Below, in pieces: positions 1 to 64,000 of a DNA stretch of 64,000 nucleotides. Location of the stretch: NCBI RefSeq assembly GCF_004791165.1, contig NZ_SRUZ01000002.1:248001-312000 (forward strand). Direction: 5' to 3'. Positions within the stretch are counted from its first letter, which is position 1. Every line of letters begins with the position of its first letter. A program made the translations under genes and the position numbers. The stretch is from Mesorhizobium sp. M8A.F.Ca.ET.218.01.1.1. Lineage in GTDB: Bacteria > Pseudomonadota > Alphaproteobacteria > Rhizobiales > Rhizobiaceae. The notes below the pieces were generated by a model. That model was not told the origin of the DNA, ran no database searches, and saw nothing but the letters and a program-made list of their open reading frames with translations.

Positions 1-1
1 A

Positions 2-292
2 CTAACCGGACCGCGGCTGCTGAGTTTCGCCGACGCGGTCGCAGAGATCGCAAGGGCCGCCGGGCGCGACATCCGCTTTGTCAGTATCTCGCATGACGAA
101 TTCACCACGGCGGTCGCCGCGCATGACCTGCCGCCTGAGTTCGCCTGGCTGCTCAACGAGCTGTTCACGCAAGTTCTCGACGGCCGCAACGAGGCCCTCG
201 CCGACGGCGTCCAGCGCGTGCTCGGCCGCCAGCCCAGGGACTTTTCCGCCTACGCAACCGAAACCGCCGCAACCGGCATCTGGAGCAACTGA
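2..292 (+). CDS. NmrA-type NAD(P)-binding protein, C-terminal part
   Basis: Open from the left edge to a TGA at 290-292, giving the last 96 residues. The stretch beginning TGPRLLSFADAVAEIARAAG matches the C-terminal substrate-side region of NmrA-like atypical short-chain reductases, where a 'GP..LSFAEA...I..A.GR' segment follows the Rossmann core. The Rossmann part lies outside the window, so cofactor motifs cannot be checked. It ends one base before the next start codon, so the two genes are probably cotranscribed. The family call rests on this tail only; the substrate is unknown. Confidence 0.6.
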   Translation, partial: LTGPRLLSFADAVAEIARAAGRDIRFVSISHDEFTTAVAAHDLPPEFAWLLNELFTQVLDGRNEALADGVQRVLGRQPRDFSAYATETAATGIWSN

Positions 293-293
293 C

Positions 294-773
294 ATGATCG
301 CCAAACTTCTCCCCAGCCTCACCTTCATCGCGGCCCTGGGCGCAGGCGTCGTCGGCGGCGTGTTCTTCGCCTTCTCCAATTTCGTCATGCCGGCATTTGC
401 CCGTCTGCCGGCGGCGGGCGGCATCGCCGCCATGAATTCGATCAACGTCACCGTCATCACGCCGATGTTCATGACCGCCCTTTTCGGCACAGGGCTGATC
501 TGCCTGGTGCTCGTCGCCGGCGCGATCATCGGCTGGAGCCAGCCGGGTTCGTTCTGGCTACTCGCCGGCGCGCTTATCTATCTTGTCGGCAACCCGATCG
601 TGACCATGGTCTTCAACGTGCCGCTCAACGATGCACTGGCCGCAGTCGATCCAGCCAGCAGCAATGGTGCCGCGGTCTGGTCCGACTTTCTCAGGGACTG
701 GGTGATGTGGAACCACGTCCGCACCGTCACCGCCATCGTGGCGATGGCATCCTTCTGGTTCGCCTCGCGTTGA
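294..773 (+). CDS. DUF1772 (anthrone-oxygenase-like) membrane protein
   Basis: 159 residues with about four hydrophobic segments (near residues 8-30, 55-80, 82-105 and 140-157). Residues VFFAFSNFVMPAF after the first helix and the NPIVTMVFNVPLNDAL loop are the conserved features of the DUF1772 family, small integral membrane proteins related to fungal anthrone oxygenases. The bacterial function is not established. The ATG lies one base after the stop of the upstream NmrA-like gene, suggesting coupled expression. The pairing with a reductase fits an accessory redox or detoxification role, but that is inference. Confidence 0.75.
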   Translation: MIAKLLPSLTFIAALGAGVVGGVFFAFSNFVMPAFARLPAAGGIAAMNSINVTVITPMFMTALFGTGLICLVLVAGAIIGWSQPGSFWLLAGALIYLVGNPIVTMVFNVPLNDALAAVDPASSNGAAVWSDFLRDWVMWNHVRTVTAIVAMASFWFASR

Positions 774-835
774 CATGTTTGCGGGCCGCCGCATCGGGCG
801 TTGCGGCGGCCGCAAGCATTATCGGGAGAAGAGCC

Positions 836-989
836 GTGAACGACCCCTATTCGACCATGCATCGCGATCGGCGTTGGCCTCGGTGCTGCCCTTGGCGCGG
901 CGATGGATGATTCGGCCCTCGGCGTCGGCGTGGGCATCGCGATCGGTGCCGGCATCGGTGCTGTTTTCGGACGCCGGCCCGGAAAATGA
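836..989 (+). pseudogene. Frameshifted glycine-zipper small protein
   Basis: A GTG at 836 follows a good ribosome-binding site (GGGAGAAG, 824-831) and encodes VNDPYSTM, then runs into junk and a stop near 908. From about 862 another frame encodes IAIGVGLGAALGAAMDD, then a second Gly-rich stretch, ending FGRRPGK with TGA at 987-989. Joining the halves needs removal of one base near 859 and gives a glycine-zipper peptide of about 50 residues. Such small Gly-zipper membrane proteins are common in rhizobia. Either a decayed gene or a sequencing error; no function is assigned. Confidence 0.5.
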
Positions 990-1013
990 TGGTCCTGCTT
1001 TCGCAGCAAAATC

Positions 1014-1310
1014 TCAGCTCTTCGCCTTACGGTCGGCGTGGCCGAGATCACGATTCGGATCGATCACATCGCGGACCAACTGCTTGAGTTTAGCCGCGTC
1101 CGGAAAACCGCCGTCGCGCTTGCGGTCCCAGACCAGCACATCGTTGCAGGAGATGGTGAAGATGCCGCCTGTGCCCGGCACCAGCGTCACCTCGCCGAGA
1201 TCGGTGCCGAAGGTGGAGAGCAGCTCCTGCGCCATCCAGCCGGCACGCAACAGCCATTGGCATTGCGTGCAGTAGGTGATGCGGATGGCGGGCAACTGAG
1301 CTTTGCTCAT
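1014..1310 (-). CDS. SelT/SelW/SelH-family thioredoxin-like protein
   Basis: 98 residues. The N-terminal sequence IRITYCTQCQWLLRA carries the CxxC redox motif of the Rdx/SelW family, with two cysteines in place of the eukaryotic selenocysteine pair. The rest (TGGIFTI...VWDRKRDGGFPDAAKLKQ) fits the family's short thioredoxin-like fold. ATG 1308-1310 is chosen because it places the beta-strand and CxxC at the usual distance from the N-terminus; a GTG at 1329-1331 overlapping the yebC stop is the alternative. It lies downstream of yebC on the same strand. Bacterial members have no firmly established role. Confidence 0.8.
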   Translation of the reverse strand: MSKAQLPAIRITYCTQCQWLLRAGWMAQELLSTFGTDLGEVTLVPGTGGIFTISCNDVLVWDRKRDGGFPDAAKLKQLVRDVIDPNRDLGHADRKAKS

Positions 1311-1327
1311 GTCGGATCGGGCTTCAC

Positions 1328-2077
1328 TCACGCCGCGCTGAGCTTGGCCAAGGTCTCGTCATCGACTTCGAAGTTGGCGTACACGCTTTGCACGTCGTCA
1401 TCGTCCTCGAGCGTCGCAACCAGTTTCATCAGCGACTGCGCCCGCTCTTCGTCGACCGGGACATTGTTCTGCGGGCGCCAGATCAGCTTCACCGATTCCG
1501 CCTCGCCGAGCGAGACTTCCAGTGCCTTCGACACCTCGCCGACATTCTCGAAGGCGCAATAGATGGTGTGGCCTTCCTCGTCGCTTTCCACGTCGTCGGC
1601 ACCGGCTTCGATCGCCGCGTCCATGATCTTGTCGGCGCTGCCGGCCGAGGCCGGATAGTAGATTTCGCCGGCGCGGTCCCACATGAACGACACCGATCCG
1701 GTTTCGCCGAGCGCGCCGCCGGCCTTGGTGAAGGCGGCTCGCACATTCGACGCCGAGCGGTTGCGGTTGTCGGTCAGTGCCTCGACGATCACGGCGACGC
1801 CACCTGGGCCATACCCTTCGTAGCGCACGGCTTCGTAATTCTCGGCATCGCCCATCGAGGCCTTGTTGATGGCGCGCTGGATGTTGTCCTTCGGCATCGA
1901 CACCGCCTTGGCGTTCTGGATCGCCAGGCGCAGGCGCGGATTCATCGATGGATCGGGCGTCCCGCTCTTGGCGGCAACGGTGATTTCGCGCGCCAGCTTG
2001 GAAAACATTTTCGACCGCACCGCGTCCTGACGGCCCTTGCGGTGCATGATGTTCTTGAACTGTGAATGGCCAGCCAT
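1328..2077 (-). CDS. yebC: YebC/PmpR-family DNA-binding or ribosome-associated regulator
   Basis: 249 residues starting [18 protein letters not shown], the invariant N-terminus of the YebC/TACO1 family. The [20 protein letters not shown] segment and the acidic C-terminus with [13 protein letters not shown] are both present, and length is normal. Family members have been described as transcriptional regulators (PmpR) and as translation factors relieving stalling at proline-rich stretches. In many proteobacteria yebC lies beside ruvC; here the upstream flank instead holds a divergent cluster. The short upstream gap (2078-2278) must contain its promoter. Confidence 0.95.
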
Positions 2078-2278
2078 GGCACCCCTGTCGTGTTCGGCTA
2101 GAGCGTCTTGCCGCGAGATGCGTCACCTCGCCTTTGCAAAAGGCTCGAATTCAAAAATTTCAGAACGACCCTGATGCGTCCGGGTGGACGCGCGGCGCTC
2201 CTTGTCGGAATGGCCGGCTTATAGATAAATCGGCTCAATTCGTCCAGCCGCGCCGCGCCACGGCGATCCCGGCCGTGT

Positions 2279-2602
2279 CTATGCTTCCAGATCGGACTTC
2301 AGCCGGTCGATGATGCTGAGCGCGTGGCCGGCATACTGGCTGATCCAGCGGTCGTGGATCTGCTTGATCGGCAGGGAATTCAGATGGTTCCAGCGCTCGC
2401 GTCCGTCACGACGCGCAACGATCAGATCCGCCTCCTCCAGCACCTTGAGATGCAGCATGACGGTGCAGCGGTCGATGGCGGGAAAGGCATCGCACAGCAT
2501 GCCGGTGGTCTTTGGCTCGTCTTTCAACTGATCCAGTATTTCGCGCCGGCGCGGATGCGCCAGCGCCTTGAAAACATTGTCGTCTTGCGATCGGCTTGAC
2601 AT
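2279..2602 (-). CDS. ArsR/SmtB-family winged-helix repressor
   Basis: 107 residues. FKALAHPRRREILDQLKDEP opens the winged helix; the recognition helix CTVMLHLKVLEEADLIVARRDGRERWNHLN is typical of the metal-independent ArsR subfamily that sits beside AHSA1/SRPBCC genes. No CxC metal-binding cysteines are present at the usual alpha-3 position, so metal sensing is unlikely. It is transcribed divergently from the SRPBCC/VOC cluster (2654-4461), and a perfect inverted repeat overlaps its own start codon, so it probably represses itself and that cluster. The inducing signal is unknown. Confidence 0.9.
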   Translation of the reverse strand: MSSRSQDDNVFKALAHPRRREILDQLKDEPKTTGMLCDAFPAIDRCTVMLHLKVLEEADLIVARRDGRERWNHLNSLPIKQIHDRWISQYAGHALSIIDRLKSDLEA

Positions 2603-2620
2603 GTTATGTTTCTATAACAT
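2601..2620. promoter_or_regulatory. Probable ArsR operator
   Basis: Perfect 7-bp inverted repeat ATGTTAT / ATAACAT separated by 6 bases. It overlaps the start codon of the ArsR-type gene and lies about 33 bases before the divergent SRPBCC gene. Position and symmetry match the two-fold operators bound by ArsR dimers. AT-rich against a GC-rich background. Confidence 0.65.
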
Positions 2621-2653
2621 ATCGTTGTCGCGATCAAGCAAGGAGCTGTGGAT

Positions 2654-3136
2654 ATGTCTCTTGGATTCAGTGTTTCAGGGCGCATCGGCAAACCGGTCGC
2701 CGAAGTCTTTGACGCGGTCGTCAATCCGAAGAAGCTCAGCGGCTATTTCACCACCATCGGCGGCGCCAGCGCGCCATTGGTTGCCGGTTCGGGTGTCGTC
2801 TGGTGGGGCAAGGTGCCGGTCGAGGTCGACGAAGTGGTCAAGGACAGCCGCATCGTGCTGCGCTGGGATGCCACCGACACCGACGGCAAGCCCGCCTACA
2901 AGACCCGCATCGAGATGAATTTCGAGCCGCTCGACGATGGCGGCACCTTCGTCACCATCGCCGAGAGCGGCTGGCAGGAAGGCGCGGTCGGCCTGAAGAA
3001 GTCCTACCTGAATTGCGAGGGCTGGTCGCAGATGCTGGCCTGCATGAAGGCCTACGTCGAATACGGCATCAATCTGCGCGACGGTTATTACCGCAGCGAG
3101 ATGAGGGGCGAACCCGCCAGCGAGGCCAATGTTTGA
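2654..3136 (+). CDS. SRPBCC/AHSA1-domain protein
   Basis: 160 residues. The fold signature is GRIGKPVAEVFDAVVNPKKL near the N-terminus, a central set of strands with VVWWGKVPVEVDEVVKD, and the C-terminal helix GWSQMLACMKAYVEYGINL, typical of the START/Bet v1-like AHSA1 family that binds hydrophobic ligands. AGGAG at 2641-2645 is 8 bases from ATG 2654 but only 2 from GTG 2648, so ATG is chosen. First gene of a four-gene run (SRPBCC-VOC-VOC-SRPBCC) next to an ArsR repressor, a common bacterial pairing of unknown substrate. Confidence 0.85.
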   Translation: MSLGFSVSGRIGKPVAEVFDAVVNPKKLSGYFTTIGGASAPLVAGSGVVWWGKVPVEVDEVVKDSRIVLRWDATDTDGKPAYKTRIEMNFEPLDDGGTFVTIAESGWQEGAVGLKKSYLNCEGWSQMLACMKAYVEYGINLRDGYYRSEMRGEPASEANV

Positions 3137-3165
3137 ACGACGATAGGAAAAGGGGAGAACCCGCG

Positions 3166-3558
3166 ATGACGAAAGTAAGGCCATTCCTGATGTTCGAGGG
3201 CAAGGCCGAAGAGGCAATGACCCTTTATTGCGGGACCATTCCCGACAGTAGCATCCTCGACGTCACACGTTACGGTTCCGGTGAAGACGGCGCGGAAGGT
3301 ATGCTCAAACTGGCGCGCGTTTCCATCTGCGGCCTGGAGGTGACGGTCTATAACAGCCCTGTTCACCACGCTTTCACCTTCACGCCGTCGTTCTCGCTCT
3401 ATGTCGACTGTTCCTCCGAACAGGAACTGGAGCGCATCGTCGAAACCTTGGCGAAGGGAGGCGGCTTCCTGATGCCGCCAGACAACTATGGCTTTAGCCG
3501 CCGCTTCGCATGGCTGAACGACAGGTTCGGCGTCTCCTGGCAGATCAACCTGCCATGA
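3166..3558 (+). CDS. VOC-family protein (PhnB / 3-dmu-9_3-mt type)
   Basis: 130 residues. The stretch KVRPFLMFEGKAEEAMTLYC at the start and the C-terminal FAWLNDRFGVSWQINLP are hallmarks of the PhnB-like branch of the vicinal-oxygen-chelate fold. A YCGTIPDSSI segment replaces the more usual 'YaslFpds'. ATG 3166 is preceded by AGGGGAG at 3151-3157. It lies 29 bases after the SRPBCC gene. Possible roles include dioxygenase- or lyase-like chemistry or ligand sequestration; no substrate can be inferred. Confidence 0.85.
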   Translation: MTKVRPFLMFEGKAEEAMTLYCGTIPDSSILDVTRYGSGEDGAEGMLKLARVSICGLEVTVYNSPVHHAFTFTPSFSLYVDCSSEQELERIVETLAKGGGFLMPPDNYGFSRRFAWLNDRFGVSWQINLP

Positions 3559-3608
3559 CGGAACGCCAGTTGAACCAGCCAACCAGCACCCCAACAAGGA
3601 CGGGAACC

Positions 3609-3971
3609 ATGACCGCGAAGATCACCGGCGGCATCAACATCGCCATGAAGGTGCCGTCGCACCAGTACGAAGCGACGATCGCCTTCTACCGCGACGTCGT
3701 TGGCCTCAAGCCGTTCACCGCCAAGCCGCCGGCGATCGGCTTCGAACTTGGGCCTAACCGGCTGTGGATCGACGAAGTGCCGATGATGAGCCAGGCCGAG
3801 ATCTGGCTGGAGCTTTTCACGCAGGATTTTCCGGGCGCCGCGGATCATCTGGCCAAGGCAGGCGTTGTGCGTTGCGATGCCATCGAGCCATTGGGCGAGG
3901 GTTTCCGTGGTGGCTGGATCACCAATCCGGCCAACATCATTCATATGGTGCGCGAACCCGACGCCTGGTGA
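3609..3971 (+). CDS. VOC-family (glyoxalase/bleomycin-resistance fold) protein
   Basis: 120 residues. One VOC module: MKVPSHQYEATIAFYRDVVG is the first beta-alpha unit, IGFELGPNRLWIDEV the second, and GFRGGWITNPANIIHMVREP the closing strands with a glyoxalase-like ligand region. ATG 3609 is chosen over an in-frame ATG at 3555, which overlaps the upstream stop, because AAGGA lies at a proper distance (3596-3600) and residue 1 then matches the usual family N-terminus. Member of the ArsR-controlled cluster. Function unknown. Confidence 0.8.
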   Translation: MTAKITGGINIAMKVPSHQYEATIAFYRDVVGLKPFTAKPPAIGFELGPNRLWIDEVPMMSQAEIWLELFTQDFPGAADHLAKAGVVRCDAIEPLGEGFRGGWITNPANIIHMVREPDAW

Positions 3972-3993
3972 GCGTATTCGAAAGGAGATCGCC

Positions 3994-4461
3994 ATGGAAA
4001 TCCGTGAAACACCGACAGCCGAAGCCGCCATGCTGATCCGGCGGCCGGTCGCTGATGTTTTCGAGGCCATCGTCGATCCGGCGATCACGACCCAATTCTG
4101 GTTCACCCATGGCAGCGGCCGGCTTGACGGTGGCAAGCCTGTTCAGTGGGAGTGGCGCATGTATGGCGTCTCGACGACCGTCGACGTCAGCGAGATCGTC
4201 CGGGACAAGAAGATCGTCATGACGTGGAGCGACCCGCCGACCACGGTGGTCTGGACCTTCACTGAAATGCCTGGCGAGGCGACATTCCTCGAAGTCCGGA
4301 ATTTTGGCTTTACCGGCCATGGGGACGAGCAGGTGAAAGAAGCGGTCGGCTCAACCGGCGGCTTCACGCTGGTGCTCGCCGGCGCCAAGGCCTGGCTGGA
4401 GCAGGGCCTGACCCTGAGCCTCATCGGTGATCGTCACCCGAAGGGGGTACCGGCAGGTTAA
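3994..4461 (+). CDS. SRPBCC/AHSA1-domain protein
   Basis: 155 residues with the AHSA1-like pattern: AAMLIRRPVADVFEAIVDPA at the N-terminus, VQWEWRMYGVSTTVDVSEIV in the middle, and a C-terminal helix GGFTLVLAGAKAWLEQGLTL that caps the hydrophobic pocket. AAAGGAG at 3981-3987 supports ATG 3994. Only modestly similar to the SRPBCC protein at 2654, so not a recent tandem copy. It closes the four-gene cluster; the ligand is unknown. Confidence 0.85.
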   Translation: MEIRETPTAEAAMLIRRPVADVFEAIVDPAITTQFWFTHGSGRLDGGKPVQWEWRMYGVSTTVDVSEIVRDKKIVMTWSDPPTTVVWTFTEMPGEATFLEVRNFGFTGHGDEQVKEAVGSTGGFTLVLAGAKAWLEQGLTLSLIGDRHPKGVPAG

Positions 4462-4466
4462 ACGAC

Positions 4467-4754
4467 TCAGGATCGCCGTTTTTCCTGTTCGATCACATGG
4501 TGGCGGAGCACGCGATTGATCTCGGTTTGATAGCCCCCACCTCCGACATGTTCCTTGAACCAGGAGAGCACGTCGGCATCGAGCCGAATGGTCACCGGCT
4601 GCTTAATTGGGCGGTAAAGATGCCCACGACGGGCATGTATCCAGTTCTCGGCCGGAGCCTCTGGAATATCGGAAGTATCAATCTCGCTGTCAGGCAAATC
4701 GGCCAGCTTTGCAAGCTGGTCTCGCTGGTCGTGGCTAAGGTCCTTCCTGCTCAT
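4467..4754 (-). CDS. brnA: BrnA-type antitoxin (ribbon-helix-helix)
   Basis: 95 residues. The C-terminal half reads PVTIRLDADVLSWFKEH, then GYQTEINRVLRHHV, the BrnA antitoxin domain with its ribbon-helix-helix DNA-binding strand. The N-terminal half is polar and acidic (LPDSEIDTSDIPEAP). ATG 4752-4754 is preceded by AAAGGAGG on the minus strand. The start lies inside the last 20 bases of brnT, so toxin and antitoxin are translationally coupled, toxin gene first, as usual for BrnT/BrnA. It should neutralise BrnT and repress the shared promoter. Confidence 0.9.
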   Translation of the reverse strand: MSRKDLSHDQRDQLAKLADLPDSEIDTSDIPEAPAENWIHARRGHLYRPIKQPVTIRLDADVLSWFKEHVGGGGYQTEINRVLRHHVIEQEKRRS

Positions 4755-5022
4755 AGCGCCTCCTTTCATGCGGCGTCGCTTTCCGAGCCCTGACAATCCG
4801 AACCCGCTCTTCAGCTTCGCGATCCGGGTAGGTATGGACAACCAGCAGAACCACTACGGTTTTGACCATCCCGATCGCATGCCATCGTTGCTCACCGTCT
4901 TCGAAGCGGTCAGGCACGATAAGATGAAGCGGGTCATCGAACACCTTCTGGGCGAGATCGAATGCAACCCCATGTTTGGCAAGGTTGCGTCTGGCCTTTT
5001 CAAGGTCCCATTCAAATCGCAA
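4735..5022 (-). CDS. brnT: BrnT-type toxin (RelE-like ribonuclease fold)
   Basis: 95 residues. FEWDLEKARRNLAKHGVAFD and VFDDPL at the N-terminus and RVRIVRARKATPHERRRYE at the C-terminus are the defining BrnT motifs; the conserved Lys, His, Arg and Arg residues of the ribonuclease site are all present, so the toxin looks intact. In characterised type II systems BrnT blocks translation by RNA cleavage. It overlaps brnA by 20 bases. A promoter with an ATGTA direct repeat lies just upstream. Confidence 0.9.
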   Translation of the reverse strand: MRFEWDLEKARRNLAKHGVAFDLAQKVFDDPLHLIVPDRFEDGEQRWHAIGMVKTVVVLLVVHTYPDREAEERVRIVRARKATPHERRRYEQEGP

Positions 5023-5049
5023 AGCGGGCAGCCTCGATTTACATTACTG

Positions 5050-5078
5050 TACATACAATTCGGTAAAAATCGAGTCAA
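5050..5078 (-). promoter_or_regulatory. Probable brnTA promoter and operator region
   Basis: On the minus strand TTGACT (5073-5078) and TATGTA (5050-5055) are separated by exactly 17 bases, a good sigma-70-type promoter about 28 bases before brnT. The -10 overlaps TGTACA and an ATGTA direct repeat, a plausible binding site for the BrnA ribbon-helix-helix repressor. Inferred from sequence only. Confidence 0.55.
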
Positions 5079-5102
5079 AAGTCAGACTGTGGCGTCCGCG
5101 CT

Positions 5103-5870
5103 CTAATGCCCGTCGCCGGATTTCGCTTTCTTGCGCCGCCGCGCCAGCATGTTGAGCCCCTCGACCAGCGCCGAAAAACCCATCGCCGCGTAGATGTAGC
5201 CCTTGGGAACATGATAGCCCATGCCGTCCGCGATCAGCGTCATGCCGATCATCAACAGGAAGCCCAGGGCCAGCATGACGATGCTGGGGTTCTTGGCGAT
5301 GAAGTTGGCCAGCGGACCCGCCGCCAGCATCATCACGCTGACGGCCACGATCACCGCGATGTACATGATGGCGATCTCGTCGGTCATGCCGACGGCGGTG
5401 ATGATGGAATCGATCGAAAAGACGAGGTCGAGCAGCAGAATCTGGAAGATCGCGCCGGCAAGCGAGATCTTGAGCGTCTCTCCCATCATCGTGTCCTTGT
5501 GGTCGTCGGGATCGACCGTGTGGTGGATCTCCTTGGTCGCCTTCCACACCAGGAACAGGCCGCCGGCGATCAGGATCAGGTCGCGCCAGGAGAAACCGTG
5601 GCCGAACGCGGTGAAGACCGGCGTCGTCAGTTGGACGATGACCGAAATGGTGGCGAGCAGCACCAGGCGCATGATCAGTGCCGCCGAGATGCCGAGCCGG
5701 CGCGCACGAGCCCTCTGGTCCACGGGCAGCTTGTTGGTCAGAATGGAGATGAAGATCAGATTGTCGATGCCGAGCACGATCTCGAGCACCACCAGCGTCA
5801 GCAAGGCGACCCATGCGGTTGGATCGGAAACGAATTGAAAATGCGGCGCAAGAAATTCGATAAGCTGCAT
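5103..5870 (-). CDS. TerC-family integral membrane protein
   Basis: 255 residues with about seven transmembrane segments. [21 protein letters not shown] and [18 protein letters not shown] carry the two intramembrane acidic residues (GIDN and SIDS) that define the TerC/YceF family, linked to metal homeostasis (manganese export to exoenzymes) and tellurite resistance. The C-terminus is Arg/Lys-rich and presumably cytosolic. It stands alone between the brnTA promoter and ymdB. A role in metal export is family knowledge, not shown here. Confidence 0.88.
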
Positions 5871-5948
5871 GGAGGTCGTTGTCCCCTCTTTTAACGATCT
5901 GAAGCAGATGTCGTCGGCAGTTAGGTACTGCGCGCGCCTATATCAATG

Positions 5949-6773
5949 TCACGACCAGAACGACGGAGCCGTTTCTTCCAGTCTCGGCCCGCGACGAAAC
6001 GGCGCGATCTTCTCGGTCAGTCCGGTACGATCGGAAATATTGACACCGACCCCACACAAGGTCGCCGGGCCGGTCGCTGCCTCGAAACGCCCTTTCGGTA
6101 CTTTCGACAGGAACCGGTTGAGTGGTTCCTCCTTGTCCATGCCGAGCGAGGAATCATAATCGCCGCACATGCCGGCATCCGACAGATAGCCGGTGCCGCC
6201 ATTGAGGATCTGGTGATCGGCGGTGGGCTGGTGCGTGTGAGTACCGACGACCAGGCTGGCGCGGCCGTCGACGAAATGCGCGAAGCACATTTTCTCCGAG
6301 GTCGCTTCCGCATGGAAGTCGATGATCACCGCATCGGCCTGCTCGCCGAGCGGACAGGCTGCAAGCTCACGTTCGCCGGCCTGGAACGGATCGTCGAGCT
6401 CGGGATGCATGAATACTCGGCCCATGATGTTGGCGACCAGCACGCGCGCGCCGTTTTTGGCGATGTAGACGCCGGAGCCGCGCCCGGGCGTACCCTTGGG
6501 AAAATTGGAAGGCCGCAGGAACCGCTGCTCGCGCGGCGCGAAGGCCAGCGCATCGCGCTGATCCCAGACATGGTTGCCGGTGGTGACGACATCGGCGCCT
6601 GCAGCGATGGTCTCCCGAAAGATCTCTTCGGTGATGCCGAAGCCGCCGGCGGCATTCTCGCCGTTGACGATGACGAAGTCGAGTTTGAAGTCCGAGATCA
6701 GGCCAGGCAGCTGTTCCCACACCGCCGTACGTCCCGTTTTTCCAACCATGTCACCGAGGAAGAGAAGTCTCAT
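5949..6773 (-). CDS. ymdB: YmdB-type metallophosphoesterase
   Basis: 274 residues. The metal-site motifs occur in order: LFLGDMVGKTGR (Asp), VNGENAAGGFGI (Asn/Glu), TTGNHVWDQRD (GNH) and GTHTHQPTADHQIL (two His). This is the TIGR00282 family, which includes phosphodiesterases acting on cyclic nucleotides and 2',3'-cyclic RNA ends. ATG 6773 is preferred over a GTG four codons upstream because the conserved strand MRLLFLGD begins there. It is followed downstream by terC on the same strand and lies downstream of the folate cyclo-ligase. The physiological substrate is uncertain. Confidence 0.88.
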   Translation of the reverse strand: MRLLFLGDMVGKTGRTAVWEQLPGLISDFKLDFVIVNGENAAGGFGITEEIFRETIAAGADVVTTGNHVWDQRDALAFAPREQRFLRPSNFPKGTPGRGSGVYIAKNGARVLVANIMGRVFMHPELDDPFQAGERELAACPLGEQADAVIIDFHAEATSEKMCFAHFVDGRASLVVGTHTHQPTADHQILNGGTGYLSDAGMCGDYDSSLGMDKEEPLNRFLSKVPKGRFEAATGPATLCGVGVNISDRTGLTEKIAPFRRGPRLEETAPSFWS

Positions 6774-6843
6774 ATGATCCTGCACCGAAAGTCAGCGAAG
6801 CAAATGCCGCATGACATCCGCGAAAAGATCATGCCTCCATTAT

Positions 6844-7431
6844 CTACAATTTTGGCGTGAAGCGGCGCAACCCGCTCTCGGTGAGTATTTCCGGGATGAT
6901 CACGTCATGGTTCTCGTCCGGAACCTGCGCCACTTCCTGGCAGTCGAAGGCTATGCCGATCAGCCGGGGCGTATGCCCCTTGTCGACGAGCTTCGCGATC
7001 GCGCGATCGTAATAGCCGGCGCCATAACCGATGCGGTGGCCGCGTGCGTCGAAAGCGGCGAGCGGCACCAGCATGACCGAGGGGTCGAGAACCTCGGCCT
7101 CCGCGTGCGGTCCGATCGTGCCAAAACCCATGTCGACCATCGGCGCGCCACGCACCAGTTCGCGAAAGACGATGGTGGTCTTGTCGAGAATGGCAGGCAG
7201 GCAGAGCCGTGCGCCCCGCTCACGCAAGGCGAACATCAGCGGCCTGACATCGACCTCCGAGCGCATCGGCCAGAAACCGGAGACGATCTGGCCAGGGCCG
7301 ATCTCCAGATGGTCGCGCGCCGTCTCCGCCATTGCGAGCGCGGCCTCGACCCGCCAGAATTCGTCGAGCGCGTCGCGGCGAGCGAGTGCCTCGAGGCGTA
7401 GCTGCTTTTTCAGGTCTTTGGGAGAGGTCAT
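6844..7431 (-). CDS. 5-formyltetrahydrofolate cyclo-ligase
   Basis: 195 residues. DLKKQLRLEALARRDAL at the N-terminus, MRSEVDVRPLMFAL in the middle and RIGYGAGYYDRAI near residue 150 (the ATP/folate loop) identify 5-FCL, which converts 5-formyl-THF to 5,10-methenyl-THF with ATP. ATG 7429-7431 begins MTSPKDLKK; the reading frame continues upstream into the 6S RNA region without family similarity. The gene lies directly downstream of the candidate 6S RNA on the same strand, as ygfA follows ssrS in E. coli, so part of its transcription may come from read-through of the RNA gene. Confidence 0.93.
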   Translation of the reverse strand: MTSPKDLKKQLRLEALARRDALDEFWRVEAALAMAETARDHLEIGPGQIVSGFWPMRSEVDVRPLMFALRERGARLCLPAILDKTTIVFRELVRGAPMVDMGFGTIGPHAEAEVLDPSVMLVPLAAFDARGHRIGYGAGYYDRAIAKLVDKGHTPRLIGIAFDCQEVAQVPDENHDVIIPEILTESGLRRFTPKL

Positions 7432-7524
7432 GCGGCCAAGGTAGAAAAGGTCAGAGCTGTGTGAGGTCTCAAGCGCGACGTTTTCCACCGCATCATCCAC
7501 CAGGATGGGTGGACGCCTTGCGAC

Positions 7525-7684
7525 AAGTGACGGTCCACACAACCGGTGGAGAGGTCGATCCCGGGTGCCTACAAAGTAGGTGGGCGCCGTGTGAGAAAAC
7601 CCACGGGTCTTCCCAGGGACAGCTCCCTAAGGATCGTTAAGGCCCCGGGGAAAAGTGTCTCCTGCCGGGAAGCGCAGACCGCCT
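7525..7684 (-). ncRNA. ssrS: Candidate 6S RNA (RNA polymerase regulator)
   Basis: About 160 bases on the minus strand immediately upstream of the 5-FCL gene, the conserved ssrS position. The strand contains complementary G/C-rich arms around a central open region (CUUCCCGG near the 5' side, CACCCGGGAUCG near the 3' side) and the segment CCCACCUACUUUGUAGG, resembling alphaproteobacterial 6S RNAs. A promoter matching TSS about 7684 is present. The ends are approximate; the 3' end in particular was not defined. 6S RNA binds sigma-70 holoenzyme as a promoter mimic. Confidence 0.65.
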
Positions 7685-7690
7685 CTATCA

Positions 7691-7719
7691 ATATAGGCCG
7701 ATGGTGGCCCAAGCGCCAG
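7691..7719 (-). promoter_or_regulatory. Probable 6S RNA promoter
   Basis: On the minus strand CTGGCG (7714-7719) and CTATAT (7691-7696) are spaced by 17 bases. CTATAT is the preferred -10 of alphaproteobacterial housekeeping sigma. It predicts a start near 7684, just before the candidate 6S RNA. Confidence 0.5.
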
Positions 7720-7827
7720 AGAGACGGTGCTCTTTCCGCACCGGTCGGCATCATCGCCTTTGCAGACCCGCCCTTGCGCGGACCGGAGGGCCTCCTTACG
7801 GTTCCCGGAATGAACCAAGGAGCAAAA

Positions 7828-8667
7828 ATGCGTTTCGAAGGCACGGCGGCCTATGTCGCCGACAAGGATCTGATGGTGGCGGTCAACGCGGCGATCGCGC
7901 TGGAACGGCCGCTGCTGGTCAAGGGCGAGCCCGGCACCGGCAAGACCGAACTAGCCCGCCAGGTGGCGGCGGCACTCGGCCTCGACCTCATCGAATGGCA
8001 TGTCAAATCGACGACACGGGCGCAGCAAGGTCTCTACGAATACGATGCCGTGTCGCGGCTGCGCGACAGCCAGCTCGGCGATGTCAGGTTCAATGACATC
8101 AAGAACTACATCAAGCGCGGCAAGCTCTGGCAGGCGTTCGCGGCTGGCAAGAAGGTCGTGCTCCTCATCGACGAGATCGACAAGGCCGACATCGAATTCC
8201 CCAACGATCTCCTGCAGGAACTCGATCGGATGGAGTTCTTCGTCTACGAGACCGGCGAGACCATCCGCGCCGCCGTCCGCCCGATCGTCATCATCACCTC
8301 CAACAACGAGAAGGAACTGCCGGACGCCTTCCTGCGCCGCTGCTTCTTCCATTATATCCGCTTTCCCGACGTCGATACGCTGCACCGGATCGTCGATGTC
8401 CATTATCCCGGCATCAAGCAGAACCTGGTGCGCGCGGCCCTCACCCAGTTCTACGAAATTCGCGACGTGCCGGGCTTGAAGAAGAAGCCGTCAACCTCCG
8501 AGGCATTGGACTGGATCCGCCTGCTGGTCGCCGATGACATCGCGCCCGAGGATTTGCGCGCCGACGCCAAGAACGCGCTGCCCAAGCTGCACGGTGCCCT
8601 GCTGAAGAACGAACAGGATGTGCATCTGTTCGAGCGGCTGGCCTTCATGGCCAGGCGGCAGCAATAG
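7828..8667 (+). CDS. MoxR-family AAA+ ATPase
   Basis: 279 residues. Walker A is GEPGTGKTELA near residue 33, Walker B is VVLLIDEIDKAD near 112, followed by sensor 1 (PIVIITSNNEKELPDAFLRRC). AAGGAG (7817-7822) precedes ATG 7828. MoxR ATPases act with VWA-domain partners as chaperones inserting metals or maturing enzymes; the partner here is the VWA/CoxE-like gene at 9209, with a GNAT gene in between. This CbbQ/NorQ-like branch often occurs without the target enzyme nearby, as here. The client protein is unknown. Confidence 0.9.
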   Translation: MRFEGTAAYVADKDLMVAVNAAIALERPLLVKGEPGTGKTELARQVAAALGLDLIEWHVKSTTRAQQGLYEYDAVSRLRDSQLGDVRFNDIKNYIKRGKLWQAFAAGKKVVLLIDEIDKADIEFPNDLLQELDRMEFFVYETGETIRAAVRPIVIITSNNEKELPDAFLRRCFFHYIRFPDVDTLHRIVDVHYPGIKQNLVRAALTQFYEIRDVPGLKKKPSTSEALDWIRLLVADDIAPEDLRADAKNALPKLHGALLKNEQDVHLFERLAFMARRQQ

Positions 8668-8759
8668 CAAGGCAGCAATAGCACTTTCCCCTGATGTGGA
8701 CCGTTGCCGCCGGCCGCAGAGCACGTCAGCATCGGCCAGAACCCTTCGGAGGAGATGAA

Positions 8760-9206
8760 ATGTCTGAGATTGTTGTCCGCCCGCTCGCGCAATCCGACCA
8801 CGCCGACTGGCGCCGCTTGTGGACCGACTATCTGACCTTCTATGAAACCAAGCTGCCGGAAGAGGTCTACGCGATCACCTGGAAGCGGCTGTTCACGACA
8901 GGCGAATTCGAGCCGAAGGGTTTTATCGCTACCCTCGACGGCAAGGCCGTCGGCCTCACCCACTACCTCTATCACCGCTCCGGCTGGTCGGAGAAAAACA
9001 ATTGCTACCTGCAGGACCTGTTCGCCGACCCGGATGTGCGCGGCAAGGGCATCGGTGCGGCCCTCATCGAAGCCGTGAAGCAGGAGGCCGGCAAGATCGG
9101 GGTGAAAAACGTCTACTGGATGACGCACGAGACCAACGCCACCGCGCGCAAGCTCTACGACCACGTCGCGCGCAGGACCGGCTTTATCGAGTATGATCTG
9201 TTGTAG
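8760..9206 (+). CDS. GNAT-family N-acetyltransferase
   Basis: 148 residues. The acetyl-CoA loop is YLQDLFADPDVRGKGIGAAL (motif A, R/QxxGxG/A near residue 95), followed by WMTHETNATARKLYDHVAR (motif B). ATG at 8760-8762 has GGAGG just upstream (8749-8753). It sits between the MoxR ATPase and the VWA gene, 2 bases before the latter, so the three genes are probably one transcript. The acceptor is unknown; the position suggests, but does not prove, a link to the MoxR/VWA pair. Confidence 0.88.
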   Translation: MSEIVVRPLAQSDHADWRRLWTDYLTFYETKLPEEVYAITWKRLFTTGEFEPKGFIATLDGKAVGLTHYLYHRSGWSEKNNCYLQDLFADPDVRGKGIGAALIEAVKQEAGKIGVKNVYWMTHETNATARKLYDHVARRTGFIEYDLL

Positions 9207-9208
9207 TC

Positions 9209-10399
9209 ATGTTCATCCCCTTCTTCCTTGAACTGAAGGCAGCGCGCGTTCCCGTTTCGCTCAGGGAATACCTCTCTCTGCTCGAAGGGCTGGAAGCCGG
9301 GCTTGTCGATTATGACGTCGAGGGTTTTTACTATCTCGCCCGCGCCGCTTTGGTGAAGGACGAGCGCCATATCGACCGCTTCGACCAGGTGTTCGCGCAT
9401 GTCTTCAAGGGCATCGAGGCGCTCGGCGGCCCGGATGCCGTCGACGTCGCCGATATTCCCGAGGAATGGCTGCGCCGGCTCGCCGATAAGCACCTGACCG
9501 AGGAGGAGAAAAGACTGGTCGAGGCGCTTGGCGGCTTCGACAGGCTGATGGAGACGCTGAAGCAGCGGCTCAAGGAACAGAAGGGCCGCCACCAGGGCGG
9601 CTCGAAATGGATCGGCACGGGCGGCACCTCGCCCTTCGGCGCCTATGGCTACAACCCCGAAGGCGTGCGCATCGGGCAAGCTGAAAGCCGCAACCGGCGC
9701 GCGGTAAAAGTCTGGGACAAGCGCGAATTCAGGAATTTCGACGATGCCGTCGAACTCGGCACCCGCAACATCAAGATCGCGCTGAAGCGTCTGCGCCGCT
9801 GGGTGCGCGAAGGCGCCGAGGAAGAGTTCGACCTGCCCGGCACCATCCACGCCACCGCCGAGCACGGCTATCTCGACGTCCGGACACGGCCCGAGCGCCG
9901 CAATGCGGTGAAGCTCCTGATGTTCTTCGATGTCGGCGGCTCGATGGACGATCATATCAAGAGCGTCGAGGAGCTGTTTTCGGCGGCTCGCGCCGAATTC
10001 CGCCAGCTCGAATATTTCTATTTCCACAACTGCCTCTACGAAGGCGTGTGGAAGGACAATCGCCGCCGCCATTCCGAGGTGATTCCGACGTTTGACCTCA
10101 TCCACAAATATGGCCCCGACTATAAGGTCATCGTCGTCGGCGATGCCTCGATGAGCCCTTACGAGATCGCCCATCCCGGCGGCTCGGTGGAACACTGGAA
10201 CCCCGAGGCCGGAGCCGTTTGGCTCGGCCGGCTCCTGCAGCAATGGCCGAACGCGGTGTGGCTGAATCCGGAGAGTGAAAGGAATTGGGGCTTTACGCAT
10301 TCCATCGCCATGATTCGCGACATCTTTGGCGGCCGCATGTTCCCGCTGACACTGGCCGGATTGGAAGGCGCGACGAAGCAGCTTTCCAGAAAGCATTAG
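9209..10399 (+). CDS. VWA-domain protein (CoxE-like), MoxR partner
   Basis: 396 residues. The N-terminal half is a helical region of the CoxE/YehP type (VPVSLREYLSLLEGLEAGL). The C-terminal von Willebrand A domain begins KLLMFFDVGGSMDDH near residue 234: the metal-binding DxSxS motif appears as DVGGS, with Gly at the first Ser. The segment FYFHNCLYEGVWKDN and VVGDASMSPYEI follow. It would act with the MoxR ATPase encoded two genes upstream in a metallochaperone or protein-maturation role. Gene end at 10399 is followed by a palindromic repeat. Confidence 0.88.
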   Translation: MFIPFFLELKAARVPVSLREYLSLLEGLEAGLVDYDVEGFYYLARAALVKDERHIDRFDQVFAHVFKGIEALGGPDAVDVADIPEEWLRRLADKHLTEEEKRLVEALGGFDRLMETLKQRLKEQKGRHQGGSKWIGTGGTSPFGAYGYNPEGVRIGQAESRNRRAVKVWDKREFRNFDDAVELGTRNIKIALKRLRRWVREGAEEEFDLPGTIHATAEHGYLDVRTRPERRNAVKLLMFFDVGGSMDDHIKSVEELFSAARAEFRQLEYFYFHNCLYEGVWKDNRRRHSEVIPTFDLIHKYGPDYKVIVVGDASMSPYEIAHPGGSVEHWNPEAGAVWLGRLLQQWPNAVWLNPESERNWGFTHSIAMIRDIFGGRMFPLTLAGLEGATKQLSRKH

Positions 10400-10426
10400 T
10401 TGTCGGAGATACAGGACAAGGTTGGC

Positions 10427-10602
10427 GCTGCCCCTCATCGCCCTGCCGGGCACTTCTCCCGTATAGTGACGGGGAGAAGGAAGCTGGCCGTGGCCTCGAT
10501 GCCCATCTTGCAATGCCGGCGATTGGCGAAACCGGCGACGGGAGCACCCCTCTCCCCGTCACTGTACGGGGAGAGGATGCCGGCAGGCAGGTGAGGGGCA
10601 GC
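10427..10602. repeat. Palindromic intergenic repeat (rhizobial type)
   Basis: Outer arms GCTGCCCCTCATC (10427-10439) and GTGAGGGGCAGC (10591-10602) are inverted. Inside, TAGTGACGGGGAGAAG and CTCTCCCCGTCACTGTACG form a second inverted pair. The same architecture (CCCCTCAT...CTCCCC...GGGGAGA...ATGAGGGG) recurs at 25182-25303, so this is a dispersed family. It fills most of the gap between the VWA gene and msrB. A folded RNA end or a processing site are possible roles. Confidence 0.75.
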
Positions 10603-10733
10603 ACAGACGCCGAAAGCTAGCAAGCGATTCGACCTTACAATGCCAGGCACTGGGCAGGTCTGTAACAAATGCCTATGTTGGGGCGAATATCCGGTTGCAA
10701 CCAAGAACGAGCCGACAAGGCTGAGGAGATCAA

Positions 10734-11138
10734 ATGGACACCCACACCTACCCCGTCACCCGCACCGATGCCGAATGGCGCGCCCGGCTGACGCCGGAGC
10801 AATATGCGGTCATGCGCAACCACGGCACCGAGCGGCCGGGAAGCTGCGCCCTGCTCTATGAGAAGCGTGCCGGCACTTTTTCCTGCGTCGGCTGCGACCA
10901 GCCGCTGTTCCAATCCACGCTGAAGTTCGAAAGCGGCACCGGCTGGCCGAGCTTCAACGATCCCGTTCCGGGCTCGGTCGAGAACACCGTTGACCGCAGC
11001 TACGGCATGGTCCGTACCGAGTGCCACTGCTCTCGTTGCGGCAGCCATCTCGGCCATGTCTTCGAGGACGGCCCGCCGCCGACCGGCCTGCGCTACTGCA
11101 TCAACGGCGTGGCGCTGAAATTCGAGCCGGCGGCCTGA
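10734..11138 (+). CDS. msrB: Peptide-methionine (R)-S-oxide reductase
   Basis: 134 residues. Zinc-site cysteines C51-x2-C54 (CVGC) and C99-x2-C102 (CSRC) are present; the catalytic cysteine is C122 in [23 protein letters not shown] and [12 protein letters not shown] are the other invariant MsrB motifs. It reduces the R-epimer of methionine sulfoxide in proteins with thioredoxin as donor. GAGGAG lies before ATG 10734. A strong terminator follows 23 bases after the stop, so it is probably monocistronic. No Sec-type signal peptide is seen, so it is cytoplasmic. Confidence 0.96.
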
Positions 11139-11160
11139 CCTGTCCCGGATATGACCTCGC

Positions 11161-11186
11161 AAAGGGCGGCTTCGGCCGCCCTTTTT
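11161..11186 (+). terminator. Rho-independent terminator of msrB
   Basis: AAAGGGCGGC-TTCG-GCCGCCCTTTTT: a 9-bp stem with a UUCG-type loop and T-run, 23 bases after the msrB stop. Confidence 0.9.
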
Positions 11187-11220
11187 CGTATGGAGCAATT
11201 CCAGGAAAGTGGGACGCGGC

Positions 11221-11517
11221 TCAGGCGACTGCCGTCGCAATCAACCAAAGCGCCGAGCCAAGCATCATCAGTTGAGCCTTGAAGCCACCGGCCTTCTCGG
11301 CCGCGCGCCAGACCGCAATGGTCAGGAAGATGTTGTAGGGCACAGGCAGGAAATGCACCATCAGCACCAGCCAGAGCGGCAGTTTCAGCCCGAGCAGGAC
11401 AAGCGCCAGCGCCGACGAGGCGACGCTGATCAAGGTGCCGACAAGCAGCGTGTCGCGCCAGAACAGGCGGCCGAGCGGCGCTTCGCCTCTCCAGCGCGTA
11501 CGGAAAAAGTCCGTCAT
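11221..11517 (-). CDS. Small integral membrane protein, unknown function
   Basis: 98 residues with three hydrophobic segments (about 24-46, 48-70 and 78-97) after a short basic N-terminus MTDFFRTRWRGEAP. The strongly apolar composition argues for an inner-membrane protein. It follows the 146-residue gene at 11528 by 10 bases on the same strand, so they are probably cotranscribed. I do not recognise a family. Confidence 0.7.
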   Translation of the reverse strand: MTDFFRTRWRGEAPLGRLFWRDTLLVGTLISVASSALALVLLGLKLPLWLVLMVHFLPVPYNIFLTIAVWRAAEKAGGFKAQLMMLGSALWLIATAVA

Positions 11518-11527
11518 GACCGGCGAC

Positions 11528-11968
11528 CTATCTCTGCCCCAGAACGTCGGTCACGGCTTCCTCGAAGCGTGAGCATTCCCTCACCAGCCAGTCGGTCATG
11601 GCCGGCCAATTGTCCTCGGAGTAGCAGTTCACCCGCCACATTGAGTTGATGCCGAGCCCCTCACAGCTCTGTTCGGGTTTGAGCTTCAGCCTGGCCTCGA
11701 TCGCCGGTTGAAACGGTTTCAGCCGCGACCACGAGTCCGTGGCGCCGAACTTCTCGTTGCGCCCGAAGAAGACGCCGACATGGTTCTGCGCCGGCGCGAC
11801 ATACATGGAAAGCACCAGTGCGAAGTCGGGCAGCCCGCGCTGCCAGAACCAGGGTCCGCGCCGCGCCAGCCGGGCTCTTTCTTCCGGATGCCGTTCGGCG
11901 AACAGCGACCAGAAGCCGCGATGGCGGAATTCCGAGGCGCGACGGCCGCCGAAGTCGAATTCGCTCAT
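11528..11968 (-). CDS. Hypothetical protein, possibly DUF4268-like
   Basis: 146 residues, soluble, rich in aromatic residues: FRHRGFWSLFAERHPEERAR, QNHVGVFFGRNEKFGA, and a C-terminal helix WPAMTDWLVRECSRFEEAV. The combination of 'FW..f...hPe' and 'vgVff..n' recalls DUF4268 nuclease-associated proteins, but the match is weak and by eye. Start MSEFDFGG at 11968. Upstream of the small membrane gene in a probable two-gene operon. Function unknown. Confidence 0.6.
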   Translation of the reverse strand: MSEFDFGGRRASEFRHRGFWSLFAERHPEERARLARRGPWFWQRGLPDFALVLSMYVAPAQNHVGVFFGRNEKFGATDSWSRLKPFQPAIEARLKLKPEQSCEGLGINSMWRVNCYSEDNWPAMTDWLVRECSRFEEAVTDVLGQR

Positions 11969-12016
11969 GGTTCGAACCGTATCTCCGGCAACCGCATCGG
12001 GCGCCGGCCGCGAGCC

Positions 12017-12277
12017 TTACTCCATGCCGAGCGCGGCCATGTAGAGATCGAGGATGGCGTCCTCTTCCTGGCGTTCGGCCTGGTCCTTCTTGCGCAGCCG
12101 GATGATGGTGCGGATTGCCTTGGTGTCGAAGCCGGTGCCCTTGGCCTCGGCGAAGACTTCCTTGATGTCGTCGGCGATCGTCTTCTTTTCTTCCTCGAGC
12201 CGCTCGATGCGCTCGATCAAGGCACGCAGCTGGCCGGCGGCAACAGTCTGGCTGGTCTCGGTGATATCGTCGGCCAT
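12017..12277 (-). CDS. gapR: GapR-type nucleoid-associated protein (DUF2312)
   Basis: 86 residues: [40 protein letters not shown] and [20 protein letters not shown] follow the DUF2312 family, named GapR in Caulobacter, which clamps overtwisted AT-rich DNA ahead of forks and transcription. ATG 12277 has GGAG 6-9 bases upstream on the minus strand; an in-frame upstream extension lacks family similarity. Length is normal, about 85-90 residues. Monocistronic; AT-rich leader with two unrelated genes either side. Confidence 0.93.
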
Positions 12278-12438
12278 GTTTTTCTCCAAAGGAACGGTCC
12301 TGCCCCGCGACTCGGGAAGCAGCGGCGGCAAATTTGAGCCGGTTCGATGCCCGACCACGGGCGGCGGGTCAAGCTGTTATCGATGAAGGAACCGAGGCTG
12401 CCGCCATGATGCGGACAGCCACGCGGCCAGGGCGCAGA

Positions 12439-15897
<3,459 letters not shown>

Positions 15898-16131
15898 GGA
15901 CTGGGCTCCAGCAGCGGAAGGGACGGGAAATCGGGGCAATGATTAGCGTGAAAATGCTGCAGTGCAAACAAAATCGACGTTGGTTTAAACCGATTTAAAT
16001 CAATTATTCGGCCAACACTCGCATGCATTCGTCCGTATGGGCGGAACAATGGCGACAATTTCGATCCTGGATGCGATCTTCCCGGCTGGCTAAGGAACGC
16101 TGGCAGGGGTGTCACGGCGCCAGCGGGCATC

Positions 16132-16163
16132 AAAGAAAATGCCCGGCGCGAGGCGCCGGGCAT
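16132..16163 (-). terminator. Terminator after livJ
   Basis: On the minus strand ATGCCCGGCGCCTCGCGCCG continues into GGGCAT and TTTTCTTT: a long GC-rich stem ending in a T-rich run 25 bases past the livJ stop. Confidence 0.85.
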
Positions 16164-16187
16164 CGTTTGGTTTCGGATCCGAATGAA

Positions 16188-17306
16188 TTACGACTTCGGG
16201 AACCAGGAATACTTGCCGTCGTCCTTCTTCTTCCATTCGTACATGATGTAGCCCGGCAGCTTCGGATCGCCCTTGGCGTCATAGGCGAGATCGCCCAGGA
16301 CGGTCGGGAACGGGCCGTTTTCATGCATCGCCTTGGCGACGGCCTGCGGATCGTTCGTCTTGGCGGCGGCAGCTGCCTCGGCGACCACCTGCACGGCGGC
16401 GTAGGCGTAGAGCGTGTAGGCTTCCGGCTCGAAACCCTGCGCGCGGAACTTCTCGACGAGCTCCTTGTTGGCCGGGATCAGGCGCGGGTCGGGGCCGAAC
16501 GTGTTGAGCGTGCCGGCGACGGCGTCGCCCGCGATCGCGGCGAGTTCGTCCGTCACGATGCCGTCGCCCGACATCATCGGTGCCTTGAGGCCCTGGTCCG
16601 CGGATTGACGGATGATCAGGCCGGCTTCGGTGTGCAGGCCTCCCCAGTAGATCAGGGTGACGCCGGCTTCCTTCATCTTGGCGATCAGCGCCGAGAAGTC
16701 CTTGTCGCCGACATTGACGCCTTCATACATCACTTCCTTGATGCCCGCGGCGTTCATCGCCTTCTTGGTTTCGTCCGCGAGGCCCTGGCCATAAGGGGTC
16801 TTGTCATGGATCACGGCGACTTTGGCATCCTTGAAGTTCGCGGCGATGTAGCCGCCGGCGATGCTGCCCTGCTGGTCGTCGCGTCCGCAGGTACGGAACA
16901 CATTCCACAGGCCGCGCTCGGTGAACTTCGGGTTGGTTGCGGCCGGCGTGATTTCGACGATGTTGTTTTCGGCGTAGACTTCGGAGGCCGGGATCGACAC
17001 GCCGGAGTTGAAGTGGCCGATCACAAACTTGACGCCGTCGCCGACGAACTTGTTGGCGACCGAGATGCCCTGCTTCGGGTCGGAGACGTCGTCGCCGATT
17101 TCGAGCTTGATCTGCTCGCCGTTGATTCCGCCCTTGGCATTGATCTCGGCGACCGCCGCTTCCGCGCCCTTCTGCAGCTGCGCGCCGAAGGCCGCGTTCG
17201 GACCGGTGATCGGTCCGGCGACGGCGAACATTACATCAGCCCACGCGTTGCCGCCGAACGCGACGAGCGCGGTCAGGGCCACGGCGGACAAAAGTGACTT
17301 TTTCAT
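16188..17306 (-). CDS. livJ: Branched-chain amino acid ABC transporter, periplasmic binding protein
   Basis: 372 residues. A signal peptide ([20 protein letters not shown], cleavage after AWA) precedes the type I periplasmic binding fold: [40 protein letters not shown], and [17 protein letters not shown]. It captures Leu/Ile/Val or related amino acids for the LivHMGF complex encoded upstream. It is the last gene of the liv cluster on this strand with its own 5' gap (17307-17443) and a downstream terminator, so it probably also has its own promoter to give higher dosage than the membrane parts. Confidence 0.93.
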
Positions 17307-17443
17307 TTAAACGCTCCCATTAACGGAGTGGGCGTGGATGAAGCTTTCATGCGATGCCCACCCTTATCGCAGAAAGCATAGTTTGCCGATTTTCAGGCAC
17401 TTGTCACGCCGATTCATCCCTGACGCGGCGTTAATGATGACCG

Positions 17444-17791
17444 TCAACCTTTCGGTTTCCAGCTCAAGATTGAAGCTCTTTCGTAGAGCCAATTATACTG
17501 TGTGACCATCTGGTGGGTTCGTGTGTATTGATAGCCGACAAAGCCCAGTATCATCAGCACGACTGTGTCGACGATATAGTAATGCAGCGAGAACATCGTA
17601 CCGTCGAACAGCGCGTGATGGATGAAGCGGATGCCGATGCCGAGCCCGAGCAGATAGGCAAACAGCTGGATGAAGCTGCGCCATGTCTGGGCGCTGGCCT
17701 TGCCGGTCATCCATGCCGCCCATCCGCCGAGCAGGCAGGTGACGAAGAAGAACTGCCAGATCGACGGTTCCTCGTAGAGAATGCCTTGCAT
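17444..17791 (-). CDS. DUF6867-type small membrane protein in the liv operon
   Basis: 115 residues with about three transmembrane helices (about 13-30, 40-58 and 68-90) and a polar C-terminus ending SWKPKG. The sequence YTRTHQMVTQYNWLYERASI is conserved in rhizobial homologues found between livF and livJ. It starts 16 bases after livF. Constant placement suggests an accessory of the transporter, but no function has been shown. I recognise it by context more than by domain. Confidence 0.75.
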   Translation of the reverse strand: MQGILYEEPSIWQFFFVTCLLGGWAAWMTGKASAQTWRSFIQLFAYLLGLGIGIRFIHHALFDGTMFSLHYYIVDTVVLMILGFVGYQYTRTHQMVTQYNWLYERASILSWKPKG

Positions 17792-17807
17792 GGGAAGTCT
17801 CCTGAAC

Positions 17808-18536
17808 TCAGTGATGTCCGCCTTCGAGATAGGCGGCGCGCACTTCCGGATTGGCGAGCAGCTCCTTGCCGGTGCCGCTCATCGTCACATTGCCGTTGAC
17901 CATGACATAGCCGCGCGTGGCGAGCTTGAGCGCGCCGAACGCGTTCTGCTCGACCAGGAACACGGTCAGCCCCTGGGTGCGGTTCAATTCGCGGATGGCA
18001 TCGAAGATCTGCTTGACGATCAGCGGCGCCAGGCCCAGCGACGGCTCGTCGAGCAGCAGCAGTTTCGGCCGCGCCATCAATGCGCGTCCGATCGACAGCA
18101 TCTGCTGTTCGCCGCCCGACAAGGTGCCGCCACGCTGGGCGATCCGCTCCTTCAGTCTGGGGAACAGCGTGAACACCTTCTCGACGTCCTCGCCGTAATA
18201 TTTGAGGTTGTCGAGGCTGGCGCCCATCTGCAGGTTTTCCATCACCGTCATGCGCGGGAAGATGCGCCGGCCCTCGGGTGACTGGGCAATGCGCATTCGT
18301 GCGATTTCGTGCGTCGGCAGCTGGGTGATATCGGTCCCGGCGAAGGTGATGGTGCCGGTGCGGGCGCGTGGGGCCCCGAAGATGGTCATCATCAGCGTCG
18401 ACTTGCCGGCGCCGTTGGCGCCGATCAGCGCCACGATCTCCCCTTGCTTGACGGTGACATTGACGCCGTTCAGCGCCCGGATGTTGCCGTAGTAGGTCTC
18501 CACGCCCTTGATATCGAGCAGCGTTGTCGTGGCCAT
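17808..18536 (-). CDS. livF: Branched-chain amino acid ABC transporter ATPase
   Basis: 242 residues. Walker A GANGAGKSTLMM near residue 38, ABC signature LSGGEQQMLSIGRALM, Walker B LLLLDEPSLGLAP, and the H-loop replaced in VFLVEQNAF as usual for LivF. ATG 18536 overlaps the TGA of livG by one base (TGATG), so translation is coupled. Pairs with LivG as the second nucleotide-binding subunit that powers LivH/LivM import. Confidence 0.95.
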   Translation of the reverse strand: MATTTLLDIKGVETYYGNIRALNGVNVTVKQGEIVALIGANGAGKSTLMMTIFGAPRARTGTITFAGTDITQLPTHEIARMRIAQSPEGRRIFPRMTVMENLQMGASLDNLKYYGEDVEKVFTLFPRLKERIAQRGGTLSGGEQQMLSIGRALMARPKLLLLDEPSLGLAPLIVKQIFDAIRELNRTQGLTVFLVEQNAFGALKLATRGYVMVNGNVTMSGTGKELLANPEVRAAYLEGGHH

Positions 18537-20014
18537 CACTTGCCCCCTCCACGCTTGCCCTGAACGGGCTTGCCTGTGCTCGCGGCCTTGCCGGAAGCAT
18601 GACTCGTCGCCACCTTGCCCGCATCGACGCGGCGCGAGAATTCCGTATCCTTGCCCTGACCGAGCAGCTTCGCCTGCTTGACCCACTCCTCGCGCGCGAT
18701 GCGCCCGTCAAAGTCGAGATAGGCCTCGACCGCCTCGACGTCGGCCTTCTTCCAGGCGCCGATCTGGTCGAAGTGGAAGATGCCGTGTTCGTTGAGCTTC
18801 TTCTCGTTGACCGTACCGATGCCCTTGATGCGGGTCAGATTGTCGGCCTTGCCGCCACGGGGGGCAGCGAGGCGGTTCGAAACACCTTCGGCCTTCGTGG
18901 CAGGCGCCTTTGCGGCCGTTTTCCTTGGCGCCGCCTTCTTCGCGGCGGACTTGGCCGGCGTCGGGGTCGGCGCGACAGGCCTGCTTGCCACGGTGGCGGC
19001 GCGGGCGTCGACCTGCGCTGCCTTCGAGGCGCCTTTCGACACGGTCACCCGTTCGCCTTCGCTATGGCCGACGGTGTCGCTCACCGGCCCGGCCAGATAC
19101 GACGCCGATGTCCCCGGGCCATGCGTGGAGTCGGGGCCGATATCGAGCTGTTCGATGACGTCCTCGTCGCCGACTTCGGTGAGCACGGTCTCGACCTCCT
19201 CGTCATCGACGCCGAGATAGGCGGCGATGACGCGCGGATCGGTGCGCACCGACTGCGGATTGCCGTCGGAGATCTTGCGGCCATATTCCAGCACCACGAC
19301 GTGGTCGGAAATCTGCATGACCACGGACATGTCGTGCTCGATCAAGAGGATCGAGGTGCCGGTCGTATGCTTGATTCCCATCAGCAGTTCGTTGAGAGCC
19401 GCCGATTCCTTCGGGTTGAGGCCGGCCGCCGGTTCGTCGAGGCACAGCAGCTCAGGACCGGTGCACATGGCGCGCGCGATTTCGAGCCGCCGCTGCGCGC
19501 CATAGGGCAAGTCGCCTGCCGGATCGTCGGCACGATCGACGAGATCGGCCTTCTCCAGCCAGTGCTTGGCAAGCTCTACCGATTCGGCCGAGGCCTTGCG
19601 GTAACCGCTGAAGCCGAACAGGCCCAGGATCGTATAGCCCGAAGCCTTCATCAGCTTGTTGTGCTGGGCGACAAGCAGGTTCTCCAGCAGCGTCATGCCC
19701 GAGAACAGGCGGATGTTCTGGAAGGTGCGCGCCACCTTGGCTCGCGCCGGGATCTCGTGGTTGGGCAGCCGTTCCAGCAGGTAGCTGGAACCGTCGGCCC
19801 GGTTGAGCGTGATCATGCCTTCCGACGGTTTGTAGAAGCCGGTGATGCAATTGAACACCGTGGTCTTGCCGGCGCCGTTGGGACCGATCAGCGCGGTGAT
19901 TTCGCCGCGCCTGGCGGTGAAGGACAGGTCGCCGATGGCGACCAGACCGCCGAACTTCATCGACAGATGCTCGACCTGCAGGATGGCGTCGTTCATTTGC
20001 GTGGTCGCATTCAT
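18536..20014 (-). CDS. livG: Branched-chain amino acid ABC ATPase with long C-terminal extension
   Basis: 492 residues against about 255-290 for ordinary LivG. Residues 1-260 are the ATPase: Walker A GPNGAGKTTVFN, signature LPYGAQRRLEIARAM, Walker B LLCLDEPAAGLNP, H-loop ILLIEHDMSVV. After residue 260 come an acidic linker (VETVLTEVGDEDVIEQL), an Ala/Lys/Pro-rich tract (about 330-385), and a helix-hairpin-helix-like module from about 388: LTRIKGIGTVNEKKLNEHGI through IAREEWVKQAKLLG. The same module ends bL21 at 53735. No frameshift separates ATPase and tail. The stop overlaps the livF start. Confidence 0.95.
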   Translation of the reverse strand: MNATTQMNDAILQVEHLSMKFGGLVAIGDLSFTARRGEITALIGPNGAGKTTVFNCITGFYKPSEGMITLNRADGSSYLLERLPNHEIPARAKVARTFQNIRLFSGMTLLENLLVAQHNKLMKASGYTILGLFGFSGYRKASAESVELAKHWLEKADLVDRADDPAGDLPYGAQRRLEIARAMCTGPELLCLDEPAAGLNPKESAALNELLMGIKHTTGTSILLIEHDMSVVMQISDHVVVLEYGRKISDGNPQSVRTDPRVIAAYLGVDDEEVETVLTEVGDEDVIEQLDIGPDSTHGPGTSASYLAGPVSDTVGHSEGERVTVSKGASKAAQVDARAATVASRPVAPTPTPAKSAAKKAAPRKTAAKAPATKAEGVSNRLAAPRGGKADNLTRIKGIGTVNEKKLNEHGIFHFDQIGAWKKADVEAVEAYLDFDGRIAREEWVKQAKLLGQGKDTEFSRRVDAGKVATSHASGKAASTGKPVQGKRGGGK

Positions 20015-21609
20015 CAGCCGTGGCCCTCCTTGGTGAAGGAGCCTGAGACAGCCCTTCGCTCCTTAAGGAAGGCGGTTGGTTCACGACTGCCGACAAAGCC
20101 GCGCGGCTTCCATAGCATGACGATGACCATGGCCATGCCGAACAGAAGCATGCGATAGAGTTCCGGTGTGAAATCGGGCCCGAAGACCTGCTTGAGGAAA
20201 TCGAGTTCGCGCAGCGCCTCGGTGCCGCCGATCATCACCATCGCGGCGACGGCGATGCCGACCAGCGAGCCCATGCCGCCAAGGACGACGATGGCCAGGA
20301 TAATGGCCGATTCCAGGAAGACGAAGGATTCCGGGCTGACAAAACCTTGCCGGGCGGCGAAGAAGGAGCCGGCAAAACCGCCGAACATGGCGCCGGTGGC
20401 AAAGGCGGTGAGCTTGGTCGTGGTGGTGTTGATGCCCAGCGAGCGGCAGGCGATCTCGTCCTCACGCAAGGCTTCCCAGGCGCGGCCGACCGGCAGGCGC
20501 CGCAGCCGGATGGTGACGAAGGCGGTTAACAGGCAGAGCCCAAGGATCAGGTAGTAGAGGAAGATCTTGTAGTAGGCGCTGGACGTGGCGATGTTCAGCA
20601 CCTTGGCGATGTAGTTCGGGTCCGACACGTTGAAGGTCATCAGGCCGAAGAAGCTGACCTTGGGAATGCCGGAGATGCCGGCCGACCCATTGGTGACCTC
20701 GCGCCAGTTGATCAGCACGAGGCGGATGATCTCGCCGAAGGCGAGCGTCACGATCGCCAGATAGTCGCCGCGCAGGCGCAGCACGGGAAAGCCGAGCAGC
20801 ACCCCCCAGAGCGCTGCCATGGCGCCCGCGGCGGGCAACAATATCCAGAACGACAGGCCGAAATGCGTGGCCAGAAGCGCATAGGCATAGGCGCCAAGCG
20901 CATAAAAAGCGACGTAGCCGAGATCGAGCAGACCGGCGAGGCCGACGACGATGTTCAGTCCCCAGGCCAGCATCACATAGATCAGGATCTGGATGCCGAA
21001 ATTATCGACCCATTTCAACGAACCCTGCAACCCTCCGGTGATCGACCAGGCGTTGAGCGACAGCACCGCGACCACGAGGATCGGGTACAGCACCAGGGCC
21101 GAGATGCCCAATTTGGTGAAGTTGGCATGGATGAAGGCGCGGAAGTAATAGATCACGCAGGCCAGCACATAGATGACCGACAGGGCACGCAGGAATTGCA
21201 GATAGCCGGCCGGCTCTGCCCCAACCCATCCGGCGAGAGAGCTGTTGAACACGAACAGCAGCACCATGGCGACCGCCGCTCCGATGAAGGCCGGCAGGGT
21301 GAAGAAGCGGGATGCAACGCTTGCCGGCATGAGGCCGGTGGTCACGTTGGCGACCTTCTGGTTGGCCATGAAGGGCTGGCCGTAGGCAACGTAAAGGAAG
21401 CGTCCGACGGCGGTGGCGATCACCACCGCGGCAAGCAGGCCCCAGCGCTGCACCACGACCAGTTCGTTGGACATGTTCTGGTCGGTCTTGAGGCCGATGA
21501 ACAGCACGAACAGGCCAAGCGCGATGGCGCCGGCATAGAAGGCCTCGCGCAGGGCGCGCTGCACGGGACTGGCGACGGTGTCGCGCTCTGGAGATACGGT
21601 TACGGCCAT
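20014..21609 (-). CDS. livM: Branched-chain amino acid ABC transporter permease (LivM type)
   Basis: 531 residues, longer than E. coli LivM (about 425). The C-terminal two thirds hold the permease fold with [20 protein letters not shown] and the EAA-like cytoplasmic loop [20 protein letters not shown] that contacts the ATPase. The extra N-terminal about 200 residues carry additional hydrophobic helices ([36 protein letters not shown]). GCC at the start: ATG 21607-21609. TGA overlaps the livG start by one base. Forms the membrane channel with LivH. Confidence 0.94.
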
Positions 21610-21613
21610 GGTC

Positions 21614-22516
21614 TCAGACCTTTTCGACTTCTGGCCGGCCCAATATGCCGGAAGGCAGGAAGATCAGGACGATCGCCAGGATCGAGAAGGCGGCGACATC
21701 CTTGTAGTCGATCGAGAAATAGGCCGACCACATGCTCTCGATGAAGCCGATCAGCAGTCCGCCGAGCACGGCCCCCGGAAGCGAGCCGATGCCGCCAAGC
21801 ACCGCAGCCGTGAAGGCCTTCACACCCGGCACGAAGCCGTCGGAGAAGGCGATGACGCCGTAGTACATCAGGAAAAGCGTGCCGGCGACGGCGGCAAGGG
21901 CCGCACCCATGATGAAGGTGATCGAGATGGTGCGGTCGACGTCGATGCCCAGCAGTGCCGCCATCTTGCGGTCCTGCTCGCAGGCGCGTTGCGCCCGGCC
22001 AAGCGAGGTCTTGTTGACCAGGTACCAGAACACCGCCAGCAGCAAAGCGGTGACGATGACGATGATGATCTGCTTCAGCGACACACTGACGCCGTTGATG
22101 TTGTAGACTTGGCTGACCATCGGCGGGATCGGCTTGTTGCGCGGCCCTTGCGTCACCTGGACGAAGTTCGACAGCGCGATCGACATGCCGATGGCGGTGA
22201 TCAGCGGCGCCAGCCGGAACGAACCGCGCAGCGGCCGGTAGGCCACTTTCTCGATCGTCCAGTTGTAAAGGCTGGTGAGCAGCATCGCCACGATCATCAT
22301 GACCAGCAGCGCGATGACCACGGGCACCGAATAAAACAGCGCGCCGAGGATGAGGAAGACGATCAGCGCCGTGAAAGCGCCCACCATGAAGATGTCGCCA
22401 TGGGCGAAATTGATCATGCCGATGATGCCGTAGACCATCGTGTAGCCGATCGCGATCAGCCCATAGATCGATCCCAGCGTCAGCCCATTGATAAGCTGCT
22501 GGACGAAGTACTGCAT
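21614..22516 (-). CDS. livH: Branched-chain amino acid ABC transporter permease (LivH type)
   Basis: 300 residues, standard length. [20 protein letters not shown] and [16 protein letters not shown] are LivH signatures; the coupling loop is [23 protein letters not shown] 22516 is chosen because homologues begin [14 protein letters not shown] lies 10 bases upstream. First gene of the livHMGF operon, four bases before livM. The promoter should lie in 22517-22853. Confidence 0.94.
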
Positions 22517-22853
22517 GTGTACATGGCTCCCCTGGAATGTCGCCCATGCAGACGCATTCCTTTTCGTATTTCCCCTAGTCGTAAAGTTTCGAGGCCGGAT
22601 TGCAACGTGATTTTTTTTGATCGCTCCGCGTGTTTCCAACCACGCCTTCCCGATCGCCCGTTTTTTCCACCCCAGCCCCTGGACTATCGCGGACCCTATC
22701 ATTGGCATAACGCAATGTCTTTGACGATTGCGCCTCATCATGCGCTCCGTTTCGAAGAAATCACCGTCAAAATTAGGTGATGAGAAGAATCGTTGCGTTC
22801 CTGACACGGTTCGTTTTTTCGTCACACTCCTTTCCGTAGGGTCAGGATTCTCC
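22517..22853. other. Intergenic region upstream of livH
   Basis: 337 bases with no coding signal that I trust on either strand. It separates the livH start from the end of the hydroxyproline epimerase gene, both on the minus strand, so it must hold the livH promoter and the end of the hydroxyproline transcript. It is richer in A/T than its flanks. A weak stem (CCTGAC 22799-22804 with GTCAGG) lies near the right end; no clear T-run follows. Confidence 0.5.
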
Positions 22854-23855
22854 CTACTTGACCACAAAACCATGCGCGAACGGATCGCGGTCGTCGATGA
22901 AGATGGTGTTCAGTCCGGTCATCCTCGCCCAACCGCCAATCGAGGGGATGATTGCCTGCTTCCCGGCCAAGTTGACCTCCTTTTCGACCTTGCCCTTGAA
23001 CAGCGACCCGATGATCGATTCATGGACGAAAGCGTCTCCGGCCTTGAGCTTGCCTTTGGCATGGAGCTGCGCCATGCGCGCCGAGGTGCCGGTGCCGCAG
23101 GGCGAGCGATCAATCGCCTTGTCGCCGTAGAAGACGGCATTGCGCGCATCCGCGCCCTCGACCGTCGGCTTGCCGGTCCACAGCATGTGCGACAGCCGGT
23201 TGATCCCTGGGTTTTCCGGATGCACGAAGGTATATTTCTCGTTGAGCCGTTGCCGCACCACCGGGCTCCAGGCGATGAGGTCGCCGGCCGAATAATCCGC
23301 CATGTCGCGATAATTCGCCTGCGGCTCGACGATGGCGTAGAAATTGCCGCCATAGGCGACATCCACCGTGATCTCGCCGAGCCCGGGACATTCGACCGTC
23401 AGCCCTTCGGCATGGAGGAACGACGGCACGTTGGTGATGCGCACCTCCTCGACATACTCGCCGACCTGTTTGTATTCGGCGATGACGAGGCCGGCCGGCG
23501 TGTCGAGCCTGAGCACGCCAGGCGTCTTCGGCACGATCAGCCCGTGCTCGATGGCCATCGTCACCGTGCCGATCGTGCCGTGGCCGCACATGGGCAGGCA
23601 GCCTGAAGTCTCGATGAACAGGATGGCGATGTCGCAGTCCTCGCGCGTCGGCGGATAGAGGATCGAGCCCGACATCACGTCATGGCCGCGTGGCTCGAAC
23701 ATCAGGCCGGTGCGGATCCAGTCGTATTCGGCGAGGAAATACGCGCGCCGTTCCATCATTGTCGAGCCCTGCAGCAGCGGGCCGCCGCCGGCGACCAGCC
23801 GCACCGGGTTGCCGCAGGTGTGACCGTCGATGCAGAAGAAGGATTTCTTGGCCAT
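22854..23855 (-). CDS. 4-hydroxyproline 2-epimerase (proline racemase family)
   Basis: 333 residues. Both catalytic cysteines are present: C90 in LPMCGHGTIG and C253 in SPCGTGTSARM, the pattern of epimerases and racemases rather than the one-Cys dehydratases. It interconverts trans-4-hydroxy-L-proline and cis-4-hydroxy-D-proline. Downstream of the FAD dehydrogenase and the DHDPS-like deaminase on the same strand, which together degrade the D-epimer, so hydroxyproline specificity is well supported by context. 31 bases separate it from the dehydrogenase stop. Confidence 0.9.
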   Translation of the reverse strand: MAKKSFFCIDGHTCGNPVRLVAGGGPLLQGSTMMERRAYFLAEYDWIRTGLMFEPRGHDVMSGSILYPPTREDCDIAILFIETSGCLPMCGHGTIGTVTMAIEHGLIVPKTPGVLRLDTPAGLVIAEYKQVGEYVEEVRITNVPSFLHAEGLTVECPGLGEITVDVAYGGNFYAIVEPQANYRDMADYSAGDLIAWSPVVRQRLNEKYTFVHPENPGINRLSHMLWTGKPTVEGADARNAVFYGDKAIDRSPCGTGTSARMAQLHAKGKLKAGDAFVHESIIGSLFKGKVEKEVNLAGKQAIIPSIGGWARMTGLNTIFIDDRDPFAHGFVVK

Positions 23856-23886
23856 GTCGCTCCTCGAAAATCAAAACCCGAAAAAA

Positions 23887-25137
23887 TCAAAATCGTTGTG
23901 GGCTGAAGGGGACCAGATCGACGGACGAAGTCTGCCCCAGAACGAATTCCCTGATCAACCGCCCGGTTGCCGCAGCCTGGGTCAGGCCGAGATGGCCGTG
24001 GCCGAAGGCATAGATGACCGACCGGCTTCGCGCTGCCTTGCCTATGACGGGCACCGAATCCGGCAGCGAGGGCCGGAACCCCATCCATTCGCGTCCGCCC
24101 GTGGGATCGAGCCCCGGCAGGAATGCCTGCGCCTTCCGCAAGAGCGCTTTCGCCCTGTCGAAATTGGGCGGCCGTTCGATGCCGCCAAGCTCGACGGCAC
24201 CGCCGACGCGCAGGCCCGTGTCGAGCGGGGTGATGACGAAGCCGTGGCCGGAGAAGATCAGTTGCCGCCTCACGTCGAACGCGGCTCTCGGCAATGTCGT
24301 GTTGTAGCCGCGTTCGGTTTCCAGCGGAATGCGGTCGCCGAGCTGCCGCGCCAGCAGGTGCGACCAGGCGCCCGCGGCAATGACGAGGTGCCTGGCCTGC
24401 CTGTTCGAGCCGTCTGCCAGCGTCAGTGTCGCGCCGTCTTGACCGGCGGCGACCCGGTCGATGCGGGCCATCTCGAAACGGGCACCCTTGGACTGCGCGT
24501 AGGCCCACACGGCCTTGCCGAGCAGTTTTGGATCGGCGACCGTCTTCCATCCCGGCACGAAGGTGCCCCTGACGAAACGCGGTGACAGCCCCGGCTGCAA
24601 GTCCGCCAGGTCCTTGCCCTCGACGTGCCGGAAGCCGATGCCGAAGCGCTCGCGCGCCGCCCAGCCCGACATCGAGGCGCGAAACTCGGCTTCGCTTTCA
24701 TAGAGCTCGAGCGAACCGTCCTCACGCAGCATCGGCCGCGTGCCGGAACGATCGAGCAGATCCATCCACTCGGCCTCAGCAAGCTTCATCATGCCGGACT
24801 GCGCCGCCAGGCTCGCCTCGTATTTCCCTGGCGCGCCGGCGCGCCAGAAGCGAACCAGCCAGGGTAGCAGCTTCGGCAGGTAGACGGGCGGAATGCTGAG
24901 CGGGCCGAGCGGATCGGCGAGCCATTTCGGCAGCTGCCGGATCATGCCCTTGTGCGCCAGCGGCAGCACGTCGGAAAAGGCGAAGGCGGCGGCGTTGCCG
25001 GAACTCGTCTCCTCGCAGATACCGGTGCGGTCGAAGACCGTGACATCCAGTCCCGCCTCGGCAAGGAAGGCCGCCGCGCAGATGCCGATGATGCCGCCAC
25101 CGATGATGGCGATGTCGATTACGGCATTGTTACTCAT
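23887..25137 (-). CDS. FAD-dependent D-amino-acid (probable D-hydroxyproline) dehydrogenase
   Basis: 416 residues of the DadA/DAO superfamily. The FAD-binding N-terminus is IDIAIIGGGIIGICAAAFLA; GRE WMGFRPSLPDSVPVIG and FGHGHLGLTQAAATGRLI are the conserved C-terminal motifs. It should oxidise cis-4-hydroxy-D-proline to 1-pyrroline-4-hydroxy-2-carboxylate, feeding electrons to the respiratory chain. ATG 25137 begins MSNNAVID; an upstream in-frame extension reads into the palindromic repeat and is not coding. Flanked by the epimerase and the deaminase of the same route. Confidence 0.85.
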   Translation of the reverse strand: MSNNAVIDIAIIGGGIIGICAAAFLAEAGLDVTVFDRTGICEETSSGNAAAFAFSDVLPLAHKGMIRQLPKWLADPLGPLSIPPVYLPKLLPWLVRFWRAGAPGKYEASLAAQSGMMKLAEAEWMDLLDRSGTRPMLREDGSLELYESEAEFRASMSGWAARERFGIGFRHVEGKDLADLQPGLSPRFVRGTFVPGWKTVADPKLLGKAVWAYAQSKGARFEMARIDRVAAGQDGATLTLADGSNRQARHLVIAAGAWSHLLARQLGDRIPLETERGYNTTLPRAAFDVRRQLIFSGHGFVITPLDTGLRVGGAVELGGIERPPNFDRAKALLRKAQAFLPGLDPTGGREWMGFRPSLPDSVPVIGKAARSRSVIYAFGHGHLGLTQAAATGRLIREFVLGQTSSVDLVPFSPQRF

Positions 25138-25181
25138 GGCGGCGCACAGTGCAAAACGCCCTCTCTCGCTTCTCCGTGCCA

Positions 25182-25303
25182 GCCCCCTCATCCGGCCCTT
25201 CGGGCCACCTTCTCCCCGCTGGGGAGAAGAGGCTGACGCCAACGCTGGCGAACTCTTCTCCCCTTGGGGAGAAGGTGGCCGCGAAGCGGCCGGATGAGGG
25301 GGC
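25182..25303. repeat. Palindromic intergenic repeat (second copy of the family at 10427)
   Basis: Outer arms GCCCCCTCATCCGGCC and GGCCGGATGAGGGGGC are perfect inverted repeats; inner arms are CCTTCTCCCCGCTGGGGAGA and TCTTCTCCCCTTGGGGAGAA. Total 122 bases. It sits inside the presumed hydroxyproline operon, between the deaminase and dehydrogenase genes, and could give a stable RNA hairpin that adjusts relative mRNA levels. Confidence 0.85.
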
Positions 25304-25319
25304 CTGGGCCATCGCCAAT

Positions 25320-26213
25320 TCAGAACTGCGGCAGCGTCGGCCGCACCGCGAGCGCATCCTTGACGATCTTCTCGACCGCTTTGCGGCGTTCGCCCGACAG
25401 CGGCATGCGCGGCATGCGCACGCGGTCATTGGTGTTGATGGCGAACACTTCGGCAAGCTTGATGTTCTGCACCAGATAGGTCGAGACATCGAGGTCGAGC
25501 AGCGGCCGGAACCAGCGGTAGATGGCGAGCGCCTCTTCGCGGCGTCCCTGCTTCATCAGCTGGTAGATGGCGACGGTCTCGCGCGGGAAGGCGGTGACCA
25601 GGCCAGCCACCCAGCCGATGGCGCCCACCGACAGCGCCTCGAAGGCGAGATTGTCGACGCCGGTGAACAGGTCGTAGCGGCTGCCCAGGCGGTTGATGAT
25701 CTCGGTCGAGCGGCGGATGTCGTCGGAGGATTCCTTGATGGCGACGAAACGCTTGTCCGACGCAAGCTCCTCCATCTGGTCGACGGTGACATCGACGCGG
25801 TAGGCGAGCCGATTGGAATAGATCATGACCGGTAGGTCGCCGGCCTCGGCCACGGCGCGCAGCGCCGCCACGGTCTCTTCCGCGTTGGTATGATAGATCG
25901 GGCTCGGCACCACCATCAGGCCGTTGGCGCCTTCCTTGGCGGCGCGCCTGGCGATGCTGGCGGCCTCGCGGGTGCCGGCCTCGTTGACCGTCAGCAGCAC
26001 CGGCTTCTTGCCAGCGACCTTCTGCGCGGTCTTCAGCACCTCGATCTTCTCGTCAGGCGACAGCATCGGCCCTTCGCCGAGCGAGCCGCAGACGATGATG
26101 CCGTCGCAGCCGGCCTCCATCTGCAGGCTGAAGCAACGCTCCATCTCGGCATGATCGAGCCGGTCGTCGGCGGTGAATTTGGTCGTGACGGCGGGGAAAA
26201 CTCCGGTCCACAT
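25320..26213 (-). CDS. DHDPS-family lyase, probable 1-pyrroline-4-hydroxy-2-carboxylate deaminase
   Basis: 297 residues, TIM-barrel of the DapA/NAL family. The Schiff-base lysine is K160 (FVAIKESS) and the catalytic tyrosine Y132 (MIYSN). GCDGIIVCGSLGEGPMLS replaces the 'GTTGE' pyruvate loop, as in deaminase-type members. It would convert the dehydrogenase product to 2-oxoglutarate semialdehyde. ATG 26213 has GGAGAG upstream. First gene of the operon, divergent from the GntR regulator with operators between. The final semialdehyde dehydrogenase is not in the window. Confidence 0.85.
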   Translation of the reverse strand: MWTGVFPAVTTKFTADDRLDHAEMERCFSLQMEAGCDGIIVCGSLGEGPMLSPDEKIEVLKTAQKVAGKKPVLLTVNEAGTREAASIARRAAKEGANGLMVVPSPIYHTNAEETVAALRAVAEAGDLPVMIYSNRLAYRVDVTVDQMEELASDKRFVAIKESSDDIRRSTEIINRLGSRYDLFTGVDNLAFEALSVGAIGWVAGLVTAFPRETVAIYQLMKQGRREEALAIYRWFRPLLDLDVSTYLVQNIKLAEVFAINTNDRVRMPRMPLSGERRKAVEKIVKDALAVRPTLPQF

Positions 26214-26227
26214 GACTATCTCTCCAT

Positions 26228-26306
26228 CTGATATATCAGCCGTATATCTGTTAGGAAAGCCGCTGTCAATGCGGAATCTGTTATGATATATTTTAGATAT
26301 ATCAGG
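26228..26306. promoter_or_regulatory. GntR operators between hydroxyproline operon and regulator
   Basis: A perfect 12-bp palindrome CTGATATATCAG (26228-26239) and a near copy TTAGATATATCAG (26293-26305) lie in the divergent gap, with a half-similar TATGATATATTTTAG overlapping the second. The repeated ATATATCAG element in a GC-rich genome marks a likely pair of dimer sites for the adjacent GntR protein, controlling both directions. Confidence 0.65.
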
Positions 26307-26315
26307 AGACCGCCT

Positions 26316-26975
26316 TTGATATCCATGGAAGCAAGCACCGTGTCCGAGCCCGCGGCGACCAGGGCTTATCGCGTCCTCGAACACATGATCGTGACGCTCG
26401 AACTGGCGCCGGCGAGTTTTGTCACCGAGGGCTCCCTGATCGAGCGGCTGGCGCTCGGCCGCACGCCGGTGCGCGAGGCGATCCAGCGGCTGGCCTGGGA
26501 GGGACTGCTCGATGTCAGGCCGCGTGCCGGCATCGCGATCGCACCGCTGCATCCCGGCGACTGGCTGCGCGTGCTCGACGCAAGGCGCGGCGTCGAGGTG
26601 GTGCTCGCACGATCGGCCGCACGCTTCGTCACCCGCGAGGCCGCCGACCTGTTTCACGAGGCCGCGCTTGCCATGCAGAAGGCGGTGATCTCGGGCAATG
26701 TGCTTGCCTTCATCCAGGCCGACAAGGCGCTCGACGAAGCGCTGGCGCTGGCCGCCGACAATCCGTTCGCCGCCCGGCTGGCCGCCCCGTTGCAGACCCA
26801 CAGCCGCCGCTTCTGGTTCCGCTACAAGTCGGACACCGGGCTGGCGGAATCCGCTGAGCACCATGTCGCGTTGATCCGCTCGATCCTCGACGGCGACGAG
26901 GAGGGCGCCGCCAAGGACGCCAAGAAGCTGATGGCGCTGCTGCGCGGCCATGCCGAGGTGGCTGCGACACGATAG
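26316..26975 (+). CDS. GntR-family (FadR/FCD subgroup) transcriptional regulator
   Basis: 219 residues. Winged helix: AYRVLEHMIVTLELAPASFV, then GRTPVREAIQRLAWEGLLDV with the 'TPVREA' recognition helix. The C-terminal FCD ligand domain contains VLDARRGVEVVLARSAARFV and the metal-type histidines EHHVALI near residue 190. TTG 26316 is preferred by spacing from AGGAG (26304-26308, 7 bases); ATG 26325 is the alternative. Divergent from the hydroxyproline operon, so it likely responds to hydroxyproline or an intermediate. Confidence 0.85.
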   Translation: MISMEASTVSEPAATRAYRVLEHMIVTLELAPASFVTEGSLIERLALGRTPVREAIQRLAWEGLLDVRPRAGIAIAPLHPGDWLRVLDARRGVEVVLARSAARFVTREAADLFHEAALAMQKAVISGNVLAFIQADKALDEALALAADNPFAARLAAPLQTHSRRFWFRYKSDTGLAESAEHHVALIRSILDGDEEGAAKDAKKLMALLRGHAEVAATR

Positions 26976-26981
26976 GCTCGG

Positions 26982-27359
26982 TCAGGCGTCGGCGGAGCCC
27001 TTTTGCGCCGCCCATTTCAACAGAGCATCGAGAGCCGGGCACAGGGCCTGACCCCAATCGGTCAGGCAATACTCGACCTTTGGCGGTACTTGATGGTGAA
27101 CGATACGGCGGACAATCCCGTCGGCGCCCATCTGCCGGAGCTGCTGGATCAGCATTTTCTGCGAAATAGCCGGTATCGCCCGCTCGAGGTCTGAAAAGCG
27201 CAGCACTTTGCCGCCGAACAGATGGAACAGGATCACCAGCTTCCAACGGCCCTCGAGGATGCGTAGCACGTTTTCCACACCGCTCGCTGCGGAGAGCGGC
27301 GTCAGCGTCTCAGCCTCACTTTCGGGTAAGTACCTTACTTTTTCGTCGGTTCTTGTCAT
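26982..27359 (-). CDS. HxlR-family winged-helix regulator
   Basis: 125 residues. SGVENVLRILEGRWKLVILF is the first HxlR helix, FSDLERAIPAISQKMLIQQL the recognition helix, and HHQVPPKVEYCLTDWGQALC the wing. One cysteine lies in the wing (YCLTD) and one near the C-terminus (LCPAL); HxlR proteins often sense reactive electrophiles through cysteine. ATG 27359 has GGAGAA upstream. Divergent from an NTF2-like gene and an SDR gene, the expected targets. Confidence 0.88.
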   Translation of the reverse strand: MTRTDEKVRYLPESEAETLTPLSAASGVENVLRILEGRWKLVILFHLFGGKVLRFSDLERAIPAISQKMLIQQLRQMGADGIVRRIVHHQVPPKVEYCLTDWGQALCPALDALLKWAAQKGSADA

Positions 27360-27438
27360 TTCTCCAGCATACCTCATCTTAGCGGCCGACAACAGCCGCC
27401 CCCTCCCACAGACGGCGGCATCCAATTGGAGACAAACC

Positions 27439-27768
27439 GTGACCGTGACCCTTCCTCCGCCGCTGGCGGATTATTTCGCCGCCAACAACCGCCACGACAT
27501 CGGCGCGATGCTCGCGCCTTTCACGCTGGACGCCATCGTCAAGGACGAAGGCGAGACCCATCGCGGAACCGAAGCGATCCGCAGGTGGATGCAAAGTACG
27601 ACCGACAAATATCACGCGACAGTCGAGGTGAAGGAGGCCGGTGTCACAGCCAACGCATGGCGGATCGCCGGTATCGTCTCCGGTGACTTCCCCGGCAGCC
27701 CGATAACGCTCCACTACAATTTCACGCTGGGCGGCGACCGGATCGCGAAACTGGAGATTGGCCTATGA
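27439..27768 (+). CDS. NTF2-like (SnoaL-type) protein
   Basis: 109 residues of the cone-shaped NTF2/SnoaL fold: PPPLADYFAANNRHDIGAML, DAIVKDEGETHRGTEAIRRW and ITLHYNFTLGGDRIAKLEIG. GTG 27439 is 7 bases from GGAG (27428-27431). ATGA overlap with the SDR gene shows coupling. Such pairs act on small hydrophobic or aromatic compounds in other bacteria; no substrate can be assigned. Under probable control of the HxlR gene. Confidence 0.8.
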   Translation: MTVTLPPPLADYFAANNRHDIGAMLAPFTLDAIVKDEGETHRGTEAIRRWMQSTTDKYHATVEVKEAGVTANAWRIAGIVSGDFPGSPITLHYNFTLGGDRIAKLEIGL

Positions 27769-28565
27769 CCATCCGGCAGACATTCGCGATCGATGACCAG
27801 GAGTTCCGGGGCAGGCGCGTGCTGGTCACCGGCGGCACCAAAGGCGCCGGCGAAGCTATCGTTCACCGGCTTGCCGCAGCAGGTGCAACGGTCGCGACGA
27901 CAGCCCGTTCGCCCGACGCCGGATCACCGGCGGAACTCTTCGTGCAAGCTGACGTCGCCACTCTCGACGGTGCGGCAAACGTGGCCGCCGCCATCATCGA
28001 CCGTCTTGGCGGCATCGACATCGTCATTCACAGCGTTGGCGGGTCGAAAAGCCCAGGCGGCGGTTTCGCGGCGCTGTCCGACCGGATCTGGCAGGATGAA
28101 CTCAATCTTAATCTGCTTGCGGCGGTGCGGCTCGACCGCCTGCTTGTCCCGCGCATGATCGAGCAGGGCTCCGGGGCGATCGTACACATCTCGTCGATCC
28201 AGCGCCGGTTGCCGCTCCACGAATCCACCATCGCCTATGCGGCGGCGAAGGCGGCCCTTTCAAATTACAGCAAGGCGCTGTCCAAGGAACTCGGCCCACA
28301 AGGCATTCGCGTGAACATAGTGGCGCCGGGCTGGATCCACACCACCGCCTCGGAGGCAATGGTGAAGCGGCTGGCGGCCCATTCGGGCTCGGATGAGGAG
28401 ACCGCCCGCCAAGGTATCATGGACGCGATGGGCGGCATCCCGATCGGCCGGCCGGCATGGCCGCAAGAGATCGCGGAACTGGTGGCCTTCCTCGTTTCGG
28501 ATCGCGCATCCGCAATCCACGGCGCCGAGTACGTCATCGATGGCGGCACAATTCCGACGGTCTGA
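27765..28565 (+). CDS. Short-chain dehydrogenase/reductase
   Basis: 266 residues, classical SDR. The nucleotide loop is VLVTGGTKGAGEAIVHRLAA; the NAG-type motif is replaced by HSVGG; the catalytic Ser is in VHISSIQRR and Tyr/Lys in IAYAAAKAALSNY. The family C-terminus with IHGAEYVIDGGTIPTV is complete. The start ATGA overlaps the upstream gene's stop. Probably NADP(H)-linked, given basic and small residues after strand 2. Substrate unknown. Confidence 0.93.
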   Translation: MTIRQTFAIDDQEFRGRRVLVTGGTKGAGEAIVHRLAAAGATVATTARSPDAGSPAELFVQADVATLDGAANVAAAIIDRLGGIDIVIHSVGGSKSPGGGFAALSDRIWQDELNLNLLAAVRLDRLLVPRMIEQGSGAIVHISSIQRRLPLHESTIAYAAAKAALSNYSKALSKELGPQGIRVNIVAPGWIHTTASEAMVKRLAAHSGSDEETARQGIMDAMGGIPIGRPAWPQEIAELVAFLVSDRASAIHGAEYVIDGGTIPTV

Positions 28566-28603
28566 AGGCCGCCGCCGGGAGGTCCCGCTGCAGCGTCGCG
28601 CCG

Positions 28604-28906
28604 TCAAGCGCCCGGCATCGCCGCGGTGATGGTCGGGCTGTCCCAGCCTTCGCCGACCGACAGAACACAACTCTGGCCTTTGGTGTCCGAGGCCAGCACG
28701 GTCCAGCTACCCTTATCCGAGATGAAGATCTCGAGGACGACGTTCGGATTGATCAGGCCGCGCCCGGCCTCGGTTTCGTGGAATTTGTCGCCGAGCGCCT
28801 TGATGATGTCCGCGCGCGCCGCGCATTGCGCCGCCGCGTTCGCTGGCGCGATTCCACCGGTCATCGCGGCCGCCGCCAAAAGTGTCGCCATAAGAAATCG
28901 TGTCAT
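28604..28906 (-). CDS. Small exported protein, unknown function
   Basis: 100 residues. Signal peptide MTRFLMATLLAAAAMTGGIA, with a likely cleavage after ANA; a mature domain of about 75 residues follows with two cysteines (QCAARADIIKALGDKF and QSCVLSVGEGW) and LEIFISDKGSWTVLASDTKG. CAAGGAGGTG lies 5 bases before ATG 28906. The same plan (short periplasmic protein with 'LGDKF.E...G' and a terminal 'Wtvl' strand) is common in rhizobia as an unannotated family. Possibly disulfide-linked. Confidence 0.75.
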   Translation of the reverse strand: MTRFLMATLLAAAAMTGGIAPANAAAQCAARADIIKALGDKFHETEAGRGLINPNVVLEIFISDKGSWTVLASDTKGQSCVLSVGEGWDSPTITAAMPGA

Positions 28907-29165
28907 CTGACACCTCCTTGCGCCAGACGAGAACCCCGGCTGCCACCGGCGCTGTTTGATTGCCTGCACGCGTGGCAGGAATAAAGCCTAAGGCGGATGG
29001 TGGTCTGTTGGTTCCATCACACGGCGATGGAATTATTAGAATGTGGAGATGCTCGCGGGGCGCGAGGCATTGGCATAATGTACCTGACGTTGCGCTCGCG
29101 GCGGCGCAGCTGGACGGCGCAAGGCTTAAGCGGACGAAAGCCCCCGCATTCCCGACGCCCATGAA

Positions 29166-29196
29166 AAAGAAGCGCGGTTTGCACCGCGCTTTCTCA
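29166..29196 (-). terminator. Terminator downstream of mmsA
   Basis: GAAAGCGCGGTGCAAACCGC continues to GCTTCTTTTT on the minus strand: an 8-bp GC stem with a TTTG loop and a T-run. It would end transcription coming from mmsA. The plus-direction T-run is weaker. Confidence 0.75.
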
Positions 29197-29212
29197 ACTT
29201 CGGTTTAGGGGA

Positions 29213-29269
29213 GCGTCCGGTCAGCTCATCGTCGGGATGACGAACTCGGTTCCGTCCTTGATGCCGGCC
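29213..29269 (-). pseudogene. Remnant of a second mmsA 3' end
   Basis: Reading on the minus strand this encodes AGIKDGTEFVIPTMS followed by TGA, nearly identical to the true mmsA C-terminus (SGIKDGAEFVIPTMN, stop at 29320). About 57 bases match with a few changes, 98 bases apart. Upstream of the fragment there is no more mmsA sequence. This is the tail of a duplicated copy after deletion, or a scar of recombination at the gene end. Confidence 0.8.
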
Positions 29270-29319
29270 CGCGCGCCCGCAGCCGAAGGCGAGGACGCGC
29301 AGCCAAGAAACCGTCCGGC

Positions 29320-30816
29320 TTAGTTCATCGTCGGGATGACGAACTCGGCACCGTCCTTGATGCCGGACGGCCAGCGCGAGGTCACCGTCTTGGTCTTGGT
29401 GTAGAAGCGGAAGGCGTCCGGGCCGTGCTGGTTGAGGTCGCCGAAGGAAGACGCCTTCCAGCCGCCGAACGTGTAGTAGGCGATCGGCACCGGGATCGGC
29501 ACGTTGACGCCGACCATGCCGACCTGGACACGGCTGGCGAAGTCGCGGGCGGCATCGCCGTCGCGGGTGAAGATGGCGACGCCATTGCCCATCTCGTGGT
29601 CGTTGGCGAGCTTGATCGCATCCTCATAGCGCGGCGCACGCACAACCGAGAGCACCGGTCCGAAGATCTCTTCCTTATAGATGCGCATGTCCGCGGTCAC
29701 GTTGTCGAACAGGCAGCCGCCCATATAGTAGCCGTCCTCGTAACCCTGCATCTTGAAGCCGCGGCCGTCGACCACCAGCTTGGCGCCTTCCTTGACGCCG
29801 GTGTCGACATAACCCTTGACGCGCTCCAGCGCCTGGGCGGTGACCAGCGGGCCGAAATCGGCGGCCGAATCCGTCGACGGACCGACCTTCAGGCTCTCGA
29901 CGCGAGGGATCAGCTTTTCCATCAGCCGGTTGGCCGTGTCGTTGCCGACCGGCACGGCGACCGAGATTGCCATGCAGCGCTCGCCGGCCGAACCGTAGCC
30001 GGCGCCGATCAGCGCGTCGACGGTCTGGTCCATGTCGGCATCGGGCATGATGATCATGTGGTTCTTGGCGCCGCCGAAGCACTGCACGCGCTTGCCGGCC
30101 GCCGTACCGCGCGAATAGATGTAGTGGGCGATCGGCGTCGAGCCGACAAAGCCGATGGCCTTGATGTCGGGATCGTCGAGGATGGCGTCGACGACATCCT
30201 TGTCGCCATTGACGACGTTGAGGATGCCGGCAGGCAGGCCGGCCTCGATGAACAGTTCGGCAATGCGCATCGGCACGCCCGGATCACGCTCCGAAGGCTT
30301 CAGGATGAAGGCATTGCCGCAAGCGATCGCCGGCGCGATTTTCCAAAGCGGGATCATGGCGGGGAAATTGAACGGCGTGATGCCTGCGACCACGCCGAGC
30401 GGCTGGCGCATCGAATAGACGTCGATGCCGGGGCCGGCGCCGTCGGTGAACTCACCCTTCATCATGTGCGGCGCGCCGATGCAGACCTCGACCACTTCGA
30501 GGCCGCGCTGGATGTCGCCCTTGGCGTCGGCGATGGTCTTGCCGTGTTCACGCGCCAGGATGTCGGCCAGTTCGTCATAGTCGCGGGCGACCAGTTCGAG
30601 GAATTTCATCAGCACGCGCACGCGGCGCTGCGGATTGGTGGCCGCCCATGCGGGCTGCGCGGCCTTGGCATTTTCGACCGCCGCGCGCAGTTCCGCCTGC
30701 GAGGCCAGCGCCACGGTGCCGCGCACCGAGCCGTCCATCGGCTGCATGACGTCCTGCTTGCGCCCGCTGGTGCCGGCGACACGCTTGCCGCCGATGAAAT
30801 GACCGTAGTCGATCAT
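29320..30816 (-). CDS. mmsA: CoA-acylating methylmalonate-semialdehyde dehydrogenase
   Basis: 498 residues of the aldehyde dehydrogenase superfamily. FIGGKRVAGTSGRKQDVMQP starts the protein; the catalytic cysteine is in GSAGERCMAIS; ITPFNFPAMIPLWKIAPAI and VLSVVRAPRYEDAIKLAND are MmsA-specific. It turns (S)-methylmalonate semialdehyde to propionyl-CoA in valine and inositol breakdown. GGGAGAG precedes ATG 30816. Divergent from a LysR gene that may control it. A terminator and a tail remnant lie downstream. Confidence 0.95.
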   Translation of the reverse strand: MIDYGHFIGGKRVAGTSGRKQDVMQPMDGSVRGTVALASQAELRAAVENAKAAQPAWAATNPQRRVRVLMKFLELVARDYDELADILAREHGKTIADAKGDIQRGLEVVEVCIGAPHMMKGEFTDGAGPGIDVYSMRQPLGVVAGITPFNFPAMIPLWKIAPAIACGNAFILKPSERDPGVPMRIAELFIEAGLPAGILNVVNGDKDVVDAILDDPDIKAIGFVGSTPIAHYIYSRGTAAGKRVQCFGGAKNHMIIMPDADMDQTVDALIGAGYGSAGERCMAISVAVPVGNDTANRLMEKLIPRVESLKVGPSTDSAADFGPLVTAQALERVKGYVDTGVKEGAKLVVDGRGFKMQGYEDGYYMGGCLFDNVTADMRIYKEEIFGPVLSVVRAPRYEDAIKLANDHEMGNGVAIFTRDGDAARDFASRVQVGMVGVNVPIPVPIAYYTFGGWKASSFGDLNQHGPDAFRFYTKTKTVTSRWPSGIKDGAEFVIPTMN

Positions 30817-31022
30817 GATTTCTCTCCCTTGTTTGTGATGGCGCATTGTCCGCCTTTGTGGTGGCGAAGGCAACGCGAGGGAGAACGCAACCGTTGTGCG
30901 GAAAATAGATAACGGTGGGTGCCTGTGCATCAATTGTCGCAAATGGTAGGGTGAGTTTGTCATCGCTGGAATCGTTAAGTTGAGTTCCCTCACACGCCCC
31001 TCCGTCCTGTCGGACCACGCCC

Positions 31023-31904
31023 TTGAACTGGGATGACGTGCGCATCTTCCTCGCCGTGGCGCGCGCCGGCCAGATCCTTGGCGCCGCGCGGCGGCTGGAG
31101 CTCAACCATGCCACCGTCTCGCGCCGCATCGCGGCCCTGGAGGAAGCACTGAGGACAAAACTCTTCCGCCGCCTGACCACCGGCAGCGAGCTGACGCCGG
31201 CAGGCGAGCGCTTCCTCGACATCGCCGAGCGCATGGAAGGCGACATGATCGCCGCCCGCTCGACCATATCGGGCGAAGGCGACGACGTGTCCGGAACCGT
31301 GCGCATCGGTGCACCCGACGGCTTCGGCGTCGCCTTCCTGGCCAAGCGGCTGGGCGAACTCACCGCCCTGCACCGCGAACTCACCATCCAGCTCGTGCCG
31401 GTGCCGCGCTCCTTTTCGCTGTCGCGGCGCGAGGCCGATATCGCGATTACCGTCGAGCGGCCGACCGAAGGGCGGCTGGTTGCCGGAAAGCTGGTCGACT
31501 ATTCGCTCGGCCTGTTCGCGTCGCGCGCCTACGCCGAAGCCAATGGACTGCCCAGAACCGCCGCCGAACTCGGCCGGCACACCCTCATCGGCTATGTGCC
31601 GGACCTCATCGTCAGCCCTTCGCTCGACTACGCGGCCGAATTCAGCGCGGACTGGCGCACCAGCTTCGCCATCTCCTCGGCGCTCGGCCAGGCCGAAGCC
31701 GTGCGCTCGGGCGCCGGCATCGGCATCCTGCACACCTTCGTCGCCCGCTCGATGCCGGAGCTGGTGGCCGTCGACGTGGTCGCGCCCATCCGCCGCGCCT
31801 ACTGGCTGGTCTACCATGAATCGGTGAGGCCGCTGCGCCGCGTCCAGATCGTCGCCAGCTTCATCACCAAGGCGGTTGAGCGTGAGCGGGGCCTCTTCCT
31901 GTAG
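31023..31904 (+). CDS. LysR-type transcriptional regulator
   Basis: 293 residues. The HTH is NWDDVRIFLAVARAGQILGA through NHATVSRRIAALEEALRTKL; the effector domain begins VSGTVRIGAPDGFGVAFLAK. TTG 31023 is the only plausible start next to the conserved N-terminus. It belongs to the LysR subgroup with 'LNHATVSRR', often beside mmsA in rhizobia, and is divergently transcribed from it over a 206-base gap. An autoregulated activator or repressor of mmsA is likely by position. Confidence 0.9.
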   Translation: MNWDDVRIFLAVARAGQILGAARRLELNHATVSRRIAALEEALRTKLFRRLTTGSELTPAGERFLDIAERMEGDMIAARSTISGEGDDVSGTVRIGAPDGFGVAFLAKRLGELTALHRELTIQLVPVPRSFSLSRREADIAITVERPTEGRLVAGKLVDYSLGLFASRAYAEANGLPRTAAELGRHTLIGYVPDLIVSPSLDYAAEFSADWRTSFAISSALGQAEAVRSGAGIGILHTFVARSMPELVAVDVVAPIRRAYWLVYHESVRPLRRVQIVASFITKAVERERGLFL

Positions 31905-31932
31905 AAGCGCCGTCACGGCACAAACACGGCCG

Positions 31933-32027
31933 GTCCCCACACGCCGCCTTTTCCTTGCCACAAAACCAGCCAGTGTGGCATCAGGCGTGCGGCCCTCGGC
32001 CACGCAAGGCGGGCGCCGGGTGGGGAC
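31933..32027 (+). promoter_or_regulatory. Structured leader before the PLA2/PLD operon
   Basis: Between the LysR stop and ATG 32056, an outer perfect 8-bp pair (GTCCCCAC 31933-31940 with GTGGGGAC 32020-32027) encloses two hairpins: TGCCACA/TGTGGCA (31956-31980) and GCGTGCGGCC/GGCCACGC (31985-32005). Together they can form a three-way junction in the RNA. No T-run follows, so it is not a simple terminator. I do not recognise a known riboswitch. Could be a regulatory leader or a folded repeat. Confidence 0.5.
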
Positions 32028-32055
32028 ATCTTTCAGAAAGCTGGCGCGGATAGAC

Positions 32056-32499
32056 ATGCGAGCCGTTCTTGCCATCCTGCCGCTGCTTCTTGTCTCCGCA
32101 TGCGCCAATCCATGGACAAAGGCACCGGAAGCCGAATTGCCCAGGCCGATCCGCTACGCCATGGCGCGCCCCTCGCCTTTCGTCATCGGCAATTACTGCG
32201 GTCCCGGCACCCGCACCGGCGATCTGTCGGCCCGGCCGGTCGACCGCCTCGACGCCGTTTGCCGAACCCATGACGCCTGCTACATCGCCCGCCGCGACCA
32301 TTGCGACTGCGACGGCGCCCTTGTCGCCTCGGCGCGGGCAATCCGCGACGACAAGACGGCACCGCGCAAGACGCGCAGCGAGGCCGAACTGCTGATCGCC
32401 ACCTTCGCCATACCCGTCTGCAAGGTTTTTCCGCAAGGTTTCATGCCGCCGCGCGACCCGGCGCAGTTGAGCGCCATGAAGGCCGGAGCCAACGGGTGA
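32056..32499 (+). CDS. Phospholipase A2-like lipoprotein
   Basis: 147 residues. A short signal ends in the lipobox LVSAC, with Cys16 the likely lipid anchor. The mature part carries the secreted-PLA2 signature: GNYCGPG (calcium-loop-like, about residue 46-51) and CRTHDACY (69-76), with the catalytic His72-Asp73 pair, then Cys83 and Cys85 in CDCDGAL. PLA2 enzymes release sn-2 fatty acids from phospholipids with calcium. The stop overlaps the GTG of the next gene, a PLD-like lipoprotein. Catalytic activity is inferred from motif only. Confidence 0.75.
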   Translation: MRAVLAILPLLLVSACANPWTKAPEAELPRPIRYAMARPSPFVIGNYCGPGTRTGDLSARPVDRLDAVCRTHDACYIARRDHCDCDGALVASARAIRDDKTAPRKTRSEAELLIATFAIPVCKVFPQGFMPPRDPAQLSAMKAGANG

Positions 32500-34649
32500 A
32501 TAGCCGCACGATCGTCATCCTCGCCCTGTTCGGGCTGGCTGCCCTTGCCGGTTGTGCCGGTGCGGGTAGCAATGCCTGCGACTTCCTGGCGGGACAGGAA
32601 GCTTGCGCGCGGCCCTCGCTGTCGGCCGGCACGCCCGGGCCACAGTTCGCGGCGGCGTGGTTCTTCGGCAATGCCATCGACAGCGACTACGAAAGACGGT
32701 TCCTGGCGCTGCTTGCCAACAACCAGCTCGGCGCCATGGACCGAGCCAACGGCACCGGCCCGTTCGGGCGCAACCGCCGCGATGTCCAGAACCGCGATTT
32801 CCAGGCAACATATTCGACGTTGCGGCAACTGGCCGGACCGGTCGCCAACGCACATCTGCCGCCGGCCAGTGGGGGCGGCGGCGACGGCCATTTCAACGGC
32901 CGCTGGCGGGTGTCGCGGCAGACGCTCTACATCGATGCGGCGGCGCGGGCCTCGGCTTCCAAGACCTTCGATTTTTCCGGCTTGCAGGCACGCAGCACCG
33001 AGATCGTCGTGCGCCAGGCCGGCCAGCAGCCAGCCGATATCGAAGGCAGTTGCGACGGCGCATTGGCGATCCGCGCCGCCGGAGCCTCACGCACCATTGC
33101 CGCCGGCGCGGCATTCCGCCTTCGCCTGTCGAGCGAGAACGACACGGTCAGCCTGTTTCCGGCCGATGACCTGAACCGGTGCACGGCAAGGATCCGCTCC
33201 AGCCTCGCGCCCGCCGGCGCGCCGCTCACCATCCGGCGCGTAGAGACCGCCGATCCGGCGCTCGCCAGTTTGGATAGCCGCTACCAGCGCTGCCCGGTCC
33301 CCGACGGCGCCGGCCTCGACGCCCTCGAGCGCGCCTTCTATGCCGGCCGGTGGCTGTCGCAGACCTGCGCCATGCCGATCGGCCAGCCCAGGCTGCTGCG
33401 CAAATCGCGCGACGGCTTCAACGCCAAGGTCGAGGCACTGATGGGCGCGCCGCTGTCCGATGCGGCAATAGACAAGGGCGATCCGGAATTGCCGCTCGAT
33501 TTCTCGAAGGTGCCAAGGCTGAAGCTGATCTATCTGTCCTCGCTCGAATTCAAGGCCGACTTTTCCGGGCGCATCATCGAACGGCTGATCCGCCATCATG
33601 CAGCGCTTGGCGCCAAGGTGCGCATCATGGTCACCGACGTGCTTGAACGTGACAAGGACGACGCCATGCTGCAGCGCCTGGCGGCCGAATTCCCCAATGT
33701 CGAGCTGCAGGAATACCGCTGGCGGGCGGATCATGGCGCGCCGATCGACGAGCAGATTTCACAGCTGCACAAGACCCATCATATCAAGATGCTGGCGACG
33801 CTGGCGCAGGACCCCGCGCGTTCGCGCGTCATCATCGGCGGCCGCAACATCCATGATGGCTTCCTGTTCCACCGGCCGATCGATCTGTCCCGCTATCCGG
33901 ACCTCGAGCAATACGGCAAGACCGATGGCCTTTCGCTGAACTACTATTCGAACTGGAGCGACTTCGACATCGAGTTCGCCGACAGGGCGATGGTCGAGAC
34001 GCTCGCCGCGCATCTGTCGACAATATGGCTGCGCGACGCCGACACAAACCTGGTGCGTCCCTTCTCCGTCCCGGTCCACGGAGATGGCCTGCCATCTGGC
34101 AATGTCCGGCATTTCATTTCGGTGCCCTATGAGGATGACCACGCGCTGGAGGCCTATTTCGTCGAGCTGGTCGACGCCGCCCAGCACCATATCCAGATCG
34201 TCAACCCTTACCTCAATCTGACGCCGAGCCTCGCCCGGGCCTTCGATCGGGCGCTCGCCCGCGGCGTCAAGATCGACATTGTCGGCCGCATCGACCTCAA
34301 GGGCGATATCGGCGGCAGGTTCCTCACCGCGCTCAACAAGCTGTTCGTCGAGAAATATGGCGACCGCATCGACATCCGCGAATTCAAGGCACCTGACGTG
34401 GTGCTGCATTCCAAGATCATGCTGATCGATGAAAGGCTGGTCGCCATCTCCTCGGTCAACCTCAACAACCGCAGCTTCTTCCACGATTCCGAGAACGGCA
34501 TGATGGTGCTCGACCCCGCCTTCTACGCCAGGATGAAGCCGGTCTATGACGACTATCTCGCCCACTCGAACCCGGTTTCCACCAAACTGACGATCCCGTG
34601 GGCCTACCGGCTGCTGTTCGACGAGGCCTGGGTCAGGCAGGCGTTCTGA
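32496..34649 (+). CDS. Phospholipase D-like (HKD) lipoprotein
   Basis: 717 residues. Signal peptide and lipobox LAGC (ALFGLAALAGCAGAG) in the first 25 residues; then an unrecognised 320-residue region. Two HKD units follow: HHIKMLATLAQ with GGRNIHDGF near residue 428, in which the usual Asp after HxK is missing, and LHSKIMLIDERLVAISSVNL near 637, complete. This resembles bacterial cardiolipin-synthase/PLD proteins. GTG 32496 overlaps the upstream TGA (coupling). Probably anchored to the periplasmic membrane face and acting on phospholipids; the role with its partner is unknown. Confidence 0.8.
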   Translation: MNSRTIVILALFGLAALAGCAGAGSNACDFLAGQEACARPSLSAGTPGPQFAAAWFFGNAIDSDYERRFLALLANNQLGAMDRANGTGPFGRNRRDVQNRDFQATYSTLRQLAGPVANAHLPPASGGGGDGHFNGRWRVSRQTLYIDAAARASASKTFDFSGLQARSTEIVVRQAGQQPADIEGSCDGALAIRAAGASRTIAAGAAFRLRLSSENDTVSLFPADDLNRCTARIRSSLAPAGAPLTIRRVETADPALASLDSRYQRCPVPDGAGLDALERAFYAGRWLSQTCAMPIGQPRLLRKSRDGFNAKVEALMGAPLSDAAIDKGDPELPLDFSKVPRLKLIYLSSLEFKADFSGRIIERLIRHHAALGAKVRIMVTDVLERDKDDAMLQRLAAEFPNVELQEYRWRADHGAPIDEQISQLHKTHHIKMLATLAQDPARSRVIIGGRNIHDGFLFHRPIDLSRYPDLEQYGKTDGLSLNYYSNWSDFDIEFADRAMVETLAAHLSTIWLRDADTNLVRPFSVPVHGDGLPSGNVRHFISVPYEDDHALEAYFVELVDAAQHHIQIVNPYLNLTPSLARAFDRALARGVKIDIVGRIDLKGDIGGRFLTALNKLFVEKYGDRIDIREFKAPDVVLHSKIMLIDERLVAISSVNLNNRSFFHDSENGMMVLDPAFYARMKPVYDDYLAHSNPVSTKLTIPWAYRLLFDEAWVRQAF

Positions 34650-34753
34650 TGCAATTCCAGGAAAAGTGCGAAGCGGTTTTCCGCCCGGAATTGCATCCAC
34701 CCAAGAGATGTCGCCCAAAAGTGGCCCCGGTTTTGGGGCAACGACATGCATCA
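34648..34753. repeat. Two short palindromic repeats
   Basis: First unit 34648-34697: GATGCAATTCC and GGAATTGCATC enclose about 28 bases. Second unit 34708-34753: GATGTCGCCCAAAAGTGG and TTGGGGCAACGACATGCATC. Units like the second recur at 44425-44469, and a partial first unit (GCAATTCCAGGAAAGTG) occurs near 11194. Such units are scattered in Mesorhizobium-like genomes. Confidence 0.75.
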
Positions 34754-34791
34754 AAGCAAGGAACAGAGCGCGCCGGCGAGACGCGCGCGGG

Positions 34792-36048
34792 CTATTTAAG
34801 ATAACGCTCCTGCGCCAGGGCACGCACGTCGATGTCGGGTACCCGGTTCGAGATGATGTCGGCCAGCACCTTGGCCGAGCCGCAGGCCATGGTCCAGCCC
34901 AGCGTTCCATGGCCGGTATTGAGATAGAGGTTGGACAGTTCGGTGCGGCCGATCAGCGGTGGTCCATCCGGCGTCATCGGCCGCAGCCCGCACCAGAACG
35001 TCGCCTCGCGCATGGCGCCGGCGCCCGGAAAGAGATCGCCGACCGAGTGTTCCAGGGTGCGGCGCCGCGATTCGTGCAGCCTGAGATCGAAGCCGGAAAT
35101 CTCGGCCGTGCCGCCGACGCGGATGCGGTCGCCAAGCCGGGTGATCGCGACCTTGTAGGTCTCGTCCATTACGGTCGACACCGGTGCGGCGGCGGCGTCC
35201 TTGATCGGCACCGTGATCGAGTAGCCTTTGACCGGATAGACCGGGATCGACCGCTTCATCCGGCGCATGAAACCCGCCGAATAGCTGCCCAGCGCCATGA
35301 CATAGGCGTCTGCCGCCTTCCAGCCAGCACTGGTGCTCAGATTGGCGACACGATTGCGGCTGCGGATGACGCGCCAGATGGTCACGTCGTACTCGAACTT
35401 GACGCCGCGCGCCACGCAGAGCTCGGTCAGCCTGTCGGTGAACATCTTGCAGTCGCCGGTCTCGTCATGCGGCAGTCTCAGCCCCCCGACGAACTTCTCG
35501 CGCACGCCGGCCAGCCCCGGCTCTGCCGCGATGCAGCCATCCTGGTCGAGGATTTCGTACGGCACGCCATATTTCTTCAGCACCTCGACATCGCCTCCGG
35601 TGCCGTCGAGTTGCTTTTGCGTGCGAAACAATTGCAGCGTGCCCTGGGTCCGCTCGTCATAGGCAATGCCGGTCGCTTCGCGCAGCGCCTTCAGCGTGTC
35701 GCGGCTGTATTCCGCCAGCGGCACCATGCGCGCTTTGTTGATGGCGTAACGCTCGGCGGTGCAGTTGCGCAGCATCTTGACCAGCCATGTCCACATATGC
35801 GGGTCGAAGGCCGGCCGGACCACCAGCGGGCCGTGCTTCATCAGGAGCCACTTGATCGCCTTGAGCGGAATGCCGGGGCCGGCCCAGGGCGAGGCATAGC
35901 CGGGCGAAATCTCGCCGGCATTGGCAAAGCTGGTCTCCAGCGCCGGGCCTTTCTGGCGGTCGATCACCGTCACCTCATGGCCGGCCTCGGCGAGATAATA
36001 GGCCGTGGTCACCCCGATGACGCCACTGCCCAGCACCATGATCTTCAT
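34792..36048 (-). CDS. dadA: D-amino-acid dehydrogenase
   Basis: 418 residues. The FAD loop is [40 protein letters not shown] is the DadA signature; the C-terminal [15 protein letters not shown] and [20 protein letters not shown] close the FAD fold. It deaminates D-amino acids such as D-alanine, passing electrons to the respiratory chain. ATG 36048 is 6 bases from AAGGAG; a second ATG at 36051 would be too close. An alanine racemase gene 1.4 kb upstream on the same strand suggests alanine catabolism. Distinct from the FAD gene at 23887. Confidence 0.92.
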
Positions 36049-36162
36049 CATTCACTCCTTACGCCGTGTCCTTCGTGCCGAAGGACACGGCCACATCTGC
36101 GATTTGCGCACGATCGCCGGCGAACATCGATTCCGATCTTCGCAACCATGCGCCGTGGCTCT

Positions 36163-36708
36163 TCACGCCGCCGACGGACCGGGATCGTCGTCTCTCCCTG
36201 TCTGCCGCATTCCTGCCGTCTCGCCAAGGGGCCGGATAGAGGTGTCGGCGCTGTAGACGAGGGTCAGCCCGAGTGGCCGCGATCCGCCAGCGGAAGCTCT
36301 TTCCCGGACTGCCCGCCGCGCGGCTTCCGGCTGATAGAGTATCGCCTTGATCCGGATCGATTCGCGCCTGCCGTCGGGGTGTTCGAGCGATGCCGTCTGG
36401 CCTTGCGCCATGCCAAGCATGCACAGGCCGCGCCTGGTTGCCACCGAGAGGCTGGAGCCGACCGGTCCGCGCACGTCGTTCTGCACCAGGGTGCGCGTCT
36501 CGGCCGCACCGGCATCGACGCAAAACACCACCCGGCTGTTCAGCGTCACGATATCGGGTTCGACCGACTCGATGGGCACGACGCCGGCATTGGAAAGCTT
36601 CTCTTCGATCATCGCGACCATCGGATCCGCGAATGCCCGCCGGCGCTCGAGCATTACTTCCAGGACGGCGAAATCCTTCGTCGTCAGGCGGCAGCTTCCG
36701 TTTTTCAT
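36163..36708 (-). CDS. GreA/Rnk-like protein
   Basis: 181 residues. Its core resembles the C-terminal FKBP-like domain of GreA/GreB and Rnk: NSRVVFCVDAGAAETRTLVQ, VATRRGLCMLGMAQGQTASL. The N-terminal region MLERRRAFADPMVAMIEEKL is a short helix pair that could be the Rnk coiled coil. ATG 36708 follows GGAGG at good spacing. The C-terminal 40 residues are low in family similarity. It lies 14 bases downstream of a second Rnk-like gene. Either an RNA-polymerase secondary-channel factor or a diverged paralogue. Confidence 0.65.
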   Translation of the reverse strand: MKNGSCRLTTKDFAVLEVMLERRRAFADPMVAMIEEKLSNAGVVPIESVEPDIVTLNSRVVFCVDAGAAETRTLVQNDVRGPVGSSLSVATRRGLCMLGMAQGQTASLEHPDGRRESIRIKAILYQPEAARRAVRERASAGGSRPLGLTLVYSADTSIRPLGETAGMRQTGRDDDPGPSAA

Positions 36709-36722
36709 TATCGCCTCCACGA

Positions 36723-37142
36723 TCAGTGCTCGCCGCCGCCGGCGGGCGTATCGACCGCCTCCACGGTTGCCGACAGTTTGCGGCCGCCACGGCCGCTCCA
36801 GAACACCACCTGTCCGGTGCTGACGCCGACAAGCGCCGTTCCCATCGGCGTCAGCACCGAGATCCGGTTTTCGGCAATGTCGGCGTCGCCTGGATAGACC
36901 AGCGTGATGCGCCTGATATCACCGCCTTCACCGCGAACCGTGACTGTCGACCCCATTCGCACCACGCCGGCCGGAATTGCCGCCGCTTCCGTAATCACCG
37001 CCCGGTCCAATTCCGCGAGCAGCTCATCGGCCGTCTCGGGCGCGCGGTCGAGCACGGTCCGGGCCAGGCCGGTCAACCTGTCATGGTCGGTGTCGCTGAT
37101 TAGAATTTGGACGGATGGATGCAGTCCCGTTGCATGTTGCAT
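36723..37142 (-). CDS. rnk: Rnk-type nucleoside-diphosphate-kinase regulator
   Basis: 139 residues. A helix pair (HDRLTGLARTVLDRAPETAD, ELLAELDRA) leads into the GreA/GreB C-terminal domain: VVRMGSTVTVRGEGGDIRRI, LVYPGDADIAENRISVLTPM and GTALVGVSTGQVVFW. The usual Rnk layout is complete. ATG 37142 (MQHATGLH) is 6 bases from GAGG. Rnk binds RNA polymerase and affects nucleotide levels in other bacteria. Its partner gene at 36163 is a likely tandem paralogue. Confidence 0.85.
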   Translation of the reverse strand: MQHATGLHPSVQILISDTDHDRLTGLARTVLDRAPETADELLAELDRAVITEAAAIPAGVVRMGSTVTVRGEGGDIRRITLVYPGDADIAENRISVLTPMGTALVGVSTGQVVFWSGRGGRKLSATVEAVDTPAGGGEH

Positions 37143-37417
37143 GGCAAACCTCATGGATCGGCGCATCGAACGGATGCGCGCTTGCCGCCGCGTTGACGGC
37201 GGCCTGATGAAAGCCGGCAGCCGCGGAGAGCGGTGCGGCTTGATGGCGATGGGTGGATGTATGGATGCCCCGGTACGGACGAACGCCGAAAGGCGGCCGC
37301 GCCGGGGCTACGATCCCGCGATCGGGCAGACCCTGAACAAGGTTCTGATATAAGCGAGGTTGCTCATGCGCCGAACCTTGCCGACAGGCGTCCGCTTGTC
37401 AAGCGTGGCCAAACCGC

Positions 37418-38557
37418 TCAACCGCCGACATAGCGCCGGTGGAAGCGCGTGCCGAGACTGGCCAGGATTTCGTAGCCGATGGTGCCGGCATGGCCGGCGG
37501 CGTCGTCGACGGTTTGCGAAGGGCCGAGCAGTTCGACGAGATCCCCTTCGCGAAGCTTGCCTTGCGGCAGGGCGGAAATGTCGAGAATGATCGAATCCAT
37601 CGACACCCGTCCGAGGAAGGGCAGGCGCACCCCCTCGAACCAGGCGGCCGACGCGGACCGGCGCAGCCAGCCATCCGCATAGCCGAACGAGATCGTCGCC
37701 AGGCTGAGCGGCGCTTCCGCGTGATAGGTGTGGCCATAGCCGATGCCGGTGCCCTGTTCGACGCTGCGCGTCTGCGCCACCTTGGCCTGCAGCCGCACCA
37801 CGGGCTGCATCGGATTGGGTTCGGCAGGTGTCGGATTGATGCCGTAGAGCGCGGCGCCAGGGCGGGCGAGATCATAATGGTAGGACGGCCCCAGAAAGAT
37901 GCCGGAGGAGTTGGCGAGCGAAGCGGGTGCCTCGGGTAGCCTGGCGCGCAACCGCTCGAAGGCCAGCCGCTGCTGTTCATTGGCGGGATGGCGCGGCTCG
38001 TCCGCGCATGCCAGATGGCTCATCACATATCTGACGGCGATGCCGTCGAACGCGGCGGCATCACCGGCCATCGCCTCGACTTCGGCCGGCGCCATGCCAA
38101 GCCGCGACATGCCGCTGTCGACCTGGATGGCGGCTGGAAGTTTTCGGCCAACGCGATGCGCCGCCGCGCGCCAGGCTTCCAACTGCGCGCCACTGTTGAC
38201 GACCGCGCACAGATCGGACGCGACCGCCTCCGGCTCGGAGCCTGGCGGCAATCCGTTCAGCACGTAGATCTCAGGTCCGGCCCCGATCGCCTTGCGCAGC
38301 GCGATGCCTTCGGCCAGCAGCGCGACGAAGAAGATGCCGCAGCCTTCCTTCATCAGCGCCGATGCCACTTGGCTCGCGCCGAGACCGTAGCCGTTGGCTT
38401 TGACCACGCCGGCGCAGCGCACGCCGCCCAGCCTTGCCTTCAGCCGTCGGTAGTTTTCGCGGATCGCATCGAGATCGATGGTCAAAATCGCCCCGGCAGC
38501 CGCTTGGCTTACGGCGGCGACGTCATGGGGCAGCGACCTTGCGGGGGCGTCGTTCAT
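37418..38557 (-). CDS. alr: Alanine racemase
   Basis: 379 residues. The PLP lysine is K53 (VVKANGYGLG), and the other-face tyrosine lies in GTGIGYGHTYHAEAP near residue 270. QVDSGMSRLGM and LPFLGRVSMDSIILDIS are conserved. It interconverts L- and D-alanine for peptidoglycan and, next to dadA, for alanine breakdown (catabolic DadX-like role is possible). The two cannot be told apart by sequence here. 1.4 kb from dadA, with two Rnk-type genes between. Confidence 0.95.
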   Translation of the reverse strand: MNDAPARSLPHDVAAVSQAAAGAILTIDLDAIRENYRRLKARLGGVRCAGVVKANGYGLGASQVASALMKEGCGIFFVALLAEGIALRKAIGAGPEIYVLNGLPPGSEPEAVASDLCAVVNSGAQLEAWRAAAHRVGRKLPAAIQVDSGMSRLGMAPAEVEAMAGDAAAFDGIAVRYVMSHLACADEPRHPANEQQRLAFERLRARLPEAPASLANSSGIFLGPSYHYDLARPGAALYGINPTPAEPNPMQPVVRLQAKVAQTRSVEQGTGIGYGHTYHAEAPLSLATISFGYADGWLRRSASAAWFEGVRLPFLGRVSMDSIILDISALPQGKLREGDLVELLGPSQTVDDAAGHAGTIGYEILASLGTRFHRRYVGG

Positions 38558-38648
38558 GGCGACCCTCCTTGTAGCGGATTAACATCAATAGGACCGACGC
38601 GCCGGCACGGCAACCAAGGTCCTTCGAACCCGGTCGCAACTCGTCCAG

Positions 38649-39167
38649 CTACGGCACCAGGTGCCGGAACGCCGCCACCACGTCTTCATAGACCTTGCGC
38701 TTGAACGGCACGATCAGGTCGGGAAGATCCTGCATCGGCCGCCACGACCATTTGTCGAATTCGGCGGTGTGGCCGCCCGGCGGCGGGTTGATCTGGATTT
38801 CGCTGGTATCGCCGTGGAAGCGGAACGCGAACCATTTCTGGGTCTGGCCGCGATACCTGCCCTTGAAGGCAATGCCGACGAGATGATCCGGCAGGTCGTA
38901 GTTGATCCAGTCCGGCGCCTCGGCCAGCAGCGAGACGCTGCGCATGCCGGTCTCCTCATAGAGCTCCCGCTCTGCCGCCCGCAGCGGCTCCTCGCCCTCG
39001 TCGATGCCGCCCTGCGGCATCTGCCAGAGCTGCGTCGTGCCGGCGAATTCGCTGTCGGGTTCGGCAATGCGATGCCCGACCCAGACCAGGCCATCGCCAT
39101 TGAGGATCATCAGCCCGACACAGGGCCGATAGGGCAGCGTTTCGCGGTCGATCGTCTTTTTAGACAT
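38649..39167 (-). CDS. rppH: RNA pyrophosphohydrolase
   Basis: 172 residues. The Nudix box is [20 protein letters not shown] (about 53-75) after WQMPQ, the RppH-type lead-in; [12 protein letters not shown] and [10 protein letters not shown] are also typical. It removes pyrophosphate from 5'-triphosphate mRNA to start decay. The usual rhizobial neighbour on the same strand is the divergent polysaccharide deacetylase, here separated by a small plus-strand gene at 39344. Confidence 0.95.
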
Positions 39168-39225
39168 TAGTCAGTTTCCAGCTGTTTTGAGAATCGCTCC
39201 GACGACGCGGTGCGACTGGGCGGAT

Positions 39226-39275
39226 CGAGAACGGAGCGTACCCAAACTGGGCTTACACCGGAAGCGCGGAAACTG
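39226..39275. repeat. Dispersed repeat with GGAGCGTAC and CACCGGAAGCGC blocks
   Basis: Shares GAGAAC-GGAGCGTAC and CACCGGAAGCGC-GGAA with a copy at 52565-52620. The two copies differ between the blocks. Short inverted elements around 'CCCAAACTGGG' could form a hairpin. Role unknown. Confidence 0.5.
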
Positions 39276-39343
39276 CGCCGCGTTCGAGTTGGCTGTCACC
39301 CGGCCAGTTGCCGCTGTTGCGGTCGAATGCGAAAATACATCTT

Positions 39344-39670
39344 ATGAAAAATATCCAAATCATCGACGGCGCTCTGAACGCTACCTTCAGCATATTCCAG
39401 GCAACCGAGGAGGAGTTCGCCGCCATCTTTCCCGACGGGCGAGATATGGAATTGGCCGAAGACCTCTTCGAACGGCTAGGCGAAGAGGAGGCTGGCCGCG
39501 TGCTAGCTCCGCTTTGGAGCCGCCCTATCCTTAAGCGCGATGCGCTCGGAATCCATGGGACACTATTCTACAACAATGAACATCGGCAAATCCCGCGATC
39601 TAAGCGCGAGGTCGATTGGGATAGCGCGCTCAACGAAGCACAGAGAAAGCTCGTCTCTCGCCATCGCTGA
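39344..39670 (+). CDS. Small soluble protein, unknown function
   Basis: 108 residues with a clear start (ATG 39344) but no strong ribosome-binding site. Acidic: ATFSIFQATEEEFAAIFPDG, DLFERLGEEEAGRVLAPLW, then basic (RQIPRSKREVDWDSAL). Opposite in direction to the flanking rppH and deacetylase genes. Base composition looks slightly less GC-rich than the flanks. Not recognised; an insertion into an otherwise conserved gene order. Confidence 0.55.
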   Translation: MKNIQIIDGALNATFSIFQATEEEFAAIFPDGRDMELAEDLFERLGEEEAGRVLAPLWSRPILKRDALGIHGTLFYNNEHRQIPRSKREVDWDSALNEAQRKLVSRHR

Positions 39671-39699
39671 AATCGTCACAAGCTGATTGTCCACATCGT

Positions 39700-40914
39700 C
39701 TATCCTTTTTGCGGATCGACGGCCACCGCTGAAACCGGCACGATCTCGATGCCGCGCTTCTTCGCTTCAGCGATCCAGGCGGTGACGGTGTCAACCGTCA
39801 GGTCGAAGGCCGAGCCGATACCGACAGCGGTACCCTTGGCACGCGCGGTCGCTTCGAGACTGTCGAGCTTCTTCAGGATGGCGCCGCGATCCTGCACCGC
39901 GTCGATCGCCGTGTCGCCGGCGACGAAGGGCACGCCATCCTTCAACGCCATGTCCGGAGCCAGGCTGCGCGCCGACGAGCCGTCGTCGATATAGGCGAGG
40001 CCCCTTTTGCCGAGCTCGGCCATGAACGGCTGCATCGCCGCCGCGTCGGAGGAAAAACGCGCGCCCATATAGTTCATGACGCCGGTATAGTTCGTCGTCC
40101 GCGACAGCGCCCAGTGCAGATTCCTGAGATTCTCGTCGGGGGTCGCCGCCACCGTCAGCGTGTTGCGGCCGGGGTTGACGTTGGGATAGTCGAACGGTTC
40201 GAGCGGCACCTGCATGACGATCTCATGGCCGCTCTGCCTCGCGGCCTGCATCCAGCGGCCGATGCTGTTGCCCTGCGGCGCGAAGGCCAGCGTCACTTCC
40301 GCCGGCAGTTTGGCGATCGCCGCCTGGGTGCCGGTCTGTGAAACAGCGAGGCCGCCAATGACGATCGCAACACGTGCGCCACGCGTGCCGGACCATGGCC
40401 GCGCATAGACGTCGAACGGCCGCCGGCCATCGGCGGAGCGCATCGGCAAAGGCCCGGTTTCACTGGTTTCGATCAGCGCCCTGTCGGGAATATGCGCGAT
40501 CTTGAGGTTCTGGCCGACTGTCGACGGATCGCGAATGACGATTGCCGCCTTGGGAGGGCCATCGCCTTCTTCCGTCTGCACATGGATGATCTGCGGACCG
40601 CCGCTCTTGGTCGACAAGTCCTTCGCCGGCGTCTCCACCTTTGGCGTCGCTGCCGGGGCCAATGCGGGAGGCGACACGGCGGGCTCCGCCGCCGCGGTCA
40701 CTTTCGGCGTCGAAACGGCGACTTCCTGCGGTTTTCGAAACGGCTTTTCCCTGAGCGCGATCGCGGCCGAGACTCCGACCACGGCCAGCACGACCGCGCT
40801 CGCCGCGATCACGCCTACGCTGATCTTGCCGGCGGCACGCGGCGCCCGGACCGTCTGTCCAAGCGGGCGTTCGATGTCCTTGCCGATATCAGCCAAGCCC
40901 TGTCCCCGGTGCAC
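39700..40914 (-). CDS. Divergent polysaccharide deacetylase family protein
   Basis: 404 residues from GTG 40914 (or TTG 40896). IGKDIERPLGQ precedes one transmembrane helix (ISVGVIAASAVVLAVVGVSA), a Pro/Ala linker, then the divergent deacetylase domain (about 200-400): VAIVIGGLAVSQTGTQAAIA, GHEIVMQVPLEPFDYPNVNP, AYIDDGSSARS. The NodB-type His metal motifs are absent, as in this family (PF04748). AAGGAGG is 13 bases from GTG, so the start is uncertain. Gene order with ctpA and rppH is conserved in Rhizobiales. Likely cell-envelope acting. Confidence 0.85.
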   Translation of the reverse strand: MHRGQGLADIGKDIERPLGQTVRAPRAAGKISVGVIAASAVVLAVVGVSAAIALREKPFRKPQEVAVSTPKVTAAAEPAVSPPALAPAATPKVETPAKDLSTKSGGPQIIHVQTEEGDGPPKAAIVIRDPSTVGQNLKIAHIPDRALIETSETGPLPMRSADGRRPFDVYARPWSGTRGARVAIVIGGLAVSQTGTQAAIAKLPAEVTLAFAPQGNSIGRWMQAARQSGHEIVMQVPLEPFDYPNVNPGRNTLTVAATPDENLRNLHWALSRTTNYTGVMNYMGARFSSDAAAMQPFMAELGKRGLAYIDDGSSARSLAPDMALKDGVPFVAGDTAIDAVQDRGAILKKLDSLEATARAKGTAVGIGSAFDLTVDTVTAWIAEAKKRGIEIVPVSAVAVDPQKG

Positions 40915-41083
40915 GGTCCGAAGGCGACCTCCTTCGGGAAGACATGCACGAATTCATCAATCCTGGCGCCCCCCTTGGCGCCGTCCCTGGAGGCCTGGTC
41001 CTGCCCCGAATCAAACTGCCGGAACCTCACGGTCCCGGCAGCATCGCATTGCTTCGTTCAACCGGCCAGACCGGTTGCCCGCC

Positions 41084-42415
41084 TTACTGGTTGAGCACGG
41101 CCTTTTCCGGATTGGGCGGGAAGGCCGGATCGGTCTTCTGGCCGCGCAGCAGCTGCTCGGCATAGATGAGCTGCAGGTCGTCCTTCGGATCCGGCGGCAC
41201 ATAGGCTGCGGAGCCGGAGCCGGTCTTGCTCTCGTCGGCGCCCTTGATATGACCCTTGAGATCGGACTCGCCACGCGTCAGGTCCCTGCCCTGCAGTTCC
41301 GGCGGCAACGGCTGGTCGACCTTGATGTCGGGCGTGATGCCCTTGCCCTGGATCGACTTGCCCGACGGCGTGTAATAGAGCGCCGTCGTCAGCCTGAGCG
41401 CGCCATTCTCGCCGAGCGGGATGATGGTCTGCACCGAGCCCTTGCCGAAGGACTGCGTACCGACCACCGTGACGCGGCGCAGATCCTGCAGCGCGCCCGC
41501 GACGATCTCCGAAGCGCTGGCCGAGCCACCATTGACGAGCACGATCATCGGCTTGCCGTTGATGTCGTCGGTCTGCTTGGGCTTGGCGTCGAAGCGGGTG
41601 ACGTCCTTGGGATCGCGGCCGCGCGTCGAGACGATCTCGCCGCGCTTGAGGAAGGCATCCGACACGCTCACCGCCTGGTCGAGCAGGCCACCCGGGTTGA
41701 GGCGCAGGTCGAGCACATAGCCCTTCAACTTGTCGTCCGGCACCTGCTTCTTGATGGTGTCGATGGCGTTCTCGAGGTCGTCATAGGTCTTTTCGGTGAA
41801 GGAGGTGATCTTCATGTAGCCGATGTCGTTCTCGACCCGGAACTTGACCGCCTTGACCTTGATGATGTCGCGCACGACCGTCAGTTCGATCGGCTTGTCG
41901 GCGCCCTGGCGCAGGATGGTCAGCTTGATCGGCGTATTGACCAGGCCGCGCATCTTGTCGACCGCGTCGTTGAGCGTCAGGCCGCGAACCTCCTCGCCGT
42001 CGATCTTGGCGATATAGTCGCCGGCCAGCACGCCCGCCTTGGCGGCCGGCGTGTCGTCGATCGGCGTGATCACCTTGACCAGGTCGTTCTCCATGGTGAC
42101 CTCGATGCCGAGGCCGCCAAATTCACCCTTGGTCTGCACGCGCATGTCCTGCGCCTGTTCGGCGTTCATGTAGGAGGAGTGCGGATCGAGCGAGGAAAGC
42201 ATGCCGTTGATGGCGTTCTCGACCAGCGACTTGTCGTCGGGCGGGGTCACATACTGCGCCCGCACCCGCTCGAAGATGTCGCCGAAGATCGCCAGTTGCT
42301 TGTAGGTCTCCGACCCCGCAGCGTTCGCCGCCGAGCCGGGTGCGCCATAGACAAGGCTCATGGCGGACGCGCCCATCAGCGCACCGGCAAACAGAAGCGA
42401 CAGTTTCCGCATCAT
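41084..42415 (-). CDS. ctpA: S41-family C-terminal processing peptidase
   Basis: 443 residues. Signal peptide MMRKLSLLFAGALMGASAMS; PDZ domain around GLGIEVTMENDLVKVITPID; catalytic Ser in VNGGSASASEIVAGAL and Lys in VGTQSFGKGSVQ, the S41A dyad. Cleaves C-termini of periplasmic proteins, including murein-enzyme regulators. AAGGA lies 7 bases before ATG 42415. It follows the LytM-factor gene at 42417 by 1 base on this strand, so the two are cotranscribed, fitting joint control of peptidoglycan hydrolysis. Confidence 0.95.
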   Translation of the reverse strand: MMRKLSLLFAGALMGASAMSLVYGAPGSAANAAGSETYKQLAIFGDIFERVRAQYVTPPDDKSLVENAINGMLSSLDPHSSYMNAEQAQDMRVQTKGEFGGLGIEVTMENDLVKVITPIDDTPAAKAGVLAGDYIAKIDGEEVRGLTLNDAVDKMRGLVNTPIKLTILRQGADKPIELTVVRDIIKVKAVKFRVENDIGYMKITSFTEKTYDDLENAIDTIKKQVPDDKLKGYVLDLRLNPGGLLDQAVSVSDAFLKRGEIVSTRGRDPKDVTRFDAKPKQTDDINGKPMIVLVNGGSASASEIVAGALQDLRRVTVVGTQSFGKGSVQTIIPLGENGALRLTTALYYTPSGKSIQGKGITPDIKVDQPLPPELQGRDLTRGESDLKGHIKGADESKTGSGSAAYVPPDPKDDLQLIYAEQLLRGQKTDPAFPPNPEKAVLNQ

Positions 42416-42416
42416 T

Positions 42417-43766
42417 TCACGTCCTTCCAGAAAAACGGTCCGCCCACCATGGGGCCGGATCGACGGGTTTTCCATCCTTGCGGAACTCGACATAGAGTTC
42501 CGGCGTGGCATTTCCATTCTTCGAAACCGAGGTGCTTGCCACCCGGGCTTCTCCCATCGCGCCGACCGGCTCTCCTGCGAGCACTGACTGGCCAGTCGCG
42601 ACGCTGATTCTGCTCATCCCAGCCAAGACGACATGATAACCGTCGCCGGCATTGAGGATCAAGAGTTGACCATAGGAGCGAAACGGCCCCGCATAAAGCA
42701 CATTCCCATCCGCCGGCGCGGTAACGATGGCTCCCGATTGTGTCGCAACCATGTCCCCAAGCATCAAGGCGCCGTTACCGTCGTCGGCGCCGAACCGGCG
42801 TTTGATGCGGCCTGTGACCGGCAGGGCGATCTGTCCCTGCAGCGCCGAGAAAGGCGCTGCCGCCGTCAACCGGTTGCCCTCGGGAACCGGCAACGATGCC
42901 GTCTGGTCGCCTCCGGGCTCGGTACCGCCGGCCTGGCTCGCGGCGGCTGCCTTCGCCGCATCCGCGGCCTTGCGGTTCTTGTCCGCCTGCGCTTCGAGCG
43001 AGGCGATCAGATCCTTCAGGCTGCTGGCCTTGGCCGCCAATTGCTCGGAACGCTGCTGTTCGGCCGCCATCTGCGCCTTCGTGTCGGCCTCGAGCTTCTG
43101 CTTGGCTTCGAGCAGCATGCCAAGACGTCTCTTCTCCGCCGCCTGGTCGCCGACCGCGGCCGTCAGCCGCGCCCGTTCGGCCTCGATCGAGGCCGTCACC
43201 CGGGTCTGTTCCTTGAGATCGGCCAGCAGCGCATCGGTCTGCTGGCGCAGTTCCGGCACCACGGCGCCGAGCAGGATGGCGCTGCGCACCGACGACAGCG
43301 CGTCCTCCGGCTTGACCAGGATCGCCGGCGGCGGATTGAGCCCCATGCGCTGCAGGGCGCCCAGCACTTCGGCCAGCACGTCGCGCCGCGCCGACAGTGA
43401 AGCGCGTATCTTCTGTTGCTGGCCCTTCAGCCCCTCCAGCTTGGCGCCGATGTCCTCGATGTCCTGGCCGAGCTTCTGTTCGGTCATCGCCGACTGGATC
43501 AGCGCGGCGGTGATCGAGGCGTGGTCCTTCTTGACCGCGGCGATATCGGCGGCGAGCTTGGCCAGCCGTTCCGACGACAGCGTTATTTCCTTGGAAACCT
43601 GCTCGTATTCGGCGCGGCTCTGGTCCGGATCGGGCGCCATGTCGAGCGTGTTTTCCGCCCGCGCCGCATGGAGCGACAGCAGCATCACCGCCGCCGCGAT
43701 GCCGCAGCGCGCGCTCCAGGAGCCCCCGGTCGATGAGCCCGTCGTCGATTTATAGCCTTCAGACAT
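42417..43766 (-). CDS. EnvC-like LytM-domain amidase activator (M23 fold)
   Basis: 449 residues. A signal region or helix near 20-38, long coiled coil (about 45-280: VSKEITLSSERLAKLAADIA, and others), then a LytM/M23 domain from about 330 (FGADDGNGALMLGDMVATQS). The His/Asp/HxH zinc ligands of active M23 peptidases are missing (GALMLGD, YHVVLAGMS), so it should be a non-enzymatic activator of cell-wall amidases, like EnvC. Directly upstream of ctpA, whose family can degrade such factors. Confidence 0.9.
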   Translation of the reverse strand: MSEGYKSTTGSSTGGSWSARCGIAAAVMLLSLHAARAENTLDMAPDPDQSRAEYEQVSKEITLSSERLAKLAADIAAVKKDHASITAALIQSAMTEQKLGQDIEDIGAKLEGLKGQQQKIRASLSARRDVLAEVLGALQRMGLNPPPAILVKPEDALSSVRSAILLGAVVPELRQQTDALLADLKEQTRVTASIEAERARLTAAVGDQAAEKRRLGMLLEAKQKLEADTKAQMAAEQQRSEQLAAKASSLKDLIASLEAQADKNRKAADAAKAAAASQAGGTEPGGDQTASLPVPEGNRLTAAAPFSALQGQIALPVTGRIKRRFGADDGNGALMLGDMVATQSGAIVTAPADGNVLYAGPFRSYGQLLILNAGDGYHVVLAGMSRISVATGQSVLAGEPVGAMGEARVASTSVSKNGNATPELYVEFRKDGKPVDPAPWWADRFSGRT

Positions 43767-43920
43767 TCGCGATCGATCCTATCCGCGGCTTCGTTAACGA
43801 ATCATCAACCATGTTAGCGCCCGTCGCCCAAAGGGTTCGCAAAAACGCCCTGCAAAGCAAAAGCAGCCCCCAGATGAATTTACGCGGCATTGGGGCTAAA
43901 TTCGGTGCGACCCGGCGCTT

Positions 43921-44403
43921 TCAGGACCTGTGATAGGGATGGCCCGACAGGATGGTCGCCACCCTGTAGAGTTGTTCGCCCAGCATCACGCGCACCAGCT
44001 GATGCGGCCAGGTGAGCGCCCCGAACGACATCACCAGCTCGGCCTGGTCACGCAGCGGCGGATCGTGGCCGTCGGCGCCGCCAATGGCGAGCACCAGCGC
44101 CTTGCGCCCACCATCGCGCAACTGTCCGATATGGCTGGCGAAATCCTGGGAGGACAGGCTCTTGCCTCGCTCGTCGAGCAGGATGAGGGCAGTGCCTGGC
44201 TGCAGCTGCGCCTGCAGGCGCGAGCCTTCGTCGCGCTGGCGCTCGCTGGCGCTCTGCGCGCGGCCCTCGGCGATCTCGGTGATCCCGGCGAATTCGAGCC
44301 CCACGGCGGGCCCGCTCTTGGCGAAACGCTCGAAATAGCGGTCGGCCAACTCCCGCTCGGGGCCGGCTTTCATTCGGCCCACGGCATGAACTGAAATCTT
44401 CAT
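43921..44403 (-). CDS. rlmH: 23S rRNA pseudouridine-1915 N3-methyltransferase
   Basis: 160 residues of the SPOUT family. KISVHAVGRMKAGPERELAD starts it; the knotted SAM site is LALAIGGADG-like (VLAIGGADGHDP) and MSFGALTWPHQLVRVMLGEQ; the C-terminus YRVATILSGHPYHRS is invariant. It methylates helix 69 after subunit joining. Preceded by rsfS on the same strand, as in most Rhizobiales. Confidence 0.97.
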   Translation of the reverse strand: MKISVHAVGRMKAGPERELADRYFERFAKSGPAVGLEFAGITEIAEGRAQSASERQRDEGSRLQAQLQPGTALILLDERGKSLSSQDFASHIGQLRDGGRKALVLAIGGADGHDPPLRDQAELVMSFGALTWPHQLVRVMLGEQLYRVATILSGHPYHRS

Positions 44404-44424
44404 CCTCGCCTCTATGAGCCGCTA

Positions 44425-44469
44425 ATGCATGTCACCCAAGTGGGAACCGGTTTAGGCAACGACATGCAT
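44425..44469. repeat. Palindromic short repeat (ATGCATGTC...GACATGCAT)
   Basis: ATGCATGTC and GACATGCAT are inverted ends of a 45-base unit like that at 34708-34753, in the gap between rlmH and rsfS. The central part keeps CCCAAG...CGGTTTAGGC. Confidence 0.7.
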
Positions 44470-44483
44470 CAGACAAAATCGGC

Positions 44484-44861
44484 TTAGTGGAGGGTCTCTT
44501 CCTCGAGATCCGGCGCCTGCCACATCTTTTCGAGATTGTAGAATTCGCGGACTTCGGGACGGAAGACATGGACGATGATATCGCCAGAATCGATCAGGAC
44601 CCAGTCGGCGCCGGACAGCCCCTCGACGCGCGCCGTGCCGAGGCCGGCATCCTTGAGCGCCTTGAGGAGATGGTCGGCGACAGCCGAGACATGACGGTGC
44701 GATCGGCCCGACGCGACGACCATATAGTCGCCGAGGCTCGATTTCCCCTGAATGTCGATTGAGACAATATTTTCGGCCTTGGAGTCTTCCAGACTGGCAA
44801 GGACTGTCTTGATGGCACGGGACACGGCGTCGTCTACGCTGATCCTGGCCGGCGAAGGCAT
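44484..44861 (-). CDS. rsfS: Ribosome silencing factor
   Basis: 125 residues. RsfS fold: DIQGKSSLGDYMVVASGRSH, VSAVADHLLKALKDAG, SGADWVLIDSGDIIVHVFRP and REFYNLEKMWQAPDLE. Binds bL14 and blocks subunit joining under nutrient limitation. ATG 44861 (MPSPARIS) has AAGAAGG 8 bases upstream; the frame is open further up but not conserved. Upstream of rlmH and downstream of nadD in the conserved block, though the MscS/MFS genes are inserted here. Confidence 0.93.
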   Translation of the reverse strand: MPSPARISVDDAVSRAIKTVLASLEDSKAENIVSIDIQGKSSLGDYMVVASGRSHRHVSAVADHLLKALKDAGLGTARVEGLSGADWVLIDSGDIIVHVFRPEVREFYNLEKMWQAPDLEEETLH

Positions 44862-45102
44862 GATATCGGCCTTCTTCCGCAGTGCTGTTCTCAGTGTATT
44901 TCCTTTCGCAGCAAGAACAACCAAATCACCCCTGAAAGCAGGTGACACCACTTAGATAGGCAGAGTTCCGTTGCAGTTTCAAGACGGAGCCCCAACTGAC
45001 GCGAACTTGCCGACTGGCATATTGTTCCGCGCGACACGAAAAACATCGGAACCCAGGCGTCCGGCAGCGGTTATCGGCTGACCGACCAACCGGAATCCCG
45101 CC

Positions 45103-45954
45103 ATGCCGATCGACCCGCAAAACACCCTTCTCACCGTCCAGGCCGGCCTCGCTCAGCTCAGTACGCTGATCGTCTCCTATTCCTTCTCAGCCATCGGCGC
45201 CGTCATCCTCCTGGTGGTTGGCTACATCGTTGCCAACCTAGCCGAGCGCTCGATCTCGGCTGGCCTCGGCCACATCCACGGGTTCGACGCGACGCTGCGG
45301 CATTTCTTTTCCAAGATCGTGCGCTACGCCATCCTGATCCTTGTCGTCATCATGGTGCTCGGCCAGTTCGGCGTGCAGACCGCATCGATCATCGCCGCGA
45401 TCGGCGCCATCGGCCTGGCCATCGGTCTCGCCCTGCAAGGCACGCTACAGAACATCGCGGCCGGCATTATGCTGCTCGCGCTGCGGCCGTTCCGCATCGG
45501 CGAATCCGTCGAGGTCGGCGCCATTGCCGGTTCGGTCGAGGAAATCGGCCTCTTCGCCACGAAGCTCAGGACCGCCGACGGCGTCTACATACTGGCCCCC
45601 AATTCGACGCTGTGGAATCAGCCGGTACGCAATTTCACCCGCAACGGCGTGCGCCGCACCGATATCACGCTCAGCATCGGCTCCTGGAACGACATAGATG
45701 GGGCGCAGAAGACATTGCTTGCCATTGCCGGCGCCGAGAAGCGCATCCGCCGCGAACCGGCGCCGATCGCCTTCGTGGCCGCACTCGGCGACACGACCGT
45801 TTCGCTCACCTTGCGCTACTGGACCGCGGCGGCGGACTATTTCGCCACCCAGATCGACATGACGAAACGCGCCAAGCAGGCCTTCGACAGCGAAGGCATC
45901 TCCATCCCGCTGCCACCCCCGGAAGCGCCGCCACCCGAGGCCCGCAAACAATAA
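45103..45954 (+). CDS. MscS-type mechanosensitive channel
   Basis: 283 residues. Three transmembrane helices, the last being the Ala/Gly-rich pore TM3: GVQTASIIAAIGAIGLAIGL with LQGTLQNIAAGIMLLALRPF; then the beta domain GESVEVGAIAGSVEEIGLFA. The C-terminus is Pro-rich (PLPPPEAPPPEA). It opens under hypo-osmotic shock. Ends just where the convergent MFS gene ends. Confidence 0.94.
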   Translation: MPIDPQNTLLTVQAGLAQLSTLIVSYSFSAIGAVILLVVGYIVANLAERSISAGLGHIHGFDATLRHFFSKIVRYAILILVVIMVLGQFGVQTASIIAAIGAIGLAIGLALQGTLQNIAAGIMLLALRPFRIGESVEVGAIAGSVEEIGLFATKLRTADGVYILAPNSTLWNQPVRNFTRNGVRRTDITLSIGSWNDIDGAQKTLLAIAGAEKRIRREPAPIAFVAALGDTTVSLTLRYWTAAADYFATQIDMTKRAKQAFDSEGISIPLPPPEAPPPEARKQ

Positions 45955-47247
45955 TCAGCCGCCCCTGTGGCGGACCTCTTCGTCCGGCGCGAAGGCGAGT
46001 TCCACCGGCAACGGTGCTTGCGCCGACATCGGCGCGAAGCTGCCCGTGGCGCCCGCCGGAACGGGCCGCGCCGCGATCACCCGCCAGAGCACGAACAGGC
46101 AGAATACCGAGGCGATGACGATGCCGACATAGATGAAGGTTGCCGTGCCGAAGGCGGCCGAAAGCGCCGTGACGATGCCCGGCACGATGAAGCCGGCGAG
46201 CGACCAGGCAAACAGCATCGAACTCGACAGCGCGAGCAGTTCATCCTTCCTGGCGCGGTCGGCGGCATGCGCGCTGGAGAGAGCGTAGATCGATTCCGCC
46301 GCCCCGTCCCAGATCAGGTAGATCACCAACAGGACCATCAGCGCACCGCCGTCGAAGGCGATGGCAAGCACGCTGGCGACGACCGCGAGCGCCGCGGCGC
46401 CGGCAAGCACGTAACGCCGGTCGGTGCGGTCCGAAAGCCAGCCGAGCGGTATCTGCAGGATCAGCGTACCGACCGGCATCGCCGACAGCAGCAGCGCGAC
46501 ATCAGCCTGGCTGTAGCCCTTGGCGGTGGCGTGGATGGGCGCGAAGCCGGAAATGATCATCGACAGGCCGCCGACCGCCAGCATGCCGGCGACGCCGACC
46601 GGCGAGATCCGCCAGGCCTGGCGCAACGCCACCGAAGCCGCCTGCGGCGCCGGCGGCTGGGCAAGCCGCGTCATGCCGACAGGCAGGATCGACAGGGCGG
46701 TAAAGGTGATGCCGATCAACGACGCCGCGGCCGTGTGGATGTCGATGACGGCAAGCGTCGCGTAGCCGACGCCGAGGCCGGCAATATAGGCGACGTAGAA
46801 CACAGCCATCACCCGGCCGCGTATGGCGTTCGGCAGCGCGTCGTTGAGCCAGCTCTGCGCGACGATGAACAGGCCGCATATGGCAAAGCCGTAAAGCGCG
46901 CGCGCCACGATCCACAGCAGCGGGTGCGGTCCGGCGCCGATAGCGGCATTGGACAGCGCGATCAGCGCCGACAGCACCATGAAGGCGCGTGCATGGCCGA
47001 CCCTGCGCACCAGCGGCCCGGTCAGGATGCAGCCGGCAAGGCCGCCCGCCGACAGACCGGTGACGATCAGCCCGGCCCAGACCGGATCGAACCCCTCCAC
47101 GCCGAGCCGCACGGGGATGTAGGCGAACATCAGCCCATTGCCGATGGCAATCAGCGCCATCGATACGATGACGCTGGCAATCGCGATCAGCGGCGCGGGC
47201 GTGTCGCCCCGCTCGGGATCGACTGTGGGGTGGGTCTTTTCCAGCAT
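45955..47247 (-). CDS. MFS transporter
   Basis: 430 residues with about 12 helices. The MFS loop motif appears as GCILTGPLVRRVGHARAFMV and its second-half counterpart as PLGWLSDRTDRRYVLAGAAA. ALIAIGNGLMFAYIPVRLGV and GRVMAVFYVAYIAGLGVGYA recall the YcaD/UMF1-related sugar or drug-like carriers. The stop abuts the convergent MscS gene. Substrate unknown. Confidence 0.85.
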   Translation of the reverse strand: MLEKTHPTVDPERGDTPAPLIAIASVIVSMALIAIGNGLMFAYIPVRLGVEGFDPVWAGLIVTGLSAGGLAGCILTGPLVRRVGHARAFMVLSALIALSNAAIGAGPHPLLWIVARALYGFAICGLFIVAQSWLNDALPNAIRGRVMAVFYVAYIAGLGVGYATLAVIDIHTAAASLIGITFTALSILPVGMTRLAQPPAPQAASVALRQAWRISPVGVAGMLAVGGLSMIISGFAPIHATAKGYSQADVALLLSAMPVGTLILQIPLGWLSDRTDRRYVLAGAAALAVVASVLAIAFDGGALMVLLVIYLIWDGAAESIYALSSAHAADRARKDELLALSSSMLFAWSLAGFIVPGIVTALSAAFGTATFIYVGIVIASVFCLFVLWRVIAARPVPAGATGSFAPMSAQAPLPVELAFAPDEEVRHRGG

Positions 47248-47335
47248 GCCTTATCAGCATCGCCTATTGATTGGGCGGATGCCGCCGCAAAAACGACATC
47301 GCTGGCCCGAGGAATCCGTTATCCGAACCGGCCGC

Positions 47336-47968
47336 TCAGCCCTTCGCCATCTCGCGGATCGCGCTCGACGACAGCGATGAACGCGGACCGTGGATGAAGG
47401 TCCAGGCCGGCGCCTTCATGCGGGCGAGCAGCGGCGCGTCGCCCTCGTCGATGCGGGCGTAATCGAAGGTCTTGGCAACCACCGACGACAGGAACGACAG
47501 CGTGGCGCCCGGACGGTCGATGACCGCGATCGGAAAGGTGAGCACAATCTCGCGCCAGCGCTGCCAGCGGTGGAAATCGCGCAGCGAGTCGGCGCCCATG
47601 ATCCAGACGAAGTCGACGCCGGGATTGCGCGCCTTGACCAGAGCCAGCGTGTCCGCGGTGTAGCGCACATTGTGTGCCGCCTCGAAGGCCGTGACCTTGA
47701 TCTTCGGGTTCTTGGCGATCTTCTCGGAAAACGCGATGCGCTCGCCCAGCGGCGCCAGTTCGCGTGTGCTCTTCAACGGATTTCCCGGCGTCACCATCCA
47801 CCACAACTGATCGAGTGCCAGGCGCCGCAAAGCGATTTCGGCAACCAGCGCATGGCCGGCATGCGGCGGGTTGAACGAGCCGCCGAACAGACCCACCGCG
47901 AGGCCCTTTTCGGCGTGCGGCATGCGAAGATAGTGGGAGGGTACCGCCGGTTCGGAAGAAGCCAGCAT
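47336..47968 (-). CDS. nadD: Nicotinate-nucleotide adenylyltransferase
   Basis: 210 residues. GLFGGSFNPPHAGHALVAEI is the nucleotidyl-transferase GG-FNPPHxGH site, WIMGADSLRDFHRW the NaMN region, and SLSSSAIREM the ATP phosphate loop. It makes nicotinic acid adenine dinucleotide. ATG 47968 (MLASSEP) begins 28 bases downstream of proA; MPHAEKG is a shorter option. Order proB-proA-nadD is usual in Rhizobiales. Confidence 0.95.
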   Translation of the reverse strand: MLASSEPAVPSHYLRMPHAEKGLAVGLFGGSFNPPHAGHALVAEIALRRLALDQLWWMVTPGNPLKSTRELAPLGERIAFSEKIAKNPKIKVTAFEAAHNVRYTADTLALVKARNPGVDFVWIMGADSLRDFHRWQRWREIVLTFPIAVIDRPGATLSFLSSVVAKTFDYARIDEGDAPLLARMKAPAWTFIHGPRSSLSSSAIREMAKG

Positions 47969-47995
47969 CGCTTCAGGCTCTGGCGACGAACAGCG

Positions 47996-49282
47996 TCAAG
48001 GTCTCACCTGTCCGGACCCGCGTACACGGTATTTGAACGAGGTCAGCTGTTCGACGCCGACCGGCCCGCGCGCATGCATCTTGCCGGTGGCGATGCCGAT
48101 CTCGGCGCCCATGCCGAATTCGCCGCCATCGGCGAACTGCGTCGAGGCGTTGTGCAGCAGGATCGCCGAATCGATCTCGTTGAAGAACCGTTCTACCGCC
48201 TGGCCATCCTCGGCGACGATCGCCTCGGTGTGATGCGACGAAAAGGTCTCAATGTGGTCGATCGCGCCACTGATGCCGTCGACCAGCTTCACCGCGATGA
48301 TGGCGTCGAGATATTCCGTCACCCAGTCGGCATCGGTCGCCGGCTTGGCGTCGAAGAACAGTTTCACCACTTCGGCATCGGCATGGATTTCACAGCCGGC
48401 GGCGCGCAAGGCATCGAGGATCGGCACCAGATGGGTGGTGGCGACCGCGCGGTCGACCAGCAGCGTCTCGGCGGCACCGCAGACACCGGTGCGCCGCATC
48501 TTGGCGTTGACCGCGATCCGCACCGCCATGTCGAGCTCGGCGGAACGGTCGATGTAGAGATGGCAGATGCCTTCGAGGTGGGCGAAGACCGGCACGCGCG
48601 CCTCGCTCTGCACCCGCCCGACCAGGCTTTTGCCGCCGCGCGGAATGATGACGTCGAGATTGCCACCAAGCCCTTTGAGCATTTCGCCGACCGCGGCGCG
48701 GTCGGTGGTCGGCACCAACTGGATGGCATCCTCGGGCAGACCGGCCGCCTTCAGCCCCTCGACCAGGCAGGCGTGGATCGCCGAGGAGGAATTGAGCGAA
48801 TCCGAGCCGCCGCGCAAGATCACCGGATTGCCGGCCTTGAGGCAAAGCGCGCCGGCATCCGCCGTCACGTTCGGCCGGCTTTCATAGATGACGCCGACGA
48901 CACCGAGCGGCGTACGCACGCGCTCTATGTGCAGGCCGTTGGGGCGATCCCATGCGGCAATGACGTCGCCAACCGGATCCTTGAGCTCGGCAATTTCGCG
49001 GATGCCATCCGCCATGGCGCGGATGCGCGCCGGATTGAGTTTCAGCCGGTCCATGAACGAGGCCGACAACCCGGATTCCTCACCATTCGAGACGTCGACG
49101 GCGTTGGCGTCGAGAATGTCCCGTTCCCGGGCGAGGATTGCCTCGGCCATGGCGACAAGCGCGGCATTCTTGGCGGCGGTGGTGGCGATGGCCAGCGGTC
49201 GCGCGGCAGCGCGGGCACGGCGGCCGATATTGGCCATCAGCGCCACGGTATCGTCCCCGGATTTTTCATGCAGCTTCAGCAT
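47996..49282 (-). CDS. proA: Glutamate-5-semialdehyde dehydrogenase
   Basis: 428 residues. [20 protein letters not shown] and [20 protein letters not shown] (catalytic Cys) identify ProA, which reduces glutamyl-5-phosphate with NADPH in proline synthesis. Start at 49282. Follows proB by 3 bases on the same strand, so both steps of the pathway are cotranscribed. Confidence 0.97.
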
Positions 49283-49285
49283 GGC

Positions 49286-50422
49286 TCATCCTCCGCTTAT
49301 GTCGCCTCCAGCGTGACTCACCACGAGATCATCGCGGTGGATCATCGCCGAACGCGCCTCGTAGCCGAGCACGGTTTCGATCTCGGCCGTCTTCAGGCCT
49401 GCGATCCTTACGGCATCGGCGGCATCGTAGGCAACCAGCCCGCGCGCGATCTCGCGGCCCTCGGGCGACAGGATCGCCACCGTATCGCCGCGCGAGAAAT
49501 TGCCGCTGACCAGTTTCACGCCGGCCGGCAGCAGCGACTTGCCCGAAATGAGCGCGCCGATGGCGCCGGCATCGACGGTCAGCCGCCCGGCCGGTTCGAG
49601 CTGGCCGGCGATCCAGGTCTTGTAGCCCTTGACCGGATTTGCGCTCGGCTTGAAGAAGGTGGCGCGCTCGCCGCGCTCGATCGCCATCAGCGGCGACAGC
49701 CGGGTGCCGGAGGTGATGATCATTGCCGTGCCGGCGGCCGTGGCGATCTTGCCGGCATCGAGCTTTGTGCGCATGCCGCCGCGCGACAGCTCGGACGCCG
49801 CCGCACCCGCCATCGCCTCGATGTCAGGCGTGATGCGGTCGACCAACGGAATGAATTTGGCTTGCGGGTCGCGCGCTGGCGGCGCGGTGTAGAGCCCGTC
49901 AATGTCGGACAGCAGCACCAGAAGGTCCGCCCCCATCATCGTCGCCACCCGCGCGGCCAGCCGGTCATTGTCGCCATAGCGGATTTCGGAGGTCGCCACC
50001 GTGTCGTTCTCGTTGATGACCGGCACCGCCTTCATCTTCAAGAGCGTCGATATCGTCGCGCGTGCATTGAGGTAGCGGCGGCGTTCCTCGGTGTCGCCGA
50101 GTGTTAAAAGGATCTGGCCCGATTTCAGGGCGCCTTTGCCGAGCGCATCCGACCAGGCGCCGGCGAGCGCGATCTGGCCGACGGCCGCCGCTGCCTGGCT
50201 TTCCTCGAGCTTCAGCGCCCTCTTGCCGAGGTCGAGAATGGTACGGCCAAGCGCGATGGCGCCCGACGACACGACGAGGATCTCGGCGCGGCCATTGGCA
50301 AGCACGGCGATATCGTCGGCGAGCGAGGCGAGCCAGTCGCGCTTCAGGCCGCTGGTGCGGTCGACGAGCAGCGCCGAGCCGATCTTGACGGTGATGCGCC
50401 GGTATTTCCTGAGCGACTGCAT
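49286..50422 (-). CDS. proB: Glutamate 5-kinase
   Basis: 378 residues. The amino-acid kinase domain ([53 protein letters not shown]) is followed by a C-terminal PUA domain from about 280 ([20 protein letters not shown]). ATG 50422. Catalyses the first, proline-inhibited step of proline synthesis. Between obgE and proA. Confidence 0.97.
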
Positions 50423-50426
50423 GGCC

Positions 50427-51515
<1,089 letters not shown>

Positions 51516-51588
51516 CTAAACCAAGGCGCGGCCAAGGGCGAGGCCGTTTTGTGACAATGGCCGTGTGGGGTCGGCCGGAGATGTCGGA

Positions 51589-52458
51589 ATGAAGCTTGTA
51601 ACCTACAACATCCAGTACGGCATCGGTCTCGATGGGCGCTACGATGTCGGGCGCATCGCCGATGCCGTGCGCGGCGCCGACGTGATCGCGCTGCAGGAGG
51701 TCACCCGCAACAATCCCAGGAACGGCGGCCGCGACATGGTCGCCGAGATCGGCGAGGCGCTGCCCGATTATTTCGCCGTCTATGGCAGCAATTTCGAGGC
51801 CAATATCGGCTCGCGCATCGAGAACGGCCGCGCCATCACCACCACCTTCCAGCTCGGCAACATGGTCTTGTCGAGGACGCCCATTCATCTGTCGCGCAAC
51901 CTGCTCTTGCCGCGCAGCCGCAGCTTCGAGATGATGAACTTCCAGCGCGGCGCACTCGAAGCGCTGATCGAGACGCCGCTTGGTTTCATCCGCTTCTATT
52001 CCATCCATCTCGATCACCGCAGCCCGGTCGAGCGCGCCAGCCAGATTCAGTTCCTGCGCCAGCGCCTGTTGAATTATGCGCTCGAAGGCGGCGCATTGTC
52101 CGGCGTCGCCGAGATCGGCCTGCCGGAACTGCCCCATCCGGAAGCCTTTGTCGGCATGGGCGATTTCAACATGCTGGCCGGCTCGCCGGAATATGTCGAA
52201 CTTGCCGGCCAGCCGGACCATGAATTCGGCATGCCGTTGACCGCCGACTTCGCCGTCGATGCCGCCGTGCGCCTCGATGTCGCCGGCGAGGATCTCGTCT
52301 CCTGGGTCGATCCCAAGGACCCCACCAACGCCAGCCGCCACAAGCGCATCGACTATGTCTTCACCAGCGCGTCGCTTGCCCGCTCGCTGAAGCGCCTGTG
52401 GGTCGACCGGCAAGCCGTCGGATCCGACCACCGGCCGGTCTGGGTCGAACTGGGCTGA
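51589..52458 (+). CDS. Endonuclease/exonuclease/phosphatase-family protein
   Basis: 289 residues. The fold markers are MKLVTYNIQYG, DVIALQEVTRNNP (metal Glu), FYSIHLDHRSPVERASQIQF, GMGDFNML (Asp/Asn) and the C-terminal VGSDHRPVWVEL (Asp-His). These are the catalytic set of EEP phosphodiesterases. ATG 51589 has GGAG 9 bases upstream. No signal peptide, so cytosolic. Substrate (DNA, RNA or phospholipid head group) is not known. Followed by a repeat-rich gap. Confidence 0.85.
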   Translation: MKLVTYNIQYGIGLDGRYDVGRIADAVRGADVIALQEVTRNNPRNGGRDMVAEIGEALPDYFAVYGSNFEANIGSRIENGRAITTTFQLGNMVLSRTPIHLSRNLLLPRSRSFEMMNFQRGALEALIETPLGFIRFYSIHLDHRSPVERASQIQFLRQRLLNYALEGGALSGVAEIGLPELPHPEAFVGMGDFNMLAGSPEYVELAGQPDHEFGMPLTADFAVDAAVRLDVAGEDLVSWVDPKDPTNASRHKRIDYVFTSASLARSLKRLWVDRQAVGSDHRPVWVELG

Positions 52459-52461
52459 GGC

Positions 52462-52503
52462 CAAGTCTGGTCCGCAGTTGATCAAGTCTGGTCCGCAGTT
52501 GAT
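52462..52503. repeat. 21-bp perfect tandem duplication
   Basis: The unit CAAGTCTGGTCCGCAGTTGAT is directly repeated twice with no spacer, 4 bases after the EEP gene stop. Possibly a duplicated hairpin half or slippage product. Confidence 0.85.
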
Positions 52504-52564
52504 TTTGTCGTGTTCCGCACCACGCACCGAGATTCGGGTCAGGCCGAGCCTAAGATGATGGCTT

Positions 52565-52620
52565 CCGAGAACCGGAGCGGAGCGTACTGAAGCACGCGAG
52601 CACCGGAAGCGCAGGAAGCC
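52565..52620. repeat. Dispersed repeat, second copy of the 39226 unit
   Basis: GAGAACCGGAGCGGAGCGTA and CACCGGAAGCGCAGGAAGCC in this order, 56 bases. Within 52459-52658 there is no gene; only this and the 21-bp tandem repeat. Confidence 0.55.
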
Positions 52621-52658
52621 GCCATTCGCAGGCCGGCCTGACCTGAATATCGACGCGC

Positions 52659-53246
52659 CTAGAAATGGATCCAGTTGCGCAGGCTGGTCCAGGTCTTCCT
52701 GTCGAGCCGGTAACGCTCGACAGGCACCTGGCCGGCGACGATCGAGTTCAGCATGCCCTGGCCGGCATACTGGAAGCCGCACTTGTGGATCACCCGGCGC
52801 GAGGCCGGGTTGATGACCCGCGTCGAGGCATGCAGCACCTGGATCGACGTCTTCTGGAAGGCGAGATCGACCAGCGCGTGCGCTGCTTCGGTCGCATAGC
52901 CGCGCTTCCAGTGGGGCTCGCCGATCCAGTAGCCGAGTTCCAGCCCGCGATCGGTGGTGTTCAAGCCCGCGCAGCCGACGAAAGTGTCGGTGCCGGCCAG
53001 CGTCAGCGCATAGGCGATGCCGGCGCGGCGCGCCTTGGTCATGGCGAGGAAGGCACGCCCCTCGGCTTCGCCATAGGGGTGCGGCATGCGGGCCAGCATT
53101 TCGGCGACGTGACGGTTGTCGGCAAGCTCGACCAGTTGGGCGATATCCCGCTCCTCGGGAGCGCGCATGACCAGCCGCTCAGTAACCAGCACCGGACAAT
53201 CTATCGCGTAACTTTCGTCTTCTGAGTCTTCCGCTTCGGCAACCAT
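52659..53246 (-). CDS. GNAT-family N-acetyltransferase (RimJ/RimL type)
   Basis: 195 residues. TERLVMRAPEERDIAQLVEL opens the fold, GYWIGEPHWKRGYATEAAHA is the acetyl-CoA loop, and TRVINPASRRVIHKCGFQY the C-terminal motif, typical of RimJ/RimL acetyltransferases. ATG 53246 follows GGAGG at good distance. It sits directly downstream of rpmA after a terminator, as in many rhizobia; the acceptor is unknown, a ribosomal protein being a reasonable guess by type. Confidence 0.88.
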   Translation of the reverse strand: MVAEAEDSEDESYAIDCPVLVTERLVMRAPEERDIAQLVELADNRHVAEMLARMPHPYGEAEGRAFLAMTKARRAGIAYALTLAGTDTFVGCAGLNTTDRGLELGYWIGEPHWKRGYATEAAHALVDLAFQKTSIQVLHASTRVINPASRRVIHKCGFQYAGQGMLNSIVAGQVPVERYRLDRKTWTSLRNWIHF

Positions 53247-53270
53247 TTCAACGTCCTCCAGGCAAAAGAA

Positions 53271-53298
53271 AAAGGGGAGATGGAAACCCATCTCCCCT
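53271..53298 (-). terminator. Terminator of rplU-rpmA
   Basis: On the minus strand GGGGAGATGGGTTTCCATCT closes with CCCC and a T-rich run (TTTTTC). A 10-bp stem between rpmA and the GNAT gene; it ends the ribosomal-protein transcript and isolates the GNAT gene. Confidence 0.9.
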
Positions 53299-53366
53299 GA
53301 TCCTTTTCCTGGCTTTGCCAGACACCGGTTCCCGAGATGGGCGCCGGTGTTCTAGTGCGGAACCGG

Positions 53367-53636
53367 CTACTCCGCGGCTTTGGCAATCGGGTTGACCGAT
53401 ACGTAGGTTCGGCCGTTGGCTTTTTTGTTGAACGTCACGGCGCCGGTTTCGAGCGCGAAAAGCGTATGGTCCGTGCCCATGCCGACATTGACGCCGGGAT
53501 GCCAGGTCGTGCCGCGTTGACGAATGATGATGTTGCCCGGGATGACGGCTTCGCCGCCGAACTTCTTCACGCCCAGACGCTTGGAATGCGAGTCGCGACC
53601 GTTGCGCGACGAGCCGCCAGCTTTCTTGTGTGCCAT
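53367..53636 (-). CDS. rpmA: 50S ribosomal protein bL27
   Basis: 89 residues. [20 protein letters not shown] is the invariant N-terminus at the peptidyl-transferase centre; no Firmicutes-type N-terminal extension. [20 protein letters not shown] and [20 protein letters not shown] complete it. 98 bases after rplU on the same strand. Confidence 0.98.
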
Positions 53637-53734
53637 CTAACTAACTCCGTTGCGCCGCAAGGCGCCTAAAAGGCCTTATGAACGCGTTCGCGTTCCGTTT
53701 CAAGTCCGATCCGGCTGATGTTTCGCCGGAAAAA

Positions 53735-54403
53735 TTACTTCTTCGCCAGTTCCTTGGCCTGTTCGCGCCAGTCCTTGATCTGGTCGGCGCTGAACGGCAT
53801 GTGCTCGTCGATCTTGGCGACATCCTTGTCGCTGAGCTTGGCGAGCTGCGCGAAGGTGATGATGCCCTGCTCGGCGAGATCCTTGGCGGCGACCGGGCCG
53901 ATGCCCTTGATCACAGTCAGGTCGTCCGGCTCGCCCTTCGGCGCCTTGAACAGCGGCGCGGCGACGGCCTCGGCCTTCGCCTCTTCCTTGGGGGCGTCCT
54001 TCTTGGCCTTGGCTTCCTTCGGCGCGGCCTCGGCAGCAACCTCAGCCTTGGCTTCCGCCTTGACGGGGGCCTTCTTGGCGGGCTTGGCGCCACCCAGCAG
54101 GATCTCGGAGATCCGCACGGTGGTCAAAAGCTGGCGATGGCCGATCTTGCGGCGCGAATTCTGGCGGCGGCGCTTCTTGAAAGCGATGACCGTGCGGTTC
54201 TTGCCCTGCTCGACGACTTCGGCGGTGACCAGAGCGCCATCGACGAACGGCGCGCCGAACGTGACATTCTCGCCCTCGCCATGCGCGAGCACGTGGCCGA
54301 TCTCGACGATGTCGCCGACATTGGCTTCGACTTTTTCGATCTTCAGGAGATCGTTGGCGGCAACGCGATACTGCTTACCGCCCGTTTTAATGACTGCGAA
54401 CAT
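53735..54403 (-). CDS. rplU: 50S ribosomal protein bL21 with C-terminal extension
   Basis: 222 residues against about 103 for standard bL21. Residues 1-103 are bL21 ([20 protein letters not shown] ... [16 protein letters not shown]). An Ala/Lys/Glu-rich tract follows (about 105-150), and then a helix-hairpin-helix-like module from about 158: [20 protein letters not shown] with ISFAQLAKL-type helices, ending AKELAKK. A close relative of the module ends LivG at 18536. ATG 54403. The long 5' gap (54404-54736) must hold the promoter and leader; I see no known leader motif there. Confidence 0.95.
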
Positions 54404-54736
54404 TTTTTGCCTTTCGCTGTTCGGTCGGCCTTGATGAACCGCCTCTGGCGGTTCGGCCGTCTTTTTGTCAGTCTGCGGGTTCAAAAAACAAGCGGCGCGG
54501 AAGAACCCTCCACGCCGATTGCGCGCTGTCCCTAACCGAAGGTTGCGTGGGAGTCAAGGCAAACAGCCCGATTCCTCGCCCTGGCGGACCAGCCGGCATT
54601 GCCTGCCGGGGACGGGCGGCATCGGTCCAGGCAAGGTCCGGGACGGCAAGCTGAATTTCCGGCGGATTTGGCCTTGTAACCTGCCCGATCAGCCGTTATC
54701 TAGTGCGCCGCGCCGGCAACGGCGGACCATGACCGC
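54404..54736. other. Leader and promoter region of rplU
   Basis: 333 bases between rplU and the tRNA-Ser gene, transcribed in opposite directions. No coding signal is convincing. It must hold the rplU-rpmA promoter on the minus strand and the tRNA promoter on the plus strand. No autoregulatory L21 leader structure was recognised. Confidence 0.5.
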
Positions 54737-54826
54737 GGAGAGGTGGCAGAGTGGTCGAATGCACCGCACTCGAAATGCGGCATGGGTGCAAGCCCATCGG
54801 GGGTTCGAATCCCTCCCTCTCCGCCA
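54737..54826 (+). tRNA. tRNA-Ser (anticodon CGA)
   Basis: 90 nt with acceptor arm GGAGAGG / CCTCTCC, discriminator G, encoded CCA, anticodon stem-loop CCGCA-CTCGAAA-TGCGG (anticodon CGA, 54770-54772 region), a long variable arm (CATGGGTGCAAGCCCATC), and T arm GGGGTTCGAATCCC. All class II serine tRNA features. Reads UCG codons. Integrase gene follows 114 bases downstream. Confidence 0.97.
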
Positions 54827-54940
54827 TTTAGCTTCCATAATAATCGTTTCCTTTCAAAAGCTTCCTTGTTGCGCTTGACCAGCGCGAAGCGAAACTTATC
54901 TTAGACTGTGTAACAAACTGTGTAACATTAGAGAAAGATA

Positions 54941-56263
54941 ATGCGACGTTCCGCAGCGCCAAAGCCGCATAAACGTGAAGGCATCTGGTATCTCGTCCGC
55001 AGGGTGCCGAAGGAATTCGCGGCGTTTGATCGCCGCTGCCTAGTACGCATTTCCACGGGCGTCGCCGTGGCTGACGATCCCCGCGGTGTACGGGCGCGAG
55101 ATGCAGTGCAAAGCCTCGGCGCGGGGCTGGAGGCGTATTGGCGTAGACTGCGGGAAGGCCAATCCGCCGAGGCGGGGCTGCGTTTCGAAGCCGCGAGGAA
55201 GCGCGCGCGGTCATTTGGATTGGCCTATCGCTCTAACGAGGAACTAGCAGCGGGGCCGCTCGACGAACTCATGGCCCGTATCAAGCTGCTCCTCGACAAA
55301 AAATCGATCGAGGACGCGCAGGACGTCTCGGCCGTCATGGGTGGGGAGAAGCGGCCAGCGGTCCGCCTGAGCGGTCTTATCAAGGAATTCGAGACGATCG
55401 AGCAACAGAACTTGCTGACCATGTCGCCTAACCAAATCAAGAAATGGCGTAACCCCAAAAAGCGCGCAGTTGCCAATCTGGTTGGAGTCATTGGCGACAA
55501 GGAGATCGCAAGCCTCACTCGGGACGACGCAATCGCGTTCCGCGAGTGGTGGCAAAAGCGGATCGTTGAGGATGGACTTGATATCGGTACGGCCAACAAG
55601 GACATCGGCCATGTTTCGAAAATGCTGCGCGTCGTCGATCTGACTCACCAGCTCAAGCTGGAGCCGGTTTTTCGAAACCTGCGTCTTTCCGGCGCCGTCC
55701 CCGGGCAACGCGCTGCGTTCACAGCGGAGTTCATTCAGGAGAAGATACTCGCTGAAGGCGCGCTCGACGGACTCAATGACGAAGCCCGCCATCTAATCTA
55801 TGTGATTGCCGATACCGGACTCAGGCTTTCTGAAGCGGCAAACCTCACCACCGAAACAATCCACCTCGATCAAGAAATCCCGCATGTGCGGGTGCGCCCC
55901 AATGGCCGTCGCTTGAAGACCGGTCATTCAGCCCGTGACATTCCCTTGGTTGGCGGCGCACTTGCAGCCATCAAGCTCCATCCGGACGGCTTTCCTCGTT
56001 ATCGCGACAAGGCCGCGTCACTTTCAGCGCTCGTCAACAAGGTGCTCGCCAGCAAGGAACTTCTGCCGACTTCCGAGCATAGTCTTTATAGCCTGCGACA
56101 CACTTTCGAGGACCGGCTGACGGCAGTTGAGGCGCCGGAGAAGGTAATTGCTTCTCTGATGGGCCACAAATGGATCCGGCCCAAATACGGCGCGGGACCT
56201 TCGTTAGCGCAAAAGCGCGAGTGGCTTCAAAAAATCGCTTTTACCCCGCCCGGGCGAATGTGA
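54941..56263 (+). CDS. Tyrosine recombinase (integrase)
   Basis: 440 residues. The catalytic domain shows Arg in DTGLRLSEAANL (about 293), the second box SLYSLRHTFEDRL (Arg about 385; a Tyr replaces the usual first His), His in LMGHKWIRPKYG, and the terminal tyrosine probably in KYG. The N-terminal half is an arm/core-binding domain (GLIKEFETIEQQNLLTMSPN). Starts 114 bases after tRNA-Ser, in the same direction: a typical tRNA-targeting integrase of DUF6538-type phage or ICE relatives. Ends opposite the small gene at 56241. Confidence 0.92.
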   Translation: MRRSAAPKPHKREGIWYLVRRVPKEFAAFDRRCLVRISTGVAVADDPRGVRARDAVQSLGAGLEAYWRRLREGQSAEAGLRFEAARKRARSFGLAYRSNEELAAGPLDELMARIKLLLDKKSIEDAQDVSAVMGGEKRPAVRLSGLIKEFETIEQQNLLTMSPNQIKKWRNPKKRAVANLVGVIGDKEIASLTRDDAIAFREWWQKRIVEDGLDIGTANKDIGHVSKMLRVVDLTHQLKLEPVFRNLRLSGAVPGQRAAFTAEFIQEKILAEGALDGLNDEARHLIYVIADTGLRLSEAANLTTETIHLDQEIPHVRVRPNGRRLKTGHSARDIPLVGGALAAIKLHPDGFPRYRDKAASLSALVNKVLASKELLPTSEHSLYSLRHTFEDRLTAVEAPEKVIASLMGHKWIRPKYGAGPSLAQKREWLQKIAFTPPGRM

Positions 56264-56576
56264 TTGCGGCGCCATCCAGGCCTTGAGAACCAACCTCACG
56301 GCTCCAGCTGTCCGAGCCATTTAGGTTGAGCGTGGCCAGCACGCGCTGCGCTCGCTCGCGATTTCCGAGCTTCCGCCGCATTTGTTCGACCTCGTATTCC
56401 AGCCTTTCGAAGGTCGGTATATAGGCATCTCCATGCCGGATGACCAAGTAGGCGGCAACAGCTAGACAGCATTCTAGCTCCGTGGCCGATGGATCGGAAA
56501 AAGGGGCGACGCCATACCAAGACGAGCAACGCCTCTCGAGGGCTTCCGAACTAGGCAAACGGCCAGCATGTGGCAT
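56241..56576 (-). CDS. Small protein beside integrase, unknown function
   Basis: 111 residues from ATG 56576 (a TTG at 56585 is also open). SATELECCLAVAAYLVIRHG then YIPTFERLEYEVEQMRRKLG, ERAQRVLATLNL: a helix with a coiled-coil-like stretch at 60-85. Similar small proteins accompany rhizobial integrases. The 3' end overlaps the integrase gene by 23 bases. Probably an operon with 56588. Confidence 0.6.
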   Translation of the reverse strand: MPHAGRLPSSEALERRCSSWYGVAPFSDPSATELECCLAVAAYLVIRHGDAYIPTFERLEYEVEQMRRKLGNRERAQRVLATLNLNGSDSWSREVGSQGLDGAAITFARAG

Positions 56577-56587
56577 GGGATACAAAC

Positions 56588-56875
56588 CTATGCCTGATCG
56601 ACGAACCTAAAGTGCTCACGAAGCTTGACCGGTACGCGGGCCATCGGAGGGTTCTGCCTAAAACCGCCAAAAATTTTGAAACACCCATTCATCCGGCTCG
56701 AATTCAAAGGGATCGGCGATTTTTGGGTTATGGCTTGCAAGCATAGTTCAGCCCAGACAAGAACGCCTGATATCTTGTCGTTCACTGTCACCCTGCCAAA
56801 TATGGTGCCGGTGACAACGGCAGTTTGGCGAGCAGAAGAATTCCCGAGACTGAGACGTTCTACGGCTTGGCCCAT
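56588..56875 (-). CDS. Small protein, unknown function
   Basis: 95 residues. GAGGAGG lies 9-10 bases before ATG 56875, a strong start. NDKISGVLVWAELCLQAIT and MARVPVKLREHFRFVDQA are the most ordered parts. Basic, no signal peptide. Same strand as 56241, with 11 bases between. Plus-strand reading across this stretch is less convincing. Not recognised. Confidence 0.55.
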   Translation of the reverse strand: MGQAVERLSLGNSSARQTAVVTGTIFGRVTVNDKISGVLVWAELCLQAITQKSPIPLNSSRMNGCFKIFGGFRQNPPMARVPVKLREHFRFVDQA

Positions 56876-56927
56876 GTTCGCGCTCCTCCTCGATTGGAGA
56901 CAGGATGGGCCATATGGAAGCGAATAA

Positions 56928-57717
56928 AAGGAGGTTGGTGACGAGTCTCGGTAGTGGAGTAGAAACGGGTGGAAAAGCTTGCGCTATTCGCCGTCGGCGC
57001 CGCTAAGCGCATTTGAGAGAAGGGGCAACGATCGCCAAGAGATGACGTCCGATCGCAAGCCGGCTAGAAATGCGACAGTGACGCGCCTTTTTTGGCACGA
57101 CCTTAGCACCCGATCGGGCCTCAGCTGGTCGTCGTTGCGCAGCCGATCGGGTGCGATTTTTATAAAGCTCTCTTGGCTTTAGCTTTGAGAGCCCGTCATC
57201 GAGACAAATGCAAGGGAACGGTCCCGCCCCCTGGGGACATTCGACATGCCGTGGCAGCTTCCTATGGTGAGCCAGCGCATTCCGATACACGTTTTCCGCG
57301 CTCTACCGTTGCTCCAGCACCTGTGCTGAGGCTGAGCGCTTGATCAGGACCCGACCGCTGCTGTTGCGGGATGGTGACTGGGTTGAGGTCGCGAAAACCT
57401 TGACCGCGGGTACGTTGTTCATCCAGATGAGCGCTGAGCCGAGAAGCAGCCAAGAACGCTTCCCGTAATCGAATCCTACGGGAACCGCGAAACCAGCGTC
57501 CAAGGGACGCAATTCTCCGACGTCGTTCACTCAAGCTCATCTCGCAACTTGAACGCTTGTATGAAGCCGCTGCATGTGCGCCGGTGGACCGGATTGCTGC
57601 TATCCAAACCACGTGCTCAGTTTCGCCCCCGTAATAACTCTACCGTCCGAAACGGCTTTCGCGCGTCAGGTCCACCCCACATGAAAGTTCCGCGAGCAGC
57701 ACGGACGGAGAGGCCGG
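56928..57717. other. Gene-poor stretch inside the island
   Basis: About 790 bases without a reading frame I trust; several short frames exist on both strands but none has a good start site and recognisable sequence. A short direct repeat CCGATCGG/CCGATCGGGTGCG (near 57115 and 57140) and a hairpin near 57165-57190 are present. May be decayed DNA or hold an untranslated RNA. Confidence 0.45.
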
Positions 57718-59540
57718 TCACAACTCCTTCGCGTGCTCTTTTACTACCGAATCAAGTGCCAAATGGAGAGGCACTGCCTTAGAGAACAGGAAGCCCTGCG
57801 CGGTTCTGCAGCCAAGCTTGTACAGAGTTTGCCGATCTGCCTCTGTTTCAACGCCCTCGGCCATGACCTCGATCCCGAGCGTCCTACCAAGGTCAATCAC
57901 CGCTTTGACAAGCAGCCGATTCTCCCGGGACTTGGCTAAGCCGCGAATGAAGCCCTGATCTATTTTCACTTTCCTGATCCGACTGTCCTTGAGCGATGCC
58001 AACGTCGAAAAACCGGTGCCGAAGTCCTCGAGCGCGATAGAAATGCCAGCATGTGAAAGCTGGCCGAGCTTTTCATCCACTCTGTCCGGATCCACTGGGG
58101 CTTCTTCGGTAATCTCGATGTCGAACATCGTTGCAGGGAGGTCTTTTGCCGCCAGACCATTAAGAATCATCTCGTCAATATCGCCAGCTTCCAACTCGCG
58201 CGGTGAAACATTCATCGCCACACGAACATCACGACGGTCAGCTTTGACCAAGCCCTCGATAAGAGCGCAACAGTCGGCGAATACCGTTTGAGTTAGCAGC
58301 TGAAGCATTCCAGTTTCGCGTGCCGCTGTCATGATCTCGGGCGGAGAAATGGGACCGTGAAGCGGGTGAGACCATCTTAGCAAGGCTTCAAAACCGACGA
58401 CGCTTCAGTTTCGAGTCTTACGATTGGCTGAAACCAAGCGACCAAGCTTCTCATCGTTATCGCCGAATGAAGATCGCGTTCGATTGACTGGCGGCGTTGC
58501 AGTTCCCGGGCTAGCTCGGCACCGAACAGACAAAATTCATTCCTGCCGCGGCGCTTAGCTGTGTAAAGGGCGATGTCGGCCCGCAACAACATTTCCGTCA
58601 GTCCGGGGTTTTCAGCCAAGTAGATTCCTATAGACGCTCCAATGCGGACGGATGCGATCCCAGGATAGGGGCGAGCAAGCTTGGCTATGAGATTGGACGC
58701 GAGATTGGTGGGAGAAGGAGAATTCTTTCGCGAAGAAAAAACCAGCACGAATTCATCCCCACCGATGCGGGCGAGCGTTGAGCCCTCCGGTGCTTCTTCC
58801 TCTATTCGGCGGGCGATCCTGGCAAGCAGCTCGTCACCCGTTCTGTGACCGTAGGTACCGTTGACAGATTTGAACCCGTCCAGATCAATCAGCATGGCCA
58901 CAAAGGGTCCATCGGTGTTCTCAAACTGATCGATTGCATGTTCGAGGCCCCGCCTGTTGAGGAGCGCGGTAAGATGGTCCTCCCTGGAATTGCGCTCCAT
59001 TTCCGCGGCAAGCCGCTCGGCTTGATGTCTCAGGCGGCTCGCGTCACGGAAGCGCGCTTGTCCAACGAACGAGGATCGAACCAGGCCGCCCTCGAAAAGC
59101 AGGACGGCAAAAGCCAGAATGTAGTTTTCCGGGGCTCCCTTCGTCAGCAAACATGCGGCGGCAATGAGGAGTGGCGGTGTGATGAAGCATATCGCTGCCG
59201 CAGCATATGAGCTGCCGTACGTGACCGCGCCAGCTGAAATGCCCGCCAGAATTATTAGATGCAGCGATGCTTGAGACGTCGTGTATCCAGCCGTTAGGAT
59301 GGCAAGGAATGACCAGGTGAATCCCGCCAGAAGAGCAAGCCTGCCAAACCAGCGAAGCCGCAGCCAAACCCGTGTCAGATCATCCTGGACTCCGGGTTCC
59401 TTCAGCTGATGACGGGCGAGTGCAAGGCGGGCGGCATTTATCGCATTAACGACCGAAAACCAGGCCGCGCCAGCAAGACCGTTCCCGGAAAGGGCCTGCA
59501 CGGTCAAAATCAGCCCGGACAGCACAATGCTTATCGGCAT
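57718..59540 (-). pseudogene. GGDEF-EAL protein split by a one-base frameshift
   Basis: The upstream part (58377-59540) has about five transmembrane helices, then a GGDEF domain with intact ARIGGDEFVLVF, and ends in the EAL lead-in AWFQPIVRLETEAS before a stop. The next frame continues VGFEALLRWSHPLHG and reads through EAL motifs NVSPRELEAGD, FDIEITEEA, ALEDFGTGFSTLAS, VKIDQGFI, EVMAEGVET to 57718. Loss of one base near 58391-58402 explains the split. ALEDFG replaces the usual ALDDFG. A good in-frame N-terminus extends beyond ATG 59540 without a start codon. If both halves are lost, c-di-GMP output is gone; the GGDEF half could still be made. Confidence 0.8.
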
Positions 59541-59794
59541 TGAGACGAAAAGGCCTGCCCTCAGATCAGCGAGCTGGTCCTGAAGGATTCTCGCCTCCAG
59601 CGGATCTTCTTTTCCAAGGCTGGACGGGTCAGCTTGCTTACTCCTGCTTGTCCGCAGCCTATGCAGCCCCCCTGAAGGACGGGTTAATTCTTCAATCGGA
59701 GATCAGCGTCGGGGAGCAGGATTACTCCGGTGCATCATGCACTCTCTCCCATCGCTCGCCCAGCACGCGCAAAAATGCGACTGCTGGTGCAGTA

Positions 59795-60973
59795 TCACCG
59801 CTGGAGCTCCGCCGATATCCCATGCCGGACAAGGGGAACATGTTGGGCAAAGCGAAGCCCCAGATGCCTTGCAAGCCGTGCCGCCAGGTGGTCTCTGGAG
59901 TAGAGTCCAATCAATATGTTCGTTGCATGGTAGAGCGGCGCCGCCGACAGGCGCAGCCGCCTTTCGTATATATGCAGCATGTCGGGGTCGCCAACATTGC
60001 GGCCGTCGCGGCACGCAGTCATGATTCCACGGGCGAGTTGCTTCTGGCTGCTGAGACCGATGTTGAATCCGTGAGCGGTCACCGGGTGCATGCCGATGGC
60101 AGCGTCGCCGATGAGTGCGGCGCTCGGCGCCCGGAATTTGTGCGCCCAGGTCGTGACCAGCGGATAGGTGTGGCGCTTGCTTGCCAAGGTCATTTTTCCA
60201 AGGCGCCCTCGACACCGTTTCGTCAACTCCGACAGGAACAAATCATCATCGAAGGCAAGCAGTCTATAGGCCTCGTTTGAGCGCAATGTGAGCAGCAGCG
60301 ACGACATGCCCTCCGCGAGGGGCAACATCGCTATCGTCTGATGGTGATCGAACCATTCGATGGCGATCTGGTGGTGGGCGCGCTCGTGCCTCACTCGGCA
60401 AATCAGCATCGAGTGGCCAAGCCGGTTGATATCGGCGCCGATGCCTAGCAGATCACGCGTGGCGGACAAACGCGAATCCGCGGCAACAACCAGCCGAGCA
60501 GTTAAACGCGCGCCATTAGAGAGCGTTACGACTGCTCCTTCTTGGCTGTTTGTTGCATCGACGACCGAGTGGCCGCACAACAGCCGGGCGCGATCCTGCA
60601 AGCGGACGATTTTGAACAGCGCCTCGCGGATCCGGCAATTTGGAACCAAAACCCCCAGCGGTTCTCCAGAGTTGCTGGGAGGATCGAAACGAAGAGCGAA
60701 TGCGCTCGAGCCGTTGAGCACGCGCGCGCCTTGAAGTGCTGATTTGTCCGAAGCCGGGATGACATCCCAGGCGCCGAGCTCGCGAAGGGTTCTGATCGAA
60801 GCGTTGGTCAGCGCGATTTCGCGACCATCGAAAGCCGGATTCGCCAGACTATCGAATGTGTTCTGTTCAACAACTGCCACCTTGAGTTCGCTTTGGGCAA
60901 GCGACGCAGCGAACGAAAGGCCGACCGGGCCGGCTCCAACGACAACGATGTCAAAATTATCGTCAGAGCCCAT
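59795..60973 (-). CDS. ubiM: UbiM-type FAD monooxygenase (ubiquinone hydroxylase family)
   Basis: 392 residues. FAD loop NFDIVVVGAGPVGLSFAASL; UbiH/COQ6-type second motif ALIGDAAIGMHPVTAHGFNI; REIALTNASIRTLRELGAWD fits the UbiM/UbiH branch. ATG 60973. In several alphaproteobacteria UbiM hydroxylates the ubiquinone ring at more than one position. On an island with fixI/fixS it may adjust quinone supply for low-oxygen respiration (inference). Family call could also be UbiH/VisC. Confidence 0.8.
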   Translation of the reverse strand: MGSDDNFDIVVVGAGPVGLSFAASLAQSELKVAVVEQNTFDSLANPAFDGREIALTNASIRTLRELGAWDVIPASDKSALQGARVLNGSSAFALRFDPPSNSGEPLGVLVPNCRIREALFKIVRLQDRARLLCGHSVVDATNSQEGAVVTLSNGARLTARLVVAADSRLSATRDLLGIGADINRLGHSMLICRVRHERAHHQIAIEWFDHHQTIAMLPLAEGMSSLLLTLRSNEAYRLLAFDDDLFLSELTKRCRGRLGKMTLASKRHTYPLVTTWAHKFRAPSAALIGDAAIGMHPVTAHGFNIGLSSQKQLARGIMTACRDGRNVGDPDMLHIYERRLRLSAAPLYHATNILIGLYSRDHLAARLARHLGLRFAQHVPLVRHGISAELQR

Positions 60974-61149
60974 CAGCGTGCCGCCATCCGGTCGCCTATC
61001 CTCGTGTAACGGTGGAACTGAGCCGAGTGACATGAGCTCCGTGGCCGCCGCATTGCCTAAAGGCGCTGGGCCGGGAGATTCGCATCGATCGGCAACGAAG
61101 CACTCAAAGCGCTCAGAGGTGGATGCGGCTAACCGATCCCGCCCTTTGG

Positions 61150-61255
61150 CCGCGCAGCCGCGCAGATCGCCGCCAGCAAGCGAGACACTCGCGACGCTGG
61201 TCAGCCACGGCCGCGCCGCATCGATCGCCACATTCCACCTGGAACCCTTGCGCAT
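61150..61255. repeat. Imperfect repeat A, matched by two separated copies downstream
   Basis: 61150-61220 matches 61682-61752 (both contain CGCGCAGCC, CAGCAAGCGAGA, GGTCAGC), and 61221-61255 matches 61943-61984 (TTCCACCT-GGAACCC, TGCGCA). The downstream copy is split by about 190 bases. Looks like a duplicated segment with a later insertion. Confidence 0.6.
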
Positions 61256-61256
61256 A

Positions 61257-61643
61257 CTACTCACGCTCCACGACGTCGAAGCGGGCTCTCTTGCGAGGGT
61301 ATCGAACGTAGCGCTCTCTCTCGTCATCCCAGCCAAGGTAGCGGAAACTTTTATCCACGACCGCGCATATCTCATCAAGAACCTGCTGCATGGCTTCGAT
61401 GTCGATGTCCTTGCAATTCAGTCGCCGATAGAGCAAAGCCCACGCGGCGACATAGTCGTCGAAATAGCGCGCGTCACTCGAACCAATGATCAACTTCGGA
61501 CGGTTGATCGATCTCGAAAACGCACGTCCCAACCCCGATGATGCTCCGCAGCACGTTGACATCACGAGGATCTTCGGCGCTGGATGCGAGCCCTGGAACA
61601 TTTCTACGAAGTCAGCCCAAAGAAGGCCACTTTCGACGCACAC
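61257..61643 (-). CDS. Caspase-like (CHAT/C14) C-terminal fragment
   Basis: About 128 residues; the frame is closed upstream by a stop and the first possible start is GTG near 61641. KILVMSTCCGASSGLGRAFS and RPKLIIGSSDARYFDDYVAA resemble the C-terminal half of caspase/CHAT peptidases: the strand before the active Cys, then 'GSsD..yf.d...aw'. The N-terminal half with the catalytic His is missing. Probably a remnant of a longer gene; flanked by the duplicated segments. Confidence 0.45.
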   Translation of the reverse strand: MCVESGLLWADFVEMFQGSHPAPKILVMSTCCGASSGLGRAFSRSINRPKLIIGSSDARYFDDYVAAWALLYRRLNCKDIDIEAMQQVLDEICAVVDKSFRYLGWDDERERYVRYPRKRARFDVVERE

Positions 61644-62213
61644 AACCCATCAAAGGCGAAAGCTGTTGATCGGCCCCCGTGTCCGCGCAGCCACGCGGAT
61701 GGTCAGCCAGCAAGCGAGATACACACGACGCCGGTCAGCTAATGGCTGCGCCGTAAGCACAAGGCATGGCCGACCACACGACAGAAAACCCAGAACCGTG
61801 AAGGTGCTGATAATGACGACCAATCTTTCCGTAAGTCATGCATTTCTCCGTCGAAGACTGGTCAATAGAACACACCGATGAGTATGACCCTGATCTGGAT
61901 CAGCCAGACATGACCAATCGGCACTGGCGGTTCACGGTCAGGTGATCGACCGTGACGTTCCACTTTGGAACCCGTGCGCACATGGCCAAGCTCTCGTCCG
62001 GCCACGCGAGGTACTCTCGTGGCATCAGCCGCCTCATACTGGGTGCAATGGGAGGCAGTCCTTCGCACGACAGAGGCTTTTCACAAATGTAGTGTGCAGC
62101 TTAGGTCAAGATGGTCATGGAGCATGGAGCATGGAGCATGGACAGCTTGTTCCCGACCGAGCCGGCTCGACTGACGAGCGCGATCCGCGCATCTTATGCA
62201 CAGCGGATTGAAA
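61644..62213. other. Repeat-bearing, gene-poor stretch
   Basis: 570 bases with no convincing gene. Holds repeat copies B (61682-61752) and C (61943-61984) and a 7-bp tandem repeat at 62116-62142. Short frames over it (the reads MEHGAWSMEHG appear in more than one frame because of the 7-base unit) are not supported. Probably decayed sequence between caspase remnant and fixS. Confidence 0.5.
62116..62142. repeat. 7-bp tandem repeat (CATGGAG x 3.9)
   Basis: Three full CATGGAG units plus a partial one. Seven is not a multiple of three, so slippage would shift reading frames across it. No gene is clearly controlled by it here. Confidence 0.85.
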
Positions 62214-62369
62214 TCAGCGTTCCGGTTTGTCGTCCCGATCAATTAGTATCCGCTCGGCGGCTCCGTCGAGATCTTCGTATTGACCGCTTCGCAATGCCCA
62301 GACGAAGCCGGACACACCCAGTGCACCCAGAAAAAGGGCCACTGGTATGAGATAGAGCAACGTCGTCAC
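62214..62369 (-). CDS. fixS: cbb3 oxidase assembly protein FixS/CcoS
   Basis: 51 residues: LLYLIPVALFLGALGVSGFV is the single transmembrane helix, followed by WALRSGQYEDLDGAAERIL and DRDDKPER, the CcoS tail. GTG 62369 gives the usual N-terminus. It begins 5 bases after the fixI stop. FixS is needed for mature cbb3 oxidase, the high-affinity terminal oxidase of microaerobic and symbiotic respiration. Confidence 0.9.
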   Translation of the reverse strand: MTTLLYLIPVALFLGALGVSGFVWALRSGQYEDLDGAAERILIDRDDKPER

Positions 62370-62374
62370 GAGGA

Positions 62375-64000
62375 TTATGCCGAATAGCTGACTGCGGAGC
62401 GTCCGACTTTTTGAATAACTTGCAGCGTCGCATTCGCCCCGAAGCCGTGCAAGCGCAATGCGTTTCCAATAACAAGCACCGATGAGGCAGACATGGCAAT
62501 CGCCGCTAACAAAGGCGTGGCGTGCCCGAGGATGGCGATTGGTACTGCCACCGCATTGTAGACGATCGCAATCGCGATGTTCTGGCGGATCAGGTGTCCC
62601 GCCTTGCGCGAGACGTCCAGCGCGAGAGGCACTGCCAGAAGGCTTTCGCGCAGGAATACGAAGTCGGCGGCATTGCGGCCAATGTCGGCGGCGGTAGCTG
62701 GAGCGATCGAGACATGCGCCGCGCTGAGCGCCGGCGTGTCGTTGAGGCCGTCGCCAACCATCAGAACCTTGTGTCCGTCTTTCGCCAGGGTCTCGATGCG
62801 CTCGACCTTGCCGGATGGCAGCAGGCACGGAACGAAGTCCTTGACACCCAGCATTTCTGCGACTTCACCGCAGGCACCCGCAGTATCGCCCGACAGCATT
62901 TCCACTGACACCCCGGCATGGCTCAATTGCCCGATCGCCGCCTTGGCGTCTGCGCGCAGCGCGTCCTCAAAATCGAAGGTCGCGACAATGAACCCGTCTT
63001 TTGTCAGCACGGTTCCGCCATGTTTGCCTTCACCACCGGTCCGGGCTCTCCATCCAGCCCATCCGCGTCGGCCTAGCCGCCAGGTGCTTCCGGCTCCAGT
63101 GGCTTCGATTCCAAACCCTGGATGCTCGGTGACGGCATCAAATTTGTACTGCCCGCCGGGATGGGCAAAACCGGCTATGGCCTTTGAAAAAGGATGGCGG
63201 GAATGCGTAGCCATGTCTCCCGCGACTGCCAGCATGGCCGGATCGATCGACGATGCATTGACCAGCCGGGGCTGGCCGAGCGTGAGCGTTCCGGTCTTGT
63301 CGAACACCGCTGTATCAATCGTCGCCAGGCGCTCCATGGCAGAACCGTCCTTTACCATGATGCCGTTCTCAAACAGGCGCCGCGCGGCGACCACCTGAAC
63401 GATCGGTACGGCGAGGCCGAGCGCGCACGGGCAGGTGATGATCAGAACGGCAATGGCGATGGTTATCGCCCGGTGCCAGTCGCCGGTCACCGCCATCCAG
63501 CCAAGGAACGTCGCGAAGGCTGTGAGATGAACCACCGGGGCATAGAGCGCTGAAACGCGATCGGCGATCCGGCGATAATGCGCGCGGCCGCCCTCTGCGG
63601 CTTCCATAAGACGAACCATTTCCGCCAGAAACGAATCCTTCGCGGCGGCTGTCGCCTCAATCGTCAGCGGGCCGGTAAGATTGAGCACGCCGGCCTGAAC
63701 TGCTTCGCCCGGCGCCACGTTTTTCGGCGTGCTTTCGCCTGAGGCCAGCGAGCAGTCGAGATCCGACGTTCCCTGGATGATCTTGCCGTCGACGGGGATC
63801 CTCTCACCGGCTGCGATCAACAACCGCATGCCTGGTTCGATCTCGCCGACCGGCAAATAGTCGCGCGCGCCGTCGCTGCGCAGCACCATGGCGCCATGTG
63901 CGGCCAACTGGGACAGGCCTTTCACAGCGGTCCGGGCACGTTCGCGCATCACGTGATCCAACGTGCGGCCGATCAACAGGAAGAACAGCAGCGATACCGA
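62375..64000 (-). CDS. fixI: FixI/CcoI copper P1B-ATPase, C-terminal part
   Basis: 542 residues from the right edge. CPCALGLAVP is the metal site, DKTGTLTLGQP the phosphorylation Asp, LASGESTPKNVAPGEAVQAG the actuator loop, SRHPFSKAIAG the His-Pro motif, and MVGDGLNDTPALSAAHVSIA the hinge. The N-terminal metal-binding domains lie outside. It delivers copper to the cbb3 oxidase. Followed by fixS in the usual fixGHIS order, so fixG and fixH should lie to the right. Confidence 0.94.
   Translation of the reverse strand, partial: SVSLLFFLLIGRTLDHVMRERARTAVKGLSQLAAHGAMVLRSDGARDYLPVGEIEPGMRLLIAAGERIPVDGKIIQGTSDLDCSLASGESTPKNVAPGEAVQAGVLNLTGPLTIEATAAAKDSFLAEMVRLMEAAEGGRAHYRRIADRVSALYAPVVHLTAFATFLGWMAVTGDWHRAITIAIAVLIITCPCALGLAVPIVQVVAARRLFENGIMVKDGSAMERLATIDTAVFDKTGTLTLGQPRLVNASSIDPAMLAVAGDMATHSRHPFSKAIAGFAHPGGQYKFDAVTEHPGFGIEATGAGSTWRLGRRGWAGWRARTGGEGKHGGTVLTKDGFIVATFDFEDALRADAKAAIGQLSHAGVSVEMLSGDTAGACGEVAEMLGVKDFVPCLLPSGKVERIETLAKDGHKVLMVGDGLNDTPALSAAHVSIAPATAADIGRNAADFVFLRESLLAVPLALDVSRKAGHLIRQNIAIAIVYNAVAVPIAILGHATPLLAAIAMSASSVLVIGNALRLHGFGANATLQVIQKVGRSAVSYSA

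Follow-up and report, generated by a model that had tools for sequence, protein, structure and literature searches.

What would a bacterium do with a phospholipase A2 (PLA2)-like predicted lipoprotein and a phospholipase D (PLD)-superfamily predicted lipoprotein encoded by overlapping genes? This question is raised by a locus of Mesorhizobium sp. M8A.F.Ca.ET.218.01.1.1, in a stretch of 64,000 nucleotides of contig NZ_SRUZ01000002.1 (the window), where the following features were assigned:

31954..31983, + strand: upstream inverted-repeat element, CTTGCCACA...TGTGGCATCA, conserved among the loci examined
32056..32499, + strand: P0001, PLA2-like predicted lipoprotein, 147 aa, ATG start
32496..32499, + strand: start-stop overlap of four bases, GTGA, common to the P0001 and P0002 genes
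32496..34649, + strand: P0002, PLD-superfamily, ClsC-like predicted lipoprotein, 717 aa, GTG start

The coordinates and the four-base overlap given in the original prediction are exact, and an overlap of four bases was present in 65 of the 70 named loci with both genes. The chromosomal neighbours were unchanged in 70 of 71 named loci, with a LysR gene upstream. Seven neighbour genes were identified (methylmalonate-semialdehyde dehydrogenase, the LysR regulator, D-amino acid dehydrogenase, alanine racemase, RNA pyrophosphohydrolase and two Rnk/GreA-like proteins), five of which are constant neighbours. The pair occupies one chromosomal site among housekeeping-type genes. No RNA family reached its gathering threshold in 31000-36000. 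Between 31850 and 34900, a sigma-70 promoter scan returned 0 sites, compared with 0.5 expected by chance, and 2 terminator-like sites were found where 2.1 were expected.

In the loci examined, the inverted-repeat element begins 80 to 216 bases upstream of the PLA2 start codon; it may serve the pair as an operator or promoter element. Its only perfect copy in the genome is the one at the pair. When up to 2 mismatches were allowed, the genome held 10 matches, two of which are the pair's own site read on both strands, and the reversed-pattern control likewise gave 10; this search thus revealed no wider regulon. On visual inspection, the element did not fit sigma-70, sigma-54 or Pho sites.

P0001 has a calcium loop (Y47-C48-G49-x-G51), a His72/Asp73 dyad and D86 at the Asp99 position. 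The predicted CxxHDxCY signature is present as CRTHDACY at C69-Y76, with the dyad correctly numbered. Y47, C48, G49, G51, H72 and D73 were invariant in all 70 P0001 homologues, and the YCGxG loop and the dyad were also kept throughout a diverged PLA2 set (8/8). D86 was replaced by Asn in four of the eight PLA2s of alignment A3; Asn at this position has also been found in plant PLA2 enzymes (PMC6635587). At the sequence level, the PLA2 resemblance of P0001 exceeds chance. Scores against Pfam families lay below the curated cut-offs: PF00068 (E 2.7e-5, 25.1 bits; cut-off 32.1), PF08398 (E 1.6e-4, 22.3 bits; cut-off 23.9) and PF05826 (15.2 bits; cut-off 22). The best phmmer match to solved PLA2s had an E of 2.9e-4, and a search of the genome with PF09056 (prokaryotic PLA2) gave no match. 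The predicted structure was weak (pLDDT 65.6) and gave no Foldseek match at E<=0.001; its alignment with rice PLA2 2wg9_A (Z 5.9, rmsd 3.9, 80 aligned) was tied with unrelated helical chains among the matches listed.

P0002 comprises a beta-rich domain (~138-251), a first PLD half (~340-530) and a second PLD half (~535-700) downstream of its lipobox cysteine, C20. It scored above the cut-offs of PF13091 (E 2.9e-18, 66.4 bits; cut-off 27) and PF00614 (26.6 bits; cut-off 21.9). The original prediction of HKD motifs was borne out for HKD2, which is canonical (H638-x-K640-x4-D645), and in part for HKD1, a variant (H429-x-K431 ... G448-G-R-N451) in which no Asp stands at the canonical HxKxxxxD spacing. 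H638, K640 and D645 were conserved in 71/71 homologues, and H429 and K431 in 69/71, the remaining two being broken copies. All half-site catalytic residues were retained in 13 PLD sequences 26-58% identical to P0002. Two other resemblances were set aside. Residues 138-251 of the model resemble the N-terminal domain of the arginine deiminase PAD2 (Z ~8.4, 11% identity), which was taken as a shared beta-sandwich arrangement only. As a candidate defence system, the pair returned nothing for P0001 in PADLOC and 14 weak, generic PLD-domain families (DrmC, Mko) for P0002.

By inspection, a lipobox follows a hydrophobic stretch in each protein, as originally proposed: VSA-C16 in P0001 and LAG-C20 in P0002. 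The P0002 cysteine was kept in 69 of 71 aligned sequences, the exceptions being a broken copy (L125) and a remnant (L126). Seventeen of the 70 P0001 homologues have Asp immediately ahead of the lipobox Cys, which makes lipidation of P0001 uncertain. Judged by these signals, both proteins are probably membrane-anchored.

Both genes were matched in 93 of 146 Mesorhizobium genomes and neither in 49; the 4 genomes matching a single gene hold fragments. The pair is thus nearly all-or-none within the genus. Of 151 genomes sampled across the family, eight had a PLA2 of the P0001 type, and in each of them the PLD gene was directly adjacent on the same strand; six of the eight belong to related genera outside Mesorhizobium, so the genes do co-occur elsewhere. 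The pair is under purifying selection: median dN/dS was 0.142 for P0001 and 0.265 for P0002 (0.138 and 0.186 in its PLD halves). A P0002-type PLD with no detected PLA2 of the P0001 type was present in five genomes (G1015, G1114, G1071, G048 and G121), and the PLD protein therefore does not need the PLA2. In a few genomes (G019, L125, G963, G001, G964, L082 and L121), one gene was apparently intact and its partner damaged. In Bdellovibrio, the gene for a P0002 relative overlaps an acyltransferase-domain gene. At E<=1e-20, the PLD profile matched 1 of 289 genomes in a class sample (the source genome) and 7 of 299 in a phylum sample (the source genome and its genus), with at most three first-look candidates scored per genome. 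Among the open-licence PMC papers listed in literature searches, no title or abstract described a PLA2 and PLD lipoprotein operon, which agrees with the original view that no such system had been described, a limited test of it.

The nearest relatives of P0002 bear on its likely reaction. Among four E. coli enzymes (ClsA, ClsB, ClsC and PssA), hhalign placed ClsC nearest (E 3.1e-13 over 318 columns in both halves), followed by ClsA (5.3e-11, 129 columns), ClsB (7e-9, 305) and PssA (1.5e-8, 160). With hmmsearch, ClsA ranked top of the four, ClsC came third with A4 (47.0 bits, versus 61.2 for ClsA) and last with A2, and ClsC alone matched the first half of the profile. By profile, the nearest solved structure was phospholipase D 7e0m (E 4.4e-15 over the second half). 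Because P0002 is close both to hydrolases such as 7e0m and to cardiolipin synthases, it may transfer phosphatidyl groups. The original prediction of two phospholipid-cleaving activities may accordingly be half wrong, as read from these similarities.

We propose, with a probability of about one half, that the two enzymes are anchored in the outer envelope and work there as a unit to remodel glycerophospholipids. Sec export and lipidation would bring both proteins to the outer membrane. There the PLA2, depending on Ca, would cleave the sn-2 acyl chain from glycerophospholipids that are damaged or out of place. P0002 would act on the same lipid pool through its two half-sites, either transferring the phosphatidyl group, with cardiolipin as the product as in the case of ClsO, or hydrolysing it. 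Glycerophospholipids that disturb the asymmetry of the outer membrane would thus be removed or converted. The original prediction placed both activities on the periplasmic membrane face; ClsO, by comparison, faces outward. The envelope-lipid remodelling idea of the original prediction is consistent with the conserved catalytic sites, the lipobox signals, the near-complete co-occurrence and the similarity of P0002 to phospholipases D and cardiolipin synthases. A narrower version, which we regard as possible but doubtful, is a lipid-repair operon in which PLA2 and ClsO-like phosphatidyltransferase lipoproteins share a surface pool, for example by deacylation and head-group exchange leading to cardiolipin or lysocardiolipin.

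Several observations count against the remodelling proposal. HKD1 is without its Asp, the nearest solved structure is a phospholipase D, not a synthase, and hmmsearch scores ClsA above ClsC. On the PLA2 side there are the Asn variants of D86, the Asp before the lipobox Cys and the weak model. The PLD protein occurs in genomes with no detected PLA2 of the P0001 type, and a few genomes have one gene damaged beside an apparently intact partner. PLD folds also include nucleases, and the pair is missing from 49 of the 146 Mesorhizobium genomes.

Scavenging was considered as an explanation: at the cell surface, the pair would break down external phospholipids, from plants, fungi or dead cells, for fatty acids, phosphate and head groups, possibly in rhizosphere or nodule life. 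Acting side by side, a PLA2 and a PLD would take off the acyl chain as well as the head group, and absence from 49 of the 146 genomes might suit an accessory nutritional trait. However, no transporter or phosphatase is among the seven neighbour genes identified, five of them constant, and the upstream element, with no second perfect copy in the genome, gives no sign of a nutrient regulon; we consider scavenging unlikely. Quite unlikely, in our judgement, is that P0002 is a PLD-superfamily nuclease or phosphodiesterase acting on nucleic acid or envelope polymers, the PLA2 only exposing or releasing its substrate. Comparison of the predicted fold puts Zucchini, Nuc and NucT on top, with PLD3 also listed for the second half, and phmmer gives Nuc at E 0.0017. 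Profiles instead put P0002, among solved structures, nearest the 7e0m phospholipase and phosphatidylserine synthases, with Nuc at 1.7e-5, and near the E. coli Cls enzymes, and its partners are lipid enzymes by domain, PLA2 here and an acyltransferase in Bdellovibrio.

The original prediction had also offered a contact weapon, and phospholipases do serve as type VI effectors elsewhere. An antibacterial system acting by contact or secretion, in which the lipoproteins would be passed to nearby cells or presented to them, is nevertheless highly improbable here. The operon has only the two enzyme genes, with no third one that could confer immunity; downstream, the next gene identified runs convergently, and the surroundings are constant and of housekeeping type. 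The site is identical in 70 of 71 named loci, dN/dS is low, neither protein matches a delivery-domain family, and no relative covering 80% of either protein was found in phage and plasmid collections. We favour outer-envelope remodelling over a contact weapon.

Rhizobial membranes contain phosphatidylcholine, and the pair would raise the question of how rhizobia with this lipid keep the outer membrane asymmetric. To our knowledge, the role of PLA2-type proteins in free-living bacteria is largely open. If legume symbionts couple a PLA2-like protein to a ClsC/ClsO-like lipoprotein through a conserved operon, each of the two would gain a partner and a function open to experiment. The lipid-repair version, if true, would be a case of lipid metabolism beyond the inner membrane in which two enzymes of different kinds do the work in place of a single synthase. 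A 2026 paper reported that glycerophospholipids are synthesised at the outer membrane (PMC12846801). Its authors describe a misreading of their own protein, ClsO, as a toxin or lipase (PMC12846801), and the locus warns against reading PLD-like surface lipoproteins automatically in this way.

Among known systems, P0001 is like the secreted PLA2 superfamily (PF00068; plant and animal pancreatic types) in its YCGxG calcium loop, PxDxLDxxCxxHDxCY motif and conserved cysteines, and unlike it in its lipobox signal, its six cysteines after the lipobox Cys and its score under the Pfam cut-off. The outer-membrane phospholipase A, OMPLA (PldA), shares with the pair the proposed role, Ca-dependent removal of outer-leaflet glycerophospholipids; it is a beta-barrel serine hydrolase of unrelated fold. 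A Salmonella PLA2 has been reported to be distantly homologous to group XIV enzymes (PMC11525133). P0002 shares with E. coli ClsC the alignment across both halves and the DxSGR and GGRNIxDxxF motifs, whereas ClsC has 473 aa, is not described as a lipoprotein, has a canonical HKD1 and is 24% identical. Phospholipase D 7e0m, also the best Foldseek match of P0002, differs in its length of 391 aa, and identity in that alignment is only 12-13%.

ClsO of Acinetobacter is described as a surface-exposed, ClsC-like outer-membrane lipoprotein cardiolipin synthase with homologues in alpha-, beta-, gamma- and epsilonproteobacteria (PMC12846801). By that description, P0002 resembles ClsO in its PLD superfamily membership, lipoprotein signal, two catalytic half-sites and, by hhalign, similarity to E. 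coli ClsC. By inspection, P0002 has the lipoprotein signal of the ClsO type; of the two HxKxxxxD motifs it has the second alone, and because its HKD1 is without the Asp, it was not classed as ClsO. The term 'phospholipase A' does not appear in the main text of the ClsO paper (PMC12846801). The pair thus differs from the ClsO system, as described, in an extra N-terminal region of ~300 aa with its beta-rich domain, an altered HKD1 and a PLA2 partner.

The original prediction described two overlapping lipobox genes, and the four-base overlap was borne out, with GTGA common to the adjoining ends of gene 1 and gene 2 in this 7.13-Mb genome. The genes and their motifs are as follows:

32056-32499, + strand: gene 1 (P0001, PLA2-like), ATG start, 147 aa
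P0001 signal: MRAVLAILPLLLVSA-C16
P0001 residues 47-51: calcium-loop motif YCGPG
P0001 residues 61-76: motif PVDRLDAVCRTHDACY
P0001 residues 83-86: motif CDCD
32496-34649, + strand: gene 2 (P0002, PLD superfamily), GTG start, 717 aa
P0002 lipobox: LAG-C20, then a long N-terminal region
P0002 first half-site (HKD1): H429-x-K431...GGRN
P0002 second half-site (HKD2): H638-x-K640-x4-D645...SVNLNNRS

When P0001 was compared with Pfam, PF00068 (E 2.7e-5), PF08398 (1.6e-4) and PF05826 (0.024) were recovered, every one below its curated cut-off, and no NCBIfam model was matched. The best phmmer match to solved PLA2s had an E-value of 2.9e-4. With a profile built from eight diverged P0001 relatives, 53 different chain sequences were recovered (E<=0.01, best 6.4e-5), and the ones listed are PLA2s or toxin subunits of PLA2 type. 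None of the eight relatives departs from the calcium-loop or dyad residues, and position 86 is Asp in four of them and Asn in the others (L194, L197, L195 and L122); a review of plant PLA2s describes enzymes with Asn, Ser or His at the matching position (PMC6635587). The AlphaFold model of P0001 (31 alignment rows, pLDDT 65.6) was too weak for proof of fold; fold comparison placed a rice PLA2 at Z 5.9 among tied matches. Separately, one genome of the order sample (G347) carried six PLA2-like matches where its congeners have one or two, and an order-wide PLD profile search found no partner in it or in the PLA2-bearing congeners. PLA2 family genes are annotated on plasmids in Methylobacterium.

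P0002 matched PF13091 (E 2.9e-18) and PF00614 (5.5e-6), as well as eight NCBIfam models, all far below their cut-offs; one of these is a chance match and the other seven belong to the PLD superfamily. Among solved structures, its family profile lay nearest to the 7e0m phospholipase (4.4e-15), followed by phosphatidylserine synthases. Compared by hhalign with four E. coli K-12 enzymes, P0002 matched ClsC best (3.1e-13), then ClsA (5.3e-11), ClsB (7e-9) and PssA (1.5e-8); both halves were aligned by ClsC and ClsB, and E. coli ClsC shares DxSGR and GGRNIxDxxF with P0002. By hmmsearch ClsA was top and ClsC third of four or last, depending on the family alignment (A4 or A2, respectively), and only ClsC matched the first half of the profile. 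Because ClsA stood above ClsC by hmmsearch, the ClsC link is supported by hhalign and by coverage but not by all measures.

The HKD motifs proposed originally held in part: HKD2 is canonical (H638, K640, D645), whereas HKD1 lacks the Asp of HxKxxxxD. Across 13 PLD sequences reaching down to 26% identity (a Bdellovibrio plasmid protein), H429, K431, G448, G449, R450, N451, H638, K640, D645, N655, N657 and R659 were invariant, and the Asp-less HKD1 is therefore a family feature rather than decay. A distant relative on a plasmid of Bdellovibrio sp. HAGR004 (L128:4689-8482) overlaps by one base a gene encoding an acyltransferase domain joined to a condensation domain which, to judge from these domains, is another lipid-enzyme pairing within this PLD family. 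The AlphaFold model of P0002 (30 alignment rows) had a pLDDT of 53.2; its second half gave clear PLD-superfamily matches (4h4a, Z 12.1, rmsd 2.9, 132 aligned), and residues 138-251 matched a beta domain. P0002 relatives with lipobox-like starts but no PLA2 were seen in two further families of this order (L162 in G121, L163 in G048).

P0002 was used to fetch 71 named loci, and P0001 adjoined it in all but one (70/71); that one, L126, is a C-terminal remnant. The four-base overlap recurred in 65/70 (exceptions L094, L113, L121, L122 and L125), although a script picked whichever start codon fell closest to the expected position and some exceptions may reflect annotation. A LysR gene lay upstream in 70/71 loci (L122 differs) and a D-amino acid dehydrogenase gene downstream in 69/71, missing from L122 and from L113, where the contig ends. 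As the LysR-to-PLA2 gap ranged from 96 to 1483 bases (69 loci), co-transcription with LysR is possible but not a constant feature. In the window, two adjoining Rnk/nucleoside diphosphate kinase regulator-type genes (36163-37166) separate the D-amino acid dehydrogenase gene from the alanine racemase gene; they are present in some, not all, orthologous loci.

Conservation of the catalytic residues, on which the original prediction depended, was nearly complete. In P0001 homologues Y47, C48, G49, G51, H72 and D73 were kept in 70/70 and D86 in 68/70; in P0002 homologues H638, K640 and D645 were kept in 71/71, and H429 with K431 in 69/71. Median dN/dS came to 0.142 over 2128 P0001 pairs and 0.265 over 2145 P0002 pairs, with dS limited to 0.05-1.0 for whole genes and 0.1-1.2 for regions; the sequences are related, so pairs are not independent. 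Within P0002 the medians were 0.455 (residues 1-40), 0.370 (41-137), 0.351 (138-251) and 0.248 (252-340), and 0.138 and 0.186 for the PLD halves. Six broken, truncated or very diverged loci were excluded (L082, L113, L121, L122, L125, L126).

Two sequence elements flank the pair:

31954-31983: upstream inverted repeat, 30 bases, CTTGCCACA-N11-TGTGGCATCA, strongly conserved
31955-31962 and 31974-31980: its arms, TTGCCACA and TGTGGCA
34651-34694: palindromic element, 44 bases, directly past the PLD stop codon

The inverted repeat begins 80 to 216 bases ahead of the PLA2 start codon. Its consensus was matched at 21 or more of 30 positions in the window and likewise in 68 named loci (L082 was omitted from scoring), with 15/30 in L122 as rough background, and the genome has a single perfect copy. 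For the 44-base palindrome, a pattern built from this copy found no second copy in the window at up to 3 mismatches. L099 and L106 have similar palindromes (GCAATTCC...GGAATTGC) upstream of their pair, and the element may thus be a dispersed repeat.

The two genes also co-occur elsewhere, consistent with the original prediction. Among 146 genomes of the genus (E<=1e-15 for P0002, 1e-6 for P0001), 93 had both, three P0002 only (G028, G035, G961), one P0001 only (G930) and 49 neither. The Fisher value for these counts takes no account of relatedness among the genomes and should not be read as the probability of independent linkage. The single-gene genomes hold fragments (P0002 residues 531-703, 654-717 with a stop, and 547-717; P0001 1-62), and in G028 and G035 what is left lies at the same site, the PLA2 being lost along with most of the PLD gene. 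Some of the 93 carry one damaged partner: the PLD gene has lost its middle beside a retained PLA2 in G019 and the similar L125, is matched in two pieces in different frames in G963 and has an internal stop in G932, and PLA2 matches are split in G001, G964, L082 and L121. Such copies may be sequencing errors.

Of the 151 genomes in the family sample, 11 encode the PLD protein and 8 a PLA2 of this subfamily. In each of those 8, two within the genus and six outside it, a PLD gene adjoins the PLA2 on the same strand; in L122 (apparently one contig with G1131) the pair lies in a different gene context. The PLD gene occurred without this PLA2 in G1015, G1114 and G1071, the first two retaining the dehydrogenase-LysR-PLD order. 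In the order sample (347 genomes), 10 genomes matched the PLD profile at E<=1e-20 and 18 matched the PLA2 profile at E<=1e-6; both were found in 8 genomes, every one within the family, with PLA2s but not this PLD in ten others and this PLD but not this PLA2 in two (G048, G121). PLD profile matches in the class (1/289) and phylum (7/299) samples were all the own genome or genus. From these counts, the pair is mainly a Mesorhizobium-lineage trait that is also present in several genera of the family beyond it.

Lipidation of both proteins is predicted from the motif alone. The lipobox Cys of P0001 was kept in 69/70 homologues, the exception being the damaged L082. An Asp immediately before this Cys is unusual in a lipoprotein signal; it was present (LSDC or LADC) in 17/70, e.g. 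L098, L106, L111 and L116. Under the Lol rule, Ala at +2 directs a lipoprotein to the outer membrane, and this residue suggests an outer-membrane location for the pair. The authors of the ClsO study caution that sorting rules differ between species (PMC12846801).

The best reading of the pair is outer-envelope glycerophospholipid remodelling, to which we assign a probability of about 0.5. It joins the observed sequences, conservation and linkage to predicted lipidation and outer-membrane location and to putative catalysis by P0001 and P0002. ClsO is described as an outer-membrane lipoprotein, nearest ClsC, that at the cell surface probably uses up one molecule each of PG and PE (PMC12846801). 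P0002 is not classed as ClsO because it lacks the two HxKxxxxD motifs that help define that protein. By analogy, ClsO is the described protein closest in role to P0002, and deacylation by the operon's PLA2 would remove misplaced lipids as the counterpart of ClsO's proposed condensation.
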